64,000 nucleotides of DNA from a virus: the IMG/VR virus record IMGVR_UViG_3300036398_001591, positions 18,556 to 82,555 of that record, one strand, 5' to 3'. Shown here piece by piece: positions 1 through 64,000 of the stretch; within the stretch, counting starts at the first letter, position 1, and each line of letters starts with the position of its first letter. Made by a program: the position numbers and the translations under genes. The notes under the pieces are model-generated. The model made no database searches, was not told where the DNA came from, and saw only the letters and a list, made by a program, of their open reading frames with translations.

Positions 1-16
1 GAACCTACTCTAAAAC

Positions 17-92
17 TGGCTCCGGTCTCAGGATTCGAACCTGACTTCAAGGATTAACAGTCCTCCGCCCACACCTAGTTTGCTTCACCGGA
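17..92 (-). tRNA. tRNA-Asn (anticodon GTT)
   Basis: On the minus strand the cloverleaf folds with a 7-base acceptor stem (pair 7/66 is a G-G mismatch), a GGTTCGAATCC T-arm and an anticodon loop CTGTTAA giving GTT. The 3' CCA is encoded. It is the last tRNA of the cluster visible at the left window edge; the cluster may continue outside. Confidence 0.92.
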
Positions 93-103
93 ATAAAAAT
101 AAC

Positions 104-166
104 AGGATGATTTTTGTCGCTAGACAACCAAAAAGTTTAGCTAATTTTATTTGCTGTACTCATCCT
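104..166. repeat. Short inverted repeat between tRNA-Asn and tRNA-Pro
   Basis: AGGATGA at 104-110 is the reverse complement of TCATCCT at 160-166, enclosing about 50 A+T-rich bases. It could close a spacer hairpin used in tRNA precursor processing. No coding sequence is seen between the two tRNAs. Confidence 0.4.
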
Positions 167-172
167 AAAAAC

Positions 173-246
173 TGGTCTCGATGGCAAGAATCGAACTTGC
201 GCTACATGGTCCCAAACCACGGGTGATGCCATTTCACTACACCGAG
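173..246 (-). tRNA. tRNA-Pro (anticodon TGG)
   Basis: Acceptor stem CTCGGTG pairs with CATCGAG, discriminator A and encoded CCA follow. The anticodon stem CGTGG/CCATG encloses loop TTTGGGA, giving TGG (codon CCA, wobble CCN). The T-loop is canonical TTCGATT. Confidence 0.92.
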
Positions 247-251
247 AAAAC

Positions 252-317
252 TGGAGCAGTCACTACGATTCCCACGTAGATAATGGGTGGACCCCATCAC
301 GGTTAATATCCGACTGC
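252..317 (-). pseudogene. Decayed or minimal tRNA-like element, probably former tRNA-Gly(TCC)
   Basis: The ends still pair (GCAGTCG with TGACTGC) and are followed by T and an encoded CCA, as in the intact tRNA-Gly next door. A T-stem CTACG/CGTAG remains, but its loop is TGGGAAT instead of TTCGAAT. The D-arm is reduced to about CGG/CCG. The anticodon arm can be read as loop GGTCCAC (TCC at the anticodon position, but lacking U33) or as a 5-base stem with a 5-base loop. At 66 nt it is too short for a normal tRNA. It sits directly before an intact tRNA-Gly(TCC), which suggests a duplicate that has degenerated; a functional tRNA-like RNA cannot be excluded. Confidence 0.6.
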
Positions 318-324
318 ATAAAAC

Positions 325-398
325 TGGAGCGGAGTGAGAGAATCGAACTCTCAACAACAGATTGGAAATCTGTAGTTTTACCATTAAACTAACCCCGC
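325..398 (-). tRNA. tRNA-Gly (anticodon TCC)
   Basis: Acceptor GCGGGGT pairs with ACTCCGC, then T and CCA. Anticodon stem ACAGA/TCTGT encloses TTTCCAA, giving TCC. The T-arm GAGAGTTCGATTCTCTC is perfect. Confidence 0.93.
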
Positions 399-406
399 AA
401 AAAACT

Positions 407-480
407 TGGTGCCCCATGACAGAATCGAACTGCCGTAACCTGATTACAAAACAGGTGTAATACCATTATACTAATAGGGC
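407..480 (-). tRNA. tRNA-Thr (anticodon TGT)
   Basis: Acceptor GCCCTAT pairs with ATGGGGC, then A and CCA. Anticodon loop TTTGTAA gives TGT; pair 31/39 is a U-U. D-arm and T-arm (GGCAGTTCGATTCTGTC) are normal. Confidence 0.91.
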
Positions 481-485
481 GAAAC

Positions 486-559
486 TGGTAGCGGGTGACA
501 GATTCGAACTGCCGATGCACCTGGCTTATGAGACCGGTGTGGTGGCCACCCTACCCGCA
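486..559 (-). tRNA. tRNA-Met-type (anticodon CAT), atypical ends
   Basis: Loop CTCATAA gives CAT. The stem 2-7 pairs perfectly (GCGGGT/ACCCGC), but position 1/72 is a U-U mismatch, followed by A73 and CCA. A mismatch at 1-72 is a hallmark of bacterial initiator tRNA, yet the three G-C pairs of the initiator anticodon stem are absent and the D-arm is unusual (GGTGGCCACC). It could be elongator Met, initiator-like, or a lysidine-modified Ile2 tRNA; the sequence does not decide. Confidence 0.85.
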
Positions 560-595
560 AATCTTATTATAACATACTCTATATATGTTGGCAAC

Positions 596-683
596 TGGTG
601 GAGCCTGAAGGAATCGAACCATCCGCCAACCACCCTTCAATTAAAGGCAACGGATTTACAGTCCGCTGAAGGGAACAGGCTCC
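596..683 (-). tRNA. tRNA-Tyr (anticodon GTA)
   Basis: Type II tRNA with a long variable arm. Acceptor GGAGCCT pairs with AGGCTCC, then A and CCA. Anticodon stem GCGGA/TCCGT encloses CTGTAAA, giving GTA. Confidence 0.93.
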
Positions 684-689
684 TAAAAC

Positions 690-764
690 TGGTACCGATG
701 GACAATTTCGAAATGTCGGCCTTTCGCTTATCAAGCGAATGCTCTTCCTCTGAGCTACATCGGT
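690..764 (-). tRNA. tRNA-Ile (anticodon GAT)
   Basis: Acceptor ACCGATG pairs with CATCGGT, then A and CCA. Anticodon stem TTCGC/GCGAA encloses TTGATAA, giving GAT. D-arm GCTCAGAGGAAGAGC is canonical. Confidence 0.93.
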
Positions 765-770
765 AAAAAC

Positions 771-845
771 TGGCGGTCCTAAGGGGTAACGATCCCCTTC
801 TTTTGGCGTGACAAGCCAACGTGCGTCCATGAACACTTTAGAACC
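771..845 (-). tRNA. tRNA-Asp (anticodon GTC)
   Basis: Acceptor GGTTCTA pairs with TAGGACC, then G73 (the Asp identity base) and CCA. Anticodon stem TTGGC/GCCAA encloses TTGTCAC, giving GTC. The T-loop is ATCGTTA rather than TTCRANN, so this is a slightly divergent copy. Confidence 0.87.
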
Positions 846-852
846 TAAAACA

Positions 853-928
853 TGGTGCCCTAGGAGAGACTCGAACTCTCAGAACCTGGTTTCTAAGACC
901 AGTACGTATACCATTCCGTCACCAGGGC
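853..928 (-). tRNA. tRNA with Leu anticodon TAG but a short variable loop
   Basis: Acceptor GCCCTGG pairs with CTAGGGC, then A73 and CCA. Anticodon stem CTGGT/ACCAG encloses CTTAGAA, giving TAG (reads CUA, Leu). The variable region is only GTTCT (5 nt) before the T-stem GAGAG, whereas bacterial tRNA-Leu is type II with a long arm. The D-arm still resembles that of tRNA-Leu. Confidence 0.85.
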
Positions 929-938
929 AAAAATCCTT

Positions 939-1013
939 TGGTGTGGGTGGAGAATTTCGAAATCTCGACTCTCTGGTTAAAAGCCAGATACTCTGCCTCT
1001 GAGTTACACCCAC
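939..1013 (-). tRNA. tRNA-Lys (anticodon TTT)
   Basis: Acceptor GTGGGTG pairs with CACCCAC, then A and CCA. Anticodon stem TCTGG/CCAGA encloses CTTTTAA, giving TTT. The T-loop is TTTCGAAAT-like with a normal stem. Confidence 0.93.
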
Positions 1014-1019
1014 ATATTA

Positions 1020-1070
1020 CCATATTAAAACATACTGCGTATTTTCAGCCAGTAGTGTGCTTTAATATGG
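1020..1070 (-). repeat. Intergenic hairpin starting at the CCA of tRNA-Glu
   Basis: In the minus-strand transcript CCATATTAAA (1070-1061) pairs perfectly with TTTAATATGG (1029-1020). The stem extends imperfectly inwards through CACTACTG and CAGTATGT. The helix begins in the encoded CCA of tRNA-Glu and ends just before tRNA-Lys, so it may act in 3' processing of the precursor. A similar, longer hairpin follows the first tRNA of the other operon (1976-2050). Confidence 0.7.
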
Positions 1071-1142
1071 TACTCCGTACCAGAATCGAACTGGTCTTAT
1101 CGGGTTGAAAACCCGGTGTCCTAACCGATAGACGAACGGAGT
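1068..1142 (-). tRNA. tRNA-Glu (anticodon TTC)
   Basis: Acceptor ACTCCGT pairs with ACGGAGT, then A and CCA. Anticodon loop TTTTCAA gives TTC. It is the first tRNA after the promoter at 1200-1227 and the BoxA-like leader at 1145-1170. Confidence 0.93.
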
Positions 1143-1144
1143 AA

Positions 1145-1170
1145 AAATTACACTTAACTTTTTAAAGAAC
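1145..1170 (-). promoter_or_regulatory. BoxA-like leader, copy B (26-bp direct repeat)
   Basis: The minus strand reads GTTCTTTAAAAAGTTAAGTG followed by TAATTT. The 26 bases are identical to 2124-2149. The core TCTTTAAAA resembles the BoxA antitermination element of bacterial rRNA leaders (YGCUCUUUAACA in E. coli), bound by NusB/NusE. It lies between the sigma-70 promoter and the first tRNA of operon B, the position expected for an rrn-type leader. Function is inferred from sequence and position. Confidence 0.65.
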
Positions 1171-1199
1171 ATTTGATTGATTTCTCAATTCATGGATGA

Positions 1200-1227
1200 A
1201 TTATAGCACAACCAGAATCTTTGTCAA
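1200..1227 (-). promoter_or_regulatory. Consensus sigma-70 promoter of tRNA operon B
   Basis: Minus strand TTGACA (1227-1222), 16-base spacer, TATAAT (1205-1200): perfect hexamers. Transcription would start near 1193, about 50 bases before tRNA-Glu, and run through the tRNAs to the left. Confidence 0.88.
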
Positions 1228-1231
1228 CCAT

Positions 1232-1253
1232 GTTGTTGTAATTTAACAACAAC
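1232..1253. promoter_or_regulatory. Palindrome upstream of tRNA promoter B
   Basis: GTTGTTGT-N6-ACAACAAC, a perfect 8-bp inverted repeat centred about 15 bases upstream of the -35 box. The core GTTGT-N6-ACAAC recurs at the same place upstream of promoter A (2193-2208). It is a candidate operator or activator site. Confidence 0.55.
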
Positions 1254-1259
1254 TAAATT

Positions 1260-1335
1260 TGGAGTCGGTGACAGGATTCGAACCTGCATGTAACGGATTT
1301 GCAATCCGCTCCCTAGCCTTTCGGGTCACACCGAC
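1260..1335 (-). tRNA. tRNA-Cys (anticodon GCA)
   Basis: Acceptor GTCGGTG pairs with CACCGAC, then U73 (Cys identity base) and CCA. Anticodon stem GCGGA/TCCGT encloses TTGCAAA, giving GCA. It is the last tRNA of operon A before promoter B. Confidence 0.93.
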
Positions 1336-1336
1336 A

Positions 1337-1525
1337 TTAATCTTTTTTGCGAGATATCCATCCATTGTACAACGGATCTTTCACCTCATCAACACCGAAC
1401 TTACCAACAACTTCAAAGTCTGTACCTTTGATAGTCACAAACTCATTCATATGTTTAGCAAGATTCATTGCTTCGGCGAGTGTAAGAACCTTAAATGATT
1501 CTTCTTTTCCTATCACTTTAAACAT
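1337..1525 (-). CDS. Small hypothetical protein between tRNA genes
   Basis: A 62-residue ORF starting MFKVIGKEES, lying between tRNA-Ile(TAT) and tRNA-Cys. The ATG at 1525 follows AAGGTGAGT, a fair ribosome binding site; a GTG two codons upstream (1531) is the alternative. The protein is soluble and charged, ending NGWISRKKD, with no recognised domain. Its stop codon is next to the 5' end of tRNA-Cys, so the mRNA and the tRNA precursor must be one transcript that is processed. Function unknown. Confidence 0.65.
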   Translation of the reverse strand: MFKVIGKEESFKVLTLAEAMNLAKHMNEFVTIKGTDFEVVGKFGVDEVKDPLYNGWISRKKD

Positions 1526-1539
1526 ACTCACCTTTCATT

Positions 1540-1631
1540 TGGTACCTCGACTGAGAATCGAACTCAGATGAACCAATTATCTGTTGCTTACGGGATATAA
1601 ATCCGCCGTTTTACCATTAAACTACCGAGGC
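1540..1631 (-). tRNA. Unusual tRNA, anticodon read as TAT (Ile), with a long variable region
   Basis: Acceptor GCCTCGG pairs with TCGAGGT (G-U at both ends of the stem), then A and CCA. D-arm GTTT/AAAC and T-arm CTGAGTTCGATTCTCAG are normal. The anticodon stem GCGGA/CCCGT has an A-C mismatch at 31/39 and loop TTTATAT, placing TAT at 34-36. The variable region is about 22 nt, unlike any normal Ile tRNA. Identity is therefore uncertain; an insertion into the variable loop is possible. Confidence 0.7.
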
Positions 1632-1632
1632 A

Positions 1633-1722
1633 TGGTGGAGAGTCTGGGAGTCGAACCCAGTGACCTTATCTCTAAAGCCTGCGGTTTAGCAAACCGGTGC
1701 ATTACCATCCTGCCCACTCTCC
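1633..1722 (-). tRNA. tRNA-Ser (anticodon GCT)
   Basis: Type II tRNA. Acceptor GGAGAGT pairs with ACTCTCC, then A and CCA. Anticodon stem CCGGT/ACCGC encloses TTGCTAA, giving GCT. Its 5' part overlaps the 3' end of the small ORF at 1686-1862. Confidence 0.92.
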
Positions 1723-1862
1723 AATTCTTCAATCCTATTTGCCGCTTCTTCAAGCAAATCGGCAATTCTATCTGGTGCATTTTCTTGCACAGACTTCCTT
1801 GTAGGAATTTGCCTACGAATTTCGGCACGTTTTCTCAAACGAAAAACTAAATCTTCATTCAT
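1686..1862 (-). CDS. Small coiled-coil-like protein overlapping tRNA-Ser
   Basis: A 58-residue ORF with a good start: AGGAG, then TTCTT, then ATG at 1862. It begins MNEDLVFRLRKRAEIR and contains the helical stretch DRIADLLEEAANRIEELE (residues 31-48), a motif type seen in many small phage proteins of unknown function. The last 12 codons and the TAA stop lie inside tRNA-Ser(GCT) (1633-1722), so the stop sits in the tRNA anticodon arm. Processing of the tRNA would destroy the message's 3' end. Function unknown. Confidence 0.6.
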   Translation of the reverse strand: MNEDLVFRLRKRAEIRRQIPTRKSVQENAPDRIADLLEEAANRIEELESGQDGNAPVC

Positions 1863-1877
1863 AAGAACTCCTAAAAT

Positions 1878-1969
1878 TGGTGGAAACGGTGAGATTCGAA
1901 CTCACGGACCCATTTCTGAATCGACAGTTTTCAAGACTGTAGCAATAAACCGGACTCTGCCACGTTTCC
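1878..1969 (-). tRNA. tRNA-Ser (anticodon TGA)
   Basis: Type II tRNA with a long variable arm. Acceptor GGAAACG pairs with CGTTTCC, then A and CCA. Anticodon stem ACAGT/ACTGT encloses CTTGAAA, giving TGA. Confidence 0.93.
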
Positions 1970-1975
1970 AATTAA

Positions 1976-2050
1976 CCATATAAAAACACATTGTTACACC
2001 CAATAGGATAATAATCCTCATACGAGAATCACCAATGTGTTTCTATATGG
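1976..2050 (-). repeat. Long intergenic hairpin starting at the CCA of tRNA-Gln
   Basis: In the transcript an 18-bp helix forms between 2050-2033 and 1993-1976 (one G-U pair, otherwise perfect). The 39-base loop holds a second small hairpin, AGGAT-AATA-ATCCT. As at 1020-1070, the helix begins in the encoded CCA of the first tRNA of the operon. It has no U-run, so a processing signal or RNA-stability element is more likely than a terminator. Confidence 0.75.
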
Positions 2051-2121
2051 CACCCGAAATAAGAATCGAACTTATACTAACAGAGTCAAAGTCTGCTGTG
2101 CTACCACTACACCATTCGGGA
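2048..2121 (-). tRNA. tRNA-Gln (anticodon TTG)
   Basis: Stem 2-7 CCCGAA/TTCGGG pairs; 1/72 is a U-U mismatch, followed by G73 and CCA (G73 is a Gln identity base). Anticodon stem GCAGA/TCTGT encloses CTTTGAC, giving TTG. It is the first tRNA of operon A. Confidence 0.91.
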
Positions 2122-2123
2122 TC

Positions 2124-2149
2124 AAATTACACTTAACTTTTTAAAGAAC
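2124..2149 (-). promoter_or_regulatory. BoxA-like leader, copy A
   Basis: The same 26 bases as 1145-1170. Here the predicted transcription start, about 7 bases after the -10 box, falls at the first bases of the BoxA-like core, so almost the whole leader is this element before tRNA-Gln begins. Confidence 0.65.
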
Positions 2150-2156
2150 TGTGTGT

Positions 2157-2184
2157 ATTGTACATGATTCTTAATCTTTGTCAA
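2157..2184 (-). promoter_or_regulatory. Sigma-70 promoter of tRNA operon A
   Basis: Minus strand TTGACA (2184-2179), 16-base spacer, TACAAT (2162-2157). The first eight bases downstream of the TTGACA hexamer, AAGATT and beyond, also match promoter B, showing that the two promoter regions are related by duplication. Confidence 0.85.
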
Positions 2185-2192
2185 TACATGTT

Positions 2193-2208
2193 GTTGTAAG
2201 ATTACAAC
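2193..2208. promoter_or_regulatory. Palindrome upstream of tRNA promoter A
   Basis: GTTGTAA-GA-TTACAAC, a perfect 7-bp inverted repeat immediately upstream of the -35 box. It shares GTTGT-N6-ACAAC and its position with 1235-1250. Candidate operator. Confidence 0.55.
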
Positions 2209-2215
2209 ACTTCCA

Positions 2216-2250
2216 AACAAAAAACCCTCAGAACTTTCGTTGTGAGGGTT
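2216..2250 (-). terminator. Rho-independent terminator
   Basis: Minus strand AACCCTCA, 12-base loop, TGAGGGTT, then TTTTTG. It would end the transcript that carries the 2448-3176 gene and the small ORF at 2277, and it isolates the tRNA operons from upstream transcription. Confidence 0.85.
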
Positions 2251-2276
2251 GTGAAACTTTAGTTTACTTTTATGTA

Positions 2277-2393
2277 TTACTTAATTCCACTAACCCTTCC
2301 GTGCGCCCATGACTGATTATCGCTACCAATAAACGGTGTGCGATACTCGGCTGTCAAGCAAGATTTCGAGGGGGTTGAAGTTATTTTAATCAT
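2277..2393 (-). CDS. Possible 38-residue peptide
   Basis: An ORF starting MIKITSTPSK and ending GRVSGIK, between the promoter at 2400 and the terminator at 2216. No ribosome binding site is visible: the ATG lies only 6 bases after a TATAAT box, so a leaderless transcript would be needed. The terminator directly downstream supports a transcribed unit here. No family recognised; it could also be a noncoding RNA. Confidence 0.4.
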   Translation of the reverse strand: MIKITSTPSKSCLTAEYRTPFIGSDNQSWAHGRVSGIK

Positions 2394-2399
2394 AGTGTT

Positions 2400-2428
2400 A
2401 TTATATAGGCTTTTTTTATTATTGGCAA
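2400..2428 (-). promoter_or_regulatory. Probable sigma-70 promoter before the 38-codon ORF
   Basis: Minus strand TTGCCA (2428-2423), 17-base A-rich spacer, TATAAT (2405-2400). Transcription would start at about the ATG at 2393 and stop at the terminator at 2216-2250, giving a transcript of roughly 170 bases. Confidence 0.6.
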
Positions 2429-2447
2429 CCATTTTTTTAAAAAAATT

Positions 2448-3176
2448 TTAAATATTTTCCCACTTACCATGTTCGATTGGAACCCAATGTGCAGGATCAC
2501 GGACAATTTCAAATGAAGTTGGTGGCCATGTGATACCATGGCTTGCAAGATGTGTTTGCATCAGGTATTCGGGATTGTATTTGATACCTCGATTGTACAT
2601 CTGATCGAAATGATCTACTGCATCCGCATAGATAGACATTGCGATTGGTAATCCAATGGCAAATTGGTCATTGAAGTTTGGTTCATAACCATAACGCTGA
2701 TTGTTAGGTGTATATATTGTACCTGGTGATTCCAATAAACATCTGTGAGCCAACTGCAAATCAATCGGCTCAGATAAACCAAAATCTGTACGTGAACGAA
2801 TCACCAAATCATAATCATCAAGTTCTCTACGCCATTTATCACAATATTGGAGACACTTGTATTGTTGCCAAACATTTGTTGGTGTGCTGTTATATGCTTC
2901 GTATTCTCTTGGTGCATCTTCGATTGCTGAAGGATCAAGCACCTCAATGAATTTGATTTTATACCAAGGCGGTAGATGTGCTTGTAGTTTATCTCTGACT
3001 TGGCCGGCAGATTTCAAATCACACCAATTCTTGGAGATTTTTGGATCCCAACCAAATGGCCTTCGCCAAAGTACAATGTACAAATCGATTGCGGATTTAG
3101 TTAGATTTTGGAGTTGTGAATCAAAGTCGACCGAAAATCGTGGATTACCGGTTAGAAGAAGTGCTGTTTTCGTCAT
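2448..3176 (-). CDS. Putative glycosyltransferase-like protein
   Basis: 242 residues. It starts MTKTALLLTGNPRFS, a beta-strand followed by a TGNxR turn. At residues 121-133 it has DYDLVIRSRTDFG, resembling the (K/R)YDxVIRxRxD motif seen in some capsule-type and viral glycosyltransferase-like proteins. No signal peptide or membrane segment. It overlaps the end of the upstream metallopeptidase gene by 32 bases and is the last gene before the terminator at 2216. The assignment rests on one motif; a hypothetical protein is the safer reading. Confidence 0.4.
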   Translation of the reverse strand: MTKTALLLTGNPRFSVDFDSQLQNLTKSAIDLYIVLWRRPFGWDPKISKNWCDLKSAGQVRDKLQAHLPPWYKIKFIEVLDPSAIEDAPREYEAYNSTPTNVWQQYKCLQYCDKWRRELDDYDLVIRSRTDFGLSEPIDLQLAHRCLLESPGTIYTPNNQRYGYEPNFNDQFAIGLPIAMSIYADAVDHFDQMYNRGIKYNPEYLMQTHLASHGITWPPTSFEIVRDPAHWVPIEHGKWENI

Positions 3177-3684
3177 TCAAATATTTCCATTTTATATCGA
3201 TTTTTTCTATAGGACCATCAGGATTACTGATACCCTCAAACACATTCCATAGTTCTTCTTTGACTGCAAACTTAGTCCACAGTCCAGTTTCTAGACTGTA
3301 TGCTTCTAATTCCCATGGATGTTGATAGTAATCTATAGCATCAGCATCGATTGAAATTCCTTTCCATTTGGAAAGAGTTTCATTTGTTTCACCGTGGGCA
3401 AACTGTTTGATGTGTACCATCTCATGTGCAAGTGTTCTTAGTATTTCTGCGGCACCGAGCCATGGATGTATTTCAATTAAAAATTCTCTTGCCTTGTTTG
3501 AAGCATTATATTCTTCTATTGATGCGAGAGCCCAAACAGTTAATTTTGGATTGAACTTGACCGTCAGATAAATGTTATCTCTTAGTCTTTTGGAGTGTAT
3601 TAGATTTTGAGCGTAAAACTCTACTGCCCTTTCTACAAAGGGTTTGAAATCTTTATCCGGACAGTTAATTATTCTGACCTTCAT
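3145..3684 (-). CDS. Putative HExxH zinc metallopeptidase
   Basis: 179 residues. HEMVH at 87-91, preceded by a hydrophobic helix (ILRTLA) and followed by a glutamate-containing stretch HPWELEAY (122-129) that could supply the third zinc ligand, as in gluzincin and SprT-like families. No secretion signal, so it would act in the host cytoplasm. Such domains occur in several T4-like phages without a known substrate. It starts at ATG 3684 and stands first in a two-gene unit with the 2448-3176 gene. The fold is confident; the substrate is unknown. Confidence 0.65.
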   Translation of the reverse strand: MKVRIINCPDKDFKPFVERAVEFYAQNLIHSKRLRDNIYLTVKFNPKLTVWALASIEEYNASNKAREFLIEIHPWLGAAEILRTLAHEMVHIKQFAHGETNETLSKWKGISIDADAIDYYQHPWELEAYSLETGLWTKFAVKEELWNVFEGISNPDGPIEKIDIKWKYLNDENSTSSNR

Positions 3685-3739
3685 TTTTGTCTCCAGTTGC
3701 TATCAATATTTAGGTACTGGAAAATTTCATAATGTGAAA

Positions 3740-4216
3740 TTAAACTTGAGTTATTTCTACTCCTGCTTTCTCCAAGAATCGAAGGCCCGCATCAGAACGA
3801 TAACTATTACGATAATACACAGAATTGATACCACTTTGATAAACAAGTTTGGCGCAATCAAGGCAAGGGGCATGAGTAACAAAGAGAGAAGCACCGTTGC
3901 CAGACTCAGTGCTTTTTGCGAGTTTTGCGATGGCGTTGGTTTCTGCATGAAGTACCTCCGGTTTTGTTACAAGTTTATAACGAAGCCATGGAAGATTTTC
4001 AGTTTTTGGTAACTGTTGTTCAGACCAGTCTCCATCATCACAATAAATTTTATCTTCACAAACATTATCCCAACCAGAGGGCATTCCATTGTAACCAATA
4101 GAAATGATGCGGTCATCTTTTACGATAATCGCACCAACATGAAGTCTCACGGCAGACGAAAGACTCGCAAAAGTCTCTGCGGTTTTCATATACGCATCAA
4201 TAAATTTTTGTTTCAC
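3740..4216 (-). CDS. cd: dCMP deaminase
   Basis: 158 residues, the usual size. It converts dCMP to dUMP, feeding thymidylate synthesis. The zinc-dependent deaminase signature is complete: HAE at 90-92 (ligand and catalytic glutamate) and PCLDC at 117-121 (two cysteine ligands), with the substrate-side motif GYNGMPSG at 41-48. T4 gene cd encodes the same enzyme. The start overlaps the stop of the SGNH hydrolase gene by 4 bases, indicating translational coupling. Confidence 0.92.
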   Translation of the reverse strand: MKQKFIDAYMKTAETFASLSSAVRLHVGAIIVKDDRIISIGYNGMPSGWDNVCEDKIYCDDGDWSEQQLPKTENLPWLRYKLVTKPEVLHAETNAIAKLAKSTESGNGASLFVTHAPCLDCAKLVYQSGINSVYYRNSYRSDAGLRFLEKAGVEITQV

Positions 4217-4626
4217 TTAGTTTGTTCCGCTAATATCTTATAACCTTTACCCGTTGGATGAATACCATCGGCACTCATGTTACCAACAGGCCTTAAAAGT
4301 ACAACATCACCATATTCTTTTGCAATTTTTGTCATTGCTTCATGCGGAATAGGTTTGCGGTCTTTTCCCGGATCAATCCAAAAGACACGTTTGCCTTTAA
4401 TTGCTTCACGCATCTTTCTCAGTTCTTGTTCCGTTTTCACACCTTTGTGGTCATTTGCACCAAGGCTGATAATGATTGTTTCATAAGGTTTTGTGGTAGA
4501 CTGGCTCAAGTAATCTTTATTCCACTGCCAACTATTCCAACCACCTTTAGAATAAGAAACACATTCTTTACGAACCATTGAAACACCAACGGCGATAGAA
4601 TCACCTATAATCATGCAATCAATCAT
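4213..4626 (-). CDS. SGNH/GDSL-family hydrolase
   Basis: 137 residues, a minimal single-domain SGNH hydrolase. Block I is IGDSIAVG with the nucleophile S10, block III is LGAND (N58), and block V is DGIHPTGKGY with D120 and H123. These enzymes deacylate or deacetylate esters, often on carbohydrates. There is no signal peptide, so any action on host surface glycans would need release at lysis; cytoplasmic action is equally possible. Start and stop overlap the neighbouring rubredoxin and dCMP deaminase genes by 4 bases each. The substrate is unknown. Confidence 0.85.
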   Translation of the reverse strand: MIDCMIIGDSIAVGVSMVRKECVSYSKGGWNSWQWNKDYLSQSTTKPYETIIISLGANDHKGVKTEQELRKMREAIKGKRVFWIDPGKDRKPIPHEAMTKIAKEYGDVVLLRPVGNMSADGIHPTGKGYKILAEQTK

Positions 4627-4757
4627 AGCGTTTCGTATTCGTCTTTACCAACACCACATTCTGGACACAAAAAGTCATCAGGTAAAGTATCCCATGCGCC
4701 TTCTAGTTCCTCATCGTGGACATGTCCACATACTACACATACATGATCCGGACTCAT
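4623..4757 (-). CDS. Rubredoxin
   Basis: A 44-residue ORF below common length cut-offs. It carries both knuckles of a one-iron rubredoxin: CVVCGHVHD (C7, C10) and CPECGVGKDEYE (C31, C34), with the expected W22 and LPDDF between them. It would hold a single Fe(Cys)4 centre and pass electrons in the cytoplasm. It lies directly after rubrerythrin with a 4-base ATGA overlap and before the SGNH hydrolase with another. Rubrerythrins usually carry this domain fused at their C-terminus; here the two parts are separate genes, so it is probably the electron donor of that enzyme. Confidence 0.9.
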   Translation of the reverse strand: MSPDHVCVVCGHVHDEELEGAWDTLPDDFLCPECGVGKDEYETL

Positions 4758-5203
4758 AGTGCCTCCAATACTTGTTTATACGCATTTGCGTGGCGTTCTT
4801 CAACTTTCTTCAATGCAGTGAAACGCTTTTCAGCTTTTTCTAAAATTGCTTTGAATGCTTGTGCATGTTCGTTAGATTCACGACCCTGTTCGTTGAATTC
4901 TTTTACAGCTTCAATGTTTTGTTCAGCTTTAGCAATTCGTTCAAACTGTGGATACATTTCCGTAAACTCATAGGTCTCACCTTCGATAGCAAGTTCTAAG
5001 CATTCTTTAGTAGTTGGTTTACCAACCAACAATTCTAAATGACCCCATGCGTGTTTAATTTCTTGGTCGGCGGTGTGTTCAAAGTGTTTAGCAACTTCCT
5101 CAAAACCTTCTTCACGTGCCAACTTTGCAAAATAGCGATACTTGATATGTGCCATAGACTCACCAGCCAATGCACTCTCAAGATTTTTTAAAGTAATAGA
5201 CAT
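4754..5203 (-). CDS. Rubrerythrin (ferritin-like diiron domain only)
   Basis: 149 residues starting MSITLKN after AAGGAAAAAA, the better ribosome site; a longer reading frame upstream runs through tRNA-Arg and is rejected. Diiron ligands are visible in both helical pairs: E15, then E48-x-x-H51, E94, and E136-x-x-H139. Rubrerythrins reduce hydrogen peroxide to water using reduced rubredoxin. The fused C-terminal rubredoxin domain of classic rubrerythrins is missing and supplied by the next gene. An oxidative-stress role during infection is an inference; iron handling is an alternative. Confidence 0.9.
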   Translation of the reverse strand: MSITLKNLESALAGESMAHIKYRYFAKLAREEGFEEVAKHFEHTADQEIKHAWGHLELLVGKPTTKECLELAIEGETYEFTEMYPQFERIAKAEQNIEAVKEFNEQGRESNEHAQAFKAILEKAEKRFTALKKVEERHANAYKQVLEAL

Positions 5204-5217
5204 TTTTTTCCTTATTT

Positions 5218-5292
5218 TGGTCCGGCGTACAGGAATCGAACCCATATTCGGGGCTTAGAAGACCCCTGTATTATCCATTATACGAACGCCGG
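5218..5292 (-). tRNA. tRNA-Arg (anticodon TCT), separate from the cluster
   Basis: Acceptor CCGGCGT pairs with ACGCCGG, then A and CCA. Anticodon stem GGGGT/GCCCC encloses CTTCTAA, giving TCT (AGA). It lies between the 5298-5582 gene and rubrerythrin, so it is co-transcribed with protein genes. Confidence 0.92.
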
Positions 5293-5297
5293 GAGTT

Positions 5298-5582
5298 TTA
5301 TTTAGTATAATCAATCGTATGAATGAGTTTATCCACGTCCATCCAATGAGAACAGAGTTCAGACTTATCATCTTTCAAACGATTAATCATTTCGGTGACA
5401 CCTTCACGGGTAGTCTCACGCCCCTCGATGATTTGCTCACCGAGAAACTTTTGAGTTACTTCATCGAATTCACGACTGTGTTCAGTCATCACTAATTCGT
5501 CATATGCATGTTCAAGGCTTTCGGCCTCAATTACATACTTATTACGAAAAGTGCTTAGTACATCTATTTCAAATAATGGCAT
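5298..5582 (-). CDS. Conserved hypothetical phage protein
   Basis: 94 residues from ATG 5582 (MPLFEIDVLSTFRNKYVIEA), which follows GAGG at the proper distance; the longer frame has no ribosome site and overlaps the upstream gene. The N-terminal beta-strand pattern followed by EAESLEHAYDEL resembles small phage proteins of unknown function. Acidic, no membrane segment. The start directly follows the stop of the metallophosphoesterase gene. Confidence 0.7.
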   Translation of the reverse strand: MPLFEIDVLSTFRNKYVIEAESLEHAYDELVMTEHSREFDEVTQKFLGEQIIEGRETTREGVTEMINRLKDDKSELCSHWMDVDKLIHTIDYTK

Positions 5583-5583
5583 A

Positions 5584-6486
5584 TTAAACCTCAATAAATT
5601 GGAGTTGGAAATTATCAGCTTGTGCTTCGTAGTTGACATAACCACGTGGATTAGCAACAATACGTGTCGAGCCAATCATATAATCAAAATTATGGTGAGT
5701 GTGACCATGGGTCCACAGTTTGATTTGTGGATGATCCAAAATGAATTCAGACAAGTCTGAACTGTAAGCACCGTTTACCATAACATCATTTTCATATTGC
5801 GGCTTTGTAGATAACTTGGATGGAGCATGATGGCCAACAACAATCCAATTTTTGTCGGAATGTGAACCGATTGCTTCTCCCAATGCAACCAAAGTAGCCT
5901 TATGTTCTCTCACAGATTTTTCTGGAGAAAATTTTCCTGTGCGAGTATGAAACTCTTGACTGACAATGTTATCGTAGTCTGTACTTCCATCTTCTTTGGT
6001 ACCATATACTGGAGATTTAAAATGAACTAACTCATTACTATCTTCAATGATGCGATAATCATTCATGTAACCTTTAATACCATACAAGGTATTTGGATCT
6101 TCTTTGTTCATGTCTGTCCATAATGAAGCACCAAAGATCATCATACCATTGATATCAACGAATTCTTTTTCTAGAATATGAAGATTGACCAGATAACCAA
6201 GGTTAGTACGGAGATTTGTAAGAGACTTAGCAAAATCACCGTGATAATGTTCATGGTTTCCGAGAATGTAAATGACATGAGGAAATCTTGCAGAGCATTC
6301 TTGGAAGAATGTATGAATTTTATTAGACTTATCATTCTCACCTCGGAGGTTATAAGAATCACGGGCAAAGACTTCCTTGGCAATACAAATGTCACCAGAA
6401 AGAATCAACACCTCGGCGTTTTCGGTGTTCTCTAAGGAGATCGTACCGAATTCCAGGTGAACATCAGAACATAGAGCAACTTTCAT
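5584..6486 (-). CDS. Calcineurin-like metallophosphoesterase
   Basis: 300 residues. The full dimetal phosphoesterase motif set is present: CSDVHLE (D8, H10), GD at 31-32, GNHEH at 76-80, GHH at 218-220 and THGHTHH at 259-265. It would hydrolyse a phosphomonoester or phosphodiester in the cytoplasm. It differs from gp47, the Mre11-type nuclease encoded at 16830, in lacking the DNA-nuclease capping region. The substrate cannot be told from sequence. The start is ATG 6486, right after the small membrane ORF. Confidence 0.85.
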   Translation of the reverse strand: MKVALCSDVHLEFGTISLENTENAEVLILSGDICIAKEVFARDSYNLRGENDKSNKIHTFFQECSARFPHVIYILGNHEHYHGDFAKSLTNLRTNLGYLVNLHILEKEFVDINGMMIFGASLWTDMNKEDPNTLYGIKGYMNDYRIIEDSNELVHFKSPVYGTKEDGSTDYDNIVSQEFHTRTGKFSPEKSVREHKATLVALGEAIGSHSDKNWIVVGHHAPSKLSTKPQYENDVMVNGAYSSDLSEFILDHPQIKLWTHGHTHHNFDYMIGSTRIVANPRGYVNYEAQADNFQLQFIEV

Positions 6487-6487
6487 T

Positions 6488-6643
6488 TTAATCTTTCTTC
6501 GTCTTAATACTTAACATACAACCAAGCGCCAACAAAAACCACCAAGGCGACCAATCATAAAATTGAACCAAACAAGCGGTACCAGAAAGTACAGCCAAAT
6601 TATAACACAAAACCATTGCAATGTCAAGCGAATTTTTATTCAT
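6488..6643 (-). CDS. Small membrane protein (51 residues)
   Basis: ORF starting MNKNSLDIAMVLCYNLAVL, with two hydrophobic segments (about residues 7-24 and 31-45) and a basic C-terminus IKTKKD, the layout of a small two-span inner-membrane protein. Its ATG overlaps the upstream stop (TAATG), suggesting coupling. The same DNA contains a perfect sigma-70 promoter (6599-6627), so the region may be selected for both. No family recognised. Confidence 0.5.
   Translation of the reverse strand: MNKNSLDIAMVLCYNLAVLSGTACLVQFYDWSPWWFLLALGCMLSIKTKKD
6599..6627 (-). promoter_or_regulatory. Consensus sigma-70 promoter inside a small ORF
   Basis: Minus strand TTGACA (6627-6622), 17-base spacer, TATAAT (6604-6599): both hexamers and the spacing are ideal. 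It would drive the metallophosphoesterase, the 94-residue protein, tRNA-Arg, rubrerythrin, rubredoxin and further genes. Confidence 0.8.
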
Positions 6644-6837
6644 TATGCTTTGACCTTTTCCAAGGAATCTTTCCGCATATAGTGAATAGTTTGTGTGTTT
6701 GATTGTGAGGGTGGTTGTTTTACAACCGGCAAGAATTCAACACCATCTATTTCTTTAGATGGCCAATGAGAATATGTATAATATACTTCTGTTTGAGAAA
6801 TTCTATTACGCATTTTAATTGGGTTATACATTTTCAT
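6643..6837 (-). CDS. Conserved small phage protein
   Basis: 64 residues. The core HWPSKEIDGVEFLPVVKQPP followed by MRKDSLEKV near the C-terminus is a recurring pattern in small proteins of T4-like and other phages; function unknown. The start ATG 6837 overlaps the stop of the upstream membrane ORF (ATGA), which decides it over the ATG two codons later. Soluble, basic C-terminus. Confidence 0.65.
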   Translation of the reverse strand: MKMYNPIKMRNRISQTEVYYTYSHWPSKEIDGVEFLPVVKQPPSQSNTQTIHYMRKDSLEKVKA

Positions 6838-6959
6838 AATCTAATCAGCATAATCAAAAAACAAACGGCAAGGATTCCAAAAGTAAATGTCCGACCCAAT
6901 AGTGCGCCTAGGAATGCACCTAAAACAAAAAGACTATATGAGGATAAGAAGATTTCCAT
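6834..6959 (-). CDS. Small membrane protein (41 residues)
   Basis: ORF MEIFLSSYSLFVLG...FLIMLIRL, almost wholly hydrophobic: a span with a GxxxGxxxG pattern (GAFLGALLG, 14-22) and a second span at 26-41. It ends with a 4-base overlap into the next gene. Its ATG lies immediately after a perfect 10-bp hairpin (6960-6992), so no free ribosome site is seen. Function unknown; small phage membrane proteins can act in lysis timing or host takeover, but nothing here proves it. Confidence 0.5.
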   Translation of the reverse strand: MEIFLSSYSLFVLGAFLGALLGRTFTFGILAVCFLIMLIRL

Positions 6960-6992
6960 GTTAGAATCCAAGTTACTTACAAGGATTCTAAC
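6960..6992 (-). promoter_or_regulatory. Perfect 10-bp hairpin abutting a start codon
   Basis: Transcript GTTAGAATCC, 13-base loop, GGATTCTAAC, directly followed by ATG of the 41-residue ORF. It sits 10 bases after the hsp20 stop. With no U-run it is not a standard terminator. It could block translation or trim the hsp20 mRNA end. Confidence 0.65.
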
Positions 6993-7001
6993 AAACTCAC
7001 G

Positions 7002-7472
7002 TTACTTTGTCAAGACTTCTGTTGTATTTTTGCTACAACCAATCTCAATTTTACGTGGTTTCTTTTCTTCTGGAATGATGTTTACCAGATTGATGACCAA
7101 TAAACCGTCAACGATATCAGCATCCTTAACAACAACGGTGTCGGATAGTACAAACTTATGGGAAAAATCTCTTGTACCGATACCACGGTGTAGATACTTA
7201 TCAGAGGTTCTTGTGGTCTTGATTGCTCCATTCACATAAAGTTTTCCACCTTCCGAAGTGATTTCGATTTCATCACGCTTGAAGCCAGAAACGGCAATTT
7301 CAATCGTGTAATGCTCATCATCTTCTTTAAGAATGTTGTACGGTGGATAGCTTTGAACCTTAGCACCTTGACCGAGAAGATTGTCGAATTCCTCGAAAGT
7401 GCTTAGTAGTCGGTCGAAACCAACGGTAGAAGGAAGCAAAGATTTGCCGTATGGCAATGATAGATGTGTCAT
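7002..7472 (-). CDS. Small heat-shock protein (Hsp20/IbpA type)
   Basis: 156 residues with an alpha-crystallin domain at about 45-140: strands around YTIEIAVSGFKRDEI and the closing G-x-L region VDGLLVINLV (121-130), then a short C-terminal tail with an I-x-I motif (KIEIG). It is an ATP-independent holdase that binds unfolding proteins; Hsp20 genes are frequent in cyanophages and related T4-like phages. ATG 7472 follows AGGAG. A late-type promoter octamer lies 150 bases upstream and the leader is structured, so expression may be late or temperature dependent. Confidence 0.93.
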   Translation of the reverse strand: MTHLSLPYGKSLLPSTVGFDRLLSTFEEFDNLLGQGAKVQSYPPYNILKEDDEHYTIEIAVSGFKRDEIEITSEGGKLYVNGAIKTTRTSDKYLHRGIGTRDFSHKFVLSDTVVVKDADIVDGLLVINLVNIIPEEKKPRKIEIGCSKNTTEVLTK

Positions 7473-7620
7473 AGTTTTCTCCTAAAAGCGAGTTAATTAA
7501 AATTACTACCCCGAAGGCATAGTAGTCCTGCTTACTTAATACAGGGTCAACTAACGGGTGACAGTGCAATTGCCCGGACGCCTTTTACCGTAGCATCAAA
7601 CAGCCCTAAGGTGGGCTCTT
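7473..7620 (-). promoter_or_regulatory. Structured leader of hsp20
   Basis: 148 bases without an ORF. In the transcript ACTAC, a TATG bulge and CC pair across a TTCG loop with GG and GTAGT (7526-7505). CTCGCTTTTAGGAG follows, holding the ribosome site near a UCGCU sequence that resembles the UYGCU motif of ROSE RNA thermometers, though only three base pairs with the AGGAG region are visible. On the plus strand AGCCC-TAAGGT-GGGCT-CTTTTT (7602-7624) resembles a terminator for antisense transcription. Confidence 0.45.
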
Positions 7621-7621
7621 T

Positions 7622-8035
7622 TTATTTATCCAAGGATTGTGGTTTTTTGCTACCAATGTTATACTTTGGTACAAGTTGCCAATCGTTCTTCTCTTTGTGA
7701 GACAGAATCTTAATCTGAGATAAAGAGACTGTTGGCTCCACAGTCTGGTCTTTTTTGACAATCTTAATGAGTTCCCAATCTTCTAATAGGTTGGCTACCG
7801 TATTTCTCCGAGCAATATCGTTCTCGGTCAAATCCGTTGGTTTACCATCCAAAGAAAAAAGTTCTTTAAAATGCACGATGTAATACTTACCTTGCTTATG
7901 TAGAATGTGGCAAGATTGGTAAAGTATTTTTTCTTTTTTGGATGCAACACCAATGCGTGTAAGAGTTTCACGTACTTTTAAAAAGTCGTCTTTTTCACCT
8001 AGTGTCACCTCCACCATATCTTCTATTTTAATCAT
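7622..8035 (-). CDS. regA: RegA translational repressor
   Basis: 137 residues, close to T4 RegA (122). Recognisable T4 RegA stretches are FLKVRETLTRIGVA, YQSCHILHKQGKYYIVHFKE, LLEDWELIKIV and LVPKYNIG near the C-terminus. RegA binds ribosome-binding regions of early phage mRNAs, including its own and the clamp and clamp-loader messages, and shuts off their translation. It follows gp62 with a TAATG overlap, the same gene order (45-44-62-regA) as in T4. Confidence 0.95.
   Translation of the reverse strand: MIKIEDMVEVTLGEKDDFLKVRETLTRIGVASKKEKILYQSCHILHKQGKYYIVHFKELFSLDGKPTDLTENDIARRNTVANLLEDWELIKIVKKDQTVEPTVSLSQIKILSHKEKNDWQLVPKYNIGSKKPQSLDK
7623..7630 (-). promoter_or_regulatory. Candidate late promoter for hsp20
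   Basis: Minus strand GATAAATA, one base from the T4 late consensus TATAAATA, overlapping the regA stop codon. The identical octamer precedes two late genes (42331, 46082). Confidence 0.45.
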
Positions 8036-8418
8036 TATTTCTTCACTCCGCCTTTATCTAGTTTTTCTTTTATCAAAGCGATTTGTTCATCCGATAGAAT
8101 ACGTAATGCTTCTTTGGCCTTTTCGTTGGAATAACCAAAGTATTCTTTAACACACTCTAAATCCTTAACCGCTGCCTGTTTTTGCCAGGCGTGAAACTTG
8201 CGTTTCATAGGTCTAATTGTATTTAGAAGATATTGGAATTGTAAAGTTTCTGGTAGATGATGATTCATATTCAACTCATTTACATATAAAATGCAATCGA
8301 GTTGATATGAGAGTGAACGATTAATAAGAAAGGGTTTATATGATTTGAAATCTAATTCTTCATCAGAAAACTTATTTCTTTTGTTTAGAATTACTTCAAC
8401 AAAATCAAATGGACTCAT
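8035..8418 (-). CDS. 62: Clamp-loader small subunit gp62
   Basis: 127 residues, shorter than T4 gp62 (187). The N-terminal region has the gp62 pattern KPFLINRSLSYQLDCILYVNE, followed by a helix ending in RPMKRKFHAWQK. With four gp44 ATPase subunits it forms the loader that places the gp45 clamp on primer-template DNA. It sits between gp44 and RegA as in T4. Assignment rests on the N-terminal motif plus gene order. Confidence 0.9.
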   Translation of the reverse strand: MSPFDFVEVILNKRNKFSDEELDFKSYKPFLINRSLSYQLDCILYVNELNMNHHLPETLQFQYLLNTIRPMKRKFHAWQKQAAVKDLECVKEYFGYSNEKAKEALRILSDEQIALIKEKLDKGGVKK

Positions 8419-8425
8419 ATCATTC

Positions 8426-9364
8426 TCACTTAAAAGAACAATCAGCCATCAATTCTGTTAAGAATGCCATCAGATTAATCTCTTGGTCTGCAACAAATGC
8501 AGACTGATACTGATATTTTGCAAGATGTAAAACTGCTTGAGGAATACTATCTGGTGTCATAACATCATAGAGAGACTCATAAATCTTCCTGAAAATGGAA
8601 GCAGAATCAGAATCAATGTTATTGATAACCCACTTTCGAGCCAGACCAAAGTCTTTCTCTTTTACAGCTTTAATCAAATCTGAAATTTGTAGGTCGGACA
8701 CAGACGCAAGAATGCCCTTGTCAATCGTACCTCCAACAGAATAACGCTGTAGTTCATTGAGAACACGGCGGTTATCTGGAAAGTGTTTTGTAATGACTGA
8801 GGCAACAACTTGCTTATCATATACAATGTTCTCTTGTTCAAGAATCCATTCCACACGTTTGAAGAACTGTGCGGCCATCTTTGCTTTTTGACCATTCTGA
8901 ATCTTAAATTCAACCACAGAACAACGAGAGTGCAGTGGATCAATGATACGATTCTTGAAGTTACAAGTAAAGATGAAAGAACAGTTAATTGCGAATTCTT
9001 CCATAGCACCACGAAGTGCAGGCTGTGTGGAATTGGGATTTAGGTAATCTGCTTCATCGATAATGATGACCTTGCGGCCACCAGAAAGACTCATTGATGA
9101 GGCATAATTTTTGATTTTGTTACGGAATGTGTCAATGCCGCTTTCGTCCGACCCGTTGATGACGATGTAATCACACCCGACTTCTTCACATAGTGCTTTT
9201 GCGATTGTAGTTTTGCCAACCCCTGCGGATCCAGCAAGTAACAAATTTGGGATTTCTTTTCTGTTGACATATTCCTGAAACGTAGATTTAATAGAATCCG
9301 GAAGAATACAGTCCTCGATTTTATGAGGACGATACTTTTCCACCCATAACATTTGTTCGCTCAT
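8426..9364 (-). CDS. 44: Clamp-loader ATPase gp44
   Basis: 312 residues (T4: 319). AAA+ ATPase with Walker A GSAGVGKTT at 45-53, Walker B VIIIDEADYL at about 99-108, and SRC arginine finger at 146-148. It opens the gp45 ring and loads it on DNA in complex with gp62. ATG 9364 follows GGAGAATTTGA. The C-terminal helical domain is full length. Confidence 0.96.
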   Translation of the reverse strand: MSEQMLWVEKYRPHKIEDCILPDSIKSTFQEYVNRKEIPNLLLAGSAGVGKTTIAKALCEEVGCDYIVINGSDESGIDTFRNKIKNYASSMSLSGGRKVIIIDEADYLNPNSTQPALRGAMEEFAINCSFIFTCNFKNRIIDPLHSRCSVVEFKIQNGQKAKMAAQFFKRVEWILEQENIVYDKQVVASVITKHFPDNRRVLNELQRYSVGGTIDKGILASVSDLQISDLIKAVKEKDFGLARKWVINNIDSDSASIFRKIYESLYDVMTPDSIPQAVLHLAKYQYQSAFVADQEINLMAFLTELMADCSFK

Positions 9365-9387
9365 TCAAATTCTCCATAATATAATAA

Positions 9388-9648
9388 TTAAAAGGGAGAG
9401 CCATCATGCCACTCCCAACCTAAACATAGTTTCATCATTGTTCTATGAAACCAGTTTGGTTTTTTCTCCAAAGAAACACTGAGACCACCGTTTCCGCCGA
9501 TTCGATAAGAGCCTTCATATTTTGGCACTATGGTGAAACTGTATGGATCATTCACGTGAATGTTTGTGTATGTCCAAGAATTTGCGAATGTCCAAGAATT
9601 TTCAAGTGTAGATTCGGATATTTCTATGGTCGAGTTTGCTTCAATCAT
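9388..9648 (-). CDS. Conserved hypothetical protein
   Basis: 86 residues. The C-terminal stretch KPNWFHRTMMKLCLGWEWHDG is a pattern that recurs in small proteins of T4-like phages near replication genes; the N-terminus is rich in Ser/Thr and Asn. No membrane segment or catalytic motif. The start overlaps the stop of the DsbA-like gene by 4 bases. Function unknown. Confidence 0.65.
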   Translation of the reverse strand: MIEANSTIEISESTLENSWTFANSWTYTNIHVNDPYSFTIVPKYEGSYRIGGNGGLSVSLEKKPNWFHRTMMKLCLGWEWHDGSPF

Positions 9649-9920
9649 TTTGTTTCAGTCATTCCAATATAAAGTGCTTCAAACTCATTATCTTCAGTAA
9701 CTTCTTCTTGGAAAGATTGTTTGTGATGCGTCTTTGCCATACGGCGAAGAACCTTTTTTGGAATTTTAAAGTTATCATAGAGTGCATCGATAACGTCTTT
9801 GATAGCTTCTTTGTGTGAATCAATTACCGACATTTCATTTGAAATTTCAGAAAGAGCATCACGAATAGATTTTAGTTGGTTCTCATCAAAAGAACCATAG
9901 AGGGTAGTCACCGCAGTCAT
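9645..9920 (-). CDS. dsbA: DsbA-like dsDNA-binding transcription modulator
   Basis: 91 residues (T4 DsbA: 89). The central part SHKEAIKDVIDALYDNFKIP followed by LRRMAKTHHKQ and an acidic end with LY aligns by eye with the T4 DsbA pattern (helical, YHKQ-type segment, acidic tail). T4 DsbA binds dsDNA near late promoters. It lies between gp45 and gp44. The match is by pattern only, so a generic small helical protein remains possible. Confidence 0.55.
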   Translation of the reverse strand: MTAVTTLYGSFDENQLKSIRDALSEISNEMSVIDSHKEAIKDVIDALYDNFKIPKKVLRRMAKTHHKQSFQEEVTEDNEFEALYIGMTETK

Positions 9921-9922
9921 AA

Positions 9923-10606
9923 TTATTCTCCGTACTTAGAACCAGTTTCAGTAGTCACCCAATATTCAACAGGAACAGTTGTGTTCTTGAAATGACCGAT
10001 ACCTTTAGAAGCAATAGTAACTTCATATGCACCATGAACAAAACGCAGGTTTTCAGTAGCAAAGACCATACGATACTTTGTGCCGTTACCTGCCACATTT
10101 AGTGTTGTTGAGTTGACATGTGATGCATCATCTTTTGCATCAAAAGTTTCGATTGTGCAGGTTTCACCATTAGAAACAAAAGCAATGTTAGGAGAACCAA
10201 GTGCTGATGCAACTTTAGAAATCCATTCTAGGTCTTGTGCATCAAGTGAGAATTTAATCTCTGCATTTTCCATAGAGATAGTCTTATCAGGCGGAACAAG
10301 AATAGTTTCTTTAGCCGCTTTGCGGTACTTGGTGCTAGAACGACCACCAAGGCCTTTGATGACAATGTTCTTTTCTTCAACTTCAATTTCAGGTTGTGCA
10401 TCACGTGCTAGTGTGAGAGTGCCCAAGAAATTGTTGAGGTCGTGAATGCCAAATTCCGATTCGAACGTGTCGGTCAATTCTGCTCTCGCAAGAATGTTTT
10501 TTTGTTTAGAGATGGTTTCAATAACATTACCCGGCTTAACATAGATACCCTCATTAATCGTGGCAAAGTTTTTAAAAATACTCATTGTATTTGTGGAAAG
10601 TTTCAT
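9923..10606 (-). CDS. 45: Sliding clamp gp45
   Basis: 227 residues (T4: 228). It begins MKLSTNTMSIFKNFATINEG, the gp45 pattern, with the two-domain clamp length preserved. The trimeric ring tethers the polymerase and, in T4, activates late transcription through gp55 and gp33. ATG 10606 follows AAGGAG, a strong ribosome site. A full set of partners (44, 62, 55) is encoded nearby. Confidence 0.95.
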   Translation of the reverse strand: MKLSTNTMSIFKNFATINEGIYVKPGNVIETISKQKNILARAELTDTFESEFGIHDLNNFLGTLTLARDAQPEIEVEEKNIVIKGLGGRSSTKYRKAAKETILVPPDKTISMENAEIKFSLDAQDLEWISKVASALGSPNIAFVSNGETCTIETFDAKDDASHVNSTTLNVAGNGTKYRMVFATENLRFVHGAYEVTIASKGIGHFKNTTVPVEYWVTTETGSKYGE

Positions 10607-10617
10607 AACAATACTCC

Positions 10618-11268
10618 TTAAGTAGGTTCACGAATTATATCAGTTCCGAAGGAACTAATCAAGCAATTCTTCAATTTTTTCTTTAAGTCTTCCAGACTTC
10701 CATCGTTGTCGATGGTGTGGTCAATATCACCACCAACCCATCTCCATTCCGATTCATGTACACCAGATTGGTTAATCATAAATGCTTCAGCTTTGTGGTC
10801 ATCACGATTTGCTTTTGCCGCAATTTCATACCAATGTGGTGTGATGCCACGTTTAATTTCAATTAATGTGCCACCGTGTTTGTTGATAAAAGAAATTTCA
10901 TTCTGAAATCTAACATCAGTGATAACAAAATTTTGTTCGGGTGCGTTGTCAATGTAGTTTTTCAACTTAATCACCCAAAAATCTTTATGAAATACATCAC
11001 GACCAACTTCTGTACCCATTAATTGTAAAGCATAACGGGGGGTGAATTCTTTTCCGAATTCGTATGACCAGAAATCGTCCGGCTTTTCTCGCCATTCACG
11101 GGAATGTTGTGTATCACCTTCCAATAAATGACGAGGCCAACCAAACATTTCTGCTGTAACATCCTTAACTCCTTTTGCAAAGGATACAGGTGTGAAACCC
11201 ATATCTTTAAGGATGTCACCTGCCGTACCTTTACCTGAACCAATAAATCCAAGTAAACCTACGATCAT
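10618..11268 (-). CDS. 1: Deoxynucleoside monophosphate kinase (gp1-like)
   Basis: 216 residues. P-loop GFIGSGKGT at 7-15, lid-type basic region (SREWREKP, about 57-64), and VITDVRFQNE, a motif typical of phage dNMP kinases. It phosphorylates dNMPs to dNDPs for phage DNA synthesis. It lies directly upstream of gp45's gene in the same transcript; the start overlaps the glycosyltransferase stop. Confidence 0.9.
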   Translation of the reverse strand: MIVGLLGFIGSGKGTAGDILKDMGFTPVSFAKGVKDVTAEMFGWPRHLLEGDTQHSREWREKPDDFWSYEFGKEFTPRYALQLMGTEVGRDVFHKDFWVIKLKNYIDNAPEQNFVITDVRFQNEISFINKHGGTLIEIKRGITPHWYEIAAKANRDDHKAEAFMINQSGVHESEWRWVGGDIDHTIDNDGSLEDLKKKLKNCLISSFGTDIIREPT

Positions 11269-12065
11269 TACATTTCTCCGACAAAGTTCGCAACGGCAGG
11301 CATGTCACCTTGAAAATGGTAAGTACCAATGTGTTGTGTACGCATCCATGGGCATAGCCAGATTTGACCACCCATATTACGCCACCATTGGCAGAACATG
11401 TAATCTTCGGAGAGATAACGCTCCGACTTTGGATCAATCACGGTATCAAAGTATGCATGAATGTAGCGTGAACCATCAAAGTGTGCTTGACCAACGTGGT
11501 CTGGCTTGTACTTGAGATGTGGATATTGTTCTGCAAATTTAGGGAACACTTCACGCTTAATCATCATAAAACCGGTACCGATTTCCATGACTTCAAGTGG
11601 TTCAGACACAGAGAATTGTGCGGTACCCTTAACTGGGTTGAAAACATAATCACCAGTAACTTTTTCGAGGACATGTGGTTCAATGTCGGGATGCATTTGA
11701 ACTGCCTTCTTGACGTTACCCCATTTGATAGCCTTCTTAGGATAAGGACCACCAATAACATCTTTATCTAGTGCCAACAATGCAATCACATCTTGTGGAT
11801 TGAAGTTGATATCAGAATCGATAAACAACATATGTGTACAATCAGAACGATTTAGGAATTCATCCACCAAATAGTTCCTTGCACGTGTAATCAAAGACTC
11901 ATTGAACAAGAATGAGAACTTGACTTCGATACCATATTGAATACACATACCTTGTAGATCAAGACATGCCTTCATATAGAGTCCATGGTTTTGCCCACCA
12001 TACATCGGTGTGGCTACAAACAACTTATGTTTTCTAAGTTCGTCTGTTTTAATTTGAATTTCCAT
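11268..12065 (-). CDS. GT-A fold glycosyltransferase
   Basis: 265 residues. ATPMYGGQ near the N-terminus, then LFIDSDINF with the metal-binding DSD at 83-85, and a later SEDYMFCQWW segment acting as the acceptor-side acidic motif. Related proteins are common in T4-like cyanophages. No membrane segment. Placed among replication genes, it may modify phage DNA bases or host glycans; the acceptor is unknown. ATG 12065 follows GGAGCACAA, inside the tail of the terminator at 12079. Confidence 0.8.
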   Translation of the reverse strand: MEIQIKTDELRKHKLFVATPMYGGQNHGLYMKACLDLQGMCIQYGIEVKFSFLFNESLITRARNYLVDEFLNRSDCTHMLFIDSDINFNPQDVIALLALDKDVIGGPYPKKAIKWGNVKKAVQMHPDIEPHVLEKVTGDYVFNPVKGTAQFSVSEPLEVMEIGTGFMMIKREVFPKFAEQYPHLKYKPDHVGQAHFDGSRYIHAYFDTVIDPKSERYLSEDYMFCQWWRNMGGQIWLCPWMRTQHIGTYHFQGDMPAVANFVGEM

Positions 12066-12078
12066 TTGTGCTCCAAAA

Positions 12079-12117
12079 ATAAAAAAAAGGAGAGACCATT
12101 AAAAAATGGTACTCTCC
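12079..12117 (-). terminator. Strong rho-independent terminator
   Basis: Minus strand GGAGAGTACCATT-TTTT-AATGGTCTCTCC followed by TTTTTTTT. It lies between the winged-helix gene and the glycosyltransferase gene and would end most transcripts from the promoter at 12455. Confidence 0.9.
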
Positions 12118-12132
12118 AGTATCAAACCAAAA

Positions 12133-12405
12133 TTAAGCGGTTTGTGGACGAACGCCCATAGCACGGCATTGTGCTTTGAAAGACTTGGAAGGAGTTCCAA
12201 GACGATAGATAGCAACCTTAGAGCCATCAGCACGTGACTTAATGTTGGTGTAGATAGCATAGCCTTCGTTACGCAATTCAGCAATACGTGCGGCAACGTT
12301 AGTGATGCCAAAGCGTGAGCGAGCCTGTGCTACGCTGAATGTATTGTAACCTTCCTTCTTGGTCAAGGTTTGCAACATTTTTTCCTTAGCGGATACTTTT
12401 TTCAT
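12133..12405 (-). CDS. Small winged-helix/HTH DNA-binding protein
   Basis: 90 residues from ATG 12405 (MKKVSAKEKMLQTLTKKEGY), which follows GGAGTTTATT; a longer frame to 12441 lacks a ribosome site. SVAQARSRFGITNVAARIAEL is a helix-turn-helix, and EGYAIYTNIKSRADGSKVAIYRLG is the wing, as in many small phage regulators. The gene is isolated between its own promoter (12455-12483) and a strong terminator (12079-12117), as expected for a regulator made early. Targets unknown. Confidence 0.8.
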   Translation of the reverse strand: MKKVSAKEKMLQTLTKKEGYNTFSVAQARSRFGITNVAARIAELRNEGYAIYTNIKSRADGSKVAIYRLGTPSKSFKAQCRAMGVRPQTA

Positions 12406-12454
12406 AATAAACTCCATTTTAAAGTTAAGAACACTGCTCATACGAGCAAATCAC

Positions 12455-12483
12455 AGTATACAATTATGTAGGATAAAAGTCAA
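12455..12483 (-). promoter_or_regulatory. Sigma-70 promoter of the winged-helix gene
   Basis: Minus strand TTGACT (12483-12478), 17-base spacer, TATACT (12460-12455). The -35 box overlaps the U-tract of the terminator of the upstream gene. Confidence 0.8.
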
Positions 12484-12503
12484 GTGTTTTAGTGGCACAC
12501 TTG
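12474..12503 (-). terminator. Terminator after the DUF4338-like gene
   Basis: Minus strand CAAGTGT, 9-base loop, ACACTTG, then ACTTTT. It follows the stop of the 12509-13864 gene by 6 bases; a weak to moderate intrinsic terminator. Confidence 0.6.
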
Positions 12504-12508
12504 AGAAT

Positions 12509-13864
12509 TTACCGTCCTACTTGCGGCAAATATTTGGATTTGGTTTCTTCCCAAGTCATGTAAACCAGGTCGTCATAGAAAAGAGTTTCATATGAAACAT
12601 TGTTCTTCTTTTGCAGTTGGCGAATACGACCTTTGGCATATTTGTTCTTCCAGAGTTCCGAAAGGGCTTCTTCGGAAGTGTCGAACGACTTAATGAGTTG
12701 GTCTTCCGTGATTTCTCCACGGAGAAACTCATTGGTATTATTGTAGAGTGGTGAGAAGTAGATACCACGTTGGTGCGCTGTACGTGTCAACTCTTTTGGA
12801 ATACCAAGTTTCGGGTACAAGAAGTGTAGTGAACGATTCTTGTGGTCACGTTTGAAAGGAAGACCCTTATCATTCTTGGCTTCCCACCACTCAAAGTATT
12901 TCTCTGTGTGGTTTTCTTTCAGCCAATTCCAAAGCATGTTTAGCGTAGACTTACGGGGTTCGAAAGCAACCGAACCAGATGAGAAACCCATTTTATTCCA
13001 GTGTTCAAGGCCATCGTACTGAGAAAGACCACCAGACTTAGTATTTCCATATAGAGAAGTGGTTGTAACACCGGCAAGAACATCACCGTACTTTTCTTTC
13101 CACAAACGTTGAACTGTGTCAGAGAGGCAAAGCAATGCAAGAAGTTTACCGCCCATGTAATTGAAACCGAGAGGCTGAAGTGGAACAATAGATGAACCGA
13201 TTGCAGTATGATTAATCATACCACCTTGAGTTTTCTTTTCACGTTCCCAACCAATAGCGGTATCACGTGGTGTCAAATCTAGGAAATCGGAAGAAATACA
13301 AACGACACCAAGGTACTTACCAGTCACATCATCTTTGACAATGAAGTTGAGATTGCGACCAATGTTTGAGTTGTTCTTCATCGTGGAGATAAAGGTACGT
13401 GTCGTGTTCCATAATATAGGAAGGTCTTTGGTGCGCTTTTTGTCGCTTTTTATGGTCGTACCGTCAATTCCTGTCGTGATTTTGTGTCCGGAGTCATCAG
13501 TGAATTCCATAACAGGACGCAAGTTCATAAAGTCATCAGGTGATTCTGGTATCCAGATGTTGCTCTTAGCAATGTCGATGTACTTACCCTGTTCTTCGTC
13601 AACAAGAACCTTCTCATCACCCCAAAAAGTGTTGTTTGTTTTTGTGGGAAACTTTTCTTGGATTTCACACCACTTCTGAAACAAAGTATATTCTTTAACG
13701 TCCATGTTGGACGCATAGGTCAAATCTTCTGTGAGAACTTTTTTCAGTTCTTCGGTATCAACATGTTCAAATGAACTTTTTGGATTCTTTTCGGACCATT
13801 CTTCCCACTGTTTCTGCACATGTGTGGGCCACTTTTCGTTCTCAATATCAGAATCGTTTGACAT
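12509..13864 (-). CDS. DUF4338 (DruA-like) protein
   Basis: 451 residues. The segment FNYMGGKLLALLCLSDTVQR (235-254), then EKYGDVLAGVTTTSLYG, matches the core of the DUF4338 family, to which DruA of the Druantia antiphage system belongs (recognised by motif, not by search). Rich in Trp and charged residues, soluble. In phages such proteins stand alone, without the DruE helicase, so a defence role is not implied; involvement in DNA or RNA metabolism is unproven. It overlaps the peptide deformylase gene by 17 bases. Confidence 0.6.
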   Translation of the reverse strand: MSNDSDIENEKWPTHVQKQWEEWSEKNPKSSFEHVDTEELKKVLTEDLTYASNMDVKEYTLFQKWCEIQEKFPTKTNNTFWGDEKVLVDEEQGKYIDIAKSNIWIPESPDDFMNLRPVMEFTDDSGHKITTGIDGTTIKSDKKRTKDLPILWNTTRTFISTMKNNSNIGRNLNFIVKDDVTGKYLGVVCISSDFLDLTPRDTAIGWEREKKTQGGMINHTAIGSSIVPLQPLGFNYMGGKLLALLCLSDTVQRLWKEKYGDVLAGVTTTSLYGNTKSGGLSQYDGLEHWNKMGFSSGSVAFEPRKSTLNMLWNWLKENHTEKYFEWWEAKNDKGLPFKRDHKNRSLHFLYPKLGIPKELTRTAHQRGIYFSPLYNNTNEFLRGEITEDQLIKSFDTSEEALSELWKNKYAKGRIRQLQKKNNVSYETLFYDDLVYMTWEETKSKYLPQVGR

Positions 13865-14486
13865 TAAATTTTTCTTTCACCTTGTTAATCATCATTTTTT
13901 GCATCTTGCGTCTTTGCTCGGCAAGTTTAGAACGCTTCTTCATTGCCATTTGCATAGCCAAGGGCTTCACATGCATAGTGTACACTATTCCGTTCATGTG
14001 GTCAAGTTCATGTTGGAAGCAACGTGCAGTTATTCCGGCAAACTTTGCTGTTTTGGTAGCACCGGTGAAATCTTGGTATTCAACTTCAATTACGGATGGA
14101 CGTTCAATGTTTAGGAATAAATCCATATAAGAAAGGCACCCTTCTTCCATTCTGGTTGTTTCTTCTGAAACAGAAATGATTTTTGGATTAAAGAATGCAA
14201 CGTATTCATCACCTGAACCCATAACAAACACACGATAGTTGTACCCACATTGGTTTGCGGAAAGACCCAAACCATTGTATTTCTTACAAGTTTCAACAAG
14301 TGAACTGGCAAATTCGGCCGGATTAACTGGTGGATTAGCAAAGTCAAACTCCGGTAGTTTGGATTTTAATTCGGGATGAGTTTCAGGTACGAGAGGAAAA
14401 ATTTCAATCTTTTTGGAGATTGTAGGTAAATCTTTTTTCCAAGAATCGGTATCAATTACTAAAACATCTTTTTTTACATCATTCAT
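13848..14486 (-). CDS. def: Peptide deformylase
   Basis: 212 residues. All three motifs are present: GLGLSANQ (72-79), EGCLS (115-119) and QHELDH (158-163) with C117, H159 and H163 as metal ligands and E160 as catalyst. It removes the N-formyl group from new proteins. Phage deformylases are known from marine T4-like phages, where they speed processing of phage or photosystem proteins. Here there is an N-terminal extension of about 50 residues and a basic C-terminal tail (KKRSKLAEQRRKMQK). It overlaps gp46's stop by 4 bases. Confidence 0.93.
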   Translation of the reverse strand: MNDVKKDVLVIDTDSWKKDLPTISKKIEIFPLVPETHPELKSKLPEFDFANPPVNPAEFASSLVETCKKYNGLGLSANQCGYNYRVFVMGSGDEYVAFFNPKIISVSEETTRMEEGCLSYMDLFLNIERPSVIEVEYQDFTGATKTAKFAGITARCFQHELDHMNGIVYTMHVKPLAMQMAMKKRSKLAEQRRKMQKMMINKVKEKFNVKRF

Positions 14487-16198
14487 TTCACCACCTGTGA
14501 GAAATTATTTGTCTTTTGAAATTTAATTACGGACCGAAACTTATCAAAAAGCTGGTCACCTTTATGTGAGATTACAAATACATTCGTGCTATTATCTAGG
14601 CTGTTGAGAAGTTTAAGGAATTCTTCTGTTCCTACTCCATCGAGAGAAGAATCGAACACTTCGTCTAGAACCAACAAATTGGTATTTACTGAGTTCTTCA
14701 TCTTGGCAATTTGGCGCCACGTAAACAAAAGTGCAAGGTCGATACGCATCTTTTCCCCTTCTGAGAAAGATGCATATGAAAATTCATCACGGTGCCTGGA
14801 CTTAATTGTTTCTTCGAATGATTCATTCAGGTTGAAGTTAACAAAGAAGTCCATCGAAGTTAGGTACTTGTTAATCAATTTGTTCATAACTGGCAAATAT
14901 TGTTTAATTATTTTTGTTTTGATGCCAGTATCTCTAAGTAGTGTTGCGGCAAACTCATGGTACTGTTTGTCAACCGAAAGTTGTTCGGCTGAGATATGAT
15001 AACCTTGTAATTCTTCATTCAATAGTTTTAATTTACCATCATCGTTTTCAGTAAAAACAGTACGTGTTCGGAGTTCTTCAATTTCTTTTAGCAGTTTGAC
15101 ATTGTAAGAATTGATGCTTGTTACCTGTGTGTTTAGCTTAACCACCTCAGAATTGTGTTCGTTGATATGTTTCTGTATCTTTTCTATTTCTTTCAAACGA
15201 TTGCAAACATTATTGAGTTCTTCATCCAGTTTAGTTGTTGCAGTTTGTATTTCTGTAATCTTAGACTGTTTTTCCGTCACATGTTTATCTTTGGTTTCTG
15301 AAACAATCGCCTGCTGACAGGTTGGGCAGTTATCGTTATTCTCATAGAAAGAAATTTCTTTGTTTAACTTTTTGACGTTATCTTCAAACTTGGATTGTAA
15401 AGTTATAAGTTTTGTATTTCTTGTAGATACGGCAATTTTGTCTGATATTTTAGAAGTCAGTTGCTGTATGTGTTTTTGTATTAACAAAATGTTTTTTGAA
15501 ACGTTATTTAAGTGTGTATCATTGTCCGTAATCTCTTGGGTTTTCTTATTGATTTCAACGAGATGGTTTTTCTTATTGTCTTCAATGTTCTGTTTTTGTA
15601 AAGAAATTTTGGCATCAACAAGTTTGATATTATAATCAACCGTTTTCTGTTCATCCTTAATTGTTGAAATCTTATTCTTTACGATTGCATTCATAGAGGA
15701 GAAAATCTGAATGTCGAGCAAGTCCTCAATAATTGCTCTACGGTCAGCAGGCGATAACTGCATGAATGGAACAAAAGAAGCGGAACCAAGTATCACTACT
15801 TGCGTAAACGATTTATAATTAAGTTTAAGAATGAACTTTTCGAGGTGTTCTTGGTAGTCTTTTGCCTTTGCATCTTGATTAACAAGTACAGCGTCACAAT
15901 AAATTTCAAACGCATTTGGTTTAATACTCCGTACAACTTTGTATTGTTTCTTACCAATCTTAAACTCAATTTCAACCACACAATCGGAGTTGTTAATTGT
16001 GTTCATCAACTGTGGTTTGTTAATCTTACGGAAAGGTTTACCAAAAAGACCGAAGGTGAGGGCATCCAAAATGGTTGACTTGCCTGCACCGTTGTGTCCA
16101 ACAATTAAGGTGTTTGTAGACCGTGTTAGGTCGATTTCTGTAAATGAGTTACCCGTAGAAAGAAAATTCTTCCAGCGAACTTTTTGAAAAATAATCAT
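14483..16198 (-). CDS. 46: Recombination nuclease subunit gp46 (Rad50-like)
   Basis: 571 residues (T4: 560). Walker A GHNGAGKST at 34-42, long coiled coil broken by a zinc hook CPTC at 291-294, then the ABC signature SFSEGEKMRID and Walker B LLVLDEVFDSSLD. With gp47 it degrades DNA ends for recombination-dependent replication and helps degrade host DNA. The start overlaps the stop of the 2OG oxygenase gene, which separates it from gp47. Confidence 0.96.
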   Translation of the reverse strand: MIIFQKVRWKNFLSTGNSFTEIDLTRSTNTLIVGHNGAGKSTILDALTFGLFGKPFRKINKPQLMNTINNSDCVVEIEFKIGKKQYKVVRSIKPNAFEIYCDAVLVNQDAKAKDYQEHLEKFILKLNYKSFTQVVILGSASFVPFMQLSPADRRAIIEDLLDIQIFSSMNAIVKNKISTIKDEQKTVDYNIKLVDAKISLQKQNIEDNKKNHLVEINKKTQEITDNDTHLNNVSKNILLIQKHIQQLTSKISDKIAVSTRNTKLITLQSKFEDNVKKLNKEISFYENNDNCPTCQQAIVSETKDKHVTEKQSKITEIQTATTKLDEELNNVCNRLKEIEKIQKHINEHNSEVVKLNTQVTSINSYNVKLLKEIEELRTRTVFTENDDGKLKLLNEELQGYHISAEQLSVDKQYHEFAATLLRDTGIKTKIIKQYLPVMNKLINKYLTSMDFFVNFNLNESFEETIKSRHRDEFSYASFSEGEKMRIDLALLFTWRQIAKMKNSVNTNLLVLDEVFDSSLDGVGTEEFLKLLNSLDNSTNVFVISHKGDQLFDKFRSVIKFQKTNNFSQVVK

Positions 16199-16833
16199 TA
16201 TTTAAATTTTGGACCTACAGCCCACACTGTTATAGATTGTCTATTGCCCGAAATAATTGGTGCCACTTTATGTAGTAGAAATGAAGGGAACAACAAAACT
16301 GATCCTTTCTTAAGGTTTGTTTCCCAAGGAAATTGTTCAGAGAAGTGATTGATTTGGAAATTACCTCCCTCAAAATCAACTCCCGGCTCATTTAAAAGTA
16401 AAACAACTGTCAACTTACGGAGGTTTTCCATGAGATTGTGATCTACTCTTTTTCCACCAAGTGGTAAATCCATATGAAATTCGTGTTTATCACCAACATC
16501 ATACTTTGCAAATTGCAAATAGTTAAATCCATACAAATCAAAATTGAAACTTTTGTCATTGTAATGTGCAATGATGTTATTAAACTTTTCCCACATCCAA
16601 ACGGTTTGTTCATCCGGTTGAGTCATCAATACAACATTCGCTTTACGTTGTTCAGGTATATTTGATGTGTCTGAGTATTCACGACCTCGATGTGTGATAT
16701 GATTAACTTCAAAATATTGTGAAATAAAATCACATTCACTATGTGTGAAAAATTGATTGTCAACAATGAATCGTGGAATAAAAAACATTTTTTCCACCAA
16801 CTCAGTATTAACCATCATTGTTGGTGCGCTCAT
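16198..16833 (-). CDS. 2OG-Fe(II) oxygenase (prolyl 4-hydroxylase-like)
   Basis: 211 residues. Iron triad H120-x-D122 (EFHMD) and H188, with R198 in the SGNRQSITVW segment to bind 2-oxoglutarate, and FEGGNF between them, the P4H-like layout. It hydroxylates a protein or small molecule using O2 and 2-oxoglutarate. Cyanophages carry many such genes with unknown substrates. It is inserted between the normally adjacent 47 and 46 genes with short overlaps on both sides. Confidence 0.9.
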   Translation of the reverse strand: MSAPTMMVNTELVEKMFFIPRFIVDNQFFTHSECDFISQYFEVNHITHRGREYSDTSNIPEQRKANVVLMTQPDEQTVWMWEKFNNIIAHYNDKSFNFDLYGFNYLQFAKYDVGDKHEFHMDLPLGGKRVDHNLMENLRKLTVVLLLNEPGVDFEGGNFQINHFSEQFPWETNLKKGSVLLFPSFLLHKVAPIISGNRQSITVWAVGPKFK

Positions 16834-17894
16834 TCTGATTCCTCATTCAATGCTTCAACATACAAACCTCTCAAAAGATTTTTGATTCTATCTTTTTCCA
16901 AATCAGTTGTCAAGTTATCAACGTACTTATTTAAGATGGTTGTGGTATCTTCTGCTTGATTCACATCATCATTTTGAATATCTTCCTGTTCGGTAAAATC
17001 TTCTGCAATCGTAATGTCGATGGGTCCAACTTGATAAAGCCTATTAATTAACGTGTCAAATAGGTATGGATTGATTTTATTCACAACCACAACTTTGACG
17101 TAGCTAGTCTTTAATTGTGTTAAATCCATGGAGGTGATGGTTTTAATGTCATCCACTTTATCATCATAGATAAGTTTTTTGAACATCTTATTCGGATTTT
17201 GGATAAATTCCAATTTATGAGTCTTCAAATCAAACAAGTGAAAACCTCTTGGATCATCGTAGTCCTGCCAGGTCAACTCATATGGATTACCAAGATAATG
17301 TATGTTTCCACGGCTAGATTTGTGGTGATAGTGACCAGAGAATACCATATCGAACTTATCAAACATCTTTGGTTCTAGACCCTCATGTGAAGGCGCACCA
17401 CGATACATTTGAAAGCCCTCAATCTCAAAGTGACCCATACAGACCGTTGCTTCTGTAAGTTTCAATGTGGACATAGAATGCTCATAGTTTTCGGCACAAA
17501 TCCACGGCATCATGCAAATTGAGGTGTCATCAATTCGTATTGTAGCTGGATTCTTTATGATATTGATGTTATCGTATTCTTCCAAAACTAACTTCGGTGA
17601 GTTAACATCGTTTGTATTCTTGTAGTATGTGTCGTGGTTACCCACCAACATATGAACACGAATGCCACGGTCCTGAAGTTTATCAAAGAACATCTTCTTT
17701 GCACGTTGAAGCGAATAGAAGTTTACATACTTACGCCTGTCAAACGTGTCACCAAGAATAAGCAAAGTATTAATTCCGGCAGCATCAACAGCAGGAAAAA
17801 ATGTTTCATCATAAAATTTTTCATAAAAATCCAAAAAGTGTAGTGAATCATTTCTTGCACCAAAGTGTTGGTCAGTTATTATTGCGACTCTCAA
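16830..17894 (-). CDS. 47: Recombination nuclease subunit gp47 (Mre11-like)
   Basis: 354 residues (T4: 339). Metallophosphoesterase motifs TDQHFG (D8, H10), LGDTFDRR, VGNHDTY and FSGHYHHKS identify the Mre11 family. It forms the nuclease with gp46. The last 23 bases of the cytidylyltransferase gene overlap its start. The C-terminal region, rich in Asp and Glu, is the likely gp46-binding part. Confidence 0.95.
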   Translation of the reverse strand: MRVAIITDQHFGARNDSLHFLDFYEKFYDETFFPAVDAAGINTLLILGDTFDRRKYVNFYSLQRAKKMFFDKLQDRGIRVHMLVGNHDTYYKNTNDVNSPKLVLEEYDNINIIKNPATIRIDDTSICMMPWICAENYEHSMSTLKLTEATVCMGHFEIEGFQMYRGAPSHEGLEPKMFDKFDMVFSGHYHHKSSRGNIHYLGNPYELTWQDYDDPRGFHLFDLKTHKLEFIQNPNKMFKKLIYDDKVDDIKTITSMDLTQLKTSYVKVVVVNKINPYLFDTLINRLYQVGPIDITIAEDFTEQEDIQNDDVNQAEDTTTILNKYVDNLTTDLEKDRIKNLLRGLYVEALNEESE

Positions 17895-18276
17895 TTCGTT
17901 TCCTCAATTCGGTACTACTATACGTATGTGGACGGGTATTATAATAATACTCTTTGTCCAGATGTTTACCAGTAAAGGCTTTAGTCCTATACTCCTCGCC
18001 AAGTATTCTAACATCATAGTTCACTGTTGTCAATAGGTTCAACAGGTCTTCTTCAGTAGAATACGGTATAATTTCATCAACATACTTGCAACCTTTGAGT
18101 TGTACATACCGTTCGTAAACTGTTTGTACCGGTTTATTTTTTTCTGGTCTGTCTATTGTTGGATCGGTTTGAAGACCAACAATCAGGTAATCACAGTGTT
18201 GCTTTGCTTCTTCGAGCATAAGAACATGGCCAGCATGAAACAAATCAAAACATGAACAAGTGAATCCGATTTTCAT
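17872..18276 (-). CDS. Cytidylyltransferase-like nucleotidyltransferase
   Basis: 134 residues. CFDLFHAGHVLMLEEAK with HAGH at 14-17 is the TagD-type nucleotidyltransferase motif, and HTYSSTELRKRI near the C-terminus matches the second, ISSTxIR-type motif. Such enzymes activate glycerol-3-phosphate or similar phosphates with CTP. It lies between gp55 and gp47. The substrate is not shown; it may feed a glycan or lipid modification. Confidence 0.85.
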   Translation of the reverse strand: MKIGFTCSCFDLFHAGHVLMLEEAKQHCDYLIVGLQTDPTIDRPEKNKPVQTVYERYVQLKGCKYVDEIIPYSTEEDLLNLLTTVNYDVRILGEEYRTKAFTGKHLDKEYYYNTRPHTYSSTELRKRIESRNNN

Positions 18277-18277
18277 A

Positions 18278-18841
18278 TCATTCCTCCAAAAACTTCTCTA
18301 TACCCTTATTCTTTTTTATTTCCTTTTTCTTTTTCTTTGTTTCTTCAAAAGTTTCAATGAAGTCGGAAATGTTATCGTATAGTTCAAAAGGTTTGGCTGG
18401 AGTGTCATCGTAACCCATCAGTTCAGATTCATTGAAGATACCAAACTGTTCTGTGGCTTTGTACTTCACATACAATTGCTTTTTTTCTTTTTGTATTCTA
18501 CGAAGGAATGCATAGTAGATAATTTGTGTGAAGTATGCAAATGGATTGCTTGATTTGGAAACGTCAAAGTTTTCAAAGTACATGAGGCAGTTTTCAATGC
18601 CATCACCGACCATCTCATCTCTATATGTATAGTTAATAAAGTTTGGTTTGTGTGACAGTCCTTCAGCAATCTTCATAAAGCATTCACCAATGTAATTGGG
18701 AATTTTCGGTTTCGGTGCTCCAGTCTTTTTTGCCTCAGCTACAGCCGCTTGGTATTCCAAAAGTGCTTGGCAAAAATCTGCGTTGTTGATGTAATGCCTT
18801 TTTGGTTTTGCAACCGGCATTGGTATTGTTTCTTGTTCCAT
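18278..18841 (-). CDS. 55: Late sigma factor gp55
   Basis: 187 residues (T4: 185) from ATG 18841 (MEQETIPMP); an in-frame GTG 11 codons upstream has no better site. The sigma region 2-like stretch RDEMVGDGIENCLMYFENFD, then NPFAYFTQIIYYAFLRRIQKE, is conserved in gp55. It directs host RNA polymerase to TATAAATA late promoters, found upstream of many structural genes here. The C-terminus is Lys-rich and ends EKFLEE, a plausible clamp-binding tail. Confidence 0.95.
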   Translation of the reverse strand: MEQETIPMPVAKPKRHYINNADFCQALLEYQAAVAEAKKTGAPKPKIPNYIGECFMKIAEGLSHKPNFINYTYRDEMVGDGIENCLMYFENFDVSKSSNPFAYFTQIIYYAFLRRIQKEKKQLYVKYKATEQFGIFNESELMGYDDTPAKPFELYDNISDFIETFEETKKKKKEIKKNKGIEKFLEE

Positions 18842-18917
18842 GATATATTTACCTTTAAATTGCTTGACTTCCACTTGACAAAGGTCTACACTCCAGTATG
18901 TAGCCTCTGCATGTTAA

Positions 18918-19310
18918 TTAATGTACTACGGATATATCTGGACCAACCAGTTCTAACATCGTAGTCATCAAATCTTGACTCATTCCTTCTTCGTCCGAAT
19001 CGGACACTTCTCTCCCCGCAGACTTGGCTCTGTGAATAGTATCCACAGCATCTTCAAAATATTCTGAGAATTCAGATGTGGGTTCCAAAATAGTAACAAT
19101 CTCATTCTCTGTAATGAATGCTTCATTGTGTTGTATAAGTGGTGCAGGCAACCAATGATCCATCATAATGATCTGTTTACCAGATTTCATATCACTCTTA
19201 AGGAGAACTACCATAGGTTCTCTGACAATGAAATTCAATTTATCCACTTGTTCGAGATATGCTATAATATCTTCACCCGATTTAAGACGTAGTATTTTTA
19301 TTGCTTCCAT
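18918..19310 (-). CDS. Sm-like domain hypothetical protein
   Basis: 130 residues. IKILRLKSGEDIIAYLEQ followed by FIVREPMVVLL resembles the first strands of an Sm/LSM fold, seen in uncharacterised proteins next to uvsW in T4-like marine phages. The C-terminal third is acidic (SDSDEEGM) and ends in a hydrophobic ELVGPDISVV tail. A role in late transcription (a gp33 equivalent) is tempting from position, between 55 and uvsW, but has no sequence proof. Confidence 0.6.
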   Translation of the reverse strand: MEAIKILRLKSGEDIIAYLEQVDKLNFIVREPMVVLLKSDMKSGKQIIMMDHWLPAPLIQHNEAFITENEIVTILEPTSEFSEYFEDAVDTIHRAKSAGREVSDSDEEGMSQDLMTTMLELVGPDISVVH

Positions 19311-20808
19311 TTTTTAATCCTATCTTATAGAGTTTGTAGATAAATTTCTCCTCATTATATATCTTAGTTCGTTCTACAAAATGTTTGAGTGTGAAATTCA
19401 TATAACCCTTATAACGTAGGTCATCCGCTATATCGTAAAGAATTGCTTCAACCTTGTTGTCACCGATTCGTAAACCCCGTCCAATAGATTGGAGATTTCG
19501 AACTCTCGATTTGGATGGAGATGCGAATATAATATTATGGAGATTCCTAATATTAATTCCAGTGCTAAAGGTACCATAACTAGCCACAATAATAGCGTCA
19601 TTTTCTTCCTCGGTGATACGCCTAACTTCTTCTCTTGTTTCTGTGTCGGTTTTACCGTAAACAAAGAAGACCTTCCTATTGCCGATATTCTCGGTTTTAG
19701 TTATCATATCATACAATATTTTACCATGTTTGTCAACATATTGGTAAAGAATTAGAGTATTTCCATTCAAAGATACCGCAAGATTTTTAATGAATTTGTT
19801 TCTATTCTCATTTAGAATTAAATATTCTATTTCTTCCTGATAAGTTTTACCTTTCATCAACTTACAAATTTCATCATCATGTTTCAACACCAAACATTTG
19901 ATTGAAAAATCCGCAATCTGTTTGTTGTCCATTAGTTCTTTGGTTGTTGTTACCTTTTCAACAGGTCCAAAAAGACCTTCAAGTACGAGTTTGTGTGTCT
20001 TAGTTCCGTCAAGTGTACCAGTAAGACCAATACGATATTTTGCATTGATACAGTTGGACATTATGGAAACAAGAGACTGTGCTTTGAATAGGTGTGCTTC
20101 GTCACCAATGATAAAATCAAACTGGTGAAAGTATTCTTCAGGTTGTGTATACAAAGATTGCCATGTAGATATTGTGAGAGGCAAGTCCGTGTTCTTGTCT
20201 TTACCTTGGTAGATTCTGTGTATGTTTTCTGAAACATCGAAACCATTTGCTGTTGAATAATCCGCAAAATCGGAATACAACTGTTCAACAAGTGAGGTGG
20301 TCGGAACAATAATAAGTCCCTTTTTACATTTGTATGTTAGCAGTTGACGTATTGCAAGGTATATTATTAGGGATTTGCCCGATGATGTTGGTGAGAGTAG
20401 AAGACACCGTTTGTTTCGCATAGCATGTACGTATGCATTTTTTTGGTAATCTCTAACTTCTATATCATTATTTCTTGACTGTAACTTCAAGTCTGTGATA
20501 AACTTGTCAGCATGATACACAGAATAATCATCAGTCAAATCGGGTCTTGGATCACCATACTCCAATGTATACTCACGTTCTTCACAGAAGTTTTCTATGT
20601 AAGGAAGAAGACCGTGATAAACCTGAAACGTTCTAAGGTCAAAGAGCCTTATTTTTCCATCCCAAATTTTATTACGAAACGCTGGAGTAAATTGATGACC
20701 AGGTACGTAGAAGGTAAAAAACTCCGACAATTCTTGTGCTGTCGAACGTTCACAATTTACCTTAACATACGCCTCATTTCTTTTCGTTACGATTAGTTTA
20801 GTTTCCAC
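19282..20808 (-). CDS. uvsW: UvsW RNA-DNA/DNA helicase
   Basis: 508 residues from GTG 20808 (T4: 502); the N-terminus then aligns with T4 UvsW, while the longer frame to a TTG at 20829 has no support. Motif I SPTSSGKS (about 140-147), GDEAHLF, LTGT and the motif VI region SIGRGLR define an SF2 helicase; NKIWDGKIRLFD in the N-terminal domain is UvsW-typical. It unwinds R-loops and branched DNA, switching replication from origins to recombination. It overlaps uvsY slightly. Confidence 0.95.
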   Translation of the reverse strand: METKLIVTKRNEAYVKVNCERSTAQELSEFFTFYVPGHQFTPAFRNKIWDGKIRLFDLRTFQVYHGLLPYIENFCEEREYTLEYGDPRPDLTDDYSVYHADKFITDLKLQSRNNDIEVRDYQKNAYVHAMRNKRCLLLSPTSSGKSLIIYLAIRQLLTYKCKKGLIIVPTTSLVEQLYSDFADYSTANGFDVSENIHRIYQGKDKNTDLPLTISTWQSLYTQPEEYFHQFDFIIGDEAHLFKAQSLVSIMSNCINAKYRIGLTGTLDGTKTHKLVLEGLFGPVEKVTTTKELMDNKQIADFSIKCLVLKHDDEICKLMKGKTYQEEIEYLILNENRNKFIKNLAVSLNGNTLILYQYVDKHGKILYDMITKTENIGNRKVFFVYGKTDTETREEVRRITEEENDAIIVASYGTFSTGINIRNLHNIIFASPSKSRVRNLQSIGRGLRIGDNKVEAILYDIADDLRYKGYMNFTLKHFVERTKIYNEEKFIYKLYKIGLKNGSNKNTTS

Positions 20809-21238
20809 CGATGAATCTTTCCCATGCAATATAATCTTTTAGCTGGAAAGTTCTGCTTCTAAGTTCTTGTAGAATAGATTCACACACGGCAATTGCTTCA
20901 TCGTGATACATTTTCTTTTCTAACAAACGAATAAGTTCTGCGTCAGATTCAATGTACTTCTCAATTCCCTGTTTCGTCTTTACATTTAACAGAAAAGGTT
21001 CCCAACCATATTCTTCTAGTTCTTCCTGTGAAAGAGAACCGTTATAGTATTCTTCTTTGACTTTACGCATACGTGAATAATCAAAGTTTACACGCTTCAT
21101 AGCAAGTCTGTGGTTCACAAGAATCTTTAGATACTTATTATGTAGTGTGGGTATTTTTAATAGTTCTTTTCCTGGTTCCGTAGAATCAATCACAGAATCT
21201 TTTTCCCACTCTTTTAAAATTTCTTCAAGTTTGCTCAT
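20798..21238 (-). CDS. uvsY: UvsY recombination mediator
   Basis: 146 residues (T4: 137) from the ATG at 21238; GGAG lies 6 bases before it, and the ATG at 21241 is the alternative. VIDSTEPGKELLKIPTLHNKY at the N-terminus and ELRSRTFQLKDYIAWERF at the C-terminus align by eye with T4 UvsY. It loads UvsX recombinase on gp32-coated ssDNA. It is the first gene after the sigma-70 promoter at 21262-21290. Confidence 0.92.
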   Translation of the reverse strand: MSKLEEILKEWEKDSVIDSTEPGKELLKIPTLHNKYLKILVNHRLAMKRVNFDYSRMRKVKEEYYNGSLSQEELEEYGWEPFLLNVKTKQGIEKYIESDAELIRLLEKKMYHDEAIAVCESILQELRSRTFQLKDYIAWERFIGGN

Positions 21239-21261
21239 CATAATCTCCATTGCAAAATTAC

Positions 21262-21290
21262 ATTATATCACGATATTTTTTCCAAGTCAA
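21262..21290 (-). promoter_or_regulatory. Sigma-70 promoter of the uvsY operon
   Basis: Minus strand TTGACT (21290-21285), 17-base spacer, TATAAT (21267-21262), overlapping the 3' end of the tail-tube-fold gene. It would start a transcript just before uvsY that continues through uvsW, 55, 47 and 46. Confidence 0.8.
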
Positions 21291-21765
21291 ACCAATCGTA
21301 CCTAAAAGTTGCTGTTGCATACATGTGGTCTTCTGCCGACAAAGTGGTATCGAATTCTAAATCACTAAGAGAAAGTGGAAAAATATCATTCAGTTTGATT
21401 CTAAATTTTGGATTGTTTAGATTAGACATTACGGTAAATATAGCCTGCTTAGTACTTTCTTTTCTTCTTGCATAGCTATTATCAACGGAAGATAAATCAC
21501 TCATCCATTTGTAGATGTTTGTCCATGCAGACAGGTCTTCGTTTACCATAAAAGTGATATCAAACGTATTGTATTCTAGCTTTGTACCAGAGTGAAACAA
21601 ATCTATGTTTGGTGTTTGTTGTACAGCCATACCCAAAGAAACACCAGGTATGTTGGCTTTTTGGCAAAAATACATGGTCTGTGATATTTCTGGAAATGTC
21701 ACCACATATTTTGTGGGTTGTAATAAATTTGTTGTACTTGGTGTAGTTATGATAGCTCCACTCAT
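21268..21765 (-). CDS. Tail-tube-fold protein, possibly gp3 tail completion
   Basis: 165 residues. NLLQPTKYVVTFPEI at the N-terminus, CQKANIPGVSLG, and the DITFMVNEDLSAWTNIYKWM segment follow the fold pattern of the gp19 tail-tube family (compare 28753), but it is a distinct paralogue. Its position between the major capsid gene and uvsY is where T4-like cyanophages carry gene 3, the tail-tip completion protein. gp54-like tube initiator is the alternative. Structural role confident, identity not. Confidence 0.65.
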   Translation of the reverse strand: MSGAIITTPSTTNLLQPTKYVVTFPEISQTMYFCQKANIPGVSLGMAVQQTPNIDLFHSGTKLEYNTFDITFMVNEDLSAWTNIYKWMSDLSSVDNSYARRKESTKQAIFTVMSNLNNPKFRIKLNDIFPLSLSDLEFDTTLSAEDHMYATATFRYDWFDLEKIS

Positions 21766-21798
21766 ATTATCTCCTTAATGATCTTAGTATTTAGGAAC

Positions 21799-21829
21799 CA
21801 AAAAAAGAGGAGCATTTCTGCTCCTCTTT
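21799..21829 (-). terminator. Terminator after the tail-tube-fold gene's upstream neighbour (major capsid)
   Basis: Minus strand AAAGAGGAGCA-GAAA-TGCTCCTCTTT followed by TTTTGG: 11-bp stem, GAAA tetraloop and U-run. It stops transcripts of the major capsid gene, whose stop codon is 40 bases upstream. Confidence 0.92.
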
Positions 21830-21834
21830 GAAAC

Positions 21835-21856
21835 GCCAATCTGCGTTGGCTTTTTT
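21835..21856 (+). terminator. Opposite-strand terminator-like hairpin
   Basis: Plus strand GCCAA-TCTGCG-TTGGC followed by TTTTTT. There is no plus-strand gene to end, so it may stop antisense transcription into the capsid gene or form the second half of a bidirectional terminator with 21799-21829. Confidence 0.55.
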
Positions 21857-21868
21857 CCGTAACCGTAA

Positions 21869-23221
21869 TTACATTAAGTTTGCAACACGGAAAATACGGT
21901 AGTACGTATTACGCTTAGAGTACAACTGACCTAAATCAGCGTCTGTACCGGCAGCAAACGGATTTGCAACCATGCCGTAACGAGTCTTGAAACCAATCTT
22001 TGGTTGGAATGTGTACTGGTCAACTGCACGAACCATTTGTAGCGGAACGTATGGGCAGTAGAATAGACCAGCGTCATAAGGAGAAGAACCCTTATAACCG
22101 ATTGTTACCAATTCTTGGTTAGATGTGTAACCGCCGAAGTATGGGTCGATATAAACCTTGATACGGCCGTGTAGCAAACCAGCGAATGTGTTACCAGTGT
22201 CATCAACTTGCAAGTCTGTAGACAATGCAGGAGTGTACTGTAGAACACCAGCCATAGCCATAGCGGAAGCAACGTCAGATGATACGATCATCACGTTGCC
22301 CTTACCTCTACGAGTTTCTTTGGCAATAACGTTAGCGTCACGTTCAACTTGGAAAATCAAACCTTTGAAACGTTCAACAGACCAACGACCGTTAGAGTCT
22401 GTGTCAAGGTCGAAAGTACCAGCAGTTGTTGTACCAAACTGAGCACCGTTTTTAGCAACAGTGTAGATTGTACGGATAACTTCACGGTTGATTTCAGCTA
22501 GAATTTCTGTGGACAGAATGTTAGACAATTCTGTTTCAGCGTCAAGACCGTGGATAGCCTTCAAGTCTTGAGCAAGTTCTAGTGAGTATTCAGCCTTCAA
22601 TGCACGGCTTTGAGCGGTAACAGTAACCTTCTCGATAGAGAAAGCCATTTGACCGAACTGTGTGTTCGCTTCTGAACCCAAGTATTCAGCAGTAGCCGTA
22701 GGCATGCCGATACCAGTTGTGAATGTGTTAGCTGTAGTGAAACCGTTACCAACTGGGTTAGTTAGTGTATCACCAGTAGTGTTGTTTGCGAAACCGAAAC
22801 GGTTAGTGTCGGAGCCAATACCAGAGAACTTGGTGTTGGCTTCGTTGAAGAAGGCTTCTACACCAGACGCTTTGTTATTTTCGCCGTACTTGGCACGCAT
22901 TGCAAAGATCAAGCCTGTTGGGCCTGTCATTGGCTGAACGCCAGCAACATCATAAGCGATCAAGTTAGGTAGCGCACGGCGTACCAAAGAGATCAAGATT
23001 GGATCAAAGTTTTGAATACCAGAACCAGTAGCCATTGATGGGCCGGTGGAAGTAGTTTCGTTAATCATGCCCATTTGAGCACGATCAGACGCCATAGCTT
23101 GAGATTGGTTCTCAAGAACCATAGCTGTAACAGCTTTCTTGTATGGATCCTTAATAGCTTCTAGTTCTGGGTGATCCAGAACAGGTTGCCATTTTTGTTT
23201 TAGTTCTTCAGATAGTAACAT
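21869..23221 (-). CDS. 23: Major capsid protein gp23
   Basis: 450 residues (T4: 521). The N-terminal prohead region ends with INE at 53-55, an I-x-E site of the type cut by the gp21 protease, and the mature protein would start at T56. The HK97-fold body is recognisable from FDPILISLVRRALPNLIAYD and GPTGLIFAMRAKYG. Hexamers of it form the icosahedral and elongated head. A late promoter octamer lies 35 bases upstream and a strong terminator follows. No separate gp24 vertex gene is seen in the window. Confidence 0.96.
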   Translation of the reverse strand: MLLSEELKQKWQPVLDHPELEAIKDPYKKAVTAMVLENQSQAMASDRAQMGMINETTSTGPSMATGSGIQNFDPILISLVRRALPNLIAYDVAGVQPMTGPTGLIFAMRAKYGENNKASGVEAFFNEANTKFSGIGSDTNRFGFANNTTGDTLTNPVGNGFTTANTFTTGIGMPTATAEYLGSEANTQFGQMAFSIEKVTVTAQSRALKAEYSLELAQDLKAIHGLDAETELSNILSTEILAEINREVIRTIYTVAKNGAQFGTTTAGTFDLDTDSNGRWSVERFKGLIFQVERDANVIAKETRRGKGNVMIVSSDVASAMAMAGVLQYTPALSTDLQVDDTGNTFAGLLHGRIKVYIDPYFGGYTSNQELVTIGYKGSSPYDAGLFYCPYVPLQMVRAVDQYTFQPKIGFKTRYGMVANPFAAGTDADLGQLYSKRNTYYRIFRVANLM

Positions 23222-23255
23222 TTAAGTAACTCCTATTTTAAAATTAAATGTGGTA

Positions 23256-23263
23256 TATTTATT
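23256..23263 (-). promoter_or_regulatory. Late promoter of gene 23
   Basis: Minus strand AATAAATA followed by TACC, one base from the T4 late consensus, 35 bases before the gp23 start and overlapping the end of gene 22. Confidence 0.7.
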
Positions 23264-24464
23264 TGGCCACAGATTTTGAGATTGAATTAACAACGGCGTT
23301 GATTAAAGGATCAGCAGATGCGTTTGATGGCTTATCTTCTGGTACTTCTACGCCTTCTTCTAGGGCAGATTTTTCACCAGCCTTAACAGTAGAAGGAGCA
23401 TATGCTTCTTTCAATGTGCTAAGTTTTTCTGTGAAATCTTCCTCAGTCGTGAACTCAACACTCTCTGCGAGTGACTTAAGTTTTTCTACCTGAGTCTGCG
23501 TTAGGCCTTCGCAAACTGCTTGCACAGCCTGTACTTTCTTATGTTCATTGATTTCTTTTTTGAATTCAATAGAACGAGAAATTTCTTCGTTCAATTTGGC
23601 TTCTAGTTCTTCAACTTTGTCGGCCATTTCTTGAACAACATCCACTTTTTCTTCTGGAATGTCAATGTAGTGTTCAGCGAATAGATTCTTTAGACCACCA
23701 ATGAAGTCTTCTACGATTTCAGCACGTAGACCAGATTCGATTGCTAGTTCATTTTCTTTCATCCATTCTTCTACCATGTAATTTAGGTAGTCATCGATTT
23801 TAGCGGCAAAGTCTTCTTTGAGTTCTTCGACTGCTTGTTCGAATTGTTCGTGAAGTTGTGACTCTACTTCTTCCGCAATTTCTTCTACACGTGACATAAC
23901 GGCAGCTTCAAAAATTGTGGTAGCTTTAGAAACAAATTCTTCTGATAGGTCTTCACCTTGAAGCAATGCATCAATGTCTTCTTTTAGACCTTTTTTAGCC
24001 ATCATTTTTTTCATCATGGCTTTGTCTTTCTTTTCATCTTCGTGGCCTTCTTTGTCTTCTGCTTCAGAAACGACTTCGCCGTCTTCTTCTACTTCTTCAT
24101 TCTTTTGGCCACCATAAGATTGGAATGTAGCGTCTTTGTTTTTGTCCATCATTTGTTTACCAGGCTTGCCTTCAGGTGCTTCAACAGAACCTTGTTCAGC
24201 AGGTTGGCCTGACAACTTCTTAGCTGGTTCAGAACCTACTGGAGGTGTAGCACCTGGAGGTGTGGCTGTTGCAACACCTTTAGTAGCATCTGGACCAGAG
24301 TCAGTTGTTTTGGTAACTTCTGTACCAATTTCACCAACGTCTTTTTGGCCTGCAACTACAGATGTAGGCAGTTTAGAAGGACCTTCTGTCCCTTTTTTTG
24401 CTGAAGAAATGCTTTTGTTTAGAATGTCAGCGGCAGCTTCAGATAGATTGAACTTTTTAACCAT
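23259..24464 (-). CDS. 22: Prohead core scaffold gp22
   Basis: 401 residues. The first 150 are Pro/Thr/Gly-rich and low complexity; then a long acidic helical region with many EE and EEL repeats (about 160-330), the character of T4 gp22. It shapes the prohead and is degraded by gp21. It lies between the protease and capsid genes as in T4. Several L-x-E and I-x-E sites suit gp21 cleavage. Confidence 0.9.
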   Translation of the reverse strand: MVKKFNLSEAAADILNKSISSAKKGTEGPSKLPTSVVAGQKDVGEIGTEVTKTTDSGPDATKGVATATPPGATPPVGSEPAKKLSGQPAEQGSVEAPEGKPGKQMMDKNKDATFQSYGGQKNEEVEEDGEVVSEAEDKEGHEDEKKDKAMMKKMMAKKGLKEDIDALLQGEDLSEEFVSKATTIFEAAVMSRVEEIAEEVESQLHEQFEQAVEELKEDFAAKIDDYLNYMVEEWMKENELAIESGLRAEIVEDFIGGLKNLFAEHYIDIPEEKVDVVQEMADKVEELEAKLNEEISRSIEFKKEINEHKKVQAVQAVCEGLTQTQVEKLKSLAESVEFTTEEDFTEKLSTLKEAYAPSTVKAGEKSALEEGVEVPEDKPSNASADPLINAVVNSISKSVAK

Positions 24465-24493
24465 TTAAAACTCTCCTTGGTTTTGTATGTGGA

Positions 24494-24501
24494 TATTTAT
24501 A
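24494..24501 (-). promoter_or_regulatory. Late promoter of gene 22 (exact consensus)
   Basis: Minus strand TATAAATA, a perfect match to the T4 late promoter recognised by gp55, 30 bases upstream of the gp22 ATG. Confidence 0.85.
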
Positions 24502-24504
24502 ATA

Positions 24505-25149
24505 TTACAATTTTTTAAGAAAGGATTCGAAAATTTGTAAACTTACTTGTTCGATTTCTTTACGTGAAGCCTTACGAACTTGTTGTATTGCTTCTTGAAG
24601 ATGAACTTCGGTCCACTTACCATCTACTAACATCCATTCTTTGCCCTCCATAATTCCCTGTACAAATGCACCAGGTGCAGAAGGATCGGCTACAATATCT
24701 GCCGCTGTGGCAAGATAGAAATCGGGCTGCACAACGTTCACACCGTTGACCATTTTTAGAGAACCCATACCACGGGAAGACACACCTAATTGTGCGCCAC
24801 CTTCGATAAGGCTTCTTGCAATGTTACCCATAGGTGTATCAAGTATCTTTGCTTTACCAACCCACTGGTTACCATCTTCACGGAGACCAGTAATCATGTG
24901 AGACACACGATCTAAATTGATTGTTGGAGAATCAGGATGACCTAATTCACCAAAAGCACGATTCTTATTGATATAATCTTCGGTGTATCTGTGAACTTCT
25001 TTACGTAGTGTATTGAATTCGTAGATACGACCGTTTTTGTTTTTCTTTTCGGCAACAAGGAATGGTCCTTCAATATGAAGAACTTTTTTACCATCAGCTT
25101 CTTCCGTAAGATAGCTGACTGTTTCGGTAATTTCTTTAATAAGTTTCAT
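24505..25149 (-). CDS. 21: Prohead protease gp21
   Basis: 214 residues (T4: 212). Catalytic histidine in FGELGHP (H71) and serine in GVSSRGMGS (S124) with LHIEGPFLVAE at the N-terminus mark the T4 gp21 serine protease. It cleaves scaffold and capsid proteins at I/L-x-E sites during maturation. It overlaps the prohead core gene upstream by 4 bases. Confidence 0.95.
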   Translation of the reverse strand: MKLIKEITETVSYLTEEADGKKVLHIEGPFLVAEKKNKNGRIYEFNTLRKEVHRYTEDYINKNRAFGELGHPDSPTINLDRVSHMITGLREDGNQWVGKAKILDTPMGNIARSLIEGGAQLGVSSRGMGSLKMVNGVNVVQPDFYLATAADIVADPSAPGAFVQGIMEGKEWMLVDGKWTEVHLQEAIQQVRKASRKEIEQVSLQIFESFLKKL

Positions 25150-25556
25150 CTTACACCCATTGCCTTTCGTTTTCTTAACGATATTTTTCTTTTTCGTAAG
25201 ATTTGATTTTTCTTACTTCTAAGTTTAATTTTTGCCCTACGTGCCCCCATCTTACGATGACGCCGTTCCTGTGCAGACATTCTTACGACTTTGCCTCCAC
25301 GTATTGTATATCCCGGTACAGTTGAAAATTTCTTTGCCCTCTGTACTTTGCCAGCACGTATACGTACACGTACTAACTTTGTTCTGCCCATTTTTAAGAT
25401 GTTTGCTTCATCCAAGCCTAATTTCTCGGCTTCTTCTACAACTATTCGTTGTTTAATTATTTCTAATTTTTGTTCGAATAGTTCTTTAATTCTTTCGTCT
25501 ATTAACTTTCTGGCTTCATTTAAGTTACCAGAAAGAAAACTATCAACAAGTGACAT
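25146..25556 (-). CDS. Prohead core protein (gp68-like) with an extremely basic tail
   Basis: 136 residues. The N-terminus SFLSGNLNEARKLIDERIKE then FEQKLEIIKQRIV has the helical pattern of T4-type small prohead core proteins. From about residue 55 it becomes strongly basic (RAGKVQRAKKF; RRHRKMGARRAKIKLRSKKN; LRKRKISLRKRKAMGVR). Position between the portal side and gp21 fits gp68. The basic tail could bind DNA or the acidic gp22 core. Exact orthology not established. Confidence 0.7.
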   Translation of the reverse strand: MSLVDSFLSGNLNEARKLIDERIKELFEQKLEIIKQRIVVEEAEKLGLDEANILKMGRTKLVRVRIRAGKVQRAKKFSTVPGYTIRGGKVVRMSAQERRHRKMGARRAKIKLRSKKNQILRKRKISLRKRKAMGVR

Positions 25557-26089
25557 TATGGTCTCAAACCGTAATTGCCGAAGTTGAATGCCGCAGGATC
25601 ATTGAACTGACCACGCTGATAATGTGCATTGTCTTTACGTAGTTCCAAAATAATTGTATAACTATCTCCGTTACCCATGCCTCTTGTTATGATACCAATG
25701 TTACCATTTGAGCCTGCCGCACCTGCTGTTGGATTTGGAATTGTAATCCAATTACCAGCACCATCATACTCACCATTGGCATTCAAATAGAATATAGTAT
25801 TTGATGCTGTTGCAGACCAAAACAATTCTACGTCTGTATTAGCATTACCTGGTGTATCATACCACATTCTATTTACAGCTAACCCGTAATATGGAAGTGT
25901 TGTGTTTGCAGAACCGCCTTGTGAGTTAGCTACAAGGAAACCGTTTGTTGCTAAAGCACCAGATAGTGTGTTAGCTGTAATTCTTGATGTGTTAGATTCT
26001 TGACCGCTACCATCAAATCTAGCTGTCAGTTTAATCACAGCATGTTGTGTGTCATCTTTTAGTACGTTAATTCCATATACGTTTGGCAT
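25556..26089 (-). CDS. Putative virion structural protein
   Basis: 177 residues, beta-rich and Asn/Thr/Gly-rich: HAVIKLTARFDGSGQESNTS, then LPYYGLAVNRMWYDTPGN, and a C-terminal FNDPAAFNFGNYGLRP. Similar proteins occur in T4-like marine phages within the head gene block, so a head decoration or stabilising protein is plausible. The stop overlaps the start of the next gene by one base. No catalytic motif. Confidence 0.65.
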   Translation of the reverse strand: MPNVYGINVLKDDTQHAVIKLTARFDGSGQESNTSRITANTLSGALATNGFLVANSQGGSANTTLPYYGLAVNRMWYDTPGNANTDVELFWSATASNTIFYLNANGEYDGAGNWITIPNPTAGAAGSNGNIGIITRGMGNGDSYTIILELRKDNAHYQRGQFNDPAAFNFGNYGLRP

Positions 26090-26091
26090 TT

Positions 26092-26799
26092 TTAATCCTT
26101 AGAAAACTTTGCGATAGTTTGAAAATGTTTTGCGGAGGCTTCCAACATATCCAACATCTTTGCTTTATTGGCCTCATTAATTTTTTTGTGTAACTCTATC
26201 ATTTGTTTTGCCATTTGAGGAGTTACCTCTGATGTAGAACCGTCTATATGCTCTACAACAATGGATTTTTTACTTTCATTTACCTGTTTAACCTTATCAA
26301 AAACAGTTTCTTCATTAGCCGACCATTGCATATCTTCATATGGAACAGTAACATACTTGTTAATTTTATCCACGTAATAGAGTGCAACCCGTTGACCATT
26401 TGGAAATTGGCGCACAGATTTTCTACGCATAATTAAAACGGCAGGTGGATCCAATTCACGTGATAAGGAATTTTTACCTTCCATAACTGGAGTAGAAGTT
26501 GCCACTAAAGCGGAATTGTTTTTTAACTTAGAGAGAACCGGATCGTGTGCATTTATTTCATGGCCAGCCGCATGTAATCGTTGAACATCATTAAGTTTCT
26601 CCATAATTGGAGCAAGATATTCTGGATGATGTGCATGAAACATAATATGTGCCGCATAATCACCAAGGTCAACAGTACCACGTTTCTGAATATCTAAATG
26701 ATGGTGCAATTCTGTCGGCGACAGTACACCATCTCCATTTTCATCTGGAGAACCGTCTTCTTTAATTTCTCTCTGAAGAAAATCTTTTAGACTTTTCAT
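26092..26799 (-). CDS. Head-region protein with an EF-hand calcium loop
   Basis: 235 residues. Residues 19-30, DENGDGVLSPTE, match the 12-residue EF-hand loop (D1, N3, D5, G6, hydrophobic 8, E12). Then follows a His-rich stretch (HHHLD, HIMFHAHH) and a C-terminal helix. The partner EF-hand that usually pairs is not evident, as in dockerin-like or single-EF proteins. It lies among head-assembly genes downstream of the portal gene, so it is probably a structural or assembly factor. Confidence 0.6.
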   Translation of the reverse strand: MKSLKDFLQREIKEDGSPDENGDGVLSPTELHHHLDIQKRGTVDLGDYAAHIMFHAHHPEYLAPIMEKLNDVQRLHAAGHEINAHDPVLSKLKNNSALVATSTPVMEGKNSLSRELDPPAVLIMRRKSVRQFPNGQRVALYYVDKINKYVTVPYEDMQWSANEETVFDKVKQVNESKKSIVVEHIDGSTSEVTPQMAKQMIELHKKINEANKAKMLDMLEASAKHFQTIAKFSKD

Positions 26800-26975
26800 T
26801 CTTCCGTTTCAGTTTCAGGTTGATGTTGTGCAATTAAATTTTGTGCAATAACTTGTTTTCTTTGCTCAATAGCGGCAAAGATTTTATCATTGATTTCATT
26901 GTATAGTGCATCACGCATCTGTGTTGCGTTATCTGTAAATGCATTGTCAACTACTGCTCTAAGATTATCATTCAT
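26796..26975 (-). CDS. Small prohead core protein (gp67-like)
   Basis: 59 residues from ATG 26975, placed 6 bases after GGAG; an ATG at 26987 is part of that ribosome site. Helical and acidic (MNDNLRAVVDNAFTD, then YNEINDKIFAAIEQRKQV), ending ETETEE. It follows the portal gene exactly where T4 has gene 67, whose product is a small acidic core protein cut by gp21. Assignment by position and composition. Confidence 0.6.
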   Translation of the reverse strand: MNDNLRAVVDNAFTDNATQMRDALYNEINDKIFAAIEQRKQVIAQNLIAQHQPETETEE

Positions 26976-26998
26976 ATTATTCTCCATTAAACATCAAA

Positions 26999-27006
26999 TA
27001 TTTATA
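26999..27006 (-). promoter_or_regulatory. Late promoter of the gene 67-like gene (exact consensus)
   Basis: Minus strand TATAAATA, a perfect T4 late promoter, overlapping the gp20 stop codon and lying 24 bases before the ATG. Confidence 0.85.
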
Positions 27007-28693
27007 ACACTCTCTGAAGCATACGCATCGCAGGTGTATACTCATTATTTAAGCTAAGGTCTCCCCTAGGTGTCTGTGCGTTATCTTGTGGTGATGGATT
27101 TGGAGCAGGTACTGGTGCACCACCTCCGCCGCCACCTGCACCGCCGGCGCCATCTGGATTCATCAACTCTTGTTGGCCTTGCTGTGCAATTTGCATTGGA
27201 TCCATAATTAGACCGGCTGCTTTTTCTTTATCAATTTGTTTCTGCATCTCTTTAATATCATCGTCAGATAGACGTAGAACATTACGTTGAATCCATTCCA
27301 TAGAATAGTATCGACCAACATATGGATCAACTGAACCAAGAAGTGATAGACGTTCACGCACCAATTCTGCTTCTTTAAGTTCGGCAAAATTATTGTCTTT
27401 TATGAAATCATAATAAATATTTTCTTTGAACTCATCGAATTCTTCTGCCGTACAAATACCTTTAAGTACACACTGAACTCTTAGTGCTTGGTCGAAAATT
27501 TCGGAAAACTTTTGACGTTGACGATCTACAAATTTTGAAAATTTAACTTCGTCACGTGATATTTCACCAACACGACCTAGTGAGAATCCAGATTGGTTTG
27601 GATCTAAACGTGAAACTGGAACGTTCAATGATTTGTATAGCTTCTTTTCGAAATACTTTACGTCTTCCAATTCACCAAGGTTTTGACCACCTGGTAATGT
27701 TGTGATTTCGGTACCTTTACCGCCTTCACGGCGAGGTAGCCAGAAATCTTCCATCATAGAAAGATGTTTACGGTCATCACGTACTTCACCGGTCTGTGCA
27801 TCATACACTAACTTGTTTTTGTACTTGACCATGATATCACGGAGATATTGTTCTGCTTTTAATTTAGGTAAATTACCTACGTCAATGTAGAAAATTCTAC
27901 GTTCAGGCGCACGTGAGATACGGTAGATAACCGTTGCATCTTCAATCATGCGGAGTTGGTTAAGTGGTTTAATTGCCTTGTGCAAGTATGATAGAACAAC
28001 TGCACGGCGAGAATCCATTAAACCAGAATTAACGTTAATGATTGCGTCTTTAGCAATACGAACACCAACTGGACCGTAACTGGAAGAAGAACCTGATGTT
28101 ACTTTATCGTTATAGATGTAGTATTCGTTGACCGTTTGTACTACGTCAACTGATGTTCCCGTGTCTTTATCTTTTTTAATTTCACGCACTTTGCGAATCT
28201 TACGTGGATCAATATAACGCAGTGCTTTGATACCTTGTGTTGGGTTTTCTTCGTCTAAAATAACATGATAAAATATTCGTCCATCAACATAGAATCTACG
28301 GAAAGTATCTGTAGCCATGTTTTGGTAATTTAACAATCGTAGAACAATACTGAATTCTTCTTCAATTGCTTTTTTAATTTTTTCAGGTTGTTTCAAATCA
28401 TCCATAATAATACGAATTGATTTTCCATCATCGTTTTGAACGATTGCTTCGTTGATAATATCATCGATAGCCGATTCAATTTCTGGTTGCATTGCCATTT
28501 CACGATAGCGGGAAATCAACTCAACTTCATTTTTCGCAGTACCATCTAAGTCAACATATGTGCCATAATAAGCGGCAGAAGAAATCGTTAAAGCACCGTC
28601 TTCATTAGAAGGCGGCGCAAAGGTTTTCTCCGACTGTTGCTCAACATCAGTCTTTTGCCTGGAGATTTGAAAACCGAAAAGATTTAGTGCCAT
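27002..28693 (-). CDS. 20: Portal protein gp20
   Basis: 563 residues (T4: 524). The N-terminal part has YGTYVDLDGTAKNEVELISR and the portal-typical EIESAIDDIINEAIV; the middle includes DVGNLPKLKAEQYL and MMEDFWLPRREGGKGTEI, strongly conserved in T4-like gp20. The C-terminus is Gly/Pro-rich (GGAGGGGGGAP). The dodecamer forms the DNA entry vertex and initiates head assembly. Confidence 0.96.
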   Translation of the reverse strand: MALNLFGFQISRQKTDVEQQSEKTFAPPSNEDGALTISSAAYYGTYVDLDGTAKNEVELISRYREMAMQPEIESAIDDIINEAIVQNDDGKSIRIIMDDLKQPEKIKKAIEEEFSIVLRLLNYQNMATDTFRRFYVDGRIFYHVILDEENPTQGIKALRYIDPRKIRKVREIKKDKDTGTSVDVVQTVNEYYIYNDKVTSGSSSSYGPVGVRIAKDAIINVNSGLMDSRRAVVLSYLHKAIKPLNQLRMIEDATVIYRISRAPERRIFYIDVGNLPKLKAEQYLRDIMVKYKNKLVYDAQTGEVRDDRKHLSMMEDFWLPRREGGKGTEITTLPGGQNLGELEDVKYFEKKLYKSLNVPVSRLDPNQSGFSLGRVGEISRDEVKFSKFVDRQRQKFSEIFDQALRVQCVLKGICTAEEFDEFKENIYYDFIKDNNFAELKEAELVRERLSLLGSVDPYVGRYYSMEWIQRNVLRLSDDDIKEMQKQIDKEKAAGLIMDPMQIAQQGQQELMNPDGAGGAGGGGGGAPVPAPNPSPQDNAQTPRGDLSLNNEYTPAMRMLQRVL

Positions 28694-28724
28694 ATTAGTT
28701 TAGTTCCAATTCAAATAAACATGA

Positions 28725-28744
28725 GGGGGGAAATTAATCCCCCC
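28725..28744 (-). terminator. G/C-stem hairpin after gene 19
   Basis: Minus strand GGGGGG-ATTAATTT-CCCCCC, then TCATGTTTATTTG. A very stable stem with a poor U-run, 9 bases after the gp19 stop. It may pause polymerase or protect the tail-tube mRNA end more than terminate. Confidence 0.6.
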
Positions 28745-28752
28745 ATATATAA

Positions 28753-29295
28753 TTAAGATGTAGTGTCTGATTCCCACCACTGATATGCTAGGGTTGCTGA
28801 AAATTCTTCGATAGTATCGTTAGAACCCCAATCCAAATCAATAGGCGATAAATCAACAGGGAAAGCACCAACAAATTTGTAAGTCTTCAAAATATTACCA
28901 GACTTATCATATTGGTCTACTTTAGCATCAACAGAATATCCAGAAGGTGAGCCTGCTGCCGCATTACGTAAATTTCCACCATGTGAATTAATACCATTCA
29001 TCCACGATTCGAAAGCCTTACGGACTTTGAAGTTTTCATCATTGATAATTGTGATTGTCCAGTCAGCAAAGTTTCGGTTTCCAACAAACTTTAACTCACG
29101 ACCAAAGTAATAAAGTGGAACAGTACCAACAGTTGAACCTGGCAATTGTGCAGTCTTGCAAAGGAATGTTAGTGCTTGTCCAGAATTTACTGGGTCGTTA
29201 GCAAAAGTTGGGAAAGTCATTGTGACTTGGAACAGATTAGGACGAGCACCATCTCCGATGAGATTTGCACGAAACTCTGTTACGTTAAAAGCCAT
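28753..29295 (-). CDS. 19: Tail tube protein gp19
   Basis: 180 residues (T4: 163). GDGARPNLFQVTMTFP, FLCKTAQLPGSTVG, FVGNRNFADWTITIINDE and the closing DLDWGSNDTIEEFSATLAYQWWE align with T4 gp19. It polymerises into the inner tail tube. A late promoter octamer lies just upstream, overlapping the sheath stop codon, allowing high expression. Confidence 0.96.
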   Translation of the reverse strand: MAFNVTEFRANLIGDGARPNLFQVTMTFPTFANDPVNSGQALTFLCKTAQLPGSTVGTVPLYYFGRELKFVGNRNFADWTITIINDENFKVRKAFESWMNGINSHGGNLRNAAAGSPSGYSVDAKVDQYDKSGNILKTYKFVGAFPVDLSPIDLDWGSNDTIEEFSATLAYQWWESDTTS

Positions 29296-29315
29296 TGTTT
29301 TCTCCTATTTCTTAT

Positions 29316-29323
29316 TATTTATT
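29316..29323 (-). promoter_or_regulatory. Late promoter of gene 19
   Basis: Minus strand AATAAATA followed by ATAAG, one base from consensus, 21 bases upstream of the gp19 ATG and overlapping the gp18 stop. Confidence 0.6.
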
Positions 29324-31055
29324 ACACAGCACCAACGATTTCATTGAAACTTACACCAGTGCGTACAGCAACAAAGTTCAACTGAATGTAGTTGACAGAA
29401 CGTGCTGGTTTGATGTAAATATCTCCAATAAATCTATTGGCATCGATAACCTCAGGAGTATTATTTGTTGTATCGCAAACAACACGATAGTCATAGATAC
29501 CACGGCGACCTTTAACGTCACGTAGGAATGGTTCAACCAGAGCAATAAATTGAGCACGTGTAAATTCATCGTTCAATTCGAACAATGCATATTTGGATGC
29601 AGTTGCAATAGCTTTTTCTAGAACAATAAACAATCTGCGAACGTTAATACGGCTGAATGCCGAAGGTTGTGTTACCAAAGTCTTATCGCCATATAACATG
29701 GTTCCTTGACCAGGGAAAGATACAACTGGATTTACACCAACTGAATAAATGGTATCACGTTGTGCTTCTGTTGGATTCCATGCCAACTTAACAACGTTCT
29801 TAATTGCACCACGATTTACACCTGCTGGAGAGAACCAAGGGTCACGTGTTTGATCTGTACGTACACATAGACCAGCAATATCACCGTTCAATGGAATCCA
29901 ACGATATACGTTGTTGTACTTGTCAAATTGATATTTCCAACCAGAATCTGCAACGGCATATGTAGATGCACGGGATAGTGTTGAAACCCAAGAAGTAATA
30001 GCAGTATCGGGCGTTGCACCACCAACAATACCAGCTTGTGGAGGAGACAAGAATGCTACACAATCTTTACGTGCGGCAGCAATTGAATCAATTGCATATT
30101 GTTGCACTGTGGTAAAAGAAGAAGCACCTCCAGCGTCACCCGTAACAATTAAAGAAATGTCAACAACATCCGGATTTGTAAACTCATTATAAGCTGTTGT
30201 ATAGTCGGCGGCTGTTACCGCTAAGTCTGAACCATTCACCAAAGAAACGGTTGAGCCAACGTTAGCTGTTGCCATAAAACAACCACCAAATTGTGTATTA
30301 GCAGTTTGACCCCATGTACCAGATGTGTTTGCTTGGTCAACTGGACCTAATGCATAGATATATTTTGATTGTTCACGCAAAACTGTTCTGTAGTATGAAG
30401 TTGAACCGTCATCATTCGTAGCATCAGATGCTTTTGAAAGATATGGGAAAACTTCTAAAACAGTACCTTTTGCACCTTGGCTAAACAAACCATCTTCATC
30501 TACAACAACCAAGTGAATTTGATCGTTTGTACCACCAGAAGTAGAAACATAAGTTGATGTACTTGGTGCCGCAGGAAAATATGATTTATATGTCCAAGAA
30601 GTAAATGATGAACCGCCGGCCGCGGCGTTAGAAGTGTTTGAATCCCAAACAGAAACTCTCAATGAGTTCCCTAGGGCACCAGGATAACGAGCAACAAAAG
30701 ATTGTCCCAATGTATCTGAAAGGTATGCAGAATCATATACGTCATTATTTTTAATTGTAAAAACAGTGGCGTTTGCACCAGCATTTGTTGATGAATTGTT
30801 TGCCGCACGTACAACTTGAAGATTATTTCCATAAGCTAAGAAGTTAGCCGCTGAAAAGAATGAAGTCGCAGTATTGCCGTTTGGTTGCCCAAACCTGTTA
30901 ACTAAATCTGTTTCGTGTGATACGAGTGTTCTTTTTTCCACTGGTCCCCATTGAAATGGTCCAGCGAATGCACCGGCTGTAGTAGATACCGCTGGAACAA
31001 CTGTTGTTAAGTCGACCTCGGATACATTTACGCCTGGAGAAATTTGAAACGCCAT
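29322..31055 (-). CDS. 18: Tail sheath protein gp18
   Basis: 577 residues (T4: 659). SPGVNVSEVDLTTVVPAVST at the N-terminus, the sheath motif AGPFQWGPVEKRTLV, and C-terminal FIVLEKAIATASKYALFELND then RSVNYIQLNFVAVRTGVSF are typical of T4-like sheaths. It forms the contractile sheath. Shorter than T4 because the outer insertion domains are reduced. Confidence 0.96.
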   Translation of the reverse strand: MAFQISPGVNVSEVDLTTVVPAVSTTAGAFAGPFQWGPVEKRTLVSHETDLVNRFGQPNGNTATSFFSAANFLAYGNNLQVVRAANNSSTNAGANATVFTIKNNDVYDSAYLSDTLGQSFVARYPGALGNSLRVSVWDSNTSNAAAGGSSFTSWTYKSYFPAAPSTSTYVSTSGGTNDQIHLVVVDEDGLFSQGAKGTVLEVFPYLSKASDATNDDGSTSYYRTVLREQSKYIYALGPVDQANTSGTWGQTANTQFGGCFMATANVGSTVSLVNGSDLAVTAADYTTAYNEFTNPDVVDISLIVTGDAGGASSFTTVQQYAIDSIAAARKDCVAFLSPPQAGIVGGATPDTAITSWVSTLSRASTYAVADSGWKYQFDKYNNVYRWIPLNGDIAGLCVRTDQTRDPWFSPAGVNRGAIKNVVKLAWNPTEAQRDTIYSVGVNPVVSFPGQGTMLYGDKTLVTQPSAFSRINVRRLFIVLEKAIATASKYALFELNDEFTRAQFIALVEPFLRDVKGRRGIYDYRVVCDTTNNTPEVIDANRFIGDIYIKPARSVNYIQLNFVAVRTGVSFNEIVGAV

Positions 31056-31105
31056 TTTACTCTCCTTGTTTTTATAATGTTATTTGGCAGTAATAACCTA
31101 TAATA

Positions 31106-31113
31106 TATTTATG
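31106..31113 (-). promoter_or_regulatory. Candidate late promoter of gene 18
   Basis: Minus strand CATAAATA followed by TATT, one base from consensus, about 50 bases upstream of the gp18 start. Confidence 0.55.
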
Positions 31114-31130
31114 AATTGATGGTTTTATAG

Positions 31131-32798
31131 TTAGCTCATAAAGAAGCTAGAAAGACCTTTATCTTCTTCTTTTGTCATCCAAACGTCACCACCCTCTACA
31201 ATGTAATTCTTATCAGTACCATCATCAAAAATACCAAAAGATGGCATTTCTTCGTCTGATTGATTCAACATTTCTAACTGCATTTGTTTTCTTAAATCAT
31301 GATTAACAATCTCTTTGAAATACTGTTGAGTTGTCATCCATGCAAACATAACCAGTGTCATCACAATATCGTCATTTGCACCTTCTTCTGCCTTAAAACT
31401 ATTGAGAGATGACACAAAAGTTGTTAGCTGAGAGATGGTATCAAAATCGTTAATAATTAATTTATCATTTTCTATCAAAGTCTTAAGGTTGGAACAACCA
31501 ATCCTCTTGACTTGTGGTGACATTTTTAGTCCAAGCTGAATGCCACGACCAAAACCTGTACCCATTGCTTGTGCTTTTTTGTTACCGGTTTCAATCTTCA
31601 CTACGTTTTCATATTCAAGGTCCTGATGCAAAGTATCAGCAATCTGTGGTGTGTTATTTATCTCTATTAAAACGTATGCATCGTTGAACAGTTTAGCTGT
31701 ATTGTAGATGACAGTTGGAAATAAAACAGGAGAAATCGATGAAGAATTGTACTTGGCAACCTGTTTATATGGTATTGAAGACACATCAAATACTGTGAAA
31801 CTGGAAGCATCCAGATTTCTACCTTCGGCTGGGTCAACCGTAATTGCATAGATGTGGTCAGCCGAACGTTCATCATCACCTTTAACTGGATATTCATAAA
31901 TGTCCAGCATTTCATGTTTGGCAATTGGTTCTTTATAAACCAACTGTGCAAGTTTAGAACCAGAAATAAGCGTATTGGTAGAACCCAAGAACTCACATTC
32001 AAACTCCTGACGGAACTGTTCTTCAGAAGTGTTCTTAATTGTTTCTTCTTTCCACTTTTCATCACGACCTGGAACCATAGACCAGTGAATCTCAAAAGTC
32101 TTGTATCCGTTCTTCTTACCAATGGCATCCATCCAGAGTTTGTAGAATAGATTCATGCCGTTAGGTGTAGAAACGATAATAATTTTGGTGGTCTTACCAG
32201 ATGAGATAACTGGGTAAACAGAGTTAAAGAATTCGTTGGCAATGTTGGCTGGAACGAACGCAAATTCGTCCAAGAATACTACGTTGAAAGAACCTCCACG
32301 AACAGCAGAACTTGATGTAGATGCCGCAATAATTTTAGAACCATTTTCTAGTTCAACGTTACCTTTATTCCATGTCACAACACCTTGTTGTAGCCATATA
32401 GGTAAGTTTTCATAAGCAAGTTGGTACTTAGCAAGAATATCACGTGCTAGTGACCCTTTGTTGGCTAGAACTGCTATGTTTTGTGAGTCTGAAAATAGTG
32501 TGAGCCAAAGGAGATAAGCAACTGATGTGGTAGTTTTACCGACTTGACGAGGACATTTCGTGATTGAAAACCGATTCTCATGGTATGTTTGAATCATTTC
32601 CTTTTGGAAATCCCACATACGAAACGGCATAAGACCTTCATCAACGTTTACAATCTTAATGTATTTCATTGCAAAATACACCGGGTCTTTAGCACATATT
32701 ATATACTCATCAACTTCTTCTTGTGTATAAGCGTGTTCAACCCCTGCTTTTTTCAGTAAAGGATTATCACGATAAGAATCTTTATTATTAATCGGCAT
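31131..32798 (-). CDS. 17: Terminase large subunit gp17
   Basis: 555 residues (T4: 610). Walker A CPRQVGKTT at 82-90, Walker B NVVFLDEFAF at about 172-181, then coupling motif and an RNase H-like nuclease domain with AITVDPAEGRN carrying the first acidic metal ligand. It cuts concatemeric DNA and packages it through the portal using ATP. It overlaps the small-subunit gene by 11 bases. Confidence 0.96.
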   Translation of the reverse strand: MPINNKDSYRDNPLLKKAGVEHAYTQEEVDEYIICAKDPVYFAMKYIKIVNVDEGLMPFRMWDFQKEMIQTYHENRFSITKCPRQVGKTTTSVAYLLWLTLFSDSQNIAVLANKGSLARDILAKYQLAYENLPIWLQQGVVTWNKGNVELENGSKIIAASTSSSAVRGGSFNVVFLDEFAFVPANIANEFFNSVYPVISSGKTTKIIIVSTPNGMNLFYKLWMDAIGKKNGYKTFEIHWSMVPGRDEKWKEETIKNTSEEQFRQEFECEFLGSTNTLISGSKLAQLVYKEPIAKHEMLDIYEYPVKGDDERSADHIYAITVDPAEGRNLDASSFTVFDVSSIPYKQVAKYNSSSISPVLFPTVIYNTAKLFNDAYVLIEINNTPQIADTLHQDLEYENVVKIETGNKKAQAMGTGFGRGIQLGLKMSPQVKRIGCSNLKTLIENDKLIINDFDTISQLTTFVSSLNSFKAEEGANDDIVMTLVMFAWMTTQQYFKEIVNHDLRKQMQLEMLNQSDEEMPSFGIFDDGTDKNYIVEGGDVWMTKEEDKGLSSFFMS

Positions 32799-33210
32799 TC
32801 TTTGCTTTTAATAATTTTGAAAGTTCTGAAGTTGATCCTACAAAAATAGCCTTGTCAACATTTACACCAGAATCATTCTTCTTGATGTTCTTTAGTTCCC
32901 TAATGGTCTTTTGCATAACCATTAATTTTTCGTTTGCTTCTGCTGTATTCTTAATGAGAGTGGCAACTACTTCAAACGCACGTGGATGTTCTGTTTCAGA
33001 TGCGATTGCAAGAAGGTGGTCAATTGCTTGATTGCCTTTTACTACCAATTCTTTGAGTGTCTGCCTCGATTCTTGATAATCATCATCAAGATCACCATCC
33101 AGATTTTTGGTAACCAGCGATTCAATTTTAGCTGGCAAATGTTCCGTTTTTTCGATAACAGTTGGTGTCACATCAAATATTTCTGTCATACTCTTTTCAA
33201 ATTTTGACAT
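32788..33210 (-). CDS. 16: Terminase small subunit gp16
   Basis: 140 residues (T4: 164). Two coiled-coil helices around IASETEHPRAFEVVATLIKN, a T4-like gp16 signature, then AEANEKLMVMQKTIRELKN. It forms rings that regulate gp17 ATPase and nuclease. Position directly before gp17 confirms it. Confidence 0.92.
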   Translation of the reverse strand: MSKFEKSMTEIFDVTPTVIEKTEHLPAKIESLVTKNLDGDLDDDYQESRQTLKELVVKGNQAIDHLLAIASETEHPRAFEVVATLIKNTAEANEKLMVMQKTIRELKNIKKNDSGVNVDKAIFVGSTSELSKLLKAKNAD

Positions 33211-33211
33211 G

Positions 33212-33832
33212 TTATGCTATGGCGGATTTGAATAACATAAACCCTAATAATGGTTGTTCCGGTGGCGAAGGATCATTTGAGTTGTTACGAACAGTAATAA
33301 TTGCAGACCCATTTTGTGGTGTTGCCGTAATGTCATATAACGACATTGTTCCGTTACTAATGTGTGCAATATAAAGCAAATCGTTCGCTGTTATATAAGA
33401 ATTATTGAATATGAATGTGTCTGAATATTCGGCAGGAACAATAACATTAAAAAGAAGAATTCTTCCGGTTACAGCATTTAAAGTTACAGGTGTAGTTCTT
33501 GAAGTTAATTGAGTTACATAACCACCAGAACCTTGTCTATAACCAATACCTGTATTTGCAAGTGTTACGTTAGATGTAGTAATATTGCCCGTGACAGTTA
33601 GTGACCCATCTAGAGTTCCCGTTGTATTTGCGAGTGCATTATTTGCTTTATTAAAAGCGGCATTTGAAGTATTGTATGCTGAATTTGCATGTATACTAAT
33701 ATAATTTCTAAGCGTATCAACTTTAACGGAGTTTGTAACCGAAGACGCTGTGTTTGAAATTGGAATTAAAAGGTTTCCAGGCACACTGGAAATATCATTT
33801 AAATTTGTTAACTCTGAAATCTTTTTTGACAT
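33212..33832 (-). CDS. Small fibre-like structural protein inserted between 15 and 16
   Basis: 206 residues. KISELTNL at the N-terminus is a phage fibre/adhesin attachment-type start; the middle has ANSAYNTSNAAFNKANNALAN, the same Ala/Asn/Tyr heptad style as the giant fibre at 52564, then LTVTGNITTSNVTLANTG. The C-terminal half is a beta-domain. It is likely a virion adhesin or whisker-like protein, although the neighbours are neck and terminase genes. Confidence 0.65.
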   Translation of the reverse strand: MSKKISELTNLNDISSVPGNLLIPISNTASSVTNSVKVDTLRNYISIHANSAYNTSNAAFNKANNALANTTGTLDGSLTVTGNITTSNVTLANTGIGYRQGSGGYVTQLTSRTTPVTLNAVTGRILLFNVIVPAEYSDTFIFNNSYITANDLLYIAHISNGTMSLYDITATPQNGSAIITVRNNSNDPSPPEQPLLGFMLFKSAIA

Positions 33833-33836
33833 TTTT

Positions 33837-34913
33837 TTATTCCTTTAGAATGACTATATCTTGTCCGTCTTCTGTTTTTATATCTTCGCCGAGTTCCGTT
33901 GTAATTGGATCGGTCAAAATCATATTTGGATATTCGGTGGTCGATACTGAATATGTATAATTATTAGGCAATACAACATCAATTGGATTCGGTTCAACTT
34001 TAATGGTTACCAAATTGGTTGGTGTTACTACGAATGAAGATGGTGTCCAAGTTGCATTTGTTACCAAGCCTTTGATTGGTGTGTTTGTTACAAAGTGACC
34101 ATTTAATTCTTTTAATTCCAATTTTTTGGTGTCTTGATACCAAGAAGAAACTTTTGCTGTCGCTGTCGCCATATCATAAGAATAACCCTGATAAACTGTT
34201 TCACCAGCCTGATAAATTCCTAAACCTCCTATATTCATAACCGCAGTCGTGCTGTTATTTAACATAGAAGTGTCATCATATATATTAGTTATTGCGGTTT
34301 TGATAATTTTTGGTTGTGACACTGGACCATACAAATATCCCTTAACTGTAAAGTCTAATGTCCATATGATACTTCGAACTTTTGAATTGTAATCACCTTC
34401 GTAATCATTTTCATGTGAAACACTTTTTAAAATTATAGGCAATTGCTTAACAATACCCATTTCAGGTATTAAATTAACATTGACAGTATAATCCGGTGTA
34501 AAATAAGGAAGAATTTTCTCCATCAACTGAGCACCATCTTCGATGTTTCGCACATAAGCCACTAAAGAAAAATCAAAATCAAATGGGACAGGATTGTAAA
34601 CTGCCAAACTTGTGCCGGTGTCTCCGCTGTGGGAGGTATTTTTCATGTTCGTGTTTAGTTTACGTGCGGCATCATATGACATGTTTGTCATTTCAAACGA
34701 CATGATGGGCAAAGTTATTTGAACTTTTTTGTCTAAGTCTGGATCACCTTCCAAACGAGAAACATATTTTTCTTTTCCACCATAAACAATTGGAACCAGA
34801 AAATGTTCTTGCTCAACGCCGTTCGAATCATAACGTGCCAATTTAATTTCGTTGAAAAGATTGCCAAATGCAATAACAACTTTTCTGATTATTCTGTGGT
34901 ATGCGTAACTCAT
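33837..34913 (-). CDS. 15: Tail sheath stabiliser gp15
   Basis: 358 residues (T4: 272). YHRIIRKVVIAFGNLFNEI at the start, VPIVYGGKEKY, YNPVPFDFDFSLVAYVRN and EKILPYFTPDY align with T4 gp15, which caps the tail and joins it to the neck. The C-terminal 100 residues (Thr/Val/Pro-rich, ending DGQDIVILKE) are extra compared with T4. Confidence 0.93.
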   Translation of the reverse strand: MSYAYHRIIRKVVIAFGNLFNEIKLARYDSNGVEQEHFLVPIVYGGKEKYVSRLEGDPDLDKKVQITLPIMSFEMTNMSYDAARKLNTNMKNTSHSGDTGTSLAVYNPVPFDFDFSLVAYVRNIEDGAQLMEKILPYFTPDYTVNVNLIPEMGIVKQLPIILKSVSHENDYEGDYNSKVRSIIWTLDFTVKGYLYGPVSQPKIIKTAITNIYDDTSMLNNSTTAVMNIGGLGIYQAGETVYQGYSYDMATATAKVSSWYQDTKKLELKELNGHFVTNTPIKGLVTNATWTPSSFVVTPTNLVTIKVEPNPIDVVLPNNYTYSVSTTEYPNMILTDPITTELGEDIKTEDGQDIVILKE

Positions 34914-35782
34914 GTTGGTGCACCAAAAGGATTAGATTCTGATAAGTCCACAACATCATCAGCTTCTGTCTGTATGGAGAAGTTATCATACATTTCACGT
35001 TCTTGTGGGTCAGTCAAGTCATTAACTGCATTTGAAATAACAAAACGTGCATTACTTGTGTTACCGGTTAACAACTGATTGTTTGCAAATGTGCCCAAAA
35101 GGTCAGTGACTTTGAGTGTGCCTGTTGGACGGTCCCAATATACAACTGTACCGGATACACCGGATGTGTTTGCCGTAACCACTTCACCTAATGTAAAGTT
35201 ATTTGATACTGTGTTCGCTGTTACCATTAATGTAACATTGTATGCGTCTTCAAACACTGTATTATCAACATTGGGAATGCCAACATCAATTGTTTCTTGT
35301 GAGTATTTGAATTTCTCAAGTTCGAGTTTATAAAAATATGGATACTTGTTACCTAACACATAGAATGCTTCAGAGTAATTAACATATTTGATTTCATACA
35401 TCTCACCAGTTTGTGATAAGAATGGTATATAAATCAAATCACCTTCTCTGGGTCTTTGATATGTTTGAGGAACCCAACGGGCAAAAGATCGTTTTGAAAC
35501 AATCACAGACATATTGTTTCTAATTTCCAAACCAAACTTGGAAAAGAATTCTCTTTCACCCTCATAACCATCCACATTTGTGATGTATAATTCTAATGGA
35601 TAAGATGCATTAAACTTTTTCAGTGGATCTTCACCGTAAATTAAATCTCTTGCTGTCTCATTAGTATTTGGAATGTAATAGCAATCCACACCATTAATCT
35701 TAATGGTTTCAATCATCAAGTCTTCGATTAACCTTTGTTCGGGCGAAGAATTGTAGTTGTTAAAATAGAGATTAGTTGCCAT
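34910..35782 (-). CDS. 14: Neck protein gp14
   Basis: 290 residues (T4: 256). NLYFNNYNSSPEQRLIEDLM at the N-terminus and PREGDLIYIPFLSQTGEMYE then YVLGNKYPYFYKLELEKF are gp14 signatures. A beta-rich insertion of about 80 residues (NTVSNNFTLGEVVTANTSG onward) is present before the C-terminus ESNPFG. It forms the neck ring with gp13. Overlaps both neighbours by a few bases. Confidence 0.93.
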   Translation of the reverse strand: MATNLYFNNYNSSPEQRLIEDLMIETIKINGVDCYYIPNTNETARDLIYGEDPLKKFNASYPLELYITNVDGYEGEREFFSKFGLEIRNNMSVIVSKRSFARWVPQTYQRPREGDLIYIPFLSQTGEMYEIKYVNYSEAFYVLGNKYPYFYKLELEKFKYSQETIDVGIPNVDNTVFEDAYNVTLMVTANTVSNNFTLGEVVTANTSGVSGTVVYWDRPTGTLKVTDLLGTFANNQLLTGNTSNARFVISNAVNDLTDPQEREMYDNFSIQTEADDVVDLSESNPFGAPT

Positions 35783-36558
35783 TAGTTCAAATAGAACTCG
35801 ACTGGTAGTTCGTATTTAGATTGCATTTCGAGTTCCAAATTCTTGATTTCTTCTTCCGACTCCTCATAAATTTTATCACCGTTCAGTACAACGCCTCCAG
35901 GAAGTTGAACACCGGCAAACTTTTTAAGATTGTTGCCCCAGTTACGCTTAATAAGTGCTGTTGCATATTCTTTTAGCCAACGATCATTCCACACAGATGC
36001 GTATTGAGAAGAATCAATCATTGCATATGATTCGGCAATCACCACATCTCCGGCTTTGACGGCTGAACCCCAACCCCAATCACAAAAGAGTTTATTCATG
36101 TGTCGTTGAAAACGAATAGGCACTTCACCCGTAAACAATATCTCAAGTGAACGAAGATGTTGCATCGTAAGTGTGTAATTCACGTAGGATGCAGAAGTGA
36201 AGTCGTATAATTCATTCAGACGAAGTTGATAACGGAGGTCAAACATATTGTTTGTGTTAATCGAATCTGAAATTGGAAATACACGTGTAACACCAACAAT
36301 GTTTACTGCATTGTTACCTGTATCTCTTGTGACACTTGGTGACATATTGATATATTTGTTTGCTATGTCTGTGGCATCAAGACGTTTGATATAATATACC
36401 TTTTGAAGTGCATCAAAATGATAGTCTTGCCAGTATTGAAATGCATCATCAATTCGATCTTCTACCTGGTCATCATCAACGTTAATTTCAATAGTTGGAA
36501 ATCCAAGTCTACGTAGGCAATATTCTTTGAATGTTTGTCTATTTGTTACGGCCGGCAT
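35782..36558 (-). CDS. 13: Neck protein gp13
   Basis: 258 residues (T4: 309). RQTFKEYCLRRLGFPTIEIN, DDQVEDRIDDAFQYWQDYHFD and the central FQRHMNKLFCDWGWGSAVKA with PGGVVLNGDKIYEE are conserved gp13 features. It connects head and tail below the portal. It is the first gene of the neck block, 30 bases after a late promoter octamer. Confidence 0.94.
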   Translation of the reverse strand: MPAVTNRQTFKEYCLRRLGFPTIEINVDDDQVEDRIDDAFQYWQDYHFDALQKVYYIKRLDATDIANKYINMSPSVTRDTGNNAVNIVGVTRVFPISDSINTNNMFDLRYQLRLNELYDFTSASYVNYTLTMQHLRSLEILFTGEVPIRFQRHMNKLFCDWGWGSAVKAGDVVIAESYAMIDSSQYASVWNDRWLKEYATALIKRNWGNNLKKFAGVQLPGGVVLNGDKIYEESEEEIKNLELEMQSKYELPVEFYLN

Positions 36559-36586
36559 ATTTCTCTCGAAAAAAGTGTTACTGGTA

Positions 36587-36594
36587 TATTTATG
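36587..36594 (-). promoter_or_regulatory. Candidate late promoter of gene 13
   Basis: Minus strand CATAAATA followed by TACC, one base from consensus, 29 bases upstream of the gp13 start, in the gap after the 71-residue gene. Confidence 0.65.
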
Positions 36595-36614
36595 CCTCCA
36601 TAAATTAACTTAGT

Positions 36615-36830
36615 TCATTCAATCACAGCAGTGTTATTGATAATTTTCATGTTTCCTACACAGCAAATATTGCGTTTTTCCACGCCATTTTCATAAGTAA
36701 CCTCATCAAAAACAGGCACCTTTATGTTCAAGTTTCTGACGAGTATCTCATTTCCATTTTCAAAGACTCTCCAATATAGTTCAGAACTACCGTGTTTGGT
36801 ATTGAATCTTATATGGTAACGGTTTTTCAC
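36615..36830 (-). CDS. Conserved small phage protein
   Basis: 71 residues. YHIRFNTKHG, LYWRVFENGNEILVRN and PVFDEVTYENGVEKRNICC form a pattern found in many T4-like marine phages; beta-rich, soluble, function unknown. Its start overlaps the stop of the APS-kinase-like gene by 4 bases, so the two are coupled. Confidence 0.75.
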   Translation of the reverse strand: MKNRYHIRFNTKHGSSELYWRVFENGNEILVRNLNIKVPVFDEVTYENGVEKRNICCVGNMKIINNTAVIE

Positions 36831-37618
36831 TTCAACCCCATTCCCTTACGAATTTTGGTTGCTGAGATTGAATGTGTTGCGTCATCAAAAACTTCTTGCT
36901 CAATCTTATAACCAACATCTCGGCCGTAGGTTATATTAACGATGTTTGGAACGATTTGAATCTCATATTGACCTTGATATAACATATCTAGGTCACGTTT
37001 GATGAAACCCTTTACCTGTTCAATAGCAAATGGATTGCTTCCTTGCCACCCTTGACAGTCGCGTATTTGAATAACAACTTGACCCGTTTTAGCAATAGAA
37101 CGTTCAAACAATTTACGGTGTCCTTCATGCCATGGTTGCCAACGACCTAGCATTTGTACTGTCTCTTTTTGCCAATCAAAAACTGGTCTACGCCGATTGT
37201 CATATATATGTGCGGCAATGAACTCACCCCATTTTTCACCGTGCTGTTCTGTGATTCTAAAATCATATACTTCAGGAGGAATGAAGGCTTTGTTAGTGTC
37301 TTCAAAACGACCTTTGTCAATGGTGTCAACCCAAACAGTCCAATCTGCTTTAAAGTTGTTACGCATCTCAACTAAAGGTGCAACAAAGTCACATATAACA
37401 TAATCATACTCTGTCATTGAATCTGCAAGTTCTCGCATACGATGACTTTGACGGATCCGACCTTCGTGGCTAAAGTCCCAATCATTGTATTTTTTACGAA
37501 CATCGTCAGCGTTGAGCCAACCCACTTTTTTCTTTTCGTTTTGTAAATGTTCTAGTATGTGTTGTGCTAGATAAGTTTTGCCTGCACCAGGTAAACCCAT
37601 AATTAAAATCTTTTTCAT
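36827..37618 (-). CDS. APS-kinase-like / nucleotidyltransferase fusion
   Basis: 263 residues, two domains. N-terminal 1-130 resembles adenylylsulfate kinase: P-loop GLPGAGKTY (8-16), WLNADDVRKKY, FSHEGRIRQSHRM and CDFVAP with a following Arg. C-terminal 150-263 is a nucleotidyltransferase: GRWQPWHEGH with HEGH at 164-167 and ISATKIRKGM at about 251-260. The first could make PAPS or phosphorylate another small substrate; the second resembles NMN or cytidylyl transferases. It is near a sulfotransferase gene (40408), which would need PAPS. Confidence 0.8.
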   Translation of the reverse strand: MKKILIMGLPGAGKTYLAQHILEHLQNEKKKVGWLNADDVRKKYNDWDFSHEGRIRQSHRMRELADSMTEYDYVICDFVAPLVEMRNNFKADWTVWVDTIDKGRFEDTNKAFIPPEVYDFRITEQHGEKWGEFIAAHIYDNRRRPVFDWQKETVQMLGRWQPWHEGHRKLFERSIAKTGQVVIQIRDCQGWQGSNPFAIEQVKGFIKRDLDMLYQGQYEIQIVPNIVNITYGRDVGYKIEQEVFDDATHSISATKIRKGMGLK

Positions 37619-37630
37619 ATCATTTCCTTA

Positions 37631-38437
37631 TTAAATTAACTCAATCGAATCCCATCTTTTTACCCAATCTATGTAGGGTTCCTTTTCTCTATTTCCTTGC
37701 ATGTGTAGTCCGACACTTTCAAACGGTATAAGTCCTAAAACCTTTTCGTCAACTAGAATTTTATTTAAAGAAATATTTTCCAGATCGCCTTTGTTGTGTA
37801 GACCGTTCACCTGATCTATACTCATAAAGTATTCAATCCAATGCCAGTTTTTTTGCAACTGTTTTCTGTGTGTCATAAAGGTGCAAGATATATCATAGTT
37901 TTGCATCCAATATTGTTTTTTGCCTGGGTATATTAACCTAGGTGTTGACCTCAACTTATATTGTTCTTTCCAATGTGCCGGCGTATTAAAACAATAAATT
38001 AATGGTAAATGGTTTGTTTCTGCGTAAAAATCCAAAAAGACTTCGATCATTTGATATATGCCATCTTCAACGTACAAATAATCATCTTGAACCAAATATA
38101 CTAAATCACCCTCAGTTTCTTTCAACCATTCAAAACAATATTCTATTGATTCAATCATAGAACCACTATTCAGTTTTTTTAATTCAATGTTGACATTTTC
38201 ACTGTTAAATTTTTTAATAGCTCTTTCAATTAAATCGAGTGTTTCTTCTGTTGAGCCATTATCCACAACATGTATGTTATGTTGTATACCTAAATTTTCA
38301 CTTGCCGCATTTTTTATTGAATTAAAAAAAGAACTTACACATTTGTGAAAAAGTTCCTTTTTATTGTTTGTGGAATACCTATCTAAACAAGAGTTGGATG
38401 ACCTATCATACGTCTGTAAAGCATAATTTATTATCAT
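37631..38437 (-). CDS. GT2-like glycosyltransferase
   Basis: 268 residues. NIHVVDNGSTEETLDLI (nucleotide-sugar binding, VVDNGST at 57-63) and YLVQDDYLYVEDG (metal-binding QDD at 117-119) give a GT-A fold. No membrane span. First-half similarity to family 2; the C-terminal half, rich in Trp and Tyr, is not recognised. It is one of seven genes between the RCC1 gene and the neck genes that look like glycan modification enzymes. Confidence 0.8.
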   Translation of the reverse strand: MIINYALQTYDRSSNSCLDRYSTNNKKELFHKCVSSFFNSIKNAASENLGIQHNIHVVDNGSTEETLDLIERAIKKFNSENVNIELKKLNSGSMIESIEYCFEWLKETEGDLVYLVQDDYLYVEDGIYQMIEVFLDFYAETNHLPLIYCFNTPAHWKEQYKLRSTPRLIYPGKKQYWMQNYDISCTFMTHRKQLQKNWHWIEYFMSIDQVNGLHNKGDLENISLNKILVDEKVLGLIPFESVGLHMQGNREKEPYIDWVKRWDSIELI

Positions 38438-38446
38438 AATATTTTT

Positions 38447-39184
38447 TTATTGTGGTTTACATAATAAATTATTTCCAATTGTTTCATACCCATAATCAAA
38501 AGCATCTAAAAATTTTTTAAGATCTTCAATAATAGATTTTCTATTATCGGAATGTTCTATGAAAATTACTGGAAAATTTTTCTTTATTGTTTTTGAAGCA
38601 CCAATTAAAACATCCAAATCCATACCCTCAACATCTATTTTCAATAGATGTATTTTTGGTATGTTATAGTATTCTACAAACCAATCTAGTGTGTTGATTT
38701 GAACAACAATCTTATTGTCGGTTCTCTGTGTAATAACATCTTCAACTAAACTAAATGTTCCAAAATCATTCTTTTCGAAATAATTTGGTTCTTCAAACTC
38801 GACCTTAGTGTTTTCTTTACCAAGGCCTATATTATATGTATATACGTTGTAGAGGTTATTGATGGCGGCATTACCAGATAACATCTGAAACACTTGTCTC
38901 TGGGGCTCAAAAGAGTATACTTTTCCTTTCGGAAATGCTTTCGCCATCCAAGTTGTAAATGTTCCTATATTAGCACCAATATCAAATATCACTGGCTCAG
39001 AAAATTCTTTTATTGATTGATAGCAATTATATGCTTCTATAGTTGAGGTATTTCCGTGGTCTAACAACCATTGCCCATGTCCCACTTGTTCTTGATTACA
39101 ATCAAAACGATTCACAATCATTAAACCGTGGTCGCAACTCAATAAAACATTACGGTGAACCTTATCACCTATATTAAAGACCAT
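38447..39184 (-). CDS. FkbM-family methyltransferase
   Basis: 245 residues. SAM-binding FDIGANIGTFTTW (67-79), acidic YSFEPQRQVFQ, and HLLKIDVEGMDLDVLIGA are the diagnostic FkbM blocks. Such enzymes O-methylate sugars or other hydroxyls in surface polysaccharides. It lies between the GT2-like gene and a second methyltransferase with tight spacing. Confidence 0.9.
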   Translation of the reverse strand: MVFNIGDKVHRNVLLSCDHGLMIVNRFDCNQEQVGHGQWLLDHGNTSTIEAYNCYQSIKEFSEPVIFDIGANIGTFTTWMAKAFPKGKVYSFEPQRQVFQMLSGNAAINNLYNVYTYNIGLGKENTKVEFEEPNYFEKNDFGTFSLVEDVITQRTDNKIVVQINTLDWFVEYYNIPKIHLLKIDVEGMDLDVLIGASKTIKKNFPVIFIEHSDNRKSIIEDLKKFLDAFDYGYETIGNNLLCKPQ

Positions 39185-39185
39185 T

Positions 39186-39788
39186 TTATTCTTTCAATTT
39201 TACAAATGCAGTTTGAAAAGAATCTGGTAAATGTATAAGTTCTATTTTGTGCCAGTGTGACTGTATAAACATTTCAATACCCATTCTGGGTGAAAGTTGT
39301 ACTGGAGCACTACCGTGTTCATCAACAAGTTTCCAACCTATTGAATCATCACAGAGCATAACTCCACCGACAGGCAATAATCTCCAAGACAAAATCATAT
39401 CTTCCAACACGGCGGCAGATGTATGGTCACCATCGACAAAAATAAATTCTGCTTTTTCTTTGGCAACAATCAATTCTGCCAACGCTTCGTAACTATATTT
39501 GTTGATGTATGTAACATTACCCACACATTTACTTAAATTATATTCAAAAGTTCTTTTGATTGTTTCAAAATCAAAAGCATGATTATCATTTAGTGTTGTG
39601 TGTGGGTCGATAGCGTATATTTTAAACTTGTCATTATGAATTTTACCAAATTCTGAGGCCCAAAAGGTGGTTATACCCTCAAAACAACCAATTTCTATCA
39701 TTTTATTTGGAACACCATATTTTTCAAATAGAAATTTAATATTGGTTTGTGTTCTTTCTCTACCCATATCAACTGTAGAAATGTACAT
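39186..39788 (-). CDS. Class I SAM-dependent methyltransferase (Methyltransf_24 type)
   Basis: 200 residues from ATG 39788, which follows the upstream stop directly (TGATATG) and has AGAGG before it; the longer frame to 39866 would overlap the upstream gene by 77 bases. NKMIEIGCFEGITTFWASEF is the SAM motif, IYAIDPH the acidic end, and EFIFVDGDHTSAAVLEDMIL plus VGGVMLCDD the later motifs. Related enzymes methylate sugars in phage and bacterial glycan clusters. Confidence 0.82.
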   Translation of the reverse strand: MYISTVDMGRERTQTNIKFLFEKYGVPNKMIEIGCFEGITTFWASEFGKIHNDKFKIYAIDPHTTLNDNHAFDFETIKRTFEYNLSKCVGNVTYINKYSYEALAELIVAKEKAEFIFVDGDHTSAAVLEDMILSWRLLPVGGVMLCDDSIGWKLVDEHGSAPVQLSPRMGIEMFIQSHWHKIELIHLPDSFQTAFVKLKE

Positions 39789-39789
39789 A

Positions 39790-40398
39790 TCAACTATTCC
39801 TCTTAGCCCAATCTTCAAATCTTCCTGGTTTATGCACTCTGATAAAGATGTTAATGCTCTCTGCAACGTTTGCCATTGTATTTAAATTAATATCCATTTG
39901 TCTCGGTGCAAGCATACCATCTTGTTGTTGTTGCAACCAATAACTAACCATATTGTATGTCGTATCGTAAACTTCAAGATCAACGCCGTGATATAAACCG
40001 AATGTGCTGTCACTTAATTTTTTTGCAATAGATTCAAAGTTTACTTTTTGGTCAAACATTTTGAATGTTTTTGCAGACAATGGCCTGACATGAGTGTAAT
40101 CATCCCAATATAAATCACATCGGTGGTGTGGTACATTTATAAACCATTCTGCACCATCTTTGCTAACTCTATACATTTCTTTGATGATGTTAGTAAAAAC
40201 TTTTGGATCTTGACCAAGATGTTCTAGAACATTATCAGCAGTAATCTTATCAAAGAAGTTATCTTCATATGGCCAAGGTGTAACTTCAAAATCCAAAACT
40301 TCATCTGGATTACATTTTGATTCTACGTCTACGTTCCAATGGTCGTTTAATTTTTTAAATCCACAACCCATATTTAATTTTGTGTGTTCAGGTGTCAT
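39790..40398 (-). CDS. SAM-dependent methyltransferase (Methyltransf_11 type)
   Basis: 202 residues. KLNMGCGFKKL at the N-terminus, DKITADNVLEHLGQDP and a post-motif RVSKDGAEWFINVPH match class I methyltransferases. The C-terminal part (GVDLEVYDTTYNMVSYWL) is unassigned. The gene is coupled to the next methyltransferase. Substrate unknown; glycan context suggests sugar methylation. Confidence 0.8.
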   Translation of the reverse strand: MTPEHTKLNMGCGFKKLNDHWNVDVESKCNPDEVLDFEVTPWPYEDNFFDKITADNVLEHLGQDPKVFTNIIKEMYRVSKDGAEWFINVPHHRCDLYWDDYTHVRPLSAKTFKMFDQKVNFESIAKKLSDSTFGLYHGVDLEVYDTTYNMVSYWLQQQQDGMLAPRQMDINLNTMANVAESINIFIRVHKPGRFEDWAKRNS

Positions 40399-40407
40399 AA
40401 TATTTCC

Positions 40408-41214
40408 TTAAATCCAGGCATCCCAAAAAATCTCACGGTTGTACTGGTCATACAAATCCAATCCAAGATATTCGACACAGTTAACTGTTGTTTTTTCAAG
40501 TGAGGACTTCACAGTATGCAAGTTAGGCAAACCTATTGCAAGATCATTGTACTTTTCGATTTGCTCTATTTTGGTGTAGTCGTGTTTGAATTCTGGTAAT
40601 TCAAAAAAGTCATAGATTCTTTTTGTTTGACTTTTTGGACTATTACAGAAACGATTATAGTCAATGAACAGGAATCTATCAAGGTATCCCATAGTAATAG
40701 CATCTTTAAGATTTCTATGACTTAAACCCATTGCACCATCTGGTCCGGCATAGTAGTATGCTCTTGATGCAATGTTAGAACCTTCTCGCAAATGTGCATC
40801 GACATTAGTAAAAAATAATGGATTATCTTTACGCATTCTTTCGAATGAAGTTAAAATCTCTGCTGGATTCCTAACACAAATTACCATCTTTACTTGTTTT
40901 TGTAAGACAGCTTCCAGTTGACCAATCAGTGGAACCCAACCTCTATCTTTATCAAATACAATCGGCTTGTCGATGTGTGAATAGTACCCATCAAGAACGC
41001 CGTTTAAGACACCAAGTTTTGCTTGATCGTTTCGGTATTCTTTATTAGCTTCGATACTACTCCAACTAGCATTGATTGATCCAAAAATGGATGCTAAAGA
41101 ACTTACAGATTCTCCGTGAATCTTTGGGTTTTGTTTAAGTATATTTGTTATAAGGGTTGATCCTGATCTAGGTAACCCAGAAATAAAATATAAATTGTCT
41201 TTTTTCATTTTCAC
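40408..41214 (-). CDS. Sulfotransferase
   Basis: 268 residues. PAPS 5'-phosphosulfate loop SGLPRSGST at 12-20 and a 3'-phosphate motif VICVRNPAEILTSFERM are both present, typical of Sulfotransfer_1/3 enzymes. It would move sulfate from PAPS to a hydroxyl or amine of a glycan or protein. With the APS-kinase-like gene at 36827 the donor could be made by the phage. No signal peptide or membrane anchor, so it acts in the host cytoplasm. Confidence 0.88.
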   Translation of the reverse strand: MKMKKDNLYFISGLPRSGSTLITNILKQNPKIHGESVSSLASIFGSINASWSSIEANKEYRNDQAKLGVLNGVLDGYYSHIDKPIVFDKDRGWVPLIGQLEAVLQKQVKMVICVRNPAEILTSFERMRKDNPLFFTNVDAHLREGSNIASRAYYYAGPDGAMGLSHRNLKDAITMGYLDRFLFIDYNRFCNSPKSQTKRIYDFFELPEFKHDYTKIEQIEKYNDLAIGLPNLHTVKSSLEKTTVNCVEYLGLDLYDQYNREIFWDAWI

Positions 41215-41246
41215 TCCAATAAAAAATTATGTATGAATTATATATG

Positions 41247-42302
41247 TTACTCTTTAATTGCTTCTTCTGTTGGTTTAGGAAAAAGTTTTGTTAATTCGGC
41301 AGAAACTTCTTCAAAAGTGTCTTCCCATTTTCCAAATTTTTGCTGCCTAAAAACCCTTGTCGTATCTTCATACCATGGACTATGTTCACCGCCATGGGCC
41401 CAAACGTGATATGGTAAAAGTGGAACAATAACCCAAGTTGGTTTACCCATAGCAGAAGCAATGTGTGCGATGCTTGTACATGAAGTAATAACCAAATCCA
41501 AATTCTGAATACAAGCTACAGTATCTTCCCAAGATATAATCAAGTGTTGCAGATCGGAAACCTCATCAGGTAATTCTCTCAAGTCGGTGTCTCTCTGTAA
41601 ACTATAGAACTGTATATGTTCATTATTTTTATATAGGTTGATTAATTTTTCTGCTGGGAATACGCGAAACTGTTGGTGTTCAAAAAGTGGGCTGCCACTC
41701 CAACGAATACCAATTTTTATTTGCTTTTTGGTATTTAAAATTGATTTCCAAATGTCAATACTTTCATTTTTAGGAAAAATGTATGGCTGACTAGGCAACG
41801 TTTCAAACGTATGACCAAATAACCAACTACAGCTAAATCCAGGAATCCAATAGTCGTGAAAAGTGGAACTTACTTCATCGAGTGTTATGCACTTTTGAGT
41901 GCCGGGAACTCTATTGAATATGGGATGTAGTGATTTTTCACAACAAAGAATTGCTATACCACCTCTTTTCCAAACTTCAGTGGCAAATCTGGCATAGATG
42001 ATTTGATCTCCAAAACCACACTCCATATTAAGTATGACTGTTTTTCCGGTTAAATCATCTTGGCCATTCCAAATAGGTTTACTTGTGTTGAGTTTGCCTG
42101 AACCGTATACTTTAAGTCCTCTGCCATATTCAAGGCATTGAAAGCCTTCTTGCAATTTACCTTGATTAATTAAAAACCAACCTCGGTTAAATTTTGCTCT
42201 CGGATCTGTAGGATCATTTGCTTCCATTTGCTCTGCAAGTTTCCAGCCTTCTGCAAACCTGCCACGTATCATCAAATTCAGTTGTTGATCTATCAAATGC
42301 AT
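41247..42302 (-). CDS. TPR-domain glycosyltransferase (GT9-like)
   Basis: 351 residues. The N-terminal 60 form TPR-type helices (RFAEGWKLAEQ; RGWFLINQGKLQEGFQCLE). NMECGFGDQIIYARFA is the heptosyltransferase-like loop, and LVITSCTSIAHIASAMGKPTWV is the GT9 donor-site motif. Such TPR-GT9 fusions occur in bacterial flagellin or O-antigen glycosylation loci. It starts the cassette and is preceded by a late promoter octamer. Confidence 0.85.
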   Translation of the reverse strand: MHLIDQQLNLMIRGRFAEGWKLAEQMEANDPTDPRAKFNRGWFLINQGKLQEGFQCLEYGRGLKVYGSGKLNTSKPIWNGQDDLTGKTVILNMECGFGDQIIYARFATEVWKRGGIAILCCEKSLHPIFNRVPGTQKCITLDEVSSTFHDYWIPGFSCSWLFGHTFETLPSQPYIFPKNESIDIWKSILNTKKQIKIGIRWSGSPLFEHQQFRVFPAEKLINLYKNNEHIQFYSLQRDTDLRELPDEVSDLQHLIISWEDTVACIQNLDLVITSCTSIAHIASAMGKPTWVIVPLLPYHVWAHGGEHSPWYEDTTRVFRQQKFGKWEDTFEEVSAELTKLFPKPTEEAIKE

Positions 42303-42330
42303 TATAAAACTCCATTACTATTAAGTAAAA

Positions 42331-42338
42331 TATTTATC
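42331..42338 (-). promoter_or_regulatory. Candidate late promoter of the glycan cassette
   Basis: Minus strand GATAAATA followed by TTTT, one base from the T4 late consensus, between the RCC1 gene stop (42334) and the ATG at 42302. It suggests late expression of the modification enzymes. Confidence 0.6.
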
Positions 42339-45300
42339 CTTTTAAAACTGCTGTTGTGTGAGTTCCACCAGCCGATACTGCGGTCCATGAACTGGAACCA
42401 ATTTGCACCGGAGAAGATCTGGAGGTAGTTGTTCCATCACCCAATCGACCTTGATAGTTTTGGCCCCAAGTGAATAACGTACCACCAGACCTAATTGCGG
42501 CAGTGTGAGCATTACCGGCCGCCACCACAGTCCATGAACTGGAACCAATTTGAACTGGAGAAGATTTGTTGACTGTTGTTCCATCACCTAATCGACCATA
42601 ATTTCCACTACCCCATGTGAACAAACGTCCATCTGATCTAATTGCGGCAGTATGGGAGTCGCCAATTGATACTGCGGTCCATGAACTGGAACCAATTTGA
42701 ACTGGAGAAGATTTGACGACTGTTGTTCCATCACCTAATTGACCTAAAGTGTTTCTACCCCAAATGAATAATAATCCATCAGATCTGATTGCGGCAACGT
42801 GTCTACCTATGAAGCCACTATTCACTGCGGTCCATGAACTGGAACCAATTTGCACTGGAGAAGATTTGGCGACTGTTGTTCCATCACCTAATTGACCATA
42901 AGTTCCATTACCCCATGTGAACAAATATCCATCAGATCTAATTGCGGCTGTGCTATTTTGTCCAGCCGATACTGCGGTCCATGAACTGGAACCAATTTGA
43001 ACTGGAGAAGATCTGTCGCTTGTTGTTCCATCGCCTAATCGACCACTATTTCCAGCACCCCATGCAAATAATAATCCATCAGATCTGATTGCGACAGCGT
43101 GAGTTGCACCAGCCGCCAGCGCAGTCCATGAACTGGAACCAATTTGAACTGGAGAAGATCTGTCGATCGTTGTTCCATCGCCTAATCGACCATAAAAGTT
43201 TCTACCCCAAGTGAATAATCTTCCATCAGATCTAATTGCAATGCTGTGTTGCTCGCCATTACCTACTGCCGTCCATGAACTAGATCCTGATTGTCGTGGA
43301 GAAAATTCCGATGATGGTATAATGATATTGCCACCAACTAACGTTAATGTGTTGACGGCTGTAAAAGTGGTTATACCAATACCTGCTTGTCCCGCCGAGT
43401 TGGTCCCGATTGCATATAAACGATTATTCGCCGCAATCACATTTGTGTGTGAACTAGACGATACCGCAGTCCATGAACTGGAACCAATTTGAACTGGAGA
43501 TGAAGAACCTGCCAAACCGCCGCTACCCCATCCAAATAATTTACCATCAGAATTAATTGCGGCAACGTTCGATTCACCAGTCGATACCGCAGTCCATGAA
43601 CTGGAACCAATTTGAACTGGAGAAGATCTAGCGGATGCTCGTGTTCCGTCACCTAATTGTCCTGTGACATTACTGAAACCAAAATTGCTACCCCATGTGA
43701 ACAAGTATCCATCAGATCTGATTGCTGTCATAAATTGGTCGCCAGCCGAGACCGCAGTCCATGAACTGGAACCAATTTGAATCGGTGAGGACCTGTCAAA
43801 CAAAATACCTTGGCCACCCACTACGATGGGTGATGCCTCAGTAAAACTGACAGGAGAAGTTCTTGAATTGCCTAGAGTACCATATGGGTTTGTACCCCAA
43901 ATGAATAATATTCCATCAGATCTGATTGCCGAAGTGTGAGTAAAAGAACTTGCGGGCACCGCAGTCCAAGAACTGGAACCAATTTGTACCGGAGAAGATC
44001 TGGAGGTAGTTGTTCCGTCACCTAATTGAGAGTTAATGTTTCTACCCCAAGAAAATAACTTACCATCGGATCTAATCGCCAAACTGACTTGGCCATTACT
44101 GGTCGATACCGCAGTCCATGAACTGGAACCAATTTGCACTGGAGAAGATCTGTTGAGTGTCGATGAATTACCTAATTGACCTTGTTGACCAAGACCCCAA
44201 CTGAATAATATTCCATCAGATCTAATTGCAAGATTGGTGTAGCCGATTTGATTTGATACCGCAGTCCATGAACTGGAACCAATTTGAACTGGAGAAGATT
44301 TGGCGACTGTTGTTCCATCACCTAATTGACCTTGGGCTCCGGCACCCCAAGTGAATAATAATCCATCAGATCTGATTGCGACATTGAATGCCGCACCAGC
44401 CTGCACCGCAGTCCATGAACTGGAACCAATTTGCACTGGAGAAGATTTGGCGACTGTTGTTCCATCGCCTAATGTGCCGGTAGTTCCTATACCCCATGTG
44501 AATAATAATCCATCAGATCTGATTGCGGCAGTGTGAGCTTGACCGGCCGCTACCGCAGTCCATGAACTGGAACCAATTTGAACTGGAGAAGATTTGTTGA
44601 CTGTTGTTCCATCACCTAATCTACCATTTGTTCCAGCACCCCAAGCAAACAAACGTCCATCTGATCTAATTGCGGCAGTGTGTGAATTACTAGCCGATAC
44701 TGCGGTCCATGAACTGGAACCAATTTGCACCGGAGAAGATCTGGAGGTAGTTGTTCCATCACCCAATCGACCTTGATAGTTTCTACCCCAAGTGAATAAT
44801 AATCCATCAGATCTGATTGCGGCAGTGTGAGTTGCACCAGTCGATACCGCAGTCCAACTAAATATAGTTGATGCGGGTCCTTCAGCTTCAGTGGTAAGTT
44901 GGCCAAAAAAATTGCTACCCCATGCAAATAATAATCCATCAGACCTAATTGCGGCAGTATTCAAAAAGCCGCCAATATCCACCGCAGTCCATGAACTGGA
45001 ACCAATTTGTACTGGAGAAGATTTGGAGACTGTTGTTCCATCACCTAATTGACCTGAAGTGTTTCTACCCCAAAGAAATAATAATCCATCAGACCTAATT
45101 GCGGCCGTATTGACGCCGCCAGCCGATACTGCGGTCCATGAACTGGAACCAATTTGTACTGGAGAAGATTTGCCAATAGTTGTGTTATCGCCTAATTGAC
45201 CATAGTTGTTTCTACCCCAAAGAAATAATCTTCCATCAGATCTAATTGCAGCCGAAAGATAAGTACCTGCCGATACTGCGGTCCATGAACTGGAACCAAT

Positions 45301-45747
45301 TTGTACTGGAGAGGCTATAAATGGAAGTGTGCTACCCTCACCTAATTGGCCTAGGTTGTTTCTACCCCAAGTGAATAATAATCCATCAGATCTAATTGCG
45401 ACAGTGTGTGAATTTCCACCCGCAACCTTTGTCCAATTATAAACATCTGTAGGTCCAGTGAAAACACCCAATTGATAAAATGTGTTATTACCCCAGACAT
45501 ATAAAAAACCTGGTCCTGGTGGGCCTATTGTACCTATGGCCGCAAACATTGTGCCAATATCCACACCACCACTTTGAAAACTTGTGGTACCAAAAGCTGT
45601 GCCACCATTAGCTACACTGTAGTAATAGTTAGAAATGTCGGTGCCACCGACTGTGTAATTCACATCGGCTCTTTTTGAAGACCCGCCTATTGGTTCAAAG
45701 AGCGTATCTAGGTCAGCACCGGTAACTCTAAAACTTGTGGTTGGCAT
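42334..45747 (-). CDS. RCC1-repeat beta-propeller virion protein
   Basis: 1137 residues. The N-terminal 75 hold three copies of a short motif (VTGADLDTLFEPIG, VGGTDISNYY, SGGVDIGTMFAAIG). From residue 81 to the end are RCC1 repeats of about 50 residues: W-T-A-V-S-A-G...A-I-R-S-D-G-x-L-F-x-W-G-x-N..G-Q-L-G-D-G-T-T..S-S-P-V-Q-I-G-S-S-S. Twenty complete units plus one split between the N-terminal FLYVWGNNTFYQLG and C-terminal WTAVSAGGTHTTAVLKG give 21 blades, as for three seven-bladed propellers. It lies next to tail fibre genes, so a fibre tip or host-binding protein is likely. No catalytic motif. Confidence 0.88.
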   Translation of the reverse strand: MPTTSFRVTGADLDTLFEPIGGSSKRADVNYTVGGTDISNYYYSVANGGTAFGTTSFQSGGVDIGTMFAAIGTIGPPGPGFLYVWGNNTFYQLGVFTGPTDVYNWTKVAGGNSHTVAIRSDGLLFTWGRNNLGQLGEGSTLPFIASPVQIGSSSWTAVSAGTYLSAAIRSDGRLFLWGRNNYGQLGDNTTIGKSSPVQIGSSSWTAVSAGGVNTAAIRSDGLLFLWGRNTSGQLGDGTTVSKSSPVQIGSSSWTAVDIGGFLNTAAIRSDGLLFAWGSNFFGQLTTEAEGPASTIFSWTAVSTGATHTAAIRSDGLLFTWGRNYQGRLGDGTTTSRSSPVQIGSSSWTAVSASNSHTAAIRSDGRLFAWGAGTNGRLGDGTTVNKSSPVQIGSSSWTAVAAGQAHTAAIRSDGLLFTWGIGTTGTLGDGTTVAKSSPVQIGSSSWTAVQAGAAFNVAIRSDGLLFTWGAGAQGQLGDGTTVAKSSPVQIGSSSWTAVSNQIGYTNLAIRSDGILFSWGLGQQGQLGNSSTLNRSSPVQIGSSSWTAVSTSNGQVSLAIRSDGKLFSWGRNINSQLGDGTTTSRSSPVQIGSSSWTAVPASSFTHTSAIRSDGILFIWGTNPYGTLGNSRTSPVSFTEASPIVVGGQGILFDRSSPIQIGSSSWTAVSAGDQFMTAIRSDGYLFTWGSNFGFSNVTGQLGDGTRASARSSPVQIGSSSWTAVSTGESNVAAINSDGKLFGWGSGGLAGSSSPVQIGSSSWTAVSSSSHTNVIAANNRLYAIGTNSAGQAGIGITTFTAVNTLTLVGGNIIIPSSEFSPRQSGSSSWTAVGNGEQHSIAIRSDGRLFTWGRNFYGRLGDGTTIDRSSPVQIGSSSWTALAAGATHAVAIRSDGLLFAWGAGNSGRLGDGTTSDRSSPVQIGSSSWTAVSAGQNSTAAIRSDGYLFTWGNGTYGQLGDGTTVAKSSPVQIGSSSWTAVNSGFIGRHVAAIRSDGLLFIWGRNTLGQLGDGTTVVKSSPVQIGSSSWTAVSIGDSHTAAIRSDGRLFTWGSGNYGRLGDGTTVNKSSPVQIGSSSWTVVAAGNAHTAAIRSGGTLFTWGQNYQGRLGDGTTTSRSSPVQIGSSSWTAVSAGGTHTTAVLKG
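42351..45410 (-). repeat. Coding tandem repeats of the RCC1 gene (about 150 bp unit)
   Basis: About 20 copies of a unit containing the almost invariant block AGTCCATGAACTGGAACCAA with its flanks (plus-strand reading; some copies have GGTCCATG). The DNA of this block is far better conserved than the rest of the unit, which implies recent expansion or gene conversion. Confidence 0.9.
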
Positions 45748-45756
45748 TTAAAATTA

Positions 45757-46044
45757 TTATTCTTGTGTAGGTTCTTCAGCCGGTGGTTGAGGAATTTCTA
45801 ATATATCTCTGTGTTCATACACTTCACCATTTTCTACGGTGTAATTTAGGTAATCCGACATTTTATGAGTTGCTGGATTGAATTCTGTTGTATCTCTAAT
45901 GATCTTAACGAATTCGTTTTCCCTCATAAAGTTTTCGTCAACTTTACATTTCAAGTCGAAATTATCATTGCCATTCCAATTTTTAGGTAACAGGTCATAA
46001 ACACCTTTTATTTCACCATCAATTAAATTTGCATATACTGTCAT
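45757..46044 (-). CDS. Small tail-fibre-associated protein
   Basis: 95 residues. [20 protein letters not shown] at the start then [19 protein letters not shown]; similar small proteins sit next to fibre genes in T4-like marine phages and may be fibre assembly or attachment factors. The C-terminus is Pro/Glu-rich ([11 protein letters not shown]). Starts with a 4-base overlap into the preceding collagen-like gene. Confidence 0.6.
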
Positions 46045-48806
46045 TTTTTTCCTCCTAATGAATCAGTGTTATCTAATAAAATATTTATCTTCTTTTCCAA
46101 CTCTTTTATGGAGCCTTGTTGTTCTTTAATTGCTTCAATTAGTAAACCAATAATGCTGTCATATGAAAGTGACATAGTACCGTTTTCATTTGTGTTTACA
46201 ATTTCTGGAAGTATTTTTTCCACTTCTTGAGCAATAACACCTATTGATTTATTTCCGTTGTCTTTCCATGTAAAACTTACACCTCTCATCTGCAACACTT
46301 TATACATAGCATCTTCTAACGTATGTATATTTTCTTTAGTATTTACGTCAGACAGTGTGTTGAAAATTGTGGCATTCAGTGTGCCTGTCGAAGGATTAAA
46401 ATACAATTTCGTACTGCTTGCTTCAGCAGTTTGATTCGATCCAACTCCAGCAACAAATACTGGGTAATGGTTGGCGTTAGTTGTGCTTTCTTCTGCCGCA
46501 TTAATTGTCGTAGAAGGTCCTGCTGGTCCGATTGGTCCGATTGGTCCAATGGGTCCTTGTGGTCCAGCGTTGCCTATTGGACCAATGGGTCCTTGTGGTC
46601 CAGTATTACCGATGGGTCCAATAGGTCCGATTGGTCCAATGGGTCCTTGTGGTCCAGCGTTGCCTATTGGACCAATGGGTCCTTGTGGTCCAGTATTACC
46701 GATGGGTCCAATAGGTCCGATTGGTCCAATGGGTCCTTGTGGTCCAGCGTTACCAATTGGTCCGATTGGACCTTGTGGTCCTGTTGCACCTCTTTGACCG
46801 GCAGCAGTAATTGTCCACGATGAAGCCGAAGTTGTACCAATATTAAAATCTGCCGCAATAGCAAAAGTTGTTCCACCAGTTATAGTTACTGTGCCCTCAA
46901 AGAAGTTTGCTACCGTGTTAACGGCACGAACTCTCGAACCGGTAATAAATGCGCCTTGTGTATTTGTTGTGAGCGTGATAGTACCGGTTGAGGATGGAAC
47001 CGCAGTAGTTGTTGACGTTACACCGTCAAAACCTATTCCGATTGGGCCGATAGGCCCTTGTGGTCCGATGGGTCCAATAGGTCCGATGGGTCCTTGTGGC
47101 CCAATGGGTCCAATAGGTCCGATTGGCCCAATAGGTCCGATGGGTCCTTGTGGCCCAATGGGTCCAATAGGTCCGATTGGTCCAATAGGTCCGATGGGTC
47201 CTTGTGGCCCAATGGGTCCAATAGGTCCGATTGGTCCAATAGGTCCGATGGGTCCTTGTGGCCCAATGGGTCCGATTGGTCCGATAGGTCCTTGTGGTCC
47301 GATTGGTCCAATAGGTCCGATAGGTCCAATAGGTCCTTGTGGTCCAGTTAAACCGATAGGTCCGATTGGTCCTTGTGGCCCAATGGGTCCAATTGGTCCT
47401 TGTGGTCCAGTTAAACCGATTGGTCCAATAGGTCCTTGTGGTCCAGTTAAACCGATGGGTCCAATGGGTCCAATCGGCCCAATTGGTCCTTGTGGTCCAG
47501 TTAAACCGATGGGTCCAATGGGTCCTTGTGGTCCAGTTAAACCGATGGGTCCAATGGGTCCTTGCGGCCCAATAGGTCCAATGGGTCCAATTGGACCTTG
47601 TGGTCCTGTTGCACCTCTTTGACCAGCAATTGTTACAGTCCAAGAAGATGCTGTTGTTGTACCTAAGTTGAAATCTGCGGCAATAGCAAATGATGTGCCG
47701 GTGATTGTGACAACACCTTCAAAAAAGTTTGCAGTTGTGTTTGTTGCTCTTACACGATTTCCTGTTACAAAATCATGGAAAGTTGTGTTAACAATTAATG
47801 TAATTGTTCCTGAGCCTGCTGGGGTAGCAGATGAGGTTGAGGTTACTTGTGAACCTGGTCCTGTTGCACCCGTTGGTCCAGTGTTGCCGATTGGTCCAAT
47901 AGGTCCAATTGGTCCTTGTGGTCCTGTATTACCAATAGGTCCAATTGGTCCTTGTGGTCCTGTATTACCAATAGGTCCAATAGGTCCGATGGGTCCAATA
48001 GGTCCTTGTGGTCCGGTATTACCGATTGGTCCAATAGGTCCTTGTGGCCCAATCGGTCCAATAGGTCCTTGTGGCCCAATCGGTCCAATGGGTCCAATGG
48101 GTCCTTGTGGTCCAGTGTTGCCGATGGGTCCAATAGGTCCTTGTGGTCCTGTAGGACCAATAGGTCCGATTGGTCCAATAGGTCCTTGTGGTCCGATTGG
48201 TCCAATAGGTCCGATAGGTCCGATAGGTCCGATAGGTCCGATAGGTCCAATAGGTCCTTGTGGCCCAATTGGTCCAATGGGTCCTTGTGGTCCAGTTGGT
48301 CCAATATTACCTACAATATCAAACTGAAGCGAACACGGTTCATTCGTATCCAACGGGTTTTCTATACCTGAAAGATATGTTATTCCAAATTGAACATATC
48401 CTGTTTGTGCTGTTACACTATTAATTTGATAAGTAAGAAGTTCGAGAGATCCAAATATTCTTAAATATGCTTTGGGTGTTCCCGTTGAATTGTTAATAGC
48501 CAGTAATGCGGCACGAACATTATCTGATCCACCTGTTAAATCATCAATGTACAACTCTGTAGCTGATGATTGTGTGGCATTATTCAGTCTAAACAAACCA
48601 GTGCCAGGATCCACATTTGTTGTGCTAGAGGAGAAAGTGTAGGGATATCCCGCCGTTTGCCCAGTGGCTCCGGTACTTCCAATGGGTCCTTGTGGACCAG
48701 TTGGACCAAAAGTTCCGGCACCAACCCATTGACCGTTAGCCGCAATAACAAACGTATTGCCTACCGTTAAGCCATTTTTGACTACGAATGTATTTGCTGA
48801 TGCCAA
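46041..48806 (-). CDS. Collagen-like tail fibre with S74 chaperone
   Basis: 921 residues from a TTG at 48806, placed six bases after GGGGAGAG. Short N-terminal head, a globular domain (about 54-166), then Gly-Pro-Gln/Ile collagen triplets interrupted by two homologous beta-domains ([19 protein letters not shown] and [20 protein letters not shown]). The C-terminal 104 residues are an intramolecular chaperone of the peptidase S74 family: S819 in [10 protein letters not shown] is the predicted autocleavage site and [15 protein letters not shown] the conserved helix. The trimer would form a long rod, with the chaperone removed after folding. Confidence 0.92.
46082..46089 (-). promoter_or_regulatory. 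Candidate late promoter before the 95-residue gene
   Basis: Minus strand GATAAATA followed by TTTT inside the last codons of the collagen-like gene, about 38 bases before the ATG at 46044. It would serve the 95-residue protein and the RCC1 gene. Confidence 0.5.
46515..48305 (-). repeat. Collagen-type (GPxGPx) coding repeats in three blocks
   Basis: Blocks at about 46515-46795, 47035-47620 and 47850-48305 consist of 9-base and 18-base units coding Gly-Pro-Ile and Gly-Pro-Gln. Unit boundaries such as [10 protein letters not shown] repeat almost exactly, a substrate for slipped-strand or recombinational length change. Confidence 0.92.
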
Positions 48807-48837
48807 GGTTCACTCTCCCCTAGGTGTGTTATTCTTA

Positions 48838-49305
48838 TTATTTGTAAAAACCGGTTCTAACTATTTTAATCGTTAGTCTCTCGCTTGTTGTTGGTGTGAA
48901 AAGTAAATTCACGATATTTGTTTTAGCTGAAGGTGTTAAGTTAGCGGAGAAAGTTCCAAGTGTTCTGTTAAACAATGTTCCTTGTTCAGTTGTGTAAACA
49001 TCATTTTCATCTTGTAAAAGATATATTGTTGTAAACAAAAATCTTTTTGTGTCACCAGAAGAACCGTCAACAATTATCGAATAAGTTGCCGCACGAAAAT
49101 CATCGGCATCAAACGAGTCAATTATTTTCGTGCTACCTGAATTCGATATTACAGTATTCGATGTAATCGAAAACGCACCATCCGACACCAGTGTTCCAAC
49201 ATTCAATGCACCAGTAACAGAGCCATCACCAAAAAGGTTGAACTGCCCCACATTTGTTGTGGGGGTTCCAATTATTAATGCATCAAGTACCGCTTTATTG
49301 CTCAT
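48838..49305 (-). CDS. Putative tail fibre-associated structural protein
   Basis: 155 residues. GDGSVTGALNVGTLVSDGAF then SITSNTVISN is a fibre-type beta-solenoid start; RFLFTTIYLLQDENDVYTTE and LTPSAKTNIVNLLFTP follow. Related proteins sit beside fibres in marine T4-like phages. It separates the 1079-residue protein from the collagen-like fibre; function unproven. Confidence 0.6.
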   Translation of the reverse strand: MSNKAVLDALIIGTPTTNVGQFNLFGDGSVTGALNVGTLVSDGAFSITSNTVISNSGSTKIIDSFDADDFRAATYSIIVDGSSGDTKRFLFTTIYLLQDENDVYTTEQGTLFNRTLGTFSANLTPSAKTNIVNLLFTPTTSERLTIKIVRTGFYK

Positions 49306-49306
49306 G

Positions 49307-52300
49307 TTATGCTTGTGCTTCTGTCCATGATAGTCTAGACTGAATCTGTCTTGCGTTTGTATTTAAACTTGTTACAACAACTGTCACAACGTCAGGACCA
49401 TCTGGGAATACTTGTGAACCTGCGTTGTTATTTGTTCCACCACCGTTCACAGAATTTCCTAAGTCACGAACGAGATTCAAATCTTGTTGTGTAGCAGAGT
49501 AAATTGTACCACCGCCATCGTTATTAACGAAGAACGCATAAATCAAGTCTCCGCCACGAACGTTACGCCCTGTTGTATGATAGCACACTTGTGAAAGACT
49601 TGGAGCACCAGCAGTTTGCCATAGATCACCAGAATCTACAACACCGTTCAATACTAATTTAACCAAAAAAATACCATTCGTTAAAATGTCCAATTGGCGG
49701 AGTGTCAATTGCATTGTGTTCAGAACTTCACGTTGACCAAGAACACCAGGAATACCAGAGTCAACTGATGGCGCTAGTCTGAGTGAAAGAACTGCGTTTG
49801 TTGCTCCGGCCGCCACAGCCAAAGATGATGTTGATGGTGTTGAGAACACGAAAGATTTATCATCATCGTAACGGCCATCCATAATAACAGAAGACCCCCA
49901 ATGTGATATAGCTGGAACAAACTGAGGTGCCGCCAGCGACACGGCAATTGGTGCAGTAGCAGAGTAGGTATGTCCTGTTGCTGTTGCACCCATTGGATCA
50001 ACAATTAATGTTAAGCCAGAACCTGCGGCAGTTGCGGCACGGCTCATCTGAATTGTATTTGGAGAGCCAGCAGTAATGGAAACAATAAATGTTCCTGTTG
50101 AAATTCCTGTACCTGTAATTCTTTGACCAACTTGAAGACCCGTTGTTGGTGATGTTGTTGTCATTGTTGTGGAACCACCAACAGTTACACAACCAGTGAG
50201 TGCAGTATTACCTGCCGCACCACGGGTCACACCTGTAAATGTACCAGAAGTTTTACCCGAATAGTTTACATACTCCATACCAGCAGGATCTCTAATCAAT
50301 AAAGAACCGGCTGATGGGAAATTAGCTGTGTTTGCAACAGAAATTGAAGTGTCACCCGAACCAATTGTTCCAGTGATTAATGTTTCTGGTACATATGTGT
50401 TAACTTCATAACGTGCTGGAAGATTACCAGAACGTAGATATGCTTCTGTCAAATTATTGTTGTGAATAAATCTGTGGCAATATATGACTTGACCCGCTTG
50501 GTCTTTAAAACCAAAACGTATTGCACCAGCACCATACCATGAATAGTCTATATAGAACATCTGTATTTTAGCCAAATCGATGTTGTATCCAGATGGTCCT
50601 GTTCCGTCCATACGATCCAAATTCCATGCAGTTTGTGCAATTTTAGTGTCAATAATTTCAGAGATAACTGCTGTTGTTTTACCTGTTAATGACACGCCAC
50701 GATATGGTGGAGAAATTTGTAATGATGTGTCTGATGCAATAGACATGACACGGTAACACATACCACGAATGGAAATAAATTGACCTGGGAAACATTGTTT
50801 AGAGAACAGTGTTGATACACCGTTCACTGTTGCACCAGTTACTGTTGAAGATCCATTGGTTACGTTCACATAACCTGAGAGTTGTGTTGTTGAACTTCTA
50901 CGAACAGCCCATAGGGTTTGTCCGTCATATTCAAAGAACATACCGTTCGTTGCAGTGAACATACCAATACGTGCTGATGCACCATACCAATTTGTCACAC
51001 TTAATAGAGAGTTACCGGATGCTGGCGTTGCAGATGGTGTTGAGAGTGCTGTATAAGTAAATGTATAGTTTGTTGGAGTATCGACAACAGTAAAGTTTCC
51101 GTTGTATGCAGTTTCATTACATCCGGCAATTGTTATAGAAACACCCGGAAACAAAAAGTGTGCAACTTTAGTTGTGACAGTTACTGTTGTACCAGAAGAC
51201 GAAATTTGGTCAACAATAATATTTGGACGAAGAATCGTGCCTGTTGACCATTGAATACCTTTACCGGATTGGTAACGGAAATAACGACGGGTTTGACGAA
51301 CAATTGAATTTCCCTCTGCACCAGTGCCCATCGAGATTGATGTACCACCATCAAAAGGTCTGTGGACTGCTAAGCCGTATGGTTCAGCATAAACTCCACC
51401 GCCAGCACCGACCGCAATAGAACCAGTAGGCGCACTTGCTACACGAACTCTAAATGTGGTTGATGTTGGTACAGTAACGACAGTCCAGTTTCCATTAGGA
51501 GCATTTGTCGATGCTGTTAAGCCATAGCAATAAATGGATGAACCAATATTCAAACCGTGTGGTTCGTTTGTTGTAAATGTTACTAATGTGCCTGAGTTAG
51601 TAATAGATGCAATTGAATATGCGGCACCTGTGTAGAAACCACCAGAGAACACTTGTGTGGAAATAGAATTAAAAATAGCTTCCGTTACGTTGGCATTGCT
51701 TGTTCCAGAATAAGTTACGTTTGCACCTGTTCTAGAGTCTGCAATAAACAATCCATTAAAGTCATCATTGTACGAGTCTTGTATCTGAATTGGTGTTCCC
51801 GCTTCAGGCACCTGCGTTGGTGTAATATTATAAGATGCACCGGATAAATTGACGTTAGCAGTTGCCTGTAGTTGCAGTGAAGTGTTGTTTGCAACAGTAG
51901 AAACAGTACCAATGAATACGTTTCCGGAAGAATAAAGTGCGGAACCTGGAACAAGTTGGCCAGTGAAGTTTGTTCCTGCACCTGTTATTGTTGCACCAGA
52001 GTTGGAAATTGTTCCTGTTCCAGCCGTTTGTGTGAATGTAATTGTGGATGTTTTTGAGCCAGAAGTTGTTATAATATTTGTAACCGTCAGAGGTTGCTGG
52101 AGGTTTGGATAATATGTTGAACGGTTCGATAAGTAGTTTACTGTTTCCCATTTTGTCGGCTGTAGTCCATATTCAAAATCGGTATCAATCAAAGATTGTG
52201 GAGTAGAAATACGAAGTTTACTTACCGGATCCATCAATGTTTCTGATGGCATAATGGACTGGTCAACTTCATCAACAAGAACCGAAATCTTGTCAGTCGA

Positions 52301-52546
52301 AGACATGGCTCCAGTGTTGTATGAAAGAACAATCGTGGTTTGTGTTGAACTTGGTGAGCCAGGAGTAACCGTAGCAGTCAGAACTGGATCAGAAAAGTTG
52401 TAGATGACCTTGTTACCAGCAGTTACGTTAGTAATAAGAACAAGTCTCTCCGCAGGATAGTAATGCGGAAGAATGATTGTCTTAGTTGCAGGATTAAAAG
52501 AATAGCCTGGGTTGGTACTATTCTCTAAAATTACTCTACGTGCCAT
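49307..52546 (-). CDS. Large virion structural protein (tail fibre/baseplate)
   Basis: 1079 residues. The N-terminus RRVILENSTNPGYSFNPATK then IILPHYYPAERLVLITN is characteristic of a large structural protein of T4-like marine phages. The body is Thr/Ser/Gly-rich with beta repeats such as VTFTTNEPHGLNIGSSIYCYG and VTTKVAHFLFPGVSITIAG, an immunoglobulin-like or fibre layout. No enzymatic motif. Late position within the fibre block. Confidence 0.75.
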   Translation of the reverse strand: MARRVILENSTNPGYSFNPATKTIILPHYYPAERLVLITNVTAGNKVIYNFSDPVLTATVTPGSPSSTQTTIVLSYNTGAMSSTDKISVLVDEVDQSIMPSETLMDPVSKLRISTPQSLIDTDFEYGLQPTKWETVNYLSNRSTYYPNLQQPLTVTNIITTSGSKTSTITFTQTAGTGTISNSGATITGAGTNFTGQLVPGSALYSSGNVFIGTVSTVANNTSLQLQATANVNLSGASYNITPTQVPEAGTPIQIQDSYNDDFNGLFIADSRTGANVTYSGTSNANVTEAIFNSISTQVFSGGFYTGAAYSIASITNSGTLVTFTTNEPHGLNIGSSIYCYGLTASTNAPNGNWTVVTVPTSTTFRVRVASAPTGSIAVGAGGGVYAEPYGLAVHRPFDGGTSISMGTGAEGNSIVRQTRRYFRYQSGKGIQWSTGTILRPNIIVDQISSSGTTVTVTTKVAHFLFPGVSITIAGCNETAYNGNFTVVDTPTNYTFTYTALSTPSATPASGNSLLSVTNWYGASARIGMFTATNGMFFEYDGQTLWAVRRSSTTQLSGYVNVTNGSSTVTGATVNGVSTLFSKQCFPGQFISIRGMCYRVMSIASDTSLQISPPYRGVSLTGKTTAVISEIIDTKIAQTAWNLDRMDGTGPSGYNIDLAKIQMFYIDYSWYGAGAIRFGFKDQAGQVIYCHRFIHNNNLTEAYLRSGNLPARYEVNTYVPETLITGTIGSGDTSISVANTANFPSAGSLLIRDPAGMEYVNYSGKTSGTFTGVTRGAAGNTALTGCVTVGGSTTMTTTSPTTGLQVGQRITGTGISTGTFIVSITAGSPNTIQMSRAATAAGSGLTLIVDPMGATATGHTYSATAPIAVSLAAPQFVPAISHWGSSVIMDGRYDDDKSFVFSTPSTSSLAVAAGATNAVLSLRLAPSVDSGIPGVLGQREVLNTMQLTLRQLDILTNGIFLVKLVLNGVVDSGDLWQTAGAPSLSQVCYHTTGRNVRGGDLIYAFFVNNDGGGTIYSATQQDLNLVRDLGNSVNGGGTNNNAGSQVFPDGPDVVTVVVTSLNTNARQIQSRLSWTEAQA

Positions 52547-52563
52547 GTTTTAAACTCCATTTA

Positions 52564-55500
52564 TTAATAACCAGTCATAATTGCTATTGGACTGAAGGGG
52601 TATCTCTTTGTTTGTGCTACTGTTATCTGATTTGGTGCAAGAACTCTAATTGTGCAATCCATGTTGGTTTGTGGTGCCGAAGAAAACGATATTTGAGAAA
52701 CGCTTCCTGTGTTTGCTACACTGTAACCTTTTGTGAACGCTAAGAAGTTCGAACCAAAAACTATATCATATGTATTTATGAATGGAGGAATCGACATACC
52801 TCCCAATTGAACTAGAATTTGCTCAGACGCCAAAATATTTACTACATTTGAATCTGCATAGAGATTAAATGTTCTCATAATACCATCAAAATATGCCGAA
52901 ATATCATCAATTACTGTGATGTTTGTTGTTGCGGTGTTTGCAACTGCATATGCGGCATTCGCTGTTGCATAGCCAGCATTCGCGGTAGCATAGCCAGCAT
53001 TTGCTGTAGAATATCCAGCATTAGCGGTTGCATAAGCCGCATTCGCCATGTTGCTGACACTCCAACCCAAACGACCTCCGATTGGAAGACCAATTTGTTT
53101 ATAAGCATCTGCTGCCGCAAATGATGACCAGTTTTGGAAAGTATTCTCAGTCGATACAATAATACCATCGGTATTACCATTCGCGGAGATTACCCATTGA
53201 CCACCAGTAATACCAAATTCATTCCAACGAAGGTATGTATTCGATTGATTGCCACGGTTGATAACCAACTGGTTGTTTGAAGTTGGTGTAATTGCTGTCG
53301 TTAGACCAGCACTCATCGTAATAACGTTAGTCTGAACGTCTAAGTTTGCAGATGAAATTGTTGAGAATGAACCTTGAACTTGTAGATTACCAGTAATGAT
53401 TACGTTACCGGTAATAAAACCTTCACCATTAACATCAAGTGTATAACGTGGATCACTTCTATTAACACCCAGTCTTGCACGTTCTGCATCATAGAGCATG
53501 ACACCAGTATTACCTGTTGCTATACCAACAGTTAAGTTACCATTTGCAGTTACTGTTCCAGCATAAAGGTTTGCGGTTGCACCAGTAAGATACAACGGAC
53601 CAGTCATTGTGTCACCGGTCTTAGATACTTTTAGTGCGGCGTTTCCTGTAATTTCACCGCGAAGTGTTGCTACGTTTGTAGAAACAATACTGTTTGTGTA
53701 TAGATTTGTTGATGATGCATTAGCCGTAATTCTGGAATTAATTATCACGTTGGCTGTAGCCATGTTTGCCGTGATATAAGAATCGGTATTCAAACGAAGT
53801 GTGGAAGCATTACCAGTGATGGATGAATTTAGTGTATTTACGTTTGATGTTACTTCACCACGAATTGTTGCCAAGTTCGCGGCAATCATCGAAACACTCA
53901 ATGCATTGGCTGATGCCGCATTTGTAGAAATTTCACCACGAAGTGTTGCTACGTTAGCTGAAACTGTGCTATTGATTACGGAGTTAGTTGATACTGCATT
54001 AGCAGTAATAGAACCATTAATTGTTGATACGTTAGATGAAATCTCACCACGAAGTGTGGCCACATTGGCTGATATGTTTGTATTAATTACAGAGTTGGCC
54101 GAAGCCGCATTTGCTGTAATGGAACCATTGATTGTGGCCACGTTAGCAGTAATCTCACCACGAAGTGTTGCTACATTAGCTGAAATGTTGGTATTGATTA
54201 CTGAATTTGCCGAAACGGCATTAGCAGTAATAGAACCATTGATTGTGGCTACGTTAGCCGTTATTCTACCATCAGTATATTGATTAGCGGCAGTATTGTT
54301 GGCTGTAATCTCACCACGGAGAGTTGCTACGTTAGCAGAAATTTCACCACGAAGTGTCGTGGTATTAGCCGCAATTGAACCGTTAATTGTTGATACATTC
54401 GAGGTAATAGAACCATTTAAGGCTGCAACGTTGCCTGATATTTCCCCACGTAGTGTGGCTACGTTAGCGGAGATGTTGGTATTGATTACAGAGTTAGCAC
54501 TTGCCGCATTGGCTGTTATTTCTCCACGAAGTGTGGCAACGTTGGATGTTATTGAACCATTTAACGTGGCTACATTGGATGTAATTGAACCGTTTATTGT
54601 AGCAACGTTAGCCGATATGTTGGTGTTAATGACCGAGTTGGCTGAAGTGGCATTGGCAGTTATTTCTCCACGAAGTGTGGCTACATTGGCGGATATGTTG
54701 GTGTTAATTACAGAATTAGCACTTGCCGCATTGGCAGTTATTTCACCGCGGAGTGTGGCAACGTTGGATGCTATTGAACCATTTATTGTGACTACATTGG
54801 ATGTAATTGAACCATTTATTGTAGCAACGTTACCTGATATTTCACCTCGGAGTGTGGCTACGTTAGCTGTTATTTTTTGATCCATCGCAAGGTTTGCAGA
54901 TAAAGACTGCGTTGCAATAGATGAGTTAATTGTTGTTACATTAGATGATATTTCACCACGAAGTATATCAACGTTGGCCGATAGTACAGAATTTACATAA
55001 GAATTAGATGAAGTTGCATTCGATGTAATCTCACCACGTAGTGTTGCTACGTTAGATGTAATTGAGCCGTTTATTGTTGCTACGTTAGCGGAGATGTTGG
55101 TGTTGATTACGGAGTTAGCACTTGCGGCATTGGCTGTAATTGAACCGTTAATTGTAGATACGTTAGATGATATTTCACCACGAAGTGTAGCAACGTTAGC
55201 CGAGATGTTAGTATTAATTACAGAATTTGCAGATGCCGCATTGGCTGTAATAGAGCCATTTATTGTGGCCACGTTAGCGGATATTCTAGTATTAATTACA
55301 GAATTTGCAGATGCCGCATTGGATGTAATCTCACCACGGAGAGTCGCAACGTTAGCCGATATATTGGTGTTGATGACCGAGTTAGCTGATGCCGCATTGG
55401 CTGTAATAGAGCCATTTATTGTGGCTACGTTAGATGATATTTCACCACGAAGTGTAGCAACGTTAGCCGATATATTGGTGTTGATGACCGAATTGGCTGA

Positions 55501-56931
55501 AGCCGCATTGGCTGTAATAGAGCCATTTATTGTGGCTACGTTAGCGGATATTCTAGTATTAATTACAGAATTTGCAGATGCCGCATTGGCCGTAATTGAG
55601 CCGTTGATTGTGGCTACGTTAGATGATATCTCACCTCTTAATGTAGCAACGTTAGCCGAAATGTTAGTATTAATAACTGAGTTGGCTGAAGCCGCATTAG
55701 CGGTAATAGAACCATTTATTGTGGCTACGTTGCTGGATATTTCACCTCTTAATGTAGCAACGTTAGCCGATATATTGGTGTTGATAACAGAATTTGCGGA
55801 TGCCGCATTGGCCGTAATTTCACCTCTTAATGTAGCAACGTTTGCGGATATGTTAGTATTAATAACGGCATTAGCACTTGCGGCATTAGCTGTAATCTCG
55901 CCTCTTAATGTAGCAACGTTGGCCGAAATTCTGGTGTTGATAATAGAATTGGCAGAAAGTTGAACATCATTAATTGTGTTGTTTATCGTTTGAACATTTG
56001 ACGATATTTCAGCGCGGAGGGATTCTACATTGGAACTAATATATGAATTTGTATTAGTTATTGATGTGTTTACTGTAACATAAGCCGCATTTGCCGTAGC
56101 ATAGCCAGCATTTGCGGTGTCATAAGATGCATTAGCTGTGGCATAGCCAGCGTTTGATGTAGCATAAGATGCATTTGACGTAGCGTAGGACGCATTGGCT
56201 GTGGCATAGCCAGCGTTTGCCGTAGCATAAGATGCATTGGCTGTAACATAAGATGCATTTGCCGTAGCGTAGGACGCATTCGCCGTGGCATAGGACGCAT
56301 TTGAAGTTGTATAACCAGCATTTGCGGTAGCATAAGATGCATTGGCTGTATCATAAGACGCATTTGCCGTGGCATAGGATGCATTAGCTTGGTTAAATGA
56401 TGGCTGAATTTGTGGTGTTACATTATTGGCTGCCTCATATGCCGCATTGGCTTGTGCATATGCACCATTTGCATAACTATCAATCGCAATCTTTTCGTAA
56501 TAAAAGCCAGTATTTGTTAAGAGCCAAGATTTATCAACTTCCGACCAAATAAGGGATGTATTTGGTTCATCACCTCTAGCAATTTCAATACCTGCATTTG
56601 AAATTGGAGTTCCATATGCATTTGCATTCAGTGTAATAATATTGTCGTTGACTAAAAGTATCTGTGTGTTTGTATAAACTGTGTTACCATTAACGACAAA
56701 ATCACCATTAATGGTAACACTACCACCAATCGTGCCGCCTGAAGAATCAAATTTTAAATTTGCTGTATCGTATGCAGAATTAGCGTGTGTGTATACGGTG
56801 TTAATTTGTGCATAAACCGGAATCAACCCTTGACCGGCCGGAACATATTGTATGTTTCTAACCTTTGTTGGGTTTTGTTGGCTACTTGATATTTTTACTG
56901 AGCCAATTGTTATTGTATTACCTGTCGCCAT
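52564..56931 (-). CDS. Giant repeat fibre protein (1455 residues)
   Basis: N-terminal 1-160 is a beta-domain (GGSVTINGDFVVNGNTVYTN, IEIARGDEPNTSLIW). Residues about 184-288 are 15 heptads of the type ASYATAN. Then about 700 residues repeat NISANVATLRGEISSNVATI and ITANAASANSVINT, an alternating helical trimer pattern. A second beta-domain (GNVIITGNLQVQGSF), five more heptads and a C-terminal globular domain (MRTFNLYADSN) close it. It is presumably a trimeric long tail fibre shaft and tip. All repeats are in the same frame. Confidence 0.82.
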   Translation of the reverse strand: MATGNTITIGSVKISSSQQNPTKVRNIQYVPAGQGLIPVYAQINTVYTHANSAYDTANLKFDSSGGTIGGSVTINGDFVVNGNTVYTNTQILLVNDNIITLNANAYGTPISNAGIEIARGDEPNTSLIWSEVDKSWLLTNTGFYYEKIAIDSYANGAYAQANAAYEAANNVTPQIQPSFNQANASYATANASYDTANASYATANAGYTTSNASYATANASYATANASYVTANASYATANAGYATANASYATSNASYATSNAGYATANASYDTANAGYATANAAYVTVNTSITNTNSYISSNVESLRAEISSNVQTINNTINDVQLSANSIINTRISANVATLRGEITANAASANAVINTNISANVATLRGEITANAASANSVINTNISANVATLRGEISSNVATINGSITANAASANSVINTNISANVATLRGEISSNVATINGSITANAASANSVINTRISANVATINGSITANAASANSVINTNISANVATLRGEISSNVATINGSITANAASANSVINTNISANVATLRGEITSNAASANSVINTRISANVATINGSITANAASANSVINTNISANVATLRGEISSNVSTINGSITANAASANSVINTNISANVATINGSITSNVATLRGEITSNATSSNSYVNSVLSANVDILRGEISSNVTTINSSIATQSLSANLAMDQKITANVATLRGEISGNVATINGSITSNVVTINGSIASNVATLRGEITANAASANSVINTNISANVATLRGEITANATSANSVINTNISANVATINGSITSNVATLNGSITSNVATLRGEITANAASANSVINTNISANVATLRGEISGNVAALNGSITSNVSTINGSIAANTTTLRGEISANVATLRGEITANNTAANQYTDGRITANVATINGSITANAVSANSVINTNISANVATLRGEITANVATINGSITANAASANSVINTNISANVATLRGEISSNVSTINGSITANAVSTNSVINSTVSANVATLRGEISTNAASANALSVSMIAANLATIRGEVTSNVNTLNSSITGNASTLRLNTDSYITANMATANVIINSRITANASSTNLYTNSIVSTNVATLRGEITGNAALKVSKTGDTMTGPLYLTGATANLYAGTVTANGNLTVGIATGNTGVMLYDAERARLGVNRSDPRYTLDVNGEGFITGNVIITGNLQVQGSFSTISSANLDVQTNVITMSAGLTTAITPTSNNQLVINRGNQSNTYLRWNEFGITGGQWVISANGNTDGIIVSTENTFQNWSSFAAADAYKQIGLPIGGRLGWSVSNMANAAYATANAGYSTANAGYATANAGYATANAAYAVANTATTNITVIDDISAYFDGIMRTFNLYADSNVVNILASEQILVQLGGMSIPPFINTYDIVFGSNFLAFTKGYSVANTGSVSQISFSSAPQTNMDCTIRVLAPNQITVAQTKRYPFSPIAIMTGY
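56068..56382 (-). repeat. 21-bp coding minisatellite (ASYATAN heptads)
   Basis: Fifteen tandem 21-bp units coding A-(S/G)-Y-(A/D/V/T)-T-(A/S)-N. The codon-level variation between units is small. A shorter array of five similar units is at about 52940-53050. Confidence 0.9.
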
Positions 56932-57282
56932 TTATAACATACCTGCTGTTTTTGTTACTTGCGGTAAAACATTAACAATTCCTTCCAAAACTCTCACCCT
57001 AATATTTTGAGCCGATGTAATATACACATCATAAACGTATCTTCCCGCATAAATATTTGCCGTATTTGCCGAAGTCATACTCATGGTTATTGTTCCTTCA
57101 GAACCACCCGTTTCAATTAAGAATGTTGCTGATGCATTTGATGAGTAATAAGACTTTCTCATTTGAGAAGTTGCTGTATAACTCACCAAATTCATAGGCG
57201 TGCCAGACACATCATCAAGAGTGATTGTAGTATTAAAGTCTGCGCCTTGTTCTAAGAATAGTTCTGAATAACCTGCTGGCAT
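56932..57282 (-). CDS. BppU N-terminal-like baseplate/fibre adaptor
   Basis: 116 residues. SELFLEQGADFNTTITLDD, PMNLVSYTATSQMRKSYYSS, GTITMSMTSANTANIYAG and the closing RVRVLEGIVNVLPQVT follow the fold of the N-terminal domain of phage baseplate upper proteins, which joins receptor-binding fibres to the baseplate. Its location between two large fibre genes fits an adaptor role. Confidence 0.7.
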   Translation of the reverse strand: MPAGYSELFLEQGADFNTTITLDDVSGTPMNLVSYTATSQMRKSYYSSNASATFLIETGGSEGTITMSMTSANTANIYAGRYVYDVYITSAQNIRVRVLEGIVNVLPQVTKTAGML

Positions 57283-57308
57283 AACGTTAGTTTCCTTTTA
57301 ATATATTA

Positions 57309-57316
57309 TATTTATT
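57309..57316 (-). promoter_or_regulatory. Candidate late promoter in the fibre block
   Basis: Minus strand AATAAATA followed by TAAT, 27 bases before the ATG at 57282 and in the short gap after the S74 fibre gene; one base from consensus. Confidence 0.55.
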
Positions 57317-57339
57317 GGCTTCGGGAACTTAACGGTAAC

Positions 57340-60300
57340 TTAAGGGTTTTTTTTCTTCAGTTCTTTTATTTCATTCGACAATTCTTTAACCGCTTCAATG
57401 AGAACGCCAACTATGTTACCATATGCAACTGACAAATATTCGGATTCATTTTCTTTATGCACAACTTCCGGTAAAACCTTTTGAATTTCTTGTGCAATAA
57501 CACCAACACCAGTCCTACCTTCCCGGTCAAATCTTACTCCTCTCATATTTTCGATACACAGGAGAGCATTTTCAATAGTTTGAATATTAGTTTTTAATCT
57601 TTCATCTGAATATGCTGTTATATTACCAGGAGCAGTTAAGTCTCCTGTGCTAGGATTGAATGTGAATGCTGTTGCTGTTGTTCTAACACTCGGTGTTTGA
57701 TTGGAGCCTGCACCCGCAATAAACACTGGATAAAATGTAGCATTTGTTGTTGTATCTGTTGCATTAATTGCAGTTGATGGTCCAATTGGTCCAATCGGTC
57801 CAATGGGTCCGATAGGTCCTTGTGGACCAAGTGGTCCGATGGGTCCAATTGGTCCGATAGGTCCAATCGGTCCGATAGGTCCTTGTGGACCTGTTGGTCC
57901 TGTTAAACCAATTGGTCCGATGGGTCCTTGTGGACCTGTTGGTCCTGTTGGTCCTGCTAGTCCAATTGGTCCGATAGGTCCAATCGGTCCGATAGGTCCT
58001 TGTGGACCTGTTGGTCCAGCTAAACCAATTGGTCCAATAGGTCCTTGTGGTCCTGTGTTGCCTATTGGTCCAATCGGTCCGATAGGTCCTTGTGGACCTG
58101 TTGGTCCAGCTAAACCAATTGGTCCAATAGGTCCTTGTGGTCCAGTTGGGCCAGCTAAACCAATCGGTCCAATAGGTCCTTGTGGTCCTGTTGGTCCAGT
58201 TAAACCAATTGGTCCAATAGGTCCTTGTGGTCCAATTGGTCCAATAGGTCCTTGTGGTCCAATTGGTCCGATAGGTCCAATAGGTCCTTGTGGTCCCGAT
58301 GGTCCAGCTTGACCTGCTCTGGTGAATTGTATCATCACCAAATCACCGTTGGTAAATGAACCTACACCAGAAACGTATGTGAGTGCAACAGTTCTGTAAC
58401 CTGTTGAGTTGGTTACAGTGCCTGTTGCATATACTGCATATTTGGTTGTTGGTGCACCAAATACGGAAAGTCTAATGTATCCTTTAGTTGCACCGTTTGC
58501 TTGACCCCATTCAGTAGTAATTGCAGAAATATCATTACCATATGTGTCAAGGTCATCGAAATAACCAGCAGTTGCAGATCCAGGAACAGCATTGAGCCTA
58601 AAGAAACCTGCACCAGGATCAGAAGCTGTAGTTGTTGTTGAATATTGTTGTGCGACACCAAGAACTGCACCAGAATTCAATACGTTAGCAGAAACTTTTG
58701 CGTTTACATCCAAACGCATCGCATTGATTTGATTAGCTGTAGCGGCTAGTGTTGTGCTTGTGCTTGTGTTCGAGTCATTCAACTGAACAATACCAGCATT
58801 GTTTGTATTTGCTACATACTTTTCAGTAACGATTGTGTAGTAAGTGTTTTGTTCTGCACCTGCGGCACCATTTATGCCACGAATTTTCCATTGTTTGTCT
58901 GCGTTTTCAAACTGAATGTATGCATTAGGTGTGAATGTTGCATTTGTATTTTCACCACGATTGATACCAAAACGTCCAGATTGTGATGCAGTAATTGGTG
59001 TTGAGCCATATAAAGAAAATTCATTCGAATTATAAACTGTACCACCTTCAATAACAAAATTACCCCTAACAGTAAAATCTTTACCAGCAATGATAGAATT
59101 GTTTGCAAAAATATTAGTTGCATTTATAGACGGTGTGTAAATCTCCGTATTAGCTGTCAAGAACCTTGTATTGATATTATCAACAACAGAAATAACTTGT
59201 ACATTCGCAGACTGTAAATTAGCAATTCCGTTGGAGGTTAATCTGTTTGTGTATATGTGTGTGACTGCTGAAATTGAACCAGCATTCAATGTGTTTGCAT
59301 TAGCAACACCGAAAATGTTAGCGGAACCACCAGACAATACTGTATTAGCAGTAATTGTTCCGCCAACTAGACTTGTGTTGGCAATTATCGTGGCAATTCT
59401 AGCAGAACCCGCATCAATACCATTGATTACGTTGGCAGAACCACCGGACAATATTGTATTAGCAGTTAAAGTACCACCAACTAAACTTGTATTGGCTATG
59501 ATTGTGTTGATTCTAGCGGAGCCAGCATCGATGCCATTGATTACATTGGCTGAACCGCCGGACAATACAGTATTAGCCGTTAAAGTACCACCAACCAAAG
59601 ATGTATTAGCAACAAGAATACCAATTCTAGCCGAACCCGCATCAATACCATTAATTACATTGGCTGAACCAACGTTTAGTTGGGTGTTGGCGGTTAAAGT
59701 GCCACCAACCAAGGATGTATTGGCTATGATTGTGTTGATTCTAGCCGAACCCGCATCAATACCATTAATTACATTGGCTGAACCACCAGACAATACTGTG
59801 TTGGCAGTTAGAGTACCACCAACCAAGGATGTGTTGGCTATGATTGTCGCAATTCTAGCAGAGCCAGCATCAATCCCGTTGATTACGTTAGCTGAACCAA
59901 CGTTTAGTTGGGTGTTGGCGGTTAGAGTACCACCAACCAAAGATGTGTTGGCAACAAGAATACCAATTCTAGCAGTGCTTGCATCAATCCCGTTGATTAC
60001 GTTAGCTGAACCAACGTTTAGTTGGGTGTTGGCAGTTAGAGTACCACCAACCAAGGATGTGTTGGCTATGATTGTCGCAATTCTAGCAGTGCTTGCATCA
60101 ATCCCGTTGATTACGTTAGCTGAACCAACGTTTAGTTGGGTGTTGGCGGTTAAAGTACCACCAACTAAACTTGTGTTGGCAATTATCGTGGCAATTCTAG
60201 CGGAGCCTGCATCAAGTAAACCAACAATGTTAGCTGTGCTGGTATTTAACTGTGTATTGGCTGTAATTGTGCCACCGACCAAACTTGTGTTGGCAATTAC

Positions 60301-60894
60301 TGTGGCAATTCTGGCTGAACCAGCATCTAATAGACCAACAACGTTAGCAAATGCGGCATTTATTGCACCATTTGCTGTAAGTGTTGTGGCAAATGTCGTT
60401 GTTGTGTGTGCTAATGGTGTTATGATCCAAGTGTTGGATGTTAAGTTTGCAACTCTTGTATTACCACCAACAACTAAATTGTTTGCAAGTGTTGTGTTAC
60501 CATTAAGGGTAGTATTATTTGCAACATAAAGGCTAGGGCCACCTGCATTGTTTAGACCTGTACCGAGAATTTGTAGATTTGCAATGTTCGCCACACCTGC
60601 AACATTAAGTCCAAGACCTATTGTATTTGCCGCAAAAATTGTGCCTTGAGAAACTGTTAAGTTATTTTGAATAGTTGCAGAAGAACCTGTACCAGTAACT
60701 TGAAAGGAACCTTGAACGATTGCATCATTCGCAACTTGCAAACCAGTTCCGGCGGAACTTACAATGAAAGTGCCGGTATTTTTGGTATAATTGTTTGCAC
60801 CAATATCATTGGTTTCCGCCAATACCCTATTGGTTGTAGTTACCCAATCACCAAATGTGTTGGCATAGTTTAGTGGTGTAATTTGATTAGCCAT
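57340..60894 (-). CDS. Repeat fibre with collagen stalk and S74 chaperone (1184 residues)
   Basis: N-terminal beta-domains, then about ten repeats of [20 protein letters not shown] plus [18 protein letters not shown] (33-36 residues each), then a beta-domain ([19 protein letters not shown]), a collagen-like stalk of [10 protein letters not shown] triplets, and a C-terminal S74 chaperone of 90 residues with S1096 in [10 protein letters not shown] and [14 protein letters not shown]. It is a paralogue in architecture of the 921-residue fibre, sharing the globular domain before the collagen stalk. Likely a trimeric side or long tail fibre. Confidence 0.9.
57780..58310 (-). repeat. Collagen-type coding repeats in the 1184-residue fibre
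   Basis: Gly-Pro-Gln, Gly-Pro-Ile and Gly-Leu-x triplets built from nearly identical 9-base units, with recurring [15 protein letters not shown] blocks. Similar to but distinct in triplet mix from the array at 46515-48305. Confidence 0.9.
59300..60350 (-). repeat. Long coding repeats (about 105 bp) in the 1184-residue fibre
   Basis: About ten units containing codons for [13 protein letters not shown] and ANVINGIDA. Neighbouring units are up to nearly identical over their whole length, pointing to recent tandem duplication. Confidence 0.88.
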
Positions 60895-61114
60895 TTCCGC
60901 CTTTACCTATTAATTGCTTCAGCAAATCTTTAATATCGTTAACATCATTTTTGATTGATGAGATTTCTGTCTTTATGTTATTTATTTCTTCTTTTTGTCG
61001 CTTAATCACTTTTGTTTTGTTTAAATACTCCTCTTTAGCACTTCTATCATTATTGATGAGTGCCATAGAGGTAGTATCTCTCAAATAATTTGTATCATTA
61101 ACTTGCAATAGCAT
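60887..61114 (-). CDS. Small coiled-coil protein
   Basis: 75 residues from ATG 61114 (a GTG three codons earlier is the alternative). [20 protein letters not shown] then a coiled coil [20 protein letters not shown] and a C-terminal [11 protein letters not shown]. Such coiled-coil proteins occur beside fibre and baseplate genes in T4-like marine phages and probably help assembly. Overlaps the upstream stop. Confidence 0.65.
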
Positions 61115-61115
61115 A

Positions 61116-64000
61116 TCAAACACCAGAAGGTAGAGCGAGAACTCTTAAATCATGCAGTATAGGTGTTCTTGTTGAATCAGAAGTTGCCAAAACTATCTTT
61201 ATAGCAAATTGGCTAAACTGGTCATAATTTAAACCACTTGTACTTGTGTAAGAAATTTTATTATCAGGTGTATTGTTTGTTCCTGGAGCATGAACAAACT
61301 CCCTCAAGTCATCTCTACTCAAAGAGAATGAGTTTGAGCCTTCTATTTCAGTCATAATTTTCCAGTTTTGGTCTTCAAATTTTTCAGTGTCATTTCTATT
61401 TTGAATTTTATAATATACATTTATGCTTGAGCCGACAGGCTTATATGCTGTATAATATACACGAATATCACCAGAGTCGTTACCTGGAGTTAACACAACT
61501 TTTTTGGTTATGTATTTCGCTAAACCATTTCCACCTGAACTGGATGTTTCACCTTCAACCACAGCAGTTGCTGAGATTGCACCACTGTTTGCCGCTATAG
61601 TTACTGTTGGAGTTGTTATGTATCCAGATCCACCAGTGGTGATATTGATTTTATCTACAATAAAACCACCTGTTCCGTTTGACACCAAGTTTGCTGTTGC
61701 AAATGCTTGTTGACCTCCCAACGCAGTGGGTGCGGAAATTGTTACTGAAGGTGGTGTGGATGTATATACAGCAGTTATATTTGCCGTATTACCACTTGTC
61801 ACACGCACATCTGTGTTTGCTATTTCCATATTTGAAATGGAATACTTAATCGCATATACAGAAAGTCCATCATCGGATAAAACCGGAGAAACATACTTAT
61901 CACTTGAAGACAATCTTGCCGTAACAACGAAAGAACTATTCGAGTTTGCGTCAAGCACTCTTGGACCATTTCCATCATCAAGATAGATGTGGTCCTGCAT
62001 TGTTGTACCAAACTTACCAGGCTGAATATCTTTAGTTGAATCAGCAGTGTAATTAGAATACAAAGACGGTGTGTATGTGTAAGAAAGATTGGTGTTTGTT
62101 GGTATAAAATCAGTTGTTGTAACGTTAAACGCATCAACAATTACATCTTCAGCGTATAGTGTTCCGTCTATGTTAGAGGCTGTGTTTGCGTTACTAATAT
62201 ATTCCAAATCATTAAACATTTTTTTACGAAGGGGTATCTTCTTAGGTACAACATATTGCACTGTTGGTGCGGCTGCCGTATCGAATATACAGTTATCGAT
62301 AGTGAACATCAGATTCTTTGTTTGATCTGCGGTCCAAGTTATACCGTTCTGTGATTCGAATAGTGCTCCGATATATGGTGAACCACCAATTTTTGTAATT
62401 ACGGATGGTTCTGGATCAGAAGGTAAATTTTTAACTGAAGATGGTATAGCAATTGAGTTTTGAGCGGCAGCCCAAACTGTATAATCTGCTGATGTTGTCT
62501 GTAAAATAAATGCAAATAAATTTCCAGAGCGTATAAAAACAGGTGCCTCAAATTCAAATTCAGTAAATGTTGAACTATTTAAATATTGTGGATTAACTGA
62601 AACATTAATTTCTTGAGCAGTTTTTGTAACAAGACTACCATCAAGAACTTGTCCGTTCGGATAACCGTTGAGTGTGTCAGTTATAAACAATTTTACAGGT
62701 ACAGCAGATGTTCCTGTAGGTTTAGTTCTGAAGAATAGTTTGATCGATTTAATGAACGCACCATTTGGATAAGTTGCTTGATCGATAATAAATGTTTGTG
62801 CTATCGGATCAACCGTAAACGTGGTCGTATTGATTAGTTGATTTGATACCCTTTCTGTAGCAGTAAACACGGTGCTTTTTGCGGCAGCTTGTATTGTTCC
62901 ACCAAAGTTGAGTGAAGTACTCTTTGTTGAAATGGATGATGCAGTAAAAATACCTTGAGCAAAAGTGGTAGCAGAACTTGGAGTAGTATCTGTTGCTCTA
63001 TTATCAATTCTAATTATTTTATCACCGGTTCTAAACGTTCCACCAGGCAACTGTAACAATGCAGTAAAGCTACCTTGTTCATCAGTGGAAAGATTAGGAA
63101 CTTTTTGAGATGACGTTGATTGTGTCATCAAGAATGTTGTACCTTTTATAGAATAATTACTTACTATTCGAGTTGACTGTCCTCCAGGTGACGAAGCATT
63201 ATTACCAAAGGACAAATTAACCACATTCGAAAGTGTAGCAACTTTTGTGGACCCAACATAATCACTTATTGTAGCAGAAAATGTTTCATTGAATGTTTCA
63301 TATTCAATGTACTCATATGATATTGTCACTCTTCTTCTACGCCAGCCTCTTCTAACTGTTGTATAACCAGTTTTAGTAATTTGTCTTTGGTTGAGTGTGT
63401 TAAAAGTTATGGTTGAACCATTATAGAAATCATCCGCACTCGAAGACATGGCAGAAAGTGTAACCGTATTTGCACCAGTTACATAAGTGCCGCCACCAGG
63501 AAGCGTAGAACTTGAACCTGATCCTGCTGATTGAACTTCACCGCTCAACGAAATTTGAAACGATGCGGCGCTCGAATAGGTTCCACTACCCGAAGGTGTT
63601 CCCGTGTATTGTCCGGAGATATTAAACTTACCTGCTATTAATGTAGAAGAAGGTGAATATGCAGACTGTGATTTATTATCGGAAGATAAGTACAATCTTA
63701 CTTTATTAGACGATAATTTACTTACAGAAACAACCCTTGCTGTTGGAACAAAATTGCCAGACGATATGTAACCTACAACATCACCTTCTTCAAATACACC
63801 AGTAACGTTTGTTAATTCCACAATGTTAGGATATACAATATAGTCATTAACTTTTGTTCCATCGAAATACACCGATACTTGTGTATTAATCTTCATACCT
63901 TTTGCTCTCAGAATTAAATTCTGGGAACGTATGTATGGCTGAACTGAAATATCTGTAATAAAATTTCCACTCACAGAAGAAACTTTATCGTAATTGCCAG
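61116..64000 (-). CDS. Large virion structural protein, 5' end outside the window
   Basis: At least 961 residues; the frame stays open to the window edge (reading NYDKVSSVSGNFITDIS), so a GTG at 63974 is only an internal start candidate. IRSQNLILRAKGMKINTQVS then VYFDGTKVNDYI matches a recurring segment of large T4-like phage structural proteins. The middle and C-terminus hold beta-domains (NLFAFILQTTSADYTVWAAA; EFVHAPGTNNTPDNKISYTS). Probably a baseplate wedge or fibre component. Confidence 0.75.
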   Translation of the reverse strand, partial: GNYDKVSSVSGNFITDISVQPYIRSQNLILRAKGMKINTQVSVYFDGTKVNDYIVYPNIVELTNVTGVFEEGDVVGYISSGNFVPTARVVSVSKLSSNKVRLYLSSDNKSQSAYSPSSTLIAGKFNISGQYTGTPSGSGTYSSAASFQISLSGEVQSAGSGSSSTLPGGGTYVTGANTVTLSAMSSSADDFYNGSTITFNTLNQRQITKTGYTTVRRGWRRRRVTISYEYIEYETFNETFSATISDYVGSTKVATLSNVVNLSFGNNASSPGGQSTRIVSNYSIKGTTFLMTQSTSSQKVPNLSTDEQGSFTALLQLPGGTFRTGDKIIRIDNRATDTTPSSATTFAQGIFTASSISTKSTSLNFGGTIQAAAKSTVFTATERVSNQLINTTTFTVDPIAQTFIIDQATYPNGAFIKSIKLFFRTKPTGTSAVPVKLFITDTLNGYPNGQVLDGSLVTKTAQEINVSVNPQYLNSSTFTEFEFEAPVFIRSGNLFAFILQTTSADYTVWAAAQNSIAIPSSVKNLPSDPEPSVITKIGGSPYIGALFESQNGITWTADQTKNLMFTIDNCIFDTAAAPTVQYVVPKKIPLRKKMFNDLEYISNANTASNIDGTLYAEDVIVDAFNVTTTDFIPTNTNLSYTYTPSLYSNYTADSTKDIQPGKFGTTMQDHIYLDDGNGPRVLDANSNSSFVVTARLSSSDKYVSPVLSDDGLSVYAIKYSISNMEIANTDVRVTSGNTANITAVYTSTPPSVTISAPTALGGQQAFATANLVSNGTGGFIVDKINITTGGSGYITTPTVTIAANSGAISATAVVEGETSSSGGNGLAKYITKKVVLTPGNDSGDIRVYYTAYKPVGSSINVYYKIQNRNDTEKFEDQNWKIMTEIEGSNSFSLSRDDLREFVHAPGTNNTPDNKISYTSTSGLNYDQFSQFAIKIVLATSDSTRTPILHDLRVLALPSGV

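Follow-up and report, generated by a model that had tools for sequence, protein, structure and literature searches.

A T4-like phage carries overlapping rubrerythrin and rubredoxin genes, which together are the phage counterpart of a bacterial gene pair; the phage-specific changes are a shorter rubredoxin and the overlap itself. Judged from sequence, the two proteins probably form a phage-encoded hydrogen peroxide reductase, fed by rubredoxin and reliant on host reductases. The pair lies in the window, a stretch of 64 kb (64,000 nucleotides) out of a virus record of 82,555 bases, in the following arrangement:

4213..4626, minus strand: SGNH/GDSL-like hydrolase (PF13472, 32.7 bits, slightly below the 32.9 cut-off)
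4623..4757, minus strand: rubredoxin, 44 aa, CVVC-x20-CPEC with a shortened loop (PF00301 match)
4754..4757, minus strand: overlap of rubrerythrin stop and rubredoxin start, ATGA common to both genes
4754..5203, minus strand: rubrerythrin-family diiron protein (by family), 149 aa (PF02915 match)
5204..5217, minus strand: gap of 14 nt between tRNA-Arg and rubrerythrin, with an AAGGA ribosome-binding-like site
5218..5292, minus strand: tRNA-Arg (tct), immediately 5' of rubrerythrin

The gene pair and its phage carriers

This map agrees with a preliminary description of the locus in coordinates, strand, protein lengths (149 and 44 aa), the four cysteines and the ATGA overlap. Both family identities are borne out by profile scores above their cut-offs, 64.8 bits against 22.8 for PF02915 (Rubrerythrin) and 35.6 against 23 for PF00301 (Rubredoxin); a PHROGs search gave no useful match. 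The AAGGA site stands 5' of the rubrerythrin ATG, and in the closest phage relatives a tRNA-Arg likewise precedes the gene. At the other end, a second ATGA (4623-4626) joins the rubredoxin stop to the start of the SGNH-like hydrolase, which follows the pair immediately in 18 of 52 testable phage loci; it is a neighbour of the pair, and a common function is not established. The window also encodes an Hsp20 small heat shock protein (PF00011; 7002-7472, minus strand). A homologue precedes the pair in 54 of the 66 phage loci that could be tested, possibly marking a stress-gene neighbourhood.

Other features of the window, all on the minus strand, include 15 further tRNA genes in an array (17-2121) and two long proteins that resemble tail fibres and contain collagen-like GPIGPIGPQ repeats (46041-48806 and 57340-60894). 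By eye, there are also a 1137-aa protein with many RCC1-like repeats (SSPVQIGSSSWTAV...; 42334-45747), peptide deformylase-like motifs EEGCLS and HELDH (13848-14486), and a single protein in which a kinase-like N-terminus is followed by a nucleotidyltransferase-like GRWQPWHEGH motif (36827-37618). In the major capsid protein the virus shares 62.7% identity with Methylophilales phage Melnitz and 62.3% with Pelagibacter phage Mosig, and in the terminase about 56% with cyanophages; these identities mark it as a T4-like phage, as had been proposed.

A peroxide-scavenging system had been called unexpected in such a phage, a view at odds with the wide distribution of the rubrerythrin: a scan of IMG/VR found 539 stretches related to the window rubrerythrin, the best 80 of which are 76-100% identical to it. 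A second scan, with an alignment as query, gave 80 loci, 43 of them repeating places of the first, so that both scans pooled yield 117 distinct phage loci. The search of related phage genomes proposed along with the preliminary description thus found a CxxC...CxxC frame immediately 3' of rubrerythrin in 114 of the 117. Two of the exceptions (L006 and L081) are contigs that stop at the rubrerythrin end or 25 nt beyond it. In the third, L321, a 47-residue ORF is inserted between the two genes and the rubredoxin is present after the insert; this locus (record G006, 235,812 bases) is the only untruncated one with an ORF inside the pair. In 109 of the 114 loci the two genes overlap, by 4 bases in 31 and by 1 base in 78. 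Comparison with close relatives, where divergence allows it, gives the rubrerythrin a dN/dS of 0.035-0.073, about 0.05, and the gene is under purifying selection. A rubredoxin that follows wherever the contig goes on, the 109 overlaps and the low dN/dS together show that the pairing is not due to chance.

Could the operon nevertheless be neutral cargo, acquired without benefit to the phage? Rubrerythrins are rare enough among phages to allow the thought, as only 8 records in a set of 50,697 from phages give a match at all and none exceeds 60% identity. However, purifying selection, confinement to a single phage clade, the kept overlap and recurring neighbours make this very improbable. At the DNA level, the neighbourhood of the pair resembles sequenced phages only in patches of 50-60 bases. 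The open-access literature (subscription journals being outside the scope) yielded no paper on a rubrerythrin-rubredoxin pair in phages; one rubrerythrin has been noted in a silage virus contig (PMC10146946), and rubredoxin-fold proteins have been described in a Vibrio phage (PMC10671443).

A freshwater betaproteobacterium is the probable host, an assignment that draws on relatives rather than on the window's own record. Eight of these relatives (L074, L077, L059 in record G004, and records G001, G002, G003, G005 and G009) encode a tmRNA above the gathering score of the Betaproteobacteria family, and the G001 rubrerythrin is identical to that of the window. An alphaproteobacterial host was also considered, since RF01849 gives matches, but the beta_tmRNA model passes its cut-off in most records; between these two models the tmRNAs of G006 and G007 are ambiguous, and the window's own record has no RF01849 match. 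Permuted, two-piece tmRNAs of the betaproteobacterial family occur in L074 (6780-7216, with the tag ANDSQFALAA), L059 (3847-4330), L334, L335, L338, L340 and L341. An earlier suggestion of infection under microaerobic or oxidative conditions finds no sign in the sequence, and the bacterial carriers of the pair include ordinary freshwater genera.

Bacterial relatives and other known systems

A search of 84,980 bacterial and archaeal species places the closest cellular rubrerythrins mainly in Burkholderiales and in other Beta- and Gammaproteobacteria, and those of the best 80 loci are 59-69% identical to the phage protein, over the full length in the betaproteobacterial case. In 78 of these 80 loci the rubrerythrin is followed by a rubredoxin gene in the same orientation, and in the remaining two the contig ends less than 180 nt away. 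Polynucleobacter Pnuc_1376 and Pnuc_1377 (locus tags from PMC3308952) exemplify the betaproteobacterial arrangement, which shares with the phages both E109-S110-x-x-H113 and E135-x-x-H138 as well as a rubredoxin gene directly 3'. The two versions differ in the rubredoxin and in the junction. Bacterial rubredoxins are 50-60 aa long, have 29 residues between the CxxC motifs in all 78 cases, and start 10-206 nt past the rubrerythrin stop, with overlapping genes in 1 of 78. Phage rubredoxins have a spacing of 20 (97 loci) or 17 residues (17 loci), a loop shorter by 9-12 residues, and genes that overlap.

The pair had been taken for the classic fused rubrerythrin in split form. This origin is ruled out, as in the bacterial relatives the two genes are already separate. 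Since Burkholderiales and their relatives hold both genes side by side, the pair has the look of an operon captured from bacteria. Profile scores agree: the rubredoxin matches PF00301 and falls below the cut-off of PF21349, the rubrerythrin-type rubredoxin domain (22.9 against 26.5 bits), and NF045767, the equivalog of the classical fused protein, scores 72.7 bits against a cut-off of 200, the genes being separate. A tree built from 61 phage and 37 cellular rubrerythrins separates the two sets by one branch (support 100/100). Because the root is unknown and both samples hold best matches only, the tree suggests rather than demonstrates a transfer from bacteria to phage.

Among described rubrerythrins, the nearest group appears to be the proteobacterial branch of group 5, the 'cyanobacterial-type', whose members in alpha-, beta- and gamma-Proteobacteria are single-domain proteins with no fused rubredoxin domain (Cardenas 2016, PMC5114695). 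The phage protein is likewise single-domain, and its placement there is by exclusion of group 4. Cyanobacterial members of group 5 such as Anabaena RbrA differ in carrying a fused, long-spaced rubredoxin domain; the only match on a cyanobacterial plasmid is a different rubrerythrin, extended at its N-terminus. Sulerythrin and the Burkholderia pseudomallei protein 4DI0, of the aerobic-type group 4, match the phage fold over residues 1-128 at 35-39% identity, but they keep the helix-4 Glu and have no 25-residue extension, and the neighbour genes of group 4 encode DUF3501 and an Fe-S oxidoreductase, not rubredoxin (PMC5114695). The rubrerythrin of Pelagibacter phage Mosig (QOI69103.1), also a T4-like phage, is 41% identical to the window protein; unlike the latter, this marine type has the canonical AExxH helix in 80 of 80 relatives, and a rubredoxin motif nearby was found in none of 81 loci.

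The rubredoxin itself retains the expected fold. Its cysteines C7, C10, C31 and C34 (CVVC and CPEC) are invariant in 45 rows, its AF2 model has a pLDDT of 88.9, and the best structural matches are rubredoxins, with Z about 7 and rmsd 1.1-1.5 over 43 residues. The short rubredoxin of Desulfovibrio desulfuricans (6RXN; 45 aa) also has a shortened loop and matches with Z 6.9 and rmsd 1.5; it is cellular and 42% identical, and the resemblance does not imply shared descent of the loop deletion. Most phage rubredoxins have histidines at residues 12 and 14, in the motif CGHxH (CGHVH), where the bacterial ones have CG-aromatic-x-Y (CGFIY); this exchange at two aromatic positions could alter the potential or the metal.

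The altered fourth helix of the rubrerythrin

The AF2 model of the rubrerythrin (pLDDT 96.1, pTM 0.76) has the ferritin-like four-helix fold, with helices at 3-31, 35-60, 65-93 and 97-148. Residues 1-128 superpose on 9onr, 8fxd, 4di0 (B. pseudomallei) and sulerythrin with Z about 14 and rmsd 1.6-1.9. The fourth helix runs unbroken for 52 residues, from 97 to 148, and no solved structure found by sequence covers its extension.

The preliminary description held that all diiron ligands are visible. With ligand positions assigned from D. vulgaris rubrerythrin, an assignment assumed here, this is true of E15, E48, H51, E76, E79 and H113, all kept in register, and needs correcting at the helix-4 Glu: in alignment with sulerythrin, 4DI0 and P. 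furiosus rubrerythrin, that position is Ser110, within E109-S110-x-x-H113. A canonical diiron site therefore cannot be assumed. A second, intact ExxH (E135/H138) lies in the same helix, 25 residues beyond the first. An alignment of 241 rows, made up of the window with 160 phage loci and 80 bacterial ones and containing 180 distinct sequences, shows no change at S110, H113, E135, H138 and Y142 and a single one at E109; the six ligand positions kept in register, H113 among them, vary little or not at all. As both motifs are constant among relatives from phages and bacteria alike, the alignment marks Ser110 and the second ExxH as a trait of a rubrerythrin subfamily and rules out that the active site has decayed in this phage.

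The H113 and H138 segments of the window protein resemble each other (score 39, not equalled in 20,000 shuffles), a likeness consistent with helix 4 having been copied in tandem; of two bacterial proteins compared in this way, one shows the self-resemblance less strongly. In nine comparisons the H138 segment is closer to canonical helix 4, with BLOSUM62 scores of 35 to 53, than the H113 segment, which scores 13 to 31; either segment may be the one that binds iron. A more elaborate model, tentative and on balance doubtful, would have the active site rebuilt in a domain-swapped dimer, in which Ser replaces the helix-4 Glu, the second ExxH on the extended helix completes the metal site, and the miniaturised rubredoxin is dedicated to its rubrerythrin.

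The same residues allow another function. The invariant Ser110 at the helix-4 Glu position and the extra invariant E135/H138 could mean that the site is altered and that the pair serves iron oxidation, iron storage or another redox task in place of peroxide removal. However, the other six ligand positions are conserved and the second ExxH may complete the metal site, which makes this alternative decidedly improbable, though less so than neutral cargo.

A putative peroxide reductase in infection

Peroxide reduction by the pair, the favoured reading, has precedents in cells. Works cited in PMC3317640 establish the rubrerythrins of P. furiosus and D. vulgaris as peroxidases that depend on rubredoxin, and that paper and its sources count such peroxidases among the rubrerythrins of anaerobes. 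In the proposed relay, host NAD(P)H-dependent reductases, of the rubredoxin reductase or FNR type, would reduce the phage rubredoxin, which would hand electrons singly to the rubrerythrin diiron site, where H2O2 would be reduced to water. The constant company of the two genes suggests that rubredoxin is the donor. The reductase would be the host's, as ten of ten long phage records encode exactly one rubredoxin each and no Pyr_redox_2 flavoprotein was found in them. For the phage, the gain would be replication shielded in peroxide-stressed hosts, and protection from peroxide during infection is plausible.

Must the electrons pass through rubredoxin? Anabaena RbrA is reduced by FNR without its own rubredoxin domain (PMC6616624), so the rubredoxin need not be the donor, and the ferriperoxin of Hydrogenobacter is likewise FNR-dependent and lacks such a domain (PMC3317640). 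The phage rubrerythrin might similarly be an FNR-dependent peroxidase, with the rubredoxin serving another host acceptor or only assisting. The strict rubredoxin company and stop/start overlap in phages, together with adjacency in bacteria, argue against this possibility, which is unlikely, if less so than a role in iron or other redox chemistry.

If the activity of the rubredoxin-fed pair is confirmed, hydrogen peroxide removal would join the functions that T4-like phages bring to infection, and it would be carried out by a two-protein relay, not a single enzyme, across a large phage clade that probably infects common freshwater betaproteobacteria. The phage protein also offers a natural minimal rubredoxin, and the pair draws attention to the invariant, unexplained second ExxH motif of a rubrerythrin subfamily.

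Follow-up and report, generated by a model that had tools for sequence, protein, structure and literature searches.

Seven-bladed rings very probably nested one within another in a 21-blade RCC1 protein of a T4-like phage

The size of a propeller is normally set by the closure of a single ring, and a host domain usually receives one insert, of a kind unlike itself. RCC1, UVR8, RPGR and HERC1/HERC2 share the repeat family considered here (PF00415, PF25390), with a seven-bladed ring and split-blade closure. In HERC proteins the RCC1-like domains (RLDs) follow one another as separate units and are not inserted into each other; the three RLDs in the HERC2 chain were solved as separate constructs. 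Ran exchange, as performed by RCC1 proper, is not expected of a phage protein, and we know of no Ran in bacteria. The chain of DDB1 also passes between propellers before completing them. DDB1 folds 21 repeats of one chain into three propellers (PMC3938054); it differs from the present protein in being WD40-like, eukaryotic and fixed at three propellers, without open-ended variable nesting. Identity with the DDB1/CPSF-A triple propeller was rejected because the repeats described below are of RCC1 and not CPSF-A type, the number 21 being the only common feature.

Homologous repeats occur in phage RCC1 proteins of phrog_4219 (W70_237-239, GAP32 gp1, phAPEC6, S-SRM01 gp335/337/344 and BUCT-ZZ01), which come from tailed phages and some of which have been detected in virions, namely those of coliphage W70 (PMC11370258) and of GAP32 (PMC5259590). 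Those counted differ from the present protein in being single propellers (about 7 blades) or in having 14 blades without the bracket connectors defined below. In S-SRM01, too, RCC1 has a tail-fibre gene beside it and a sulfotransferase nearby. Phage tail-fibre adhesins that have S74 chaperone neighbours share the location, a modular N-terminus and a variable distal part, but, unlike anything indicated for the RCC1 protein, are trimeric fibres. The fold family is thus known already; recursive nesting of propellers is, to our knowledge, undescribed, and no description of it was found in a limited search of the open-access literature.

The window, i.e. the whole stretch of 64,000 nucleotides analysed, belongs to a viral record of 82.6 kb. 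The source virus is assigned to the T4-like phages of marine type; its portal is about 52-56% identical to cyanophage gp20, and its major capsid protein 62-63% identical to those of Methylophilales phage Melnitz, Pelagibacter phages Mosig and HTVC008M, and Synechococcus phage S-SKS1. Fifteen phage tRNA genes are clustered at 17-2121, and a tRNA-Arg gene lies at 5218-5292.

A single ORF from ATG to stop on the minus strand (42334..45747) encodes a protein of 1137 aa, identified as an RCC1 protein of 21 blades by RCC1 profiles and core count. Residues 1-80 (45508..45747, minus strand) are an N-terminal module, and the remainder is RCC1 repeat up to the final residue. Matches above the curated cut-offs were obtained over the repeated units with PF00415 (E=3.6e-186), PF13540 (E=4e-120) and the RLD profile PF25390 (E=1.3e-241), and the E-values of PF00415 and PF25390 argue against a chance array. 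The best match among PHROG families was phrog_4219, to which the W70 proteins belong, and the best solved match was UVR8 (sequence E 4e-65). The protein contains no cysteines. Strands of the regular blades are almost invariant, and variation is concentrated in the loop after WG, the TTVxK loop and the two variable residues of SAGxxHT; the last of these sites corresponds to the GWRHT motif, which forms the interaction face of UVR8.

Blade units were delimited by cutting in front of each (S/N)WT strand, which gave 20 complete units (residues 105-1120); the 24-residue start and 17-residue end of the array make up one shared blade, for a total of 21. A position-specific scan for the LFxWG core gave 21 again. 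PF00415 marked 16 stretches in the protein search and 19 in the six-frame search, the HMM alone undercounting since its scores are low for the first half-blade and for degenerate blades. Core-to-core gaps of 42, 44, 40, 68, 55 and 67 residues were found amid regular gaps of 49-50, and these irregular gaps are informative rather than noise. The count of 20 complete blades and one split between the chain ends made in the first-pass annotation was borne out by the units and the core scan. The repeat-HMM count proposed there was run and upheld the family but not the number, and the supposed repeated units held in count but not in uniformity, given the six irregular gaps.

All neighbours of the gene described here are likewise on the minus strand. 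Upstream lie a collagen-repeat tail fibre with a Peptidase_S74 (endosialidase-type) chaperone domain (46041..48806) and a 95-aa protein (45757..46044), the latter directly upstream of RCC1 in all relatives whose contig covers the site and matching no known family. Downstream, and conserved beside RCC1, are a 351-aa protein (41247..42302), which matched nothing in Pfam, NCBIfam or PDB profiles and is distantly similar to a gene annotated as TibC glycosyltransferase and to TPR proteins, and a sulfotransferase (PF00685; 40408..41214). This order is the usual one in relatives. The 351-aa and sulfotransferase genes follow RCC1 in nearly all of them, and are near RCC1 in S-SRM01 and L009 too; in the seven-bladed L016/L055 they are missing directly downstream, and a sulfotransferase lies upstream. 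Speculatively, these two proteins may modify the Ser-rich RCC1 blades. Matches to the NfeD and Ivy families were discarded as low-complexity noise. The S74-type tail fibres at 46041-48806 and 57340-60894 both carry long collagen-like GPx arrays; the former differs in much of its length between the window and the related virus L051, with a C-terminal chaperone region 98.7% identical. Large proteins with many tandem repeats are encoded at 52564-60894 (78- and 111-bp repeats in 52564-56931, 114-bp repeats in 57340-60894).

With respect to function, the window was compared with L051. Identity is mostly 94-98% for the neighbouring genes and 95% for the N-terminal module but drops to about 61% for the blades, whose number changes from 21 to 35. 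Laminin_G_3 (LamG, lectin-like) domains are inserted in the RCC1 arrays of L022 and L033. Synteny, blade turnover, LamG insertions, the lack of cysteines and the virion-borne RCC1 proteins of W70 and GAP32 favour a surface adhesin, a role which we regard as reasonably likely. The virion would most likely carry the protein on its tail or tail-fibre side, as a rapidly changing adhesin that binds the host surface, probably its glycans; receptor or glycan binding, as first annotated, is plausible in the tail-fibre neighbourhood, the features just listed being indirect support. The N-terminal module is the probable attachment part. A role inside the head or in organising DNA, which has been proposed from the RCC1 annotation for phAPEC6 and related phages (PMC7247149, PMC11370258), would agree with the occurrence of RCC1 proteins in virions and with a mildly positive net charge (63 K+R versus 52 D+E). 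It is nevertheless unlikely: the gene lies downstream of an S74 tail fibre in relatives, the LamG insertions are lectin-like, the blades turn over amid conserved flanks as a surface part would, and the published proposal derives from the eukaryotic name and not from a test.

To read the architecture, a connector was defined as the stretch that follows the LFxWG core of a blade and runs up to the next W strand. Regular connectors have 25 residues and hold the strand SSPVQIG. "Opener" connectors (13-20 residues) are without an SPVQIG strand and end like TDVYSW, and "closer" connectors (36-47 residues) hold the strand twice, e.g. SSPVQVGNN..LSPVQIGSSSW. Openers were read as opening brackets and closers as closing brackets. 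Gap length alone was dropped as the opener criterion in favour of the presence or absence of the SP strand, since the 40-residue gap after blade 14 is short yet retains SSPVQIG. Special connectors were found after blades 1, 5, 12 and 15 and none after 7 or 14. The resulting parse, A BBBB CCCCCCC BBB AAAAAA, gives seven blades in each of three rings (7/7/7), the inner propeller C consisting of blades 6-12, the middle propeller B of 2-5 and 13-15, and the outer propeller A of 1 and 16-21, so that inserted blades stand between host parts summing to seven. Were the brackets placed at random, all-seven nesting would arise with an exact chance of 1.75e-3.

In order along the protein (all on the minus strand), unit cutting and connectors place the half of blade 1 belonging to A, FLYVWGNNTFYQLG, at 45466..45507, predicted to close with the C-terminal WTAVSAGGTHTTAVLKG. 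The opener after blade 1 (NNTFYQLGVFTGPTDVYN, without an SPVQIG strand) was assigned from the connector classes to 45436..45489 and is followed by the first part of B, blades 2-5 (44917..45435, bracket parse). After the opener behind blade 5 (SNFFGQLTTEAEGPASTIFS; 44857..44916), the parse places C as a contiguous run of blades 6-12 (43816..44856). The closer after blade 12 (43762..43893) has two SP-strand copies, SPIVVGG and SSPIQIG, and leads into the second part of B, blades 13-15 (43330..43791). The closer after blade 15 (LTLVGGNIIIPSSEFSPRQSG; 43276..43404), whose first copy is degenerate, leads into the second part of A, blades 16-21 with the C-terminal half blade (42337..43305).

Nesting of seven-bladed rings in this protein is considered highly likely. 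As a joint explanation, three closed seven-bladed propellers nested in sequence, acting as a tail-side adhesin, probably for glycans, are favoured with good though lesser confidence. The outer propeller would begin at the N-terminus and break off after its first half-blade, where a second whole propeller would be inserted; four blades into that one, a third would follow. The rings would then be completed in turn, the C-terminal strand closing the outer ring with the N-terminal strand. Each insertion would take the place of the host-blade loop that joins the LFxWG and SPVQIG strands, the inserted propeller starting at a W strand and finishing at an SPVxxG strand. An inserted ring would fit into one such loop because the ends of its W and SP strands should be adjacent in the closed ring, a few residues apart like those of any pair of consecutive blades, an adjacency that we infer from the order of the repeats. 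The blade count, the bracket rule and its recurrence are observed; nesting of the rings in space is what they suggest. Three seven-bladed propellers, as first annotated, are thus supported by the 7/7/7 parse and by relatives with 7, 21, 28, 35, 42 or 49 blades. The velcro-like closure of the chain ends claimed with them is supported, by sequence, for the outer propeller alone (blades 1 and 16-21). The implied simple row of 1-7, 8-14 and 15-21 is not supported, the special connectors after blades 1, 5, 12 and 15 reading as nested insertions.

Structure prediction was performed with AlphaFold. The whole protein as a single sequence without alignment reached a pLDDT of 42, and beta-helix fold matches of that model were discarded as chance matches. 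Full-length multiple alignments were also discarded, being misregistered by whole blades. Residues 1-829 were predicted from six sequences that share a 4+7+3 layout and were aligned in blade register, which gave an RCC1-like model of low confidence, with an overall pLDDT of 45 and values up to 75 in inner blades. With this low-confidence partial model, the best Foldseek matches were UVR8/RCC1 (also HERC2 and RPGR), with E about 5e-22 and TM about 0.55 on target length.

IMG/VR was searched with the N-terminal module, which gave eight and later ten records (L011-L018, L058/L059); in all records sharing the module, the RCC1 array lies directly behind it. No relative of the module was found in a scan of bacterial genomes. 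By core count, the window protein, L014 and L018 have 21 blades, L015 has 28, L012, L013 and L017 have 35, and L059 has 42; L016 shares the module and has exactly 7 blades and no brackets. RCC1 genes without the module mostly have 7 or 14 blades (L009, L019, L020, L027, L030, L040, L042 and L043). Blade number is quantised in sevens, apart from the exceptions given below. The bracket rule gave all-seven rings in seven relatives (L012, L013, L014, L015a, L017, L018 and L059), and host rings split as 1+6, 4+3, 5+2, 3+4, 2+5, 1+4+2, 1+2+4 or 1+3+3, each summing to seven. L070 and L075, whose N-terminus is not this module, were retrieved after the rule had been fixed, and it was applied to them unchanged: the 42 blades of L070 gave six rings of seven (chance 2.2e-7) and the 49 of L075 seven rings of seven (chance 1.2e-8), with insertions both side by side and nested. 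In the strict parse, 52 of 54 rings were seven-bladed (12 proteins, L050 and L058 set aside), an agreement that is not fully independent as the relatives are homologous. The maximum parsed was seven rings and six nesting levels, L059 being nested six rings deep. L022, L025, L033, L063, L066, L076 and L086 fall outside the strict parse owing to inserted domains or divergent blades.

Against this background, three propellers in a plain row, with the irregular connectors as unrelated loop variation, are improbable. A row would also yield a multiple of seven, several propellers per chain are found in HERC2 and DDB1, and row-type proteins appear to exist: each of the three 14-blade genes of L027 has its sole long connector (+7 to +9) exactly after blade 7. 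L009 and L019, with 14 blades and no bracket connectors, fit row and nesting alike. In the 21-blade protein, however, blades 7 and 14, which a row should mark, are unmarked, and the special connectors pair at distances 7 and 14, as they also do in relatives where their positions differ; the chance of all-seven nesting by random placement, given above, is far lower still in the relatives. Very probably, then, the three propellers do not lie side by side along the chain. Somewhat less probable again is an open superhelix or a set of larger rings, with the sevens arising because a DNA unit of seven blades, special connectors included, was duplicated in tandem. Duplication has clearly built the gene, which contains 147-bp and 300-bp tandem arrays as well as exact repeats of up to 91 bp, but copying a unit keeps distances and would not force the split parts of a host ring to total seven.

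Under the preferred reading of nested closed rings, further insertions would raise the number of propellers while closure would hold each at seven, and extra propellers would provide extra binding faces. The wider proposal, recursive insertion of closed seven-bladed propellers with no fixed limit as an expandable, fast-evolving phage adhesin, is put forward with only slightly more confidence than doubt. The same fold seems to have been repeatedly inserted into itself, the seven-blade constraint being legible in sequence as balanced brackets. This would provide a clear natural test of the limits that ring closure sets on repeat-protein evolution. It would also allow the architecture of long propeller proteins to be read where no structure exists, and it points to a candidate mechanism for enlarging and reshuffling a phage surface-binding protein with its fold kept intact.

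Two proteins depart from seven. The rings of L054b have 7, 7 and 6 blades, and the six-bladed one contains an exact 72-bp repeat whose copies are one blade apart, which makes a collapsed or deleted blade likely. The strict reading of L073 is 7, 14, 7 and 7; its blades 20-29 need a post hoc reading, in which odd linkers that flank blades 20-26 exactly point to a fifth ring of seven, inserted between blades. L050 (34 blades) and L058 (46 blades) are unbalanced versions of the L051 (35) and L059 (42) viruses, probably through assembly errors. It is very improbable that short-read assembly of so repetitive a gene created the blade numbers and brackets as artefacts, for although these two pairs disagree and the window gene has the long exact repeats noted above, assembly errors are expected to break sevens and not to generate them, and L017/L056, whose five-propeller reading is unlikely to be artefactual in having no exact internal repeat >32 bp, and L018 (none >38 bp) obey the rule exactly.

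L022:2-15951 encodes a giant RCC1 protein of >3,840 aa, cut off at the contig start, with several LamG-like domains inserted; its reading frame breaks near 11,500, and the RCC1 repeats continue in a different frame. The incomplete protein has 4-blade openings and 3-blade closings in a succession that agrees with the bracket rule, and the long series of three-blade closings would imply very deep nesting. In L054:1993-9697, one virus carries in tandem two nested RCC1 genes that differ from each other, one of 28 and one of 20 blades. Several separate RCC1 genes are the alternative to one long chain in other phages: L027, L030, L040, L042 and L043 have two to four single- or double-propeller genes each, often adjacent.
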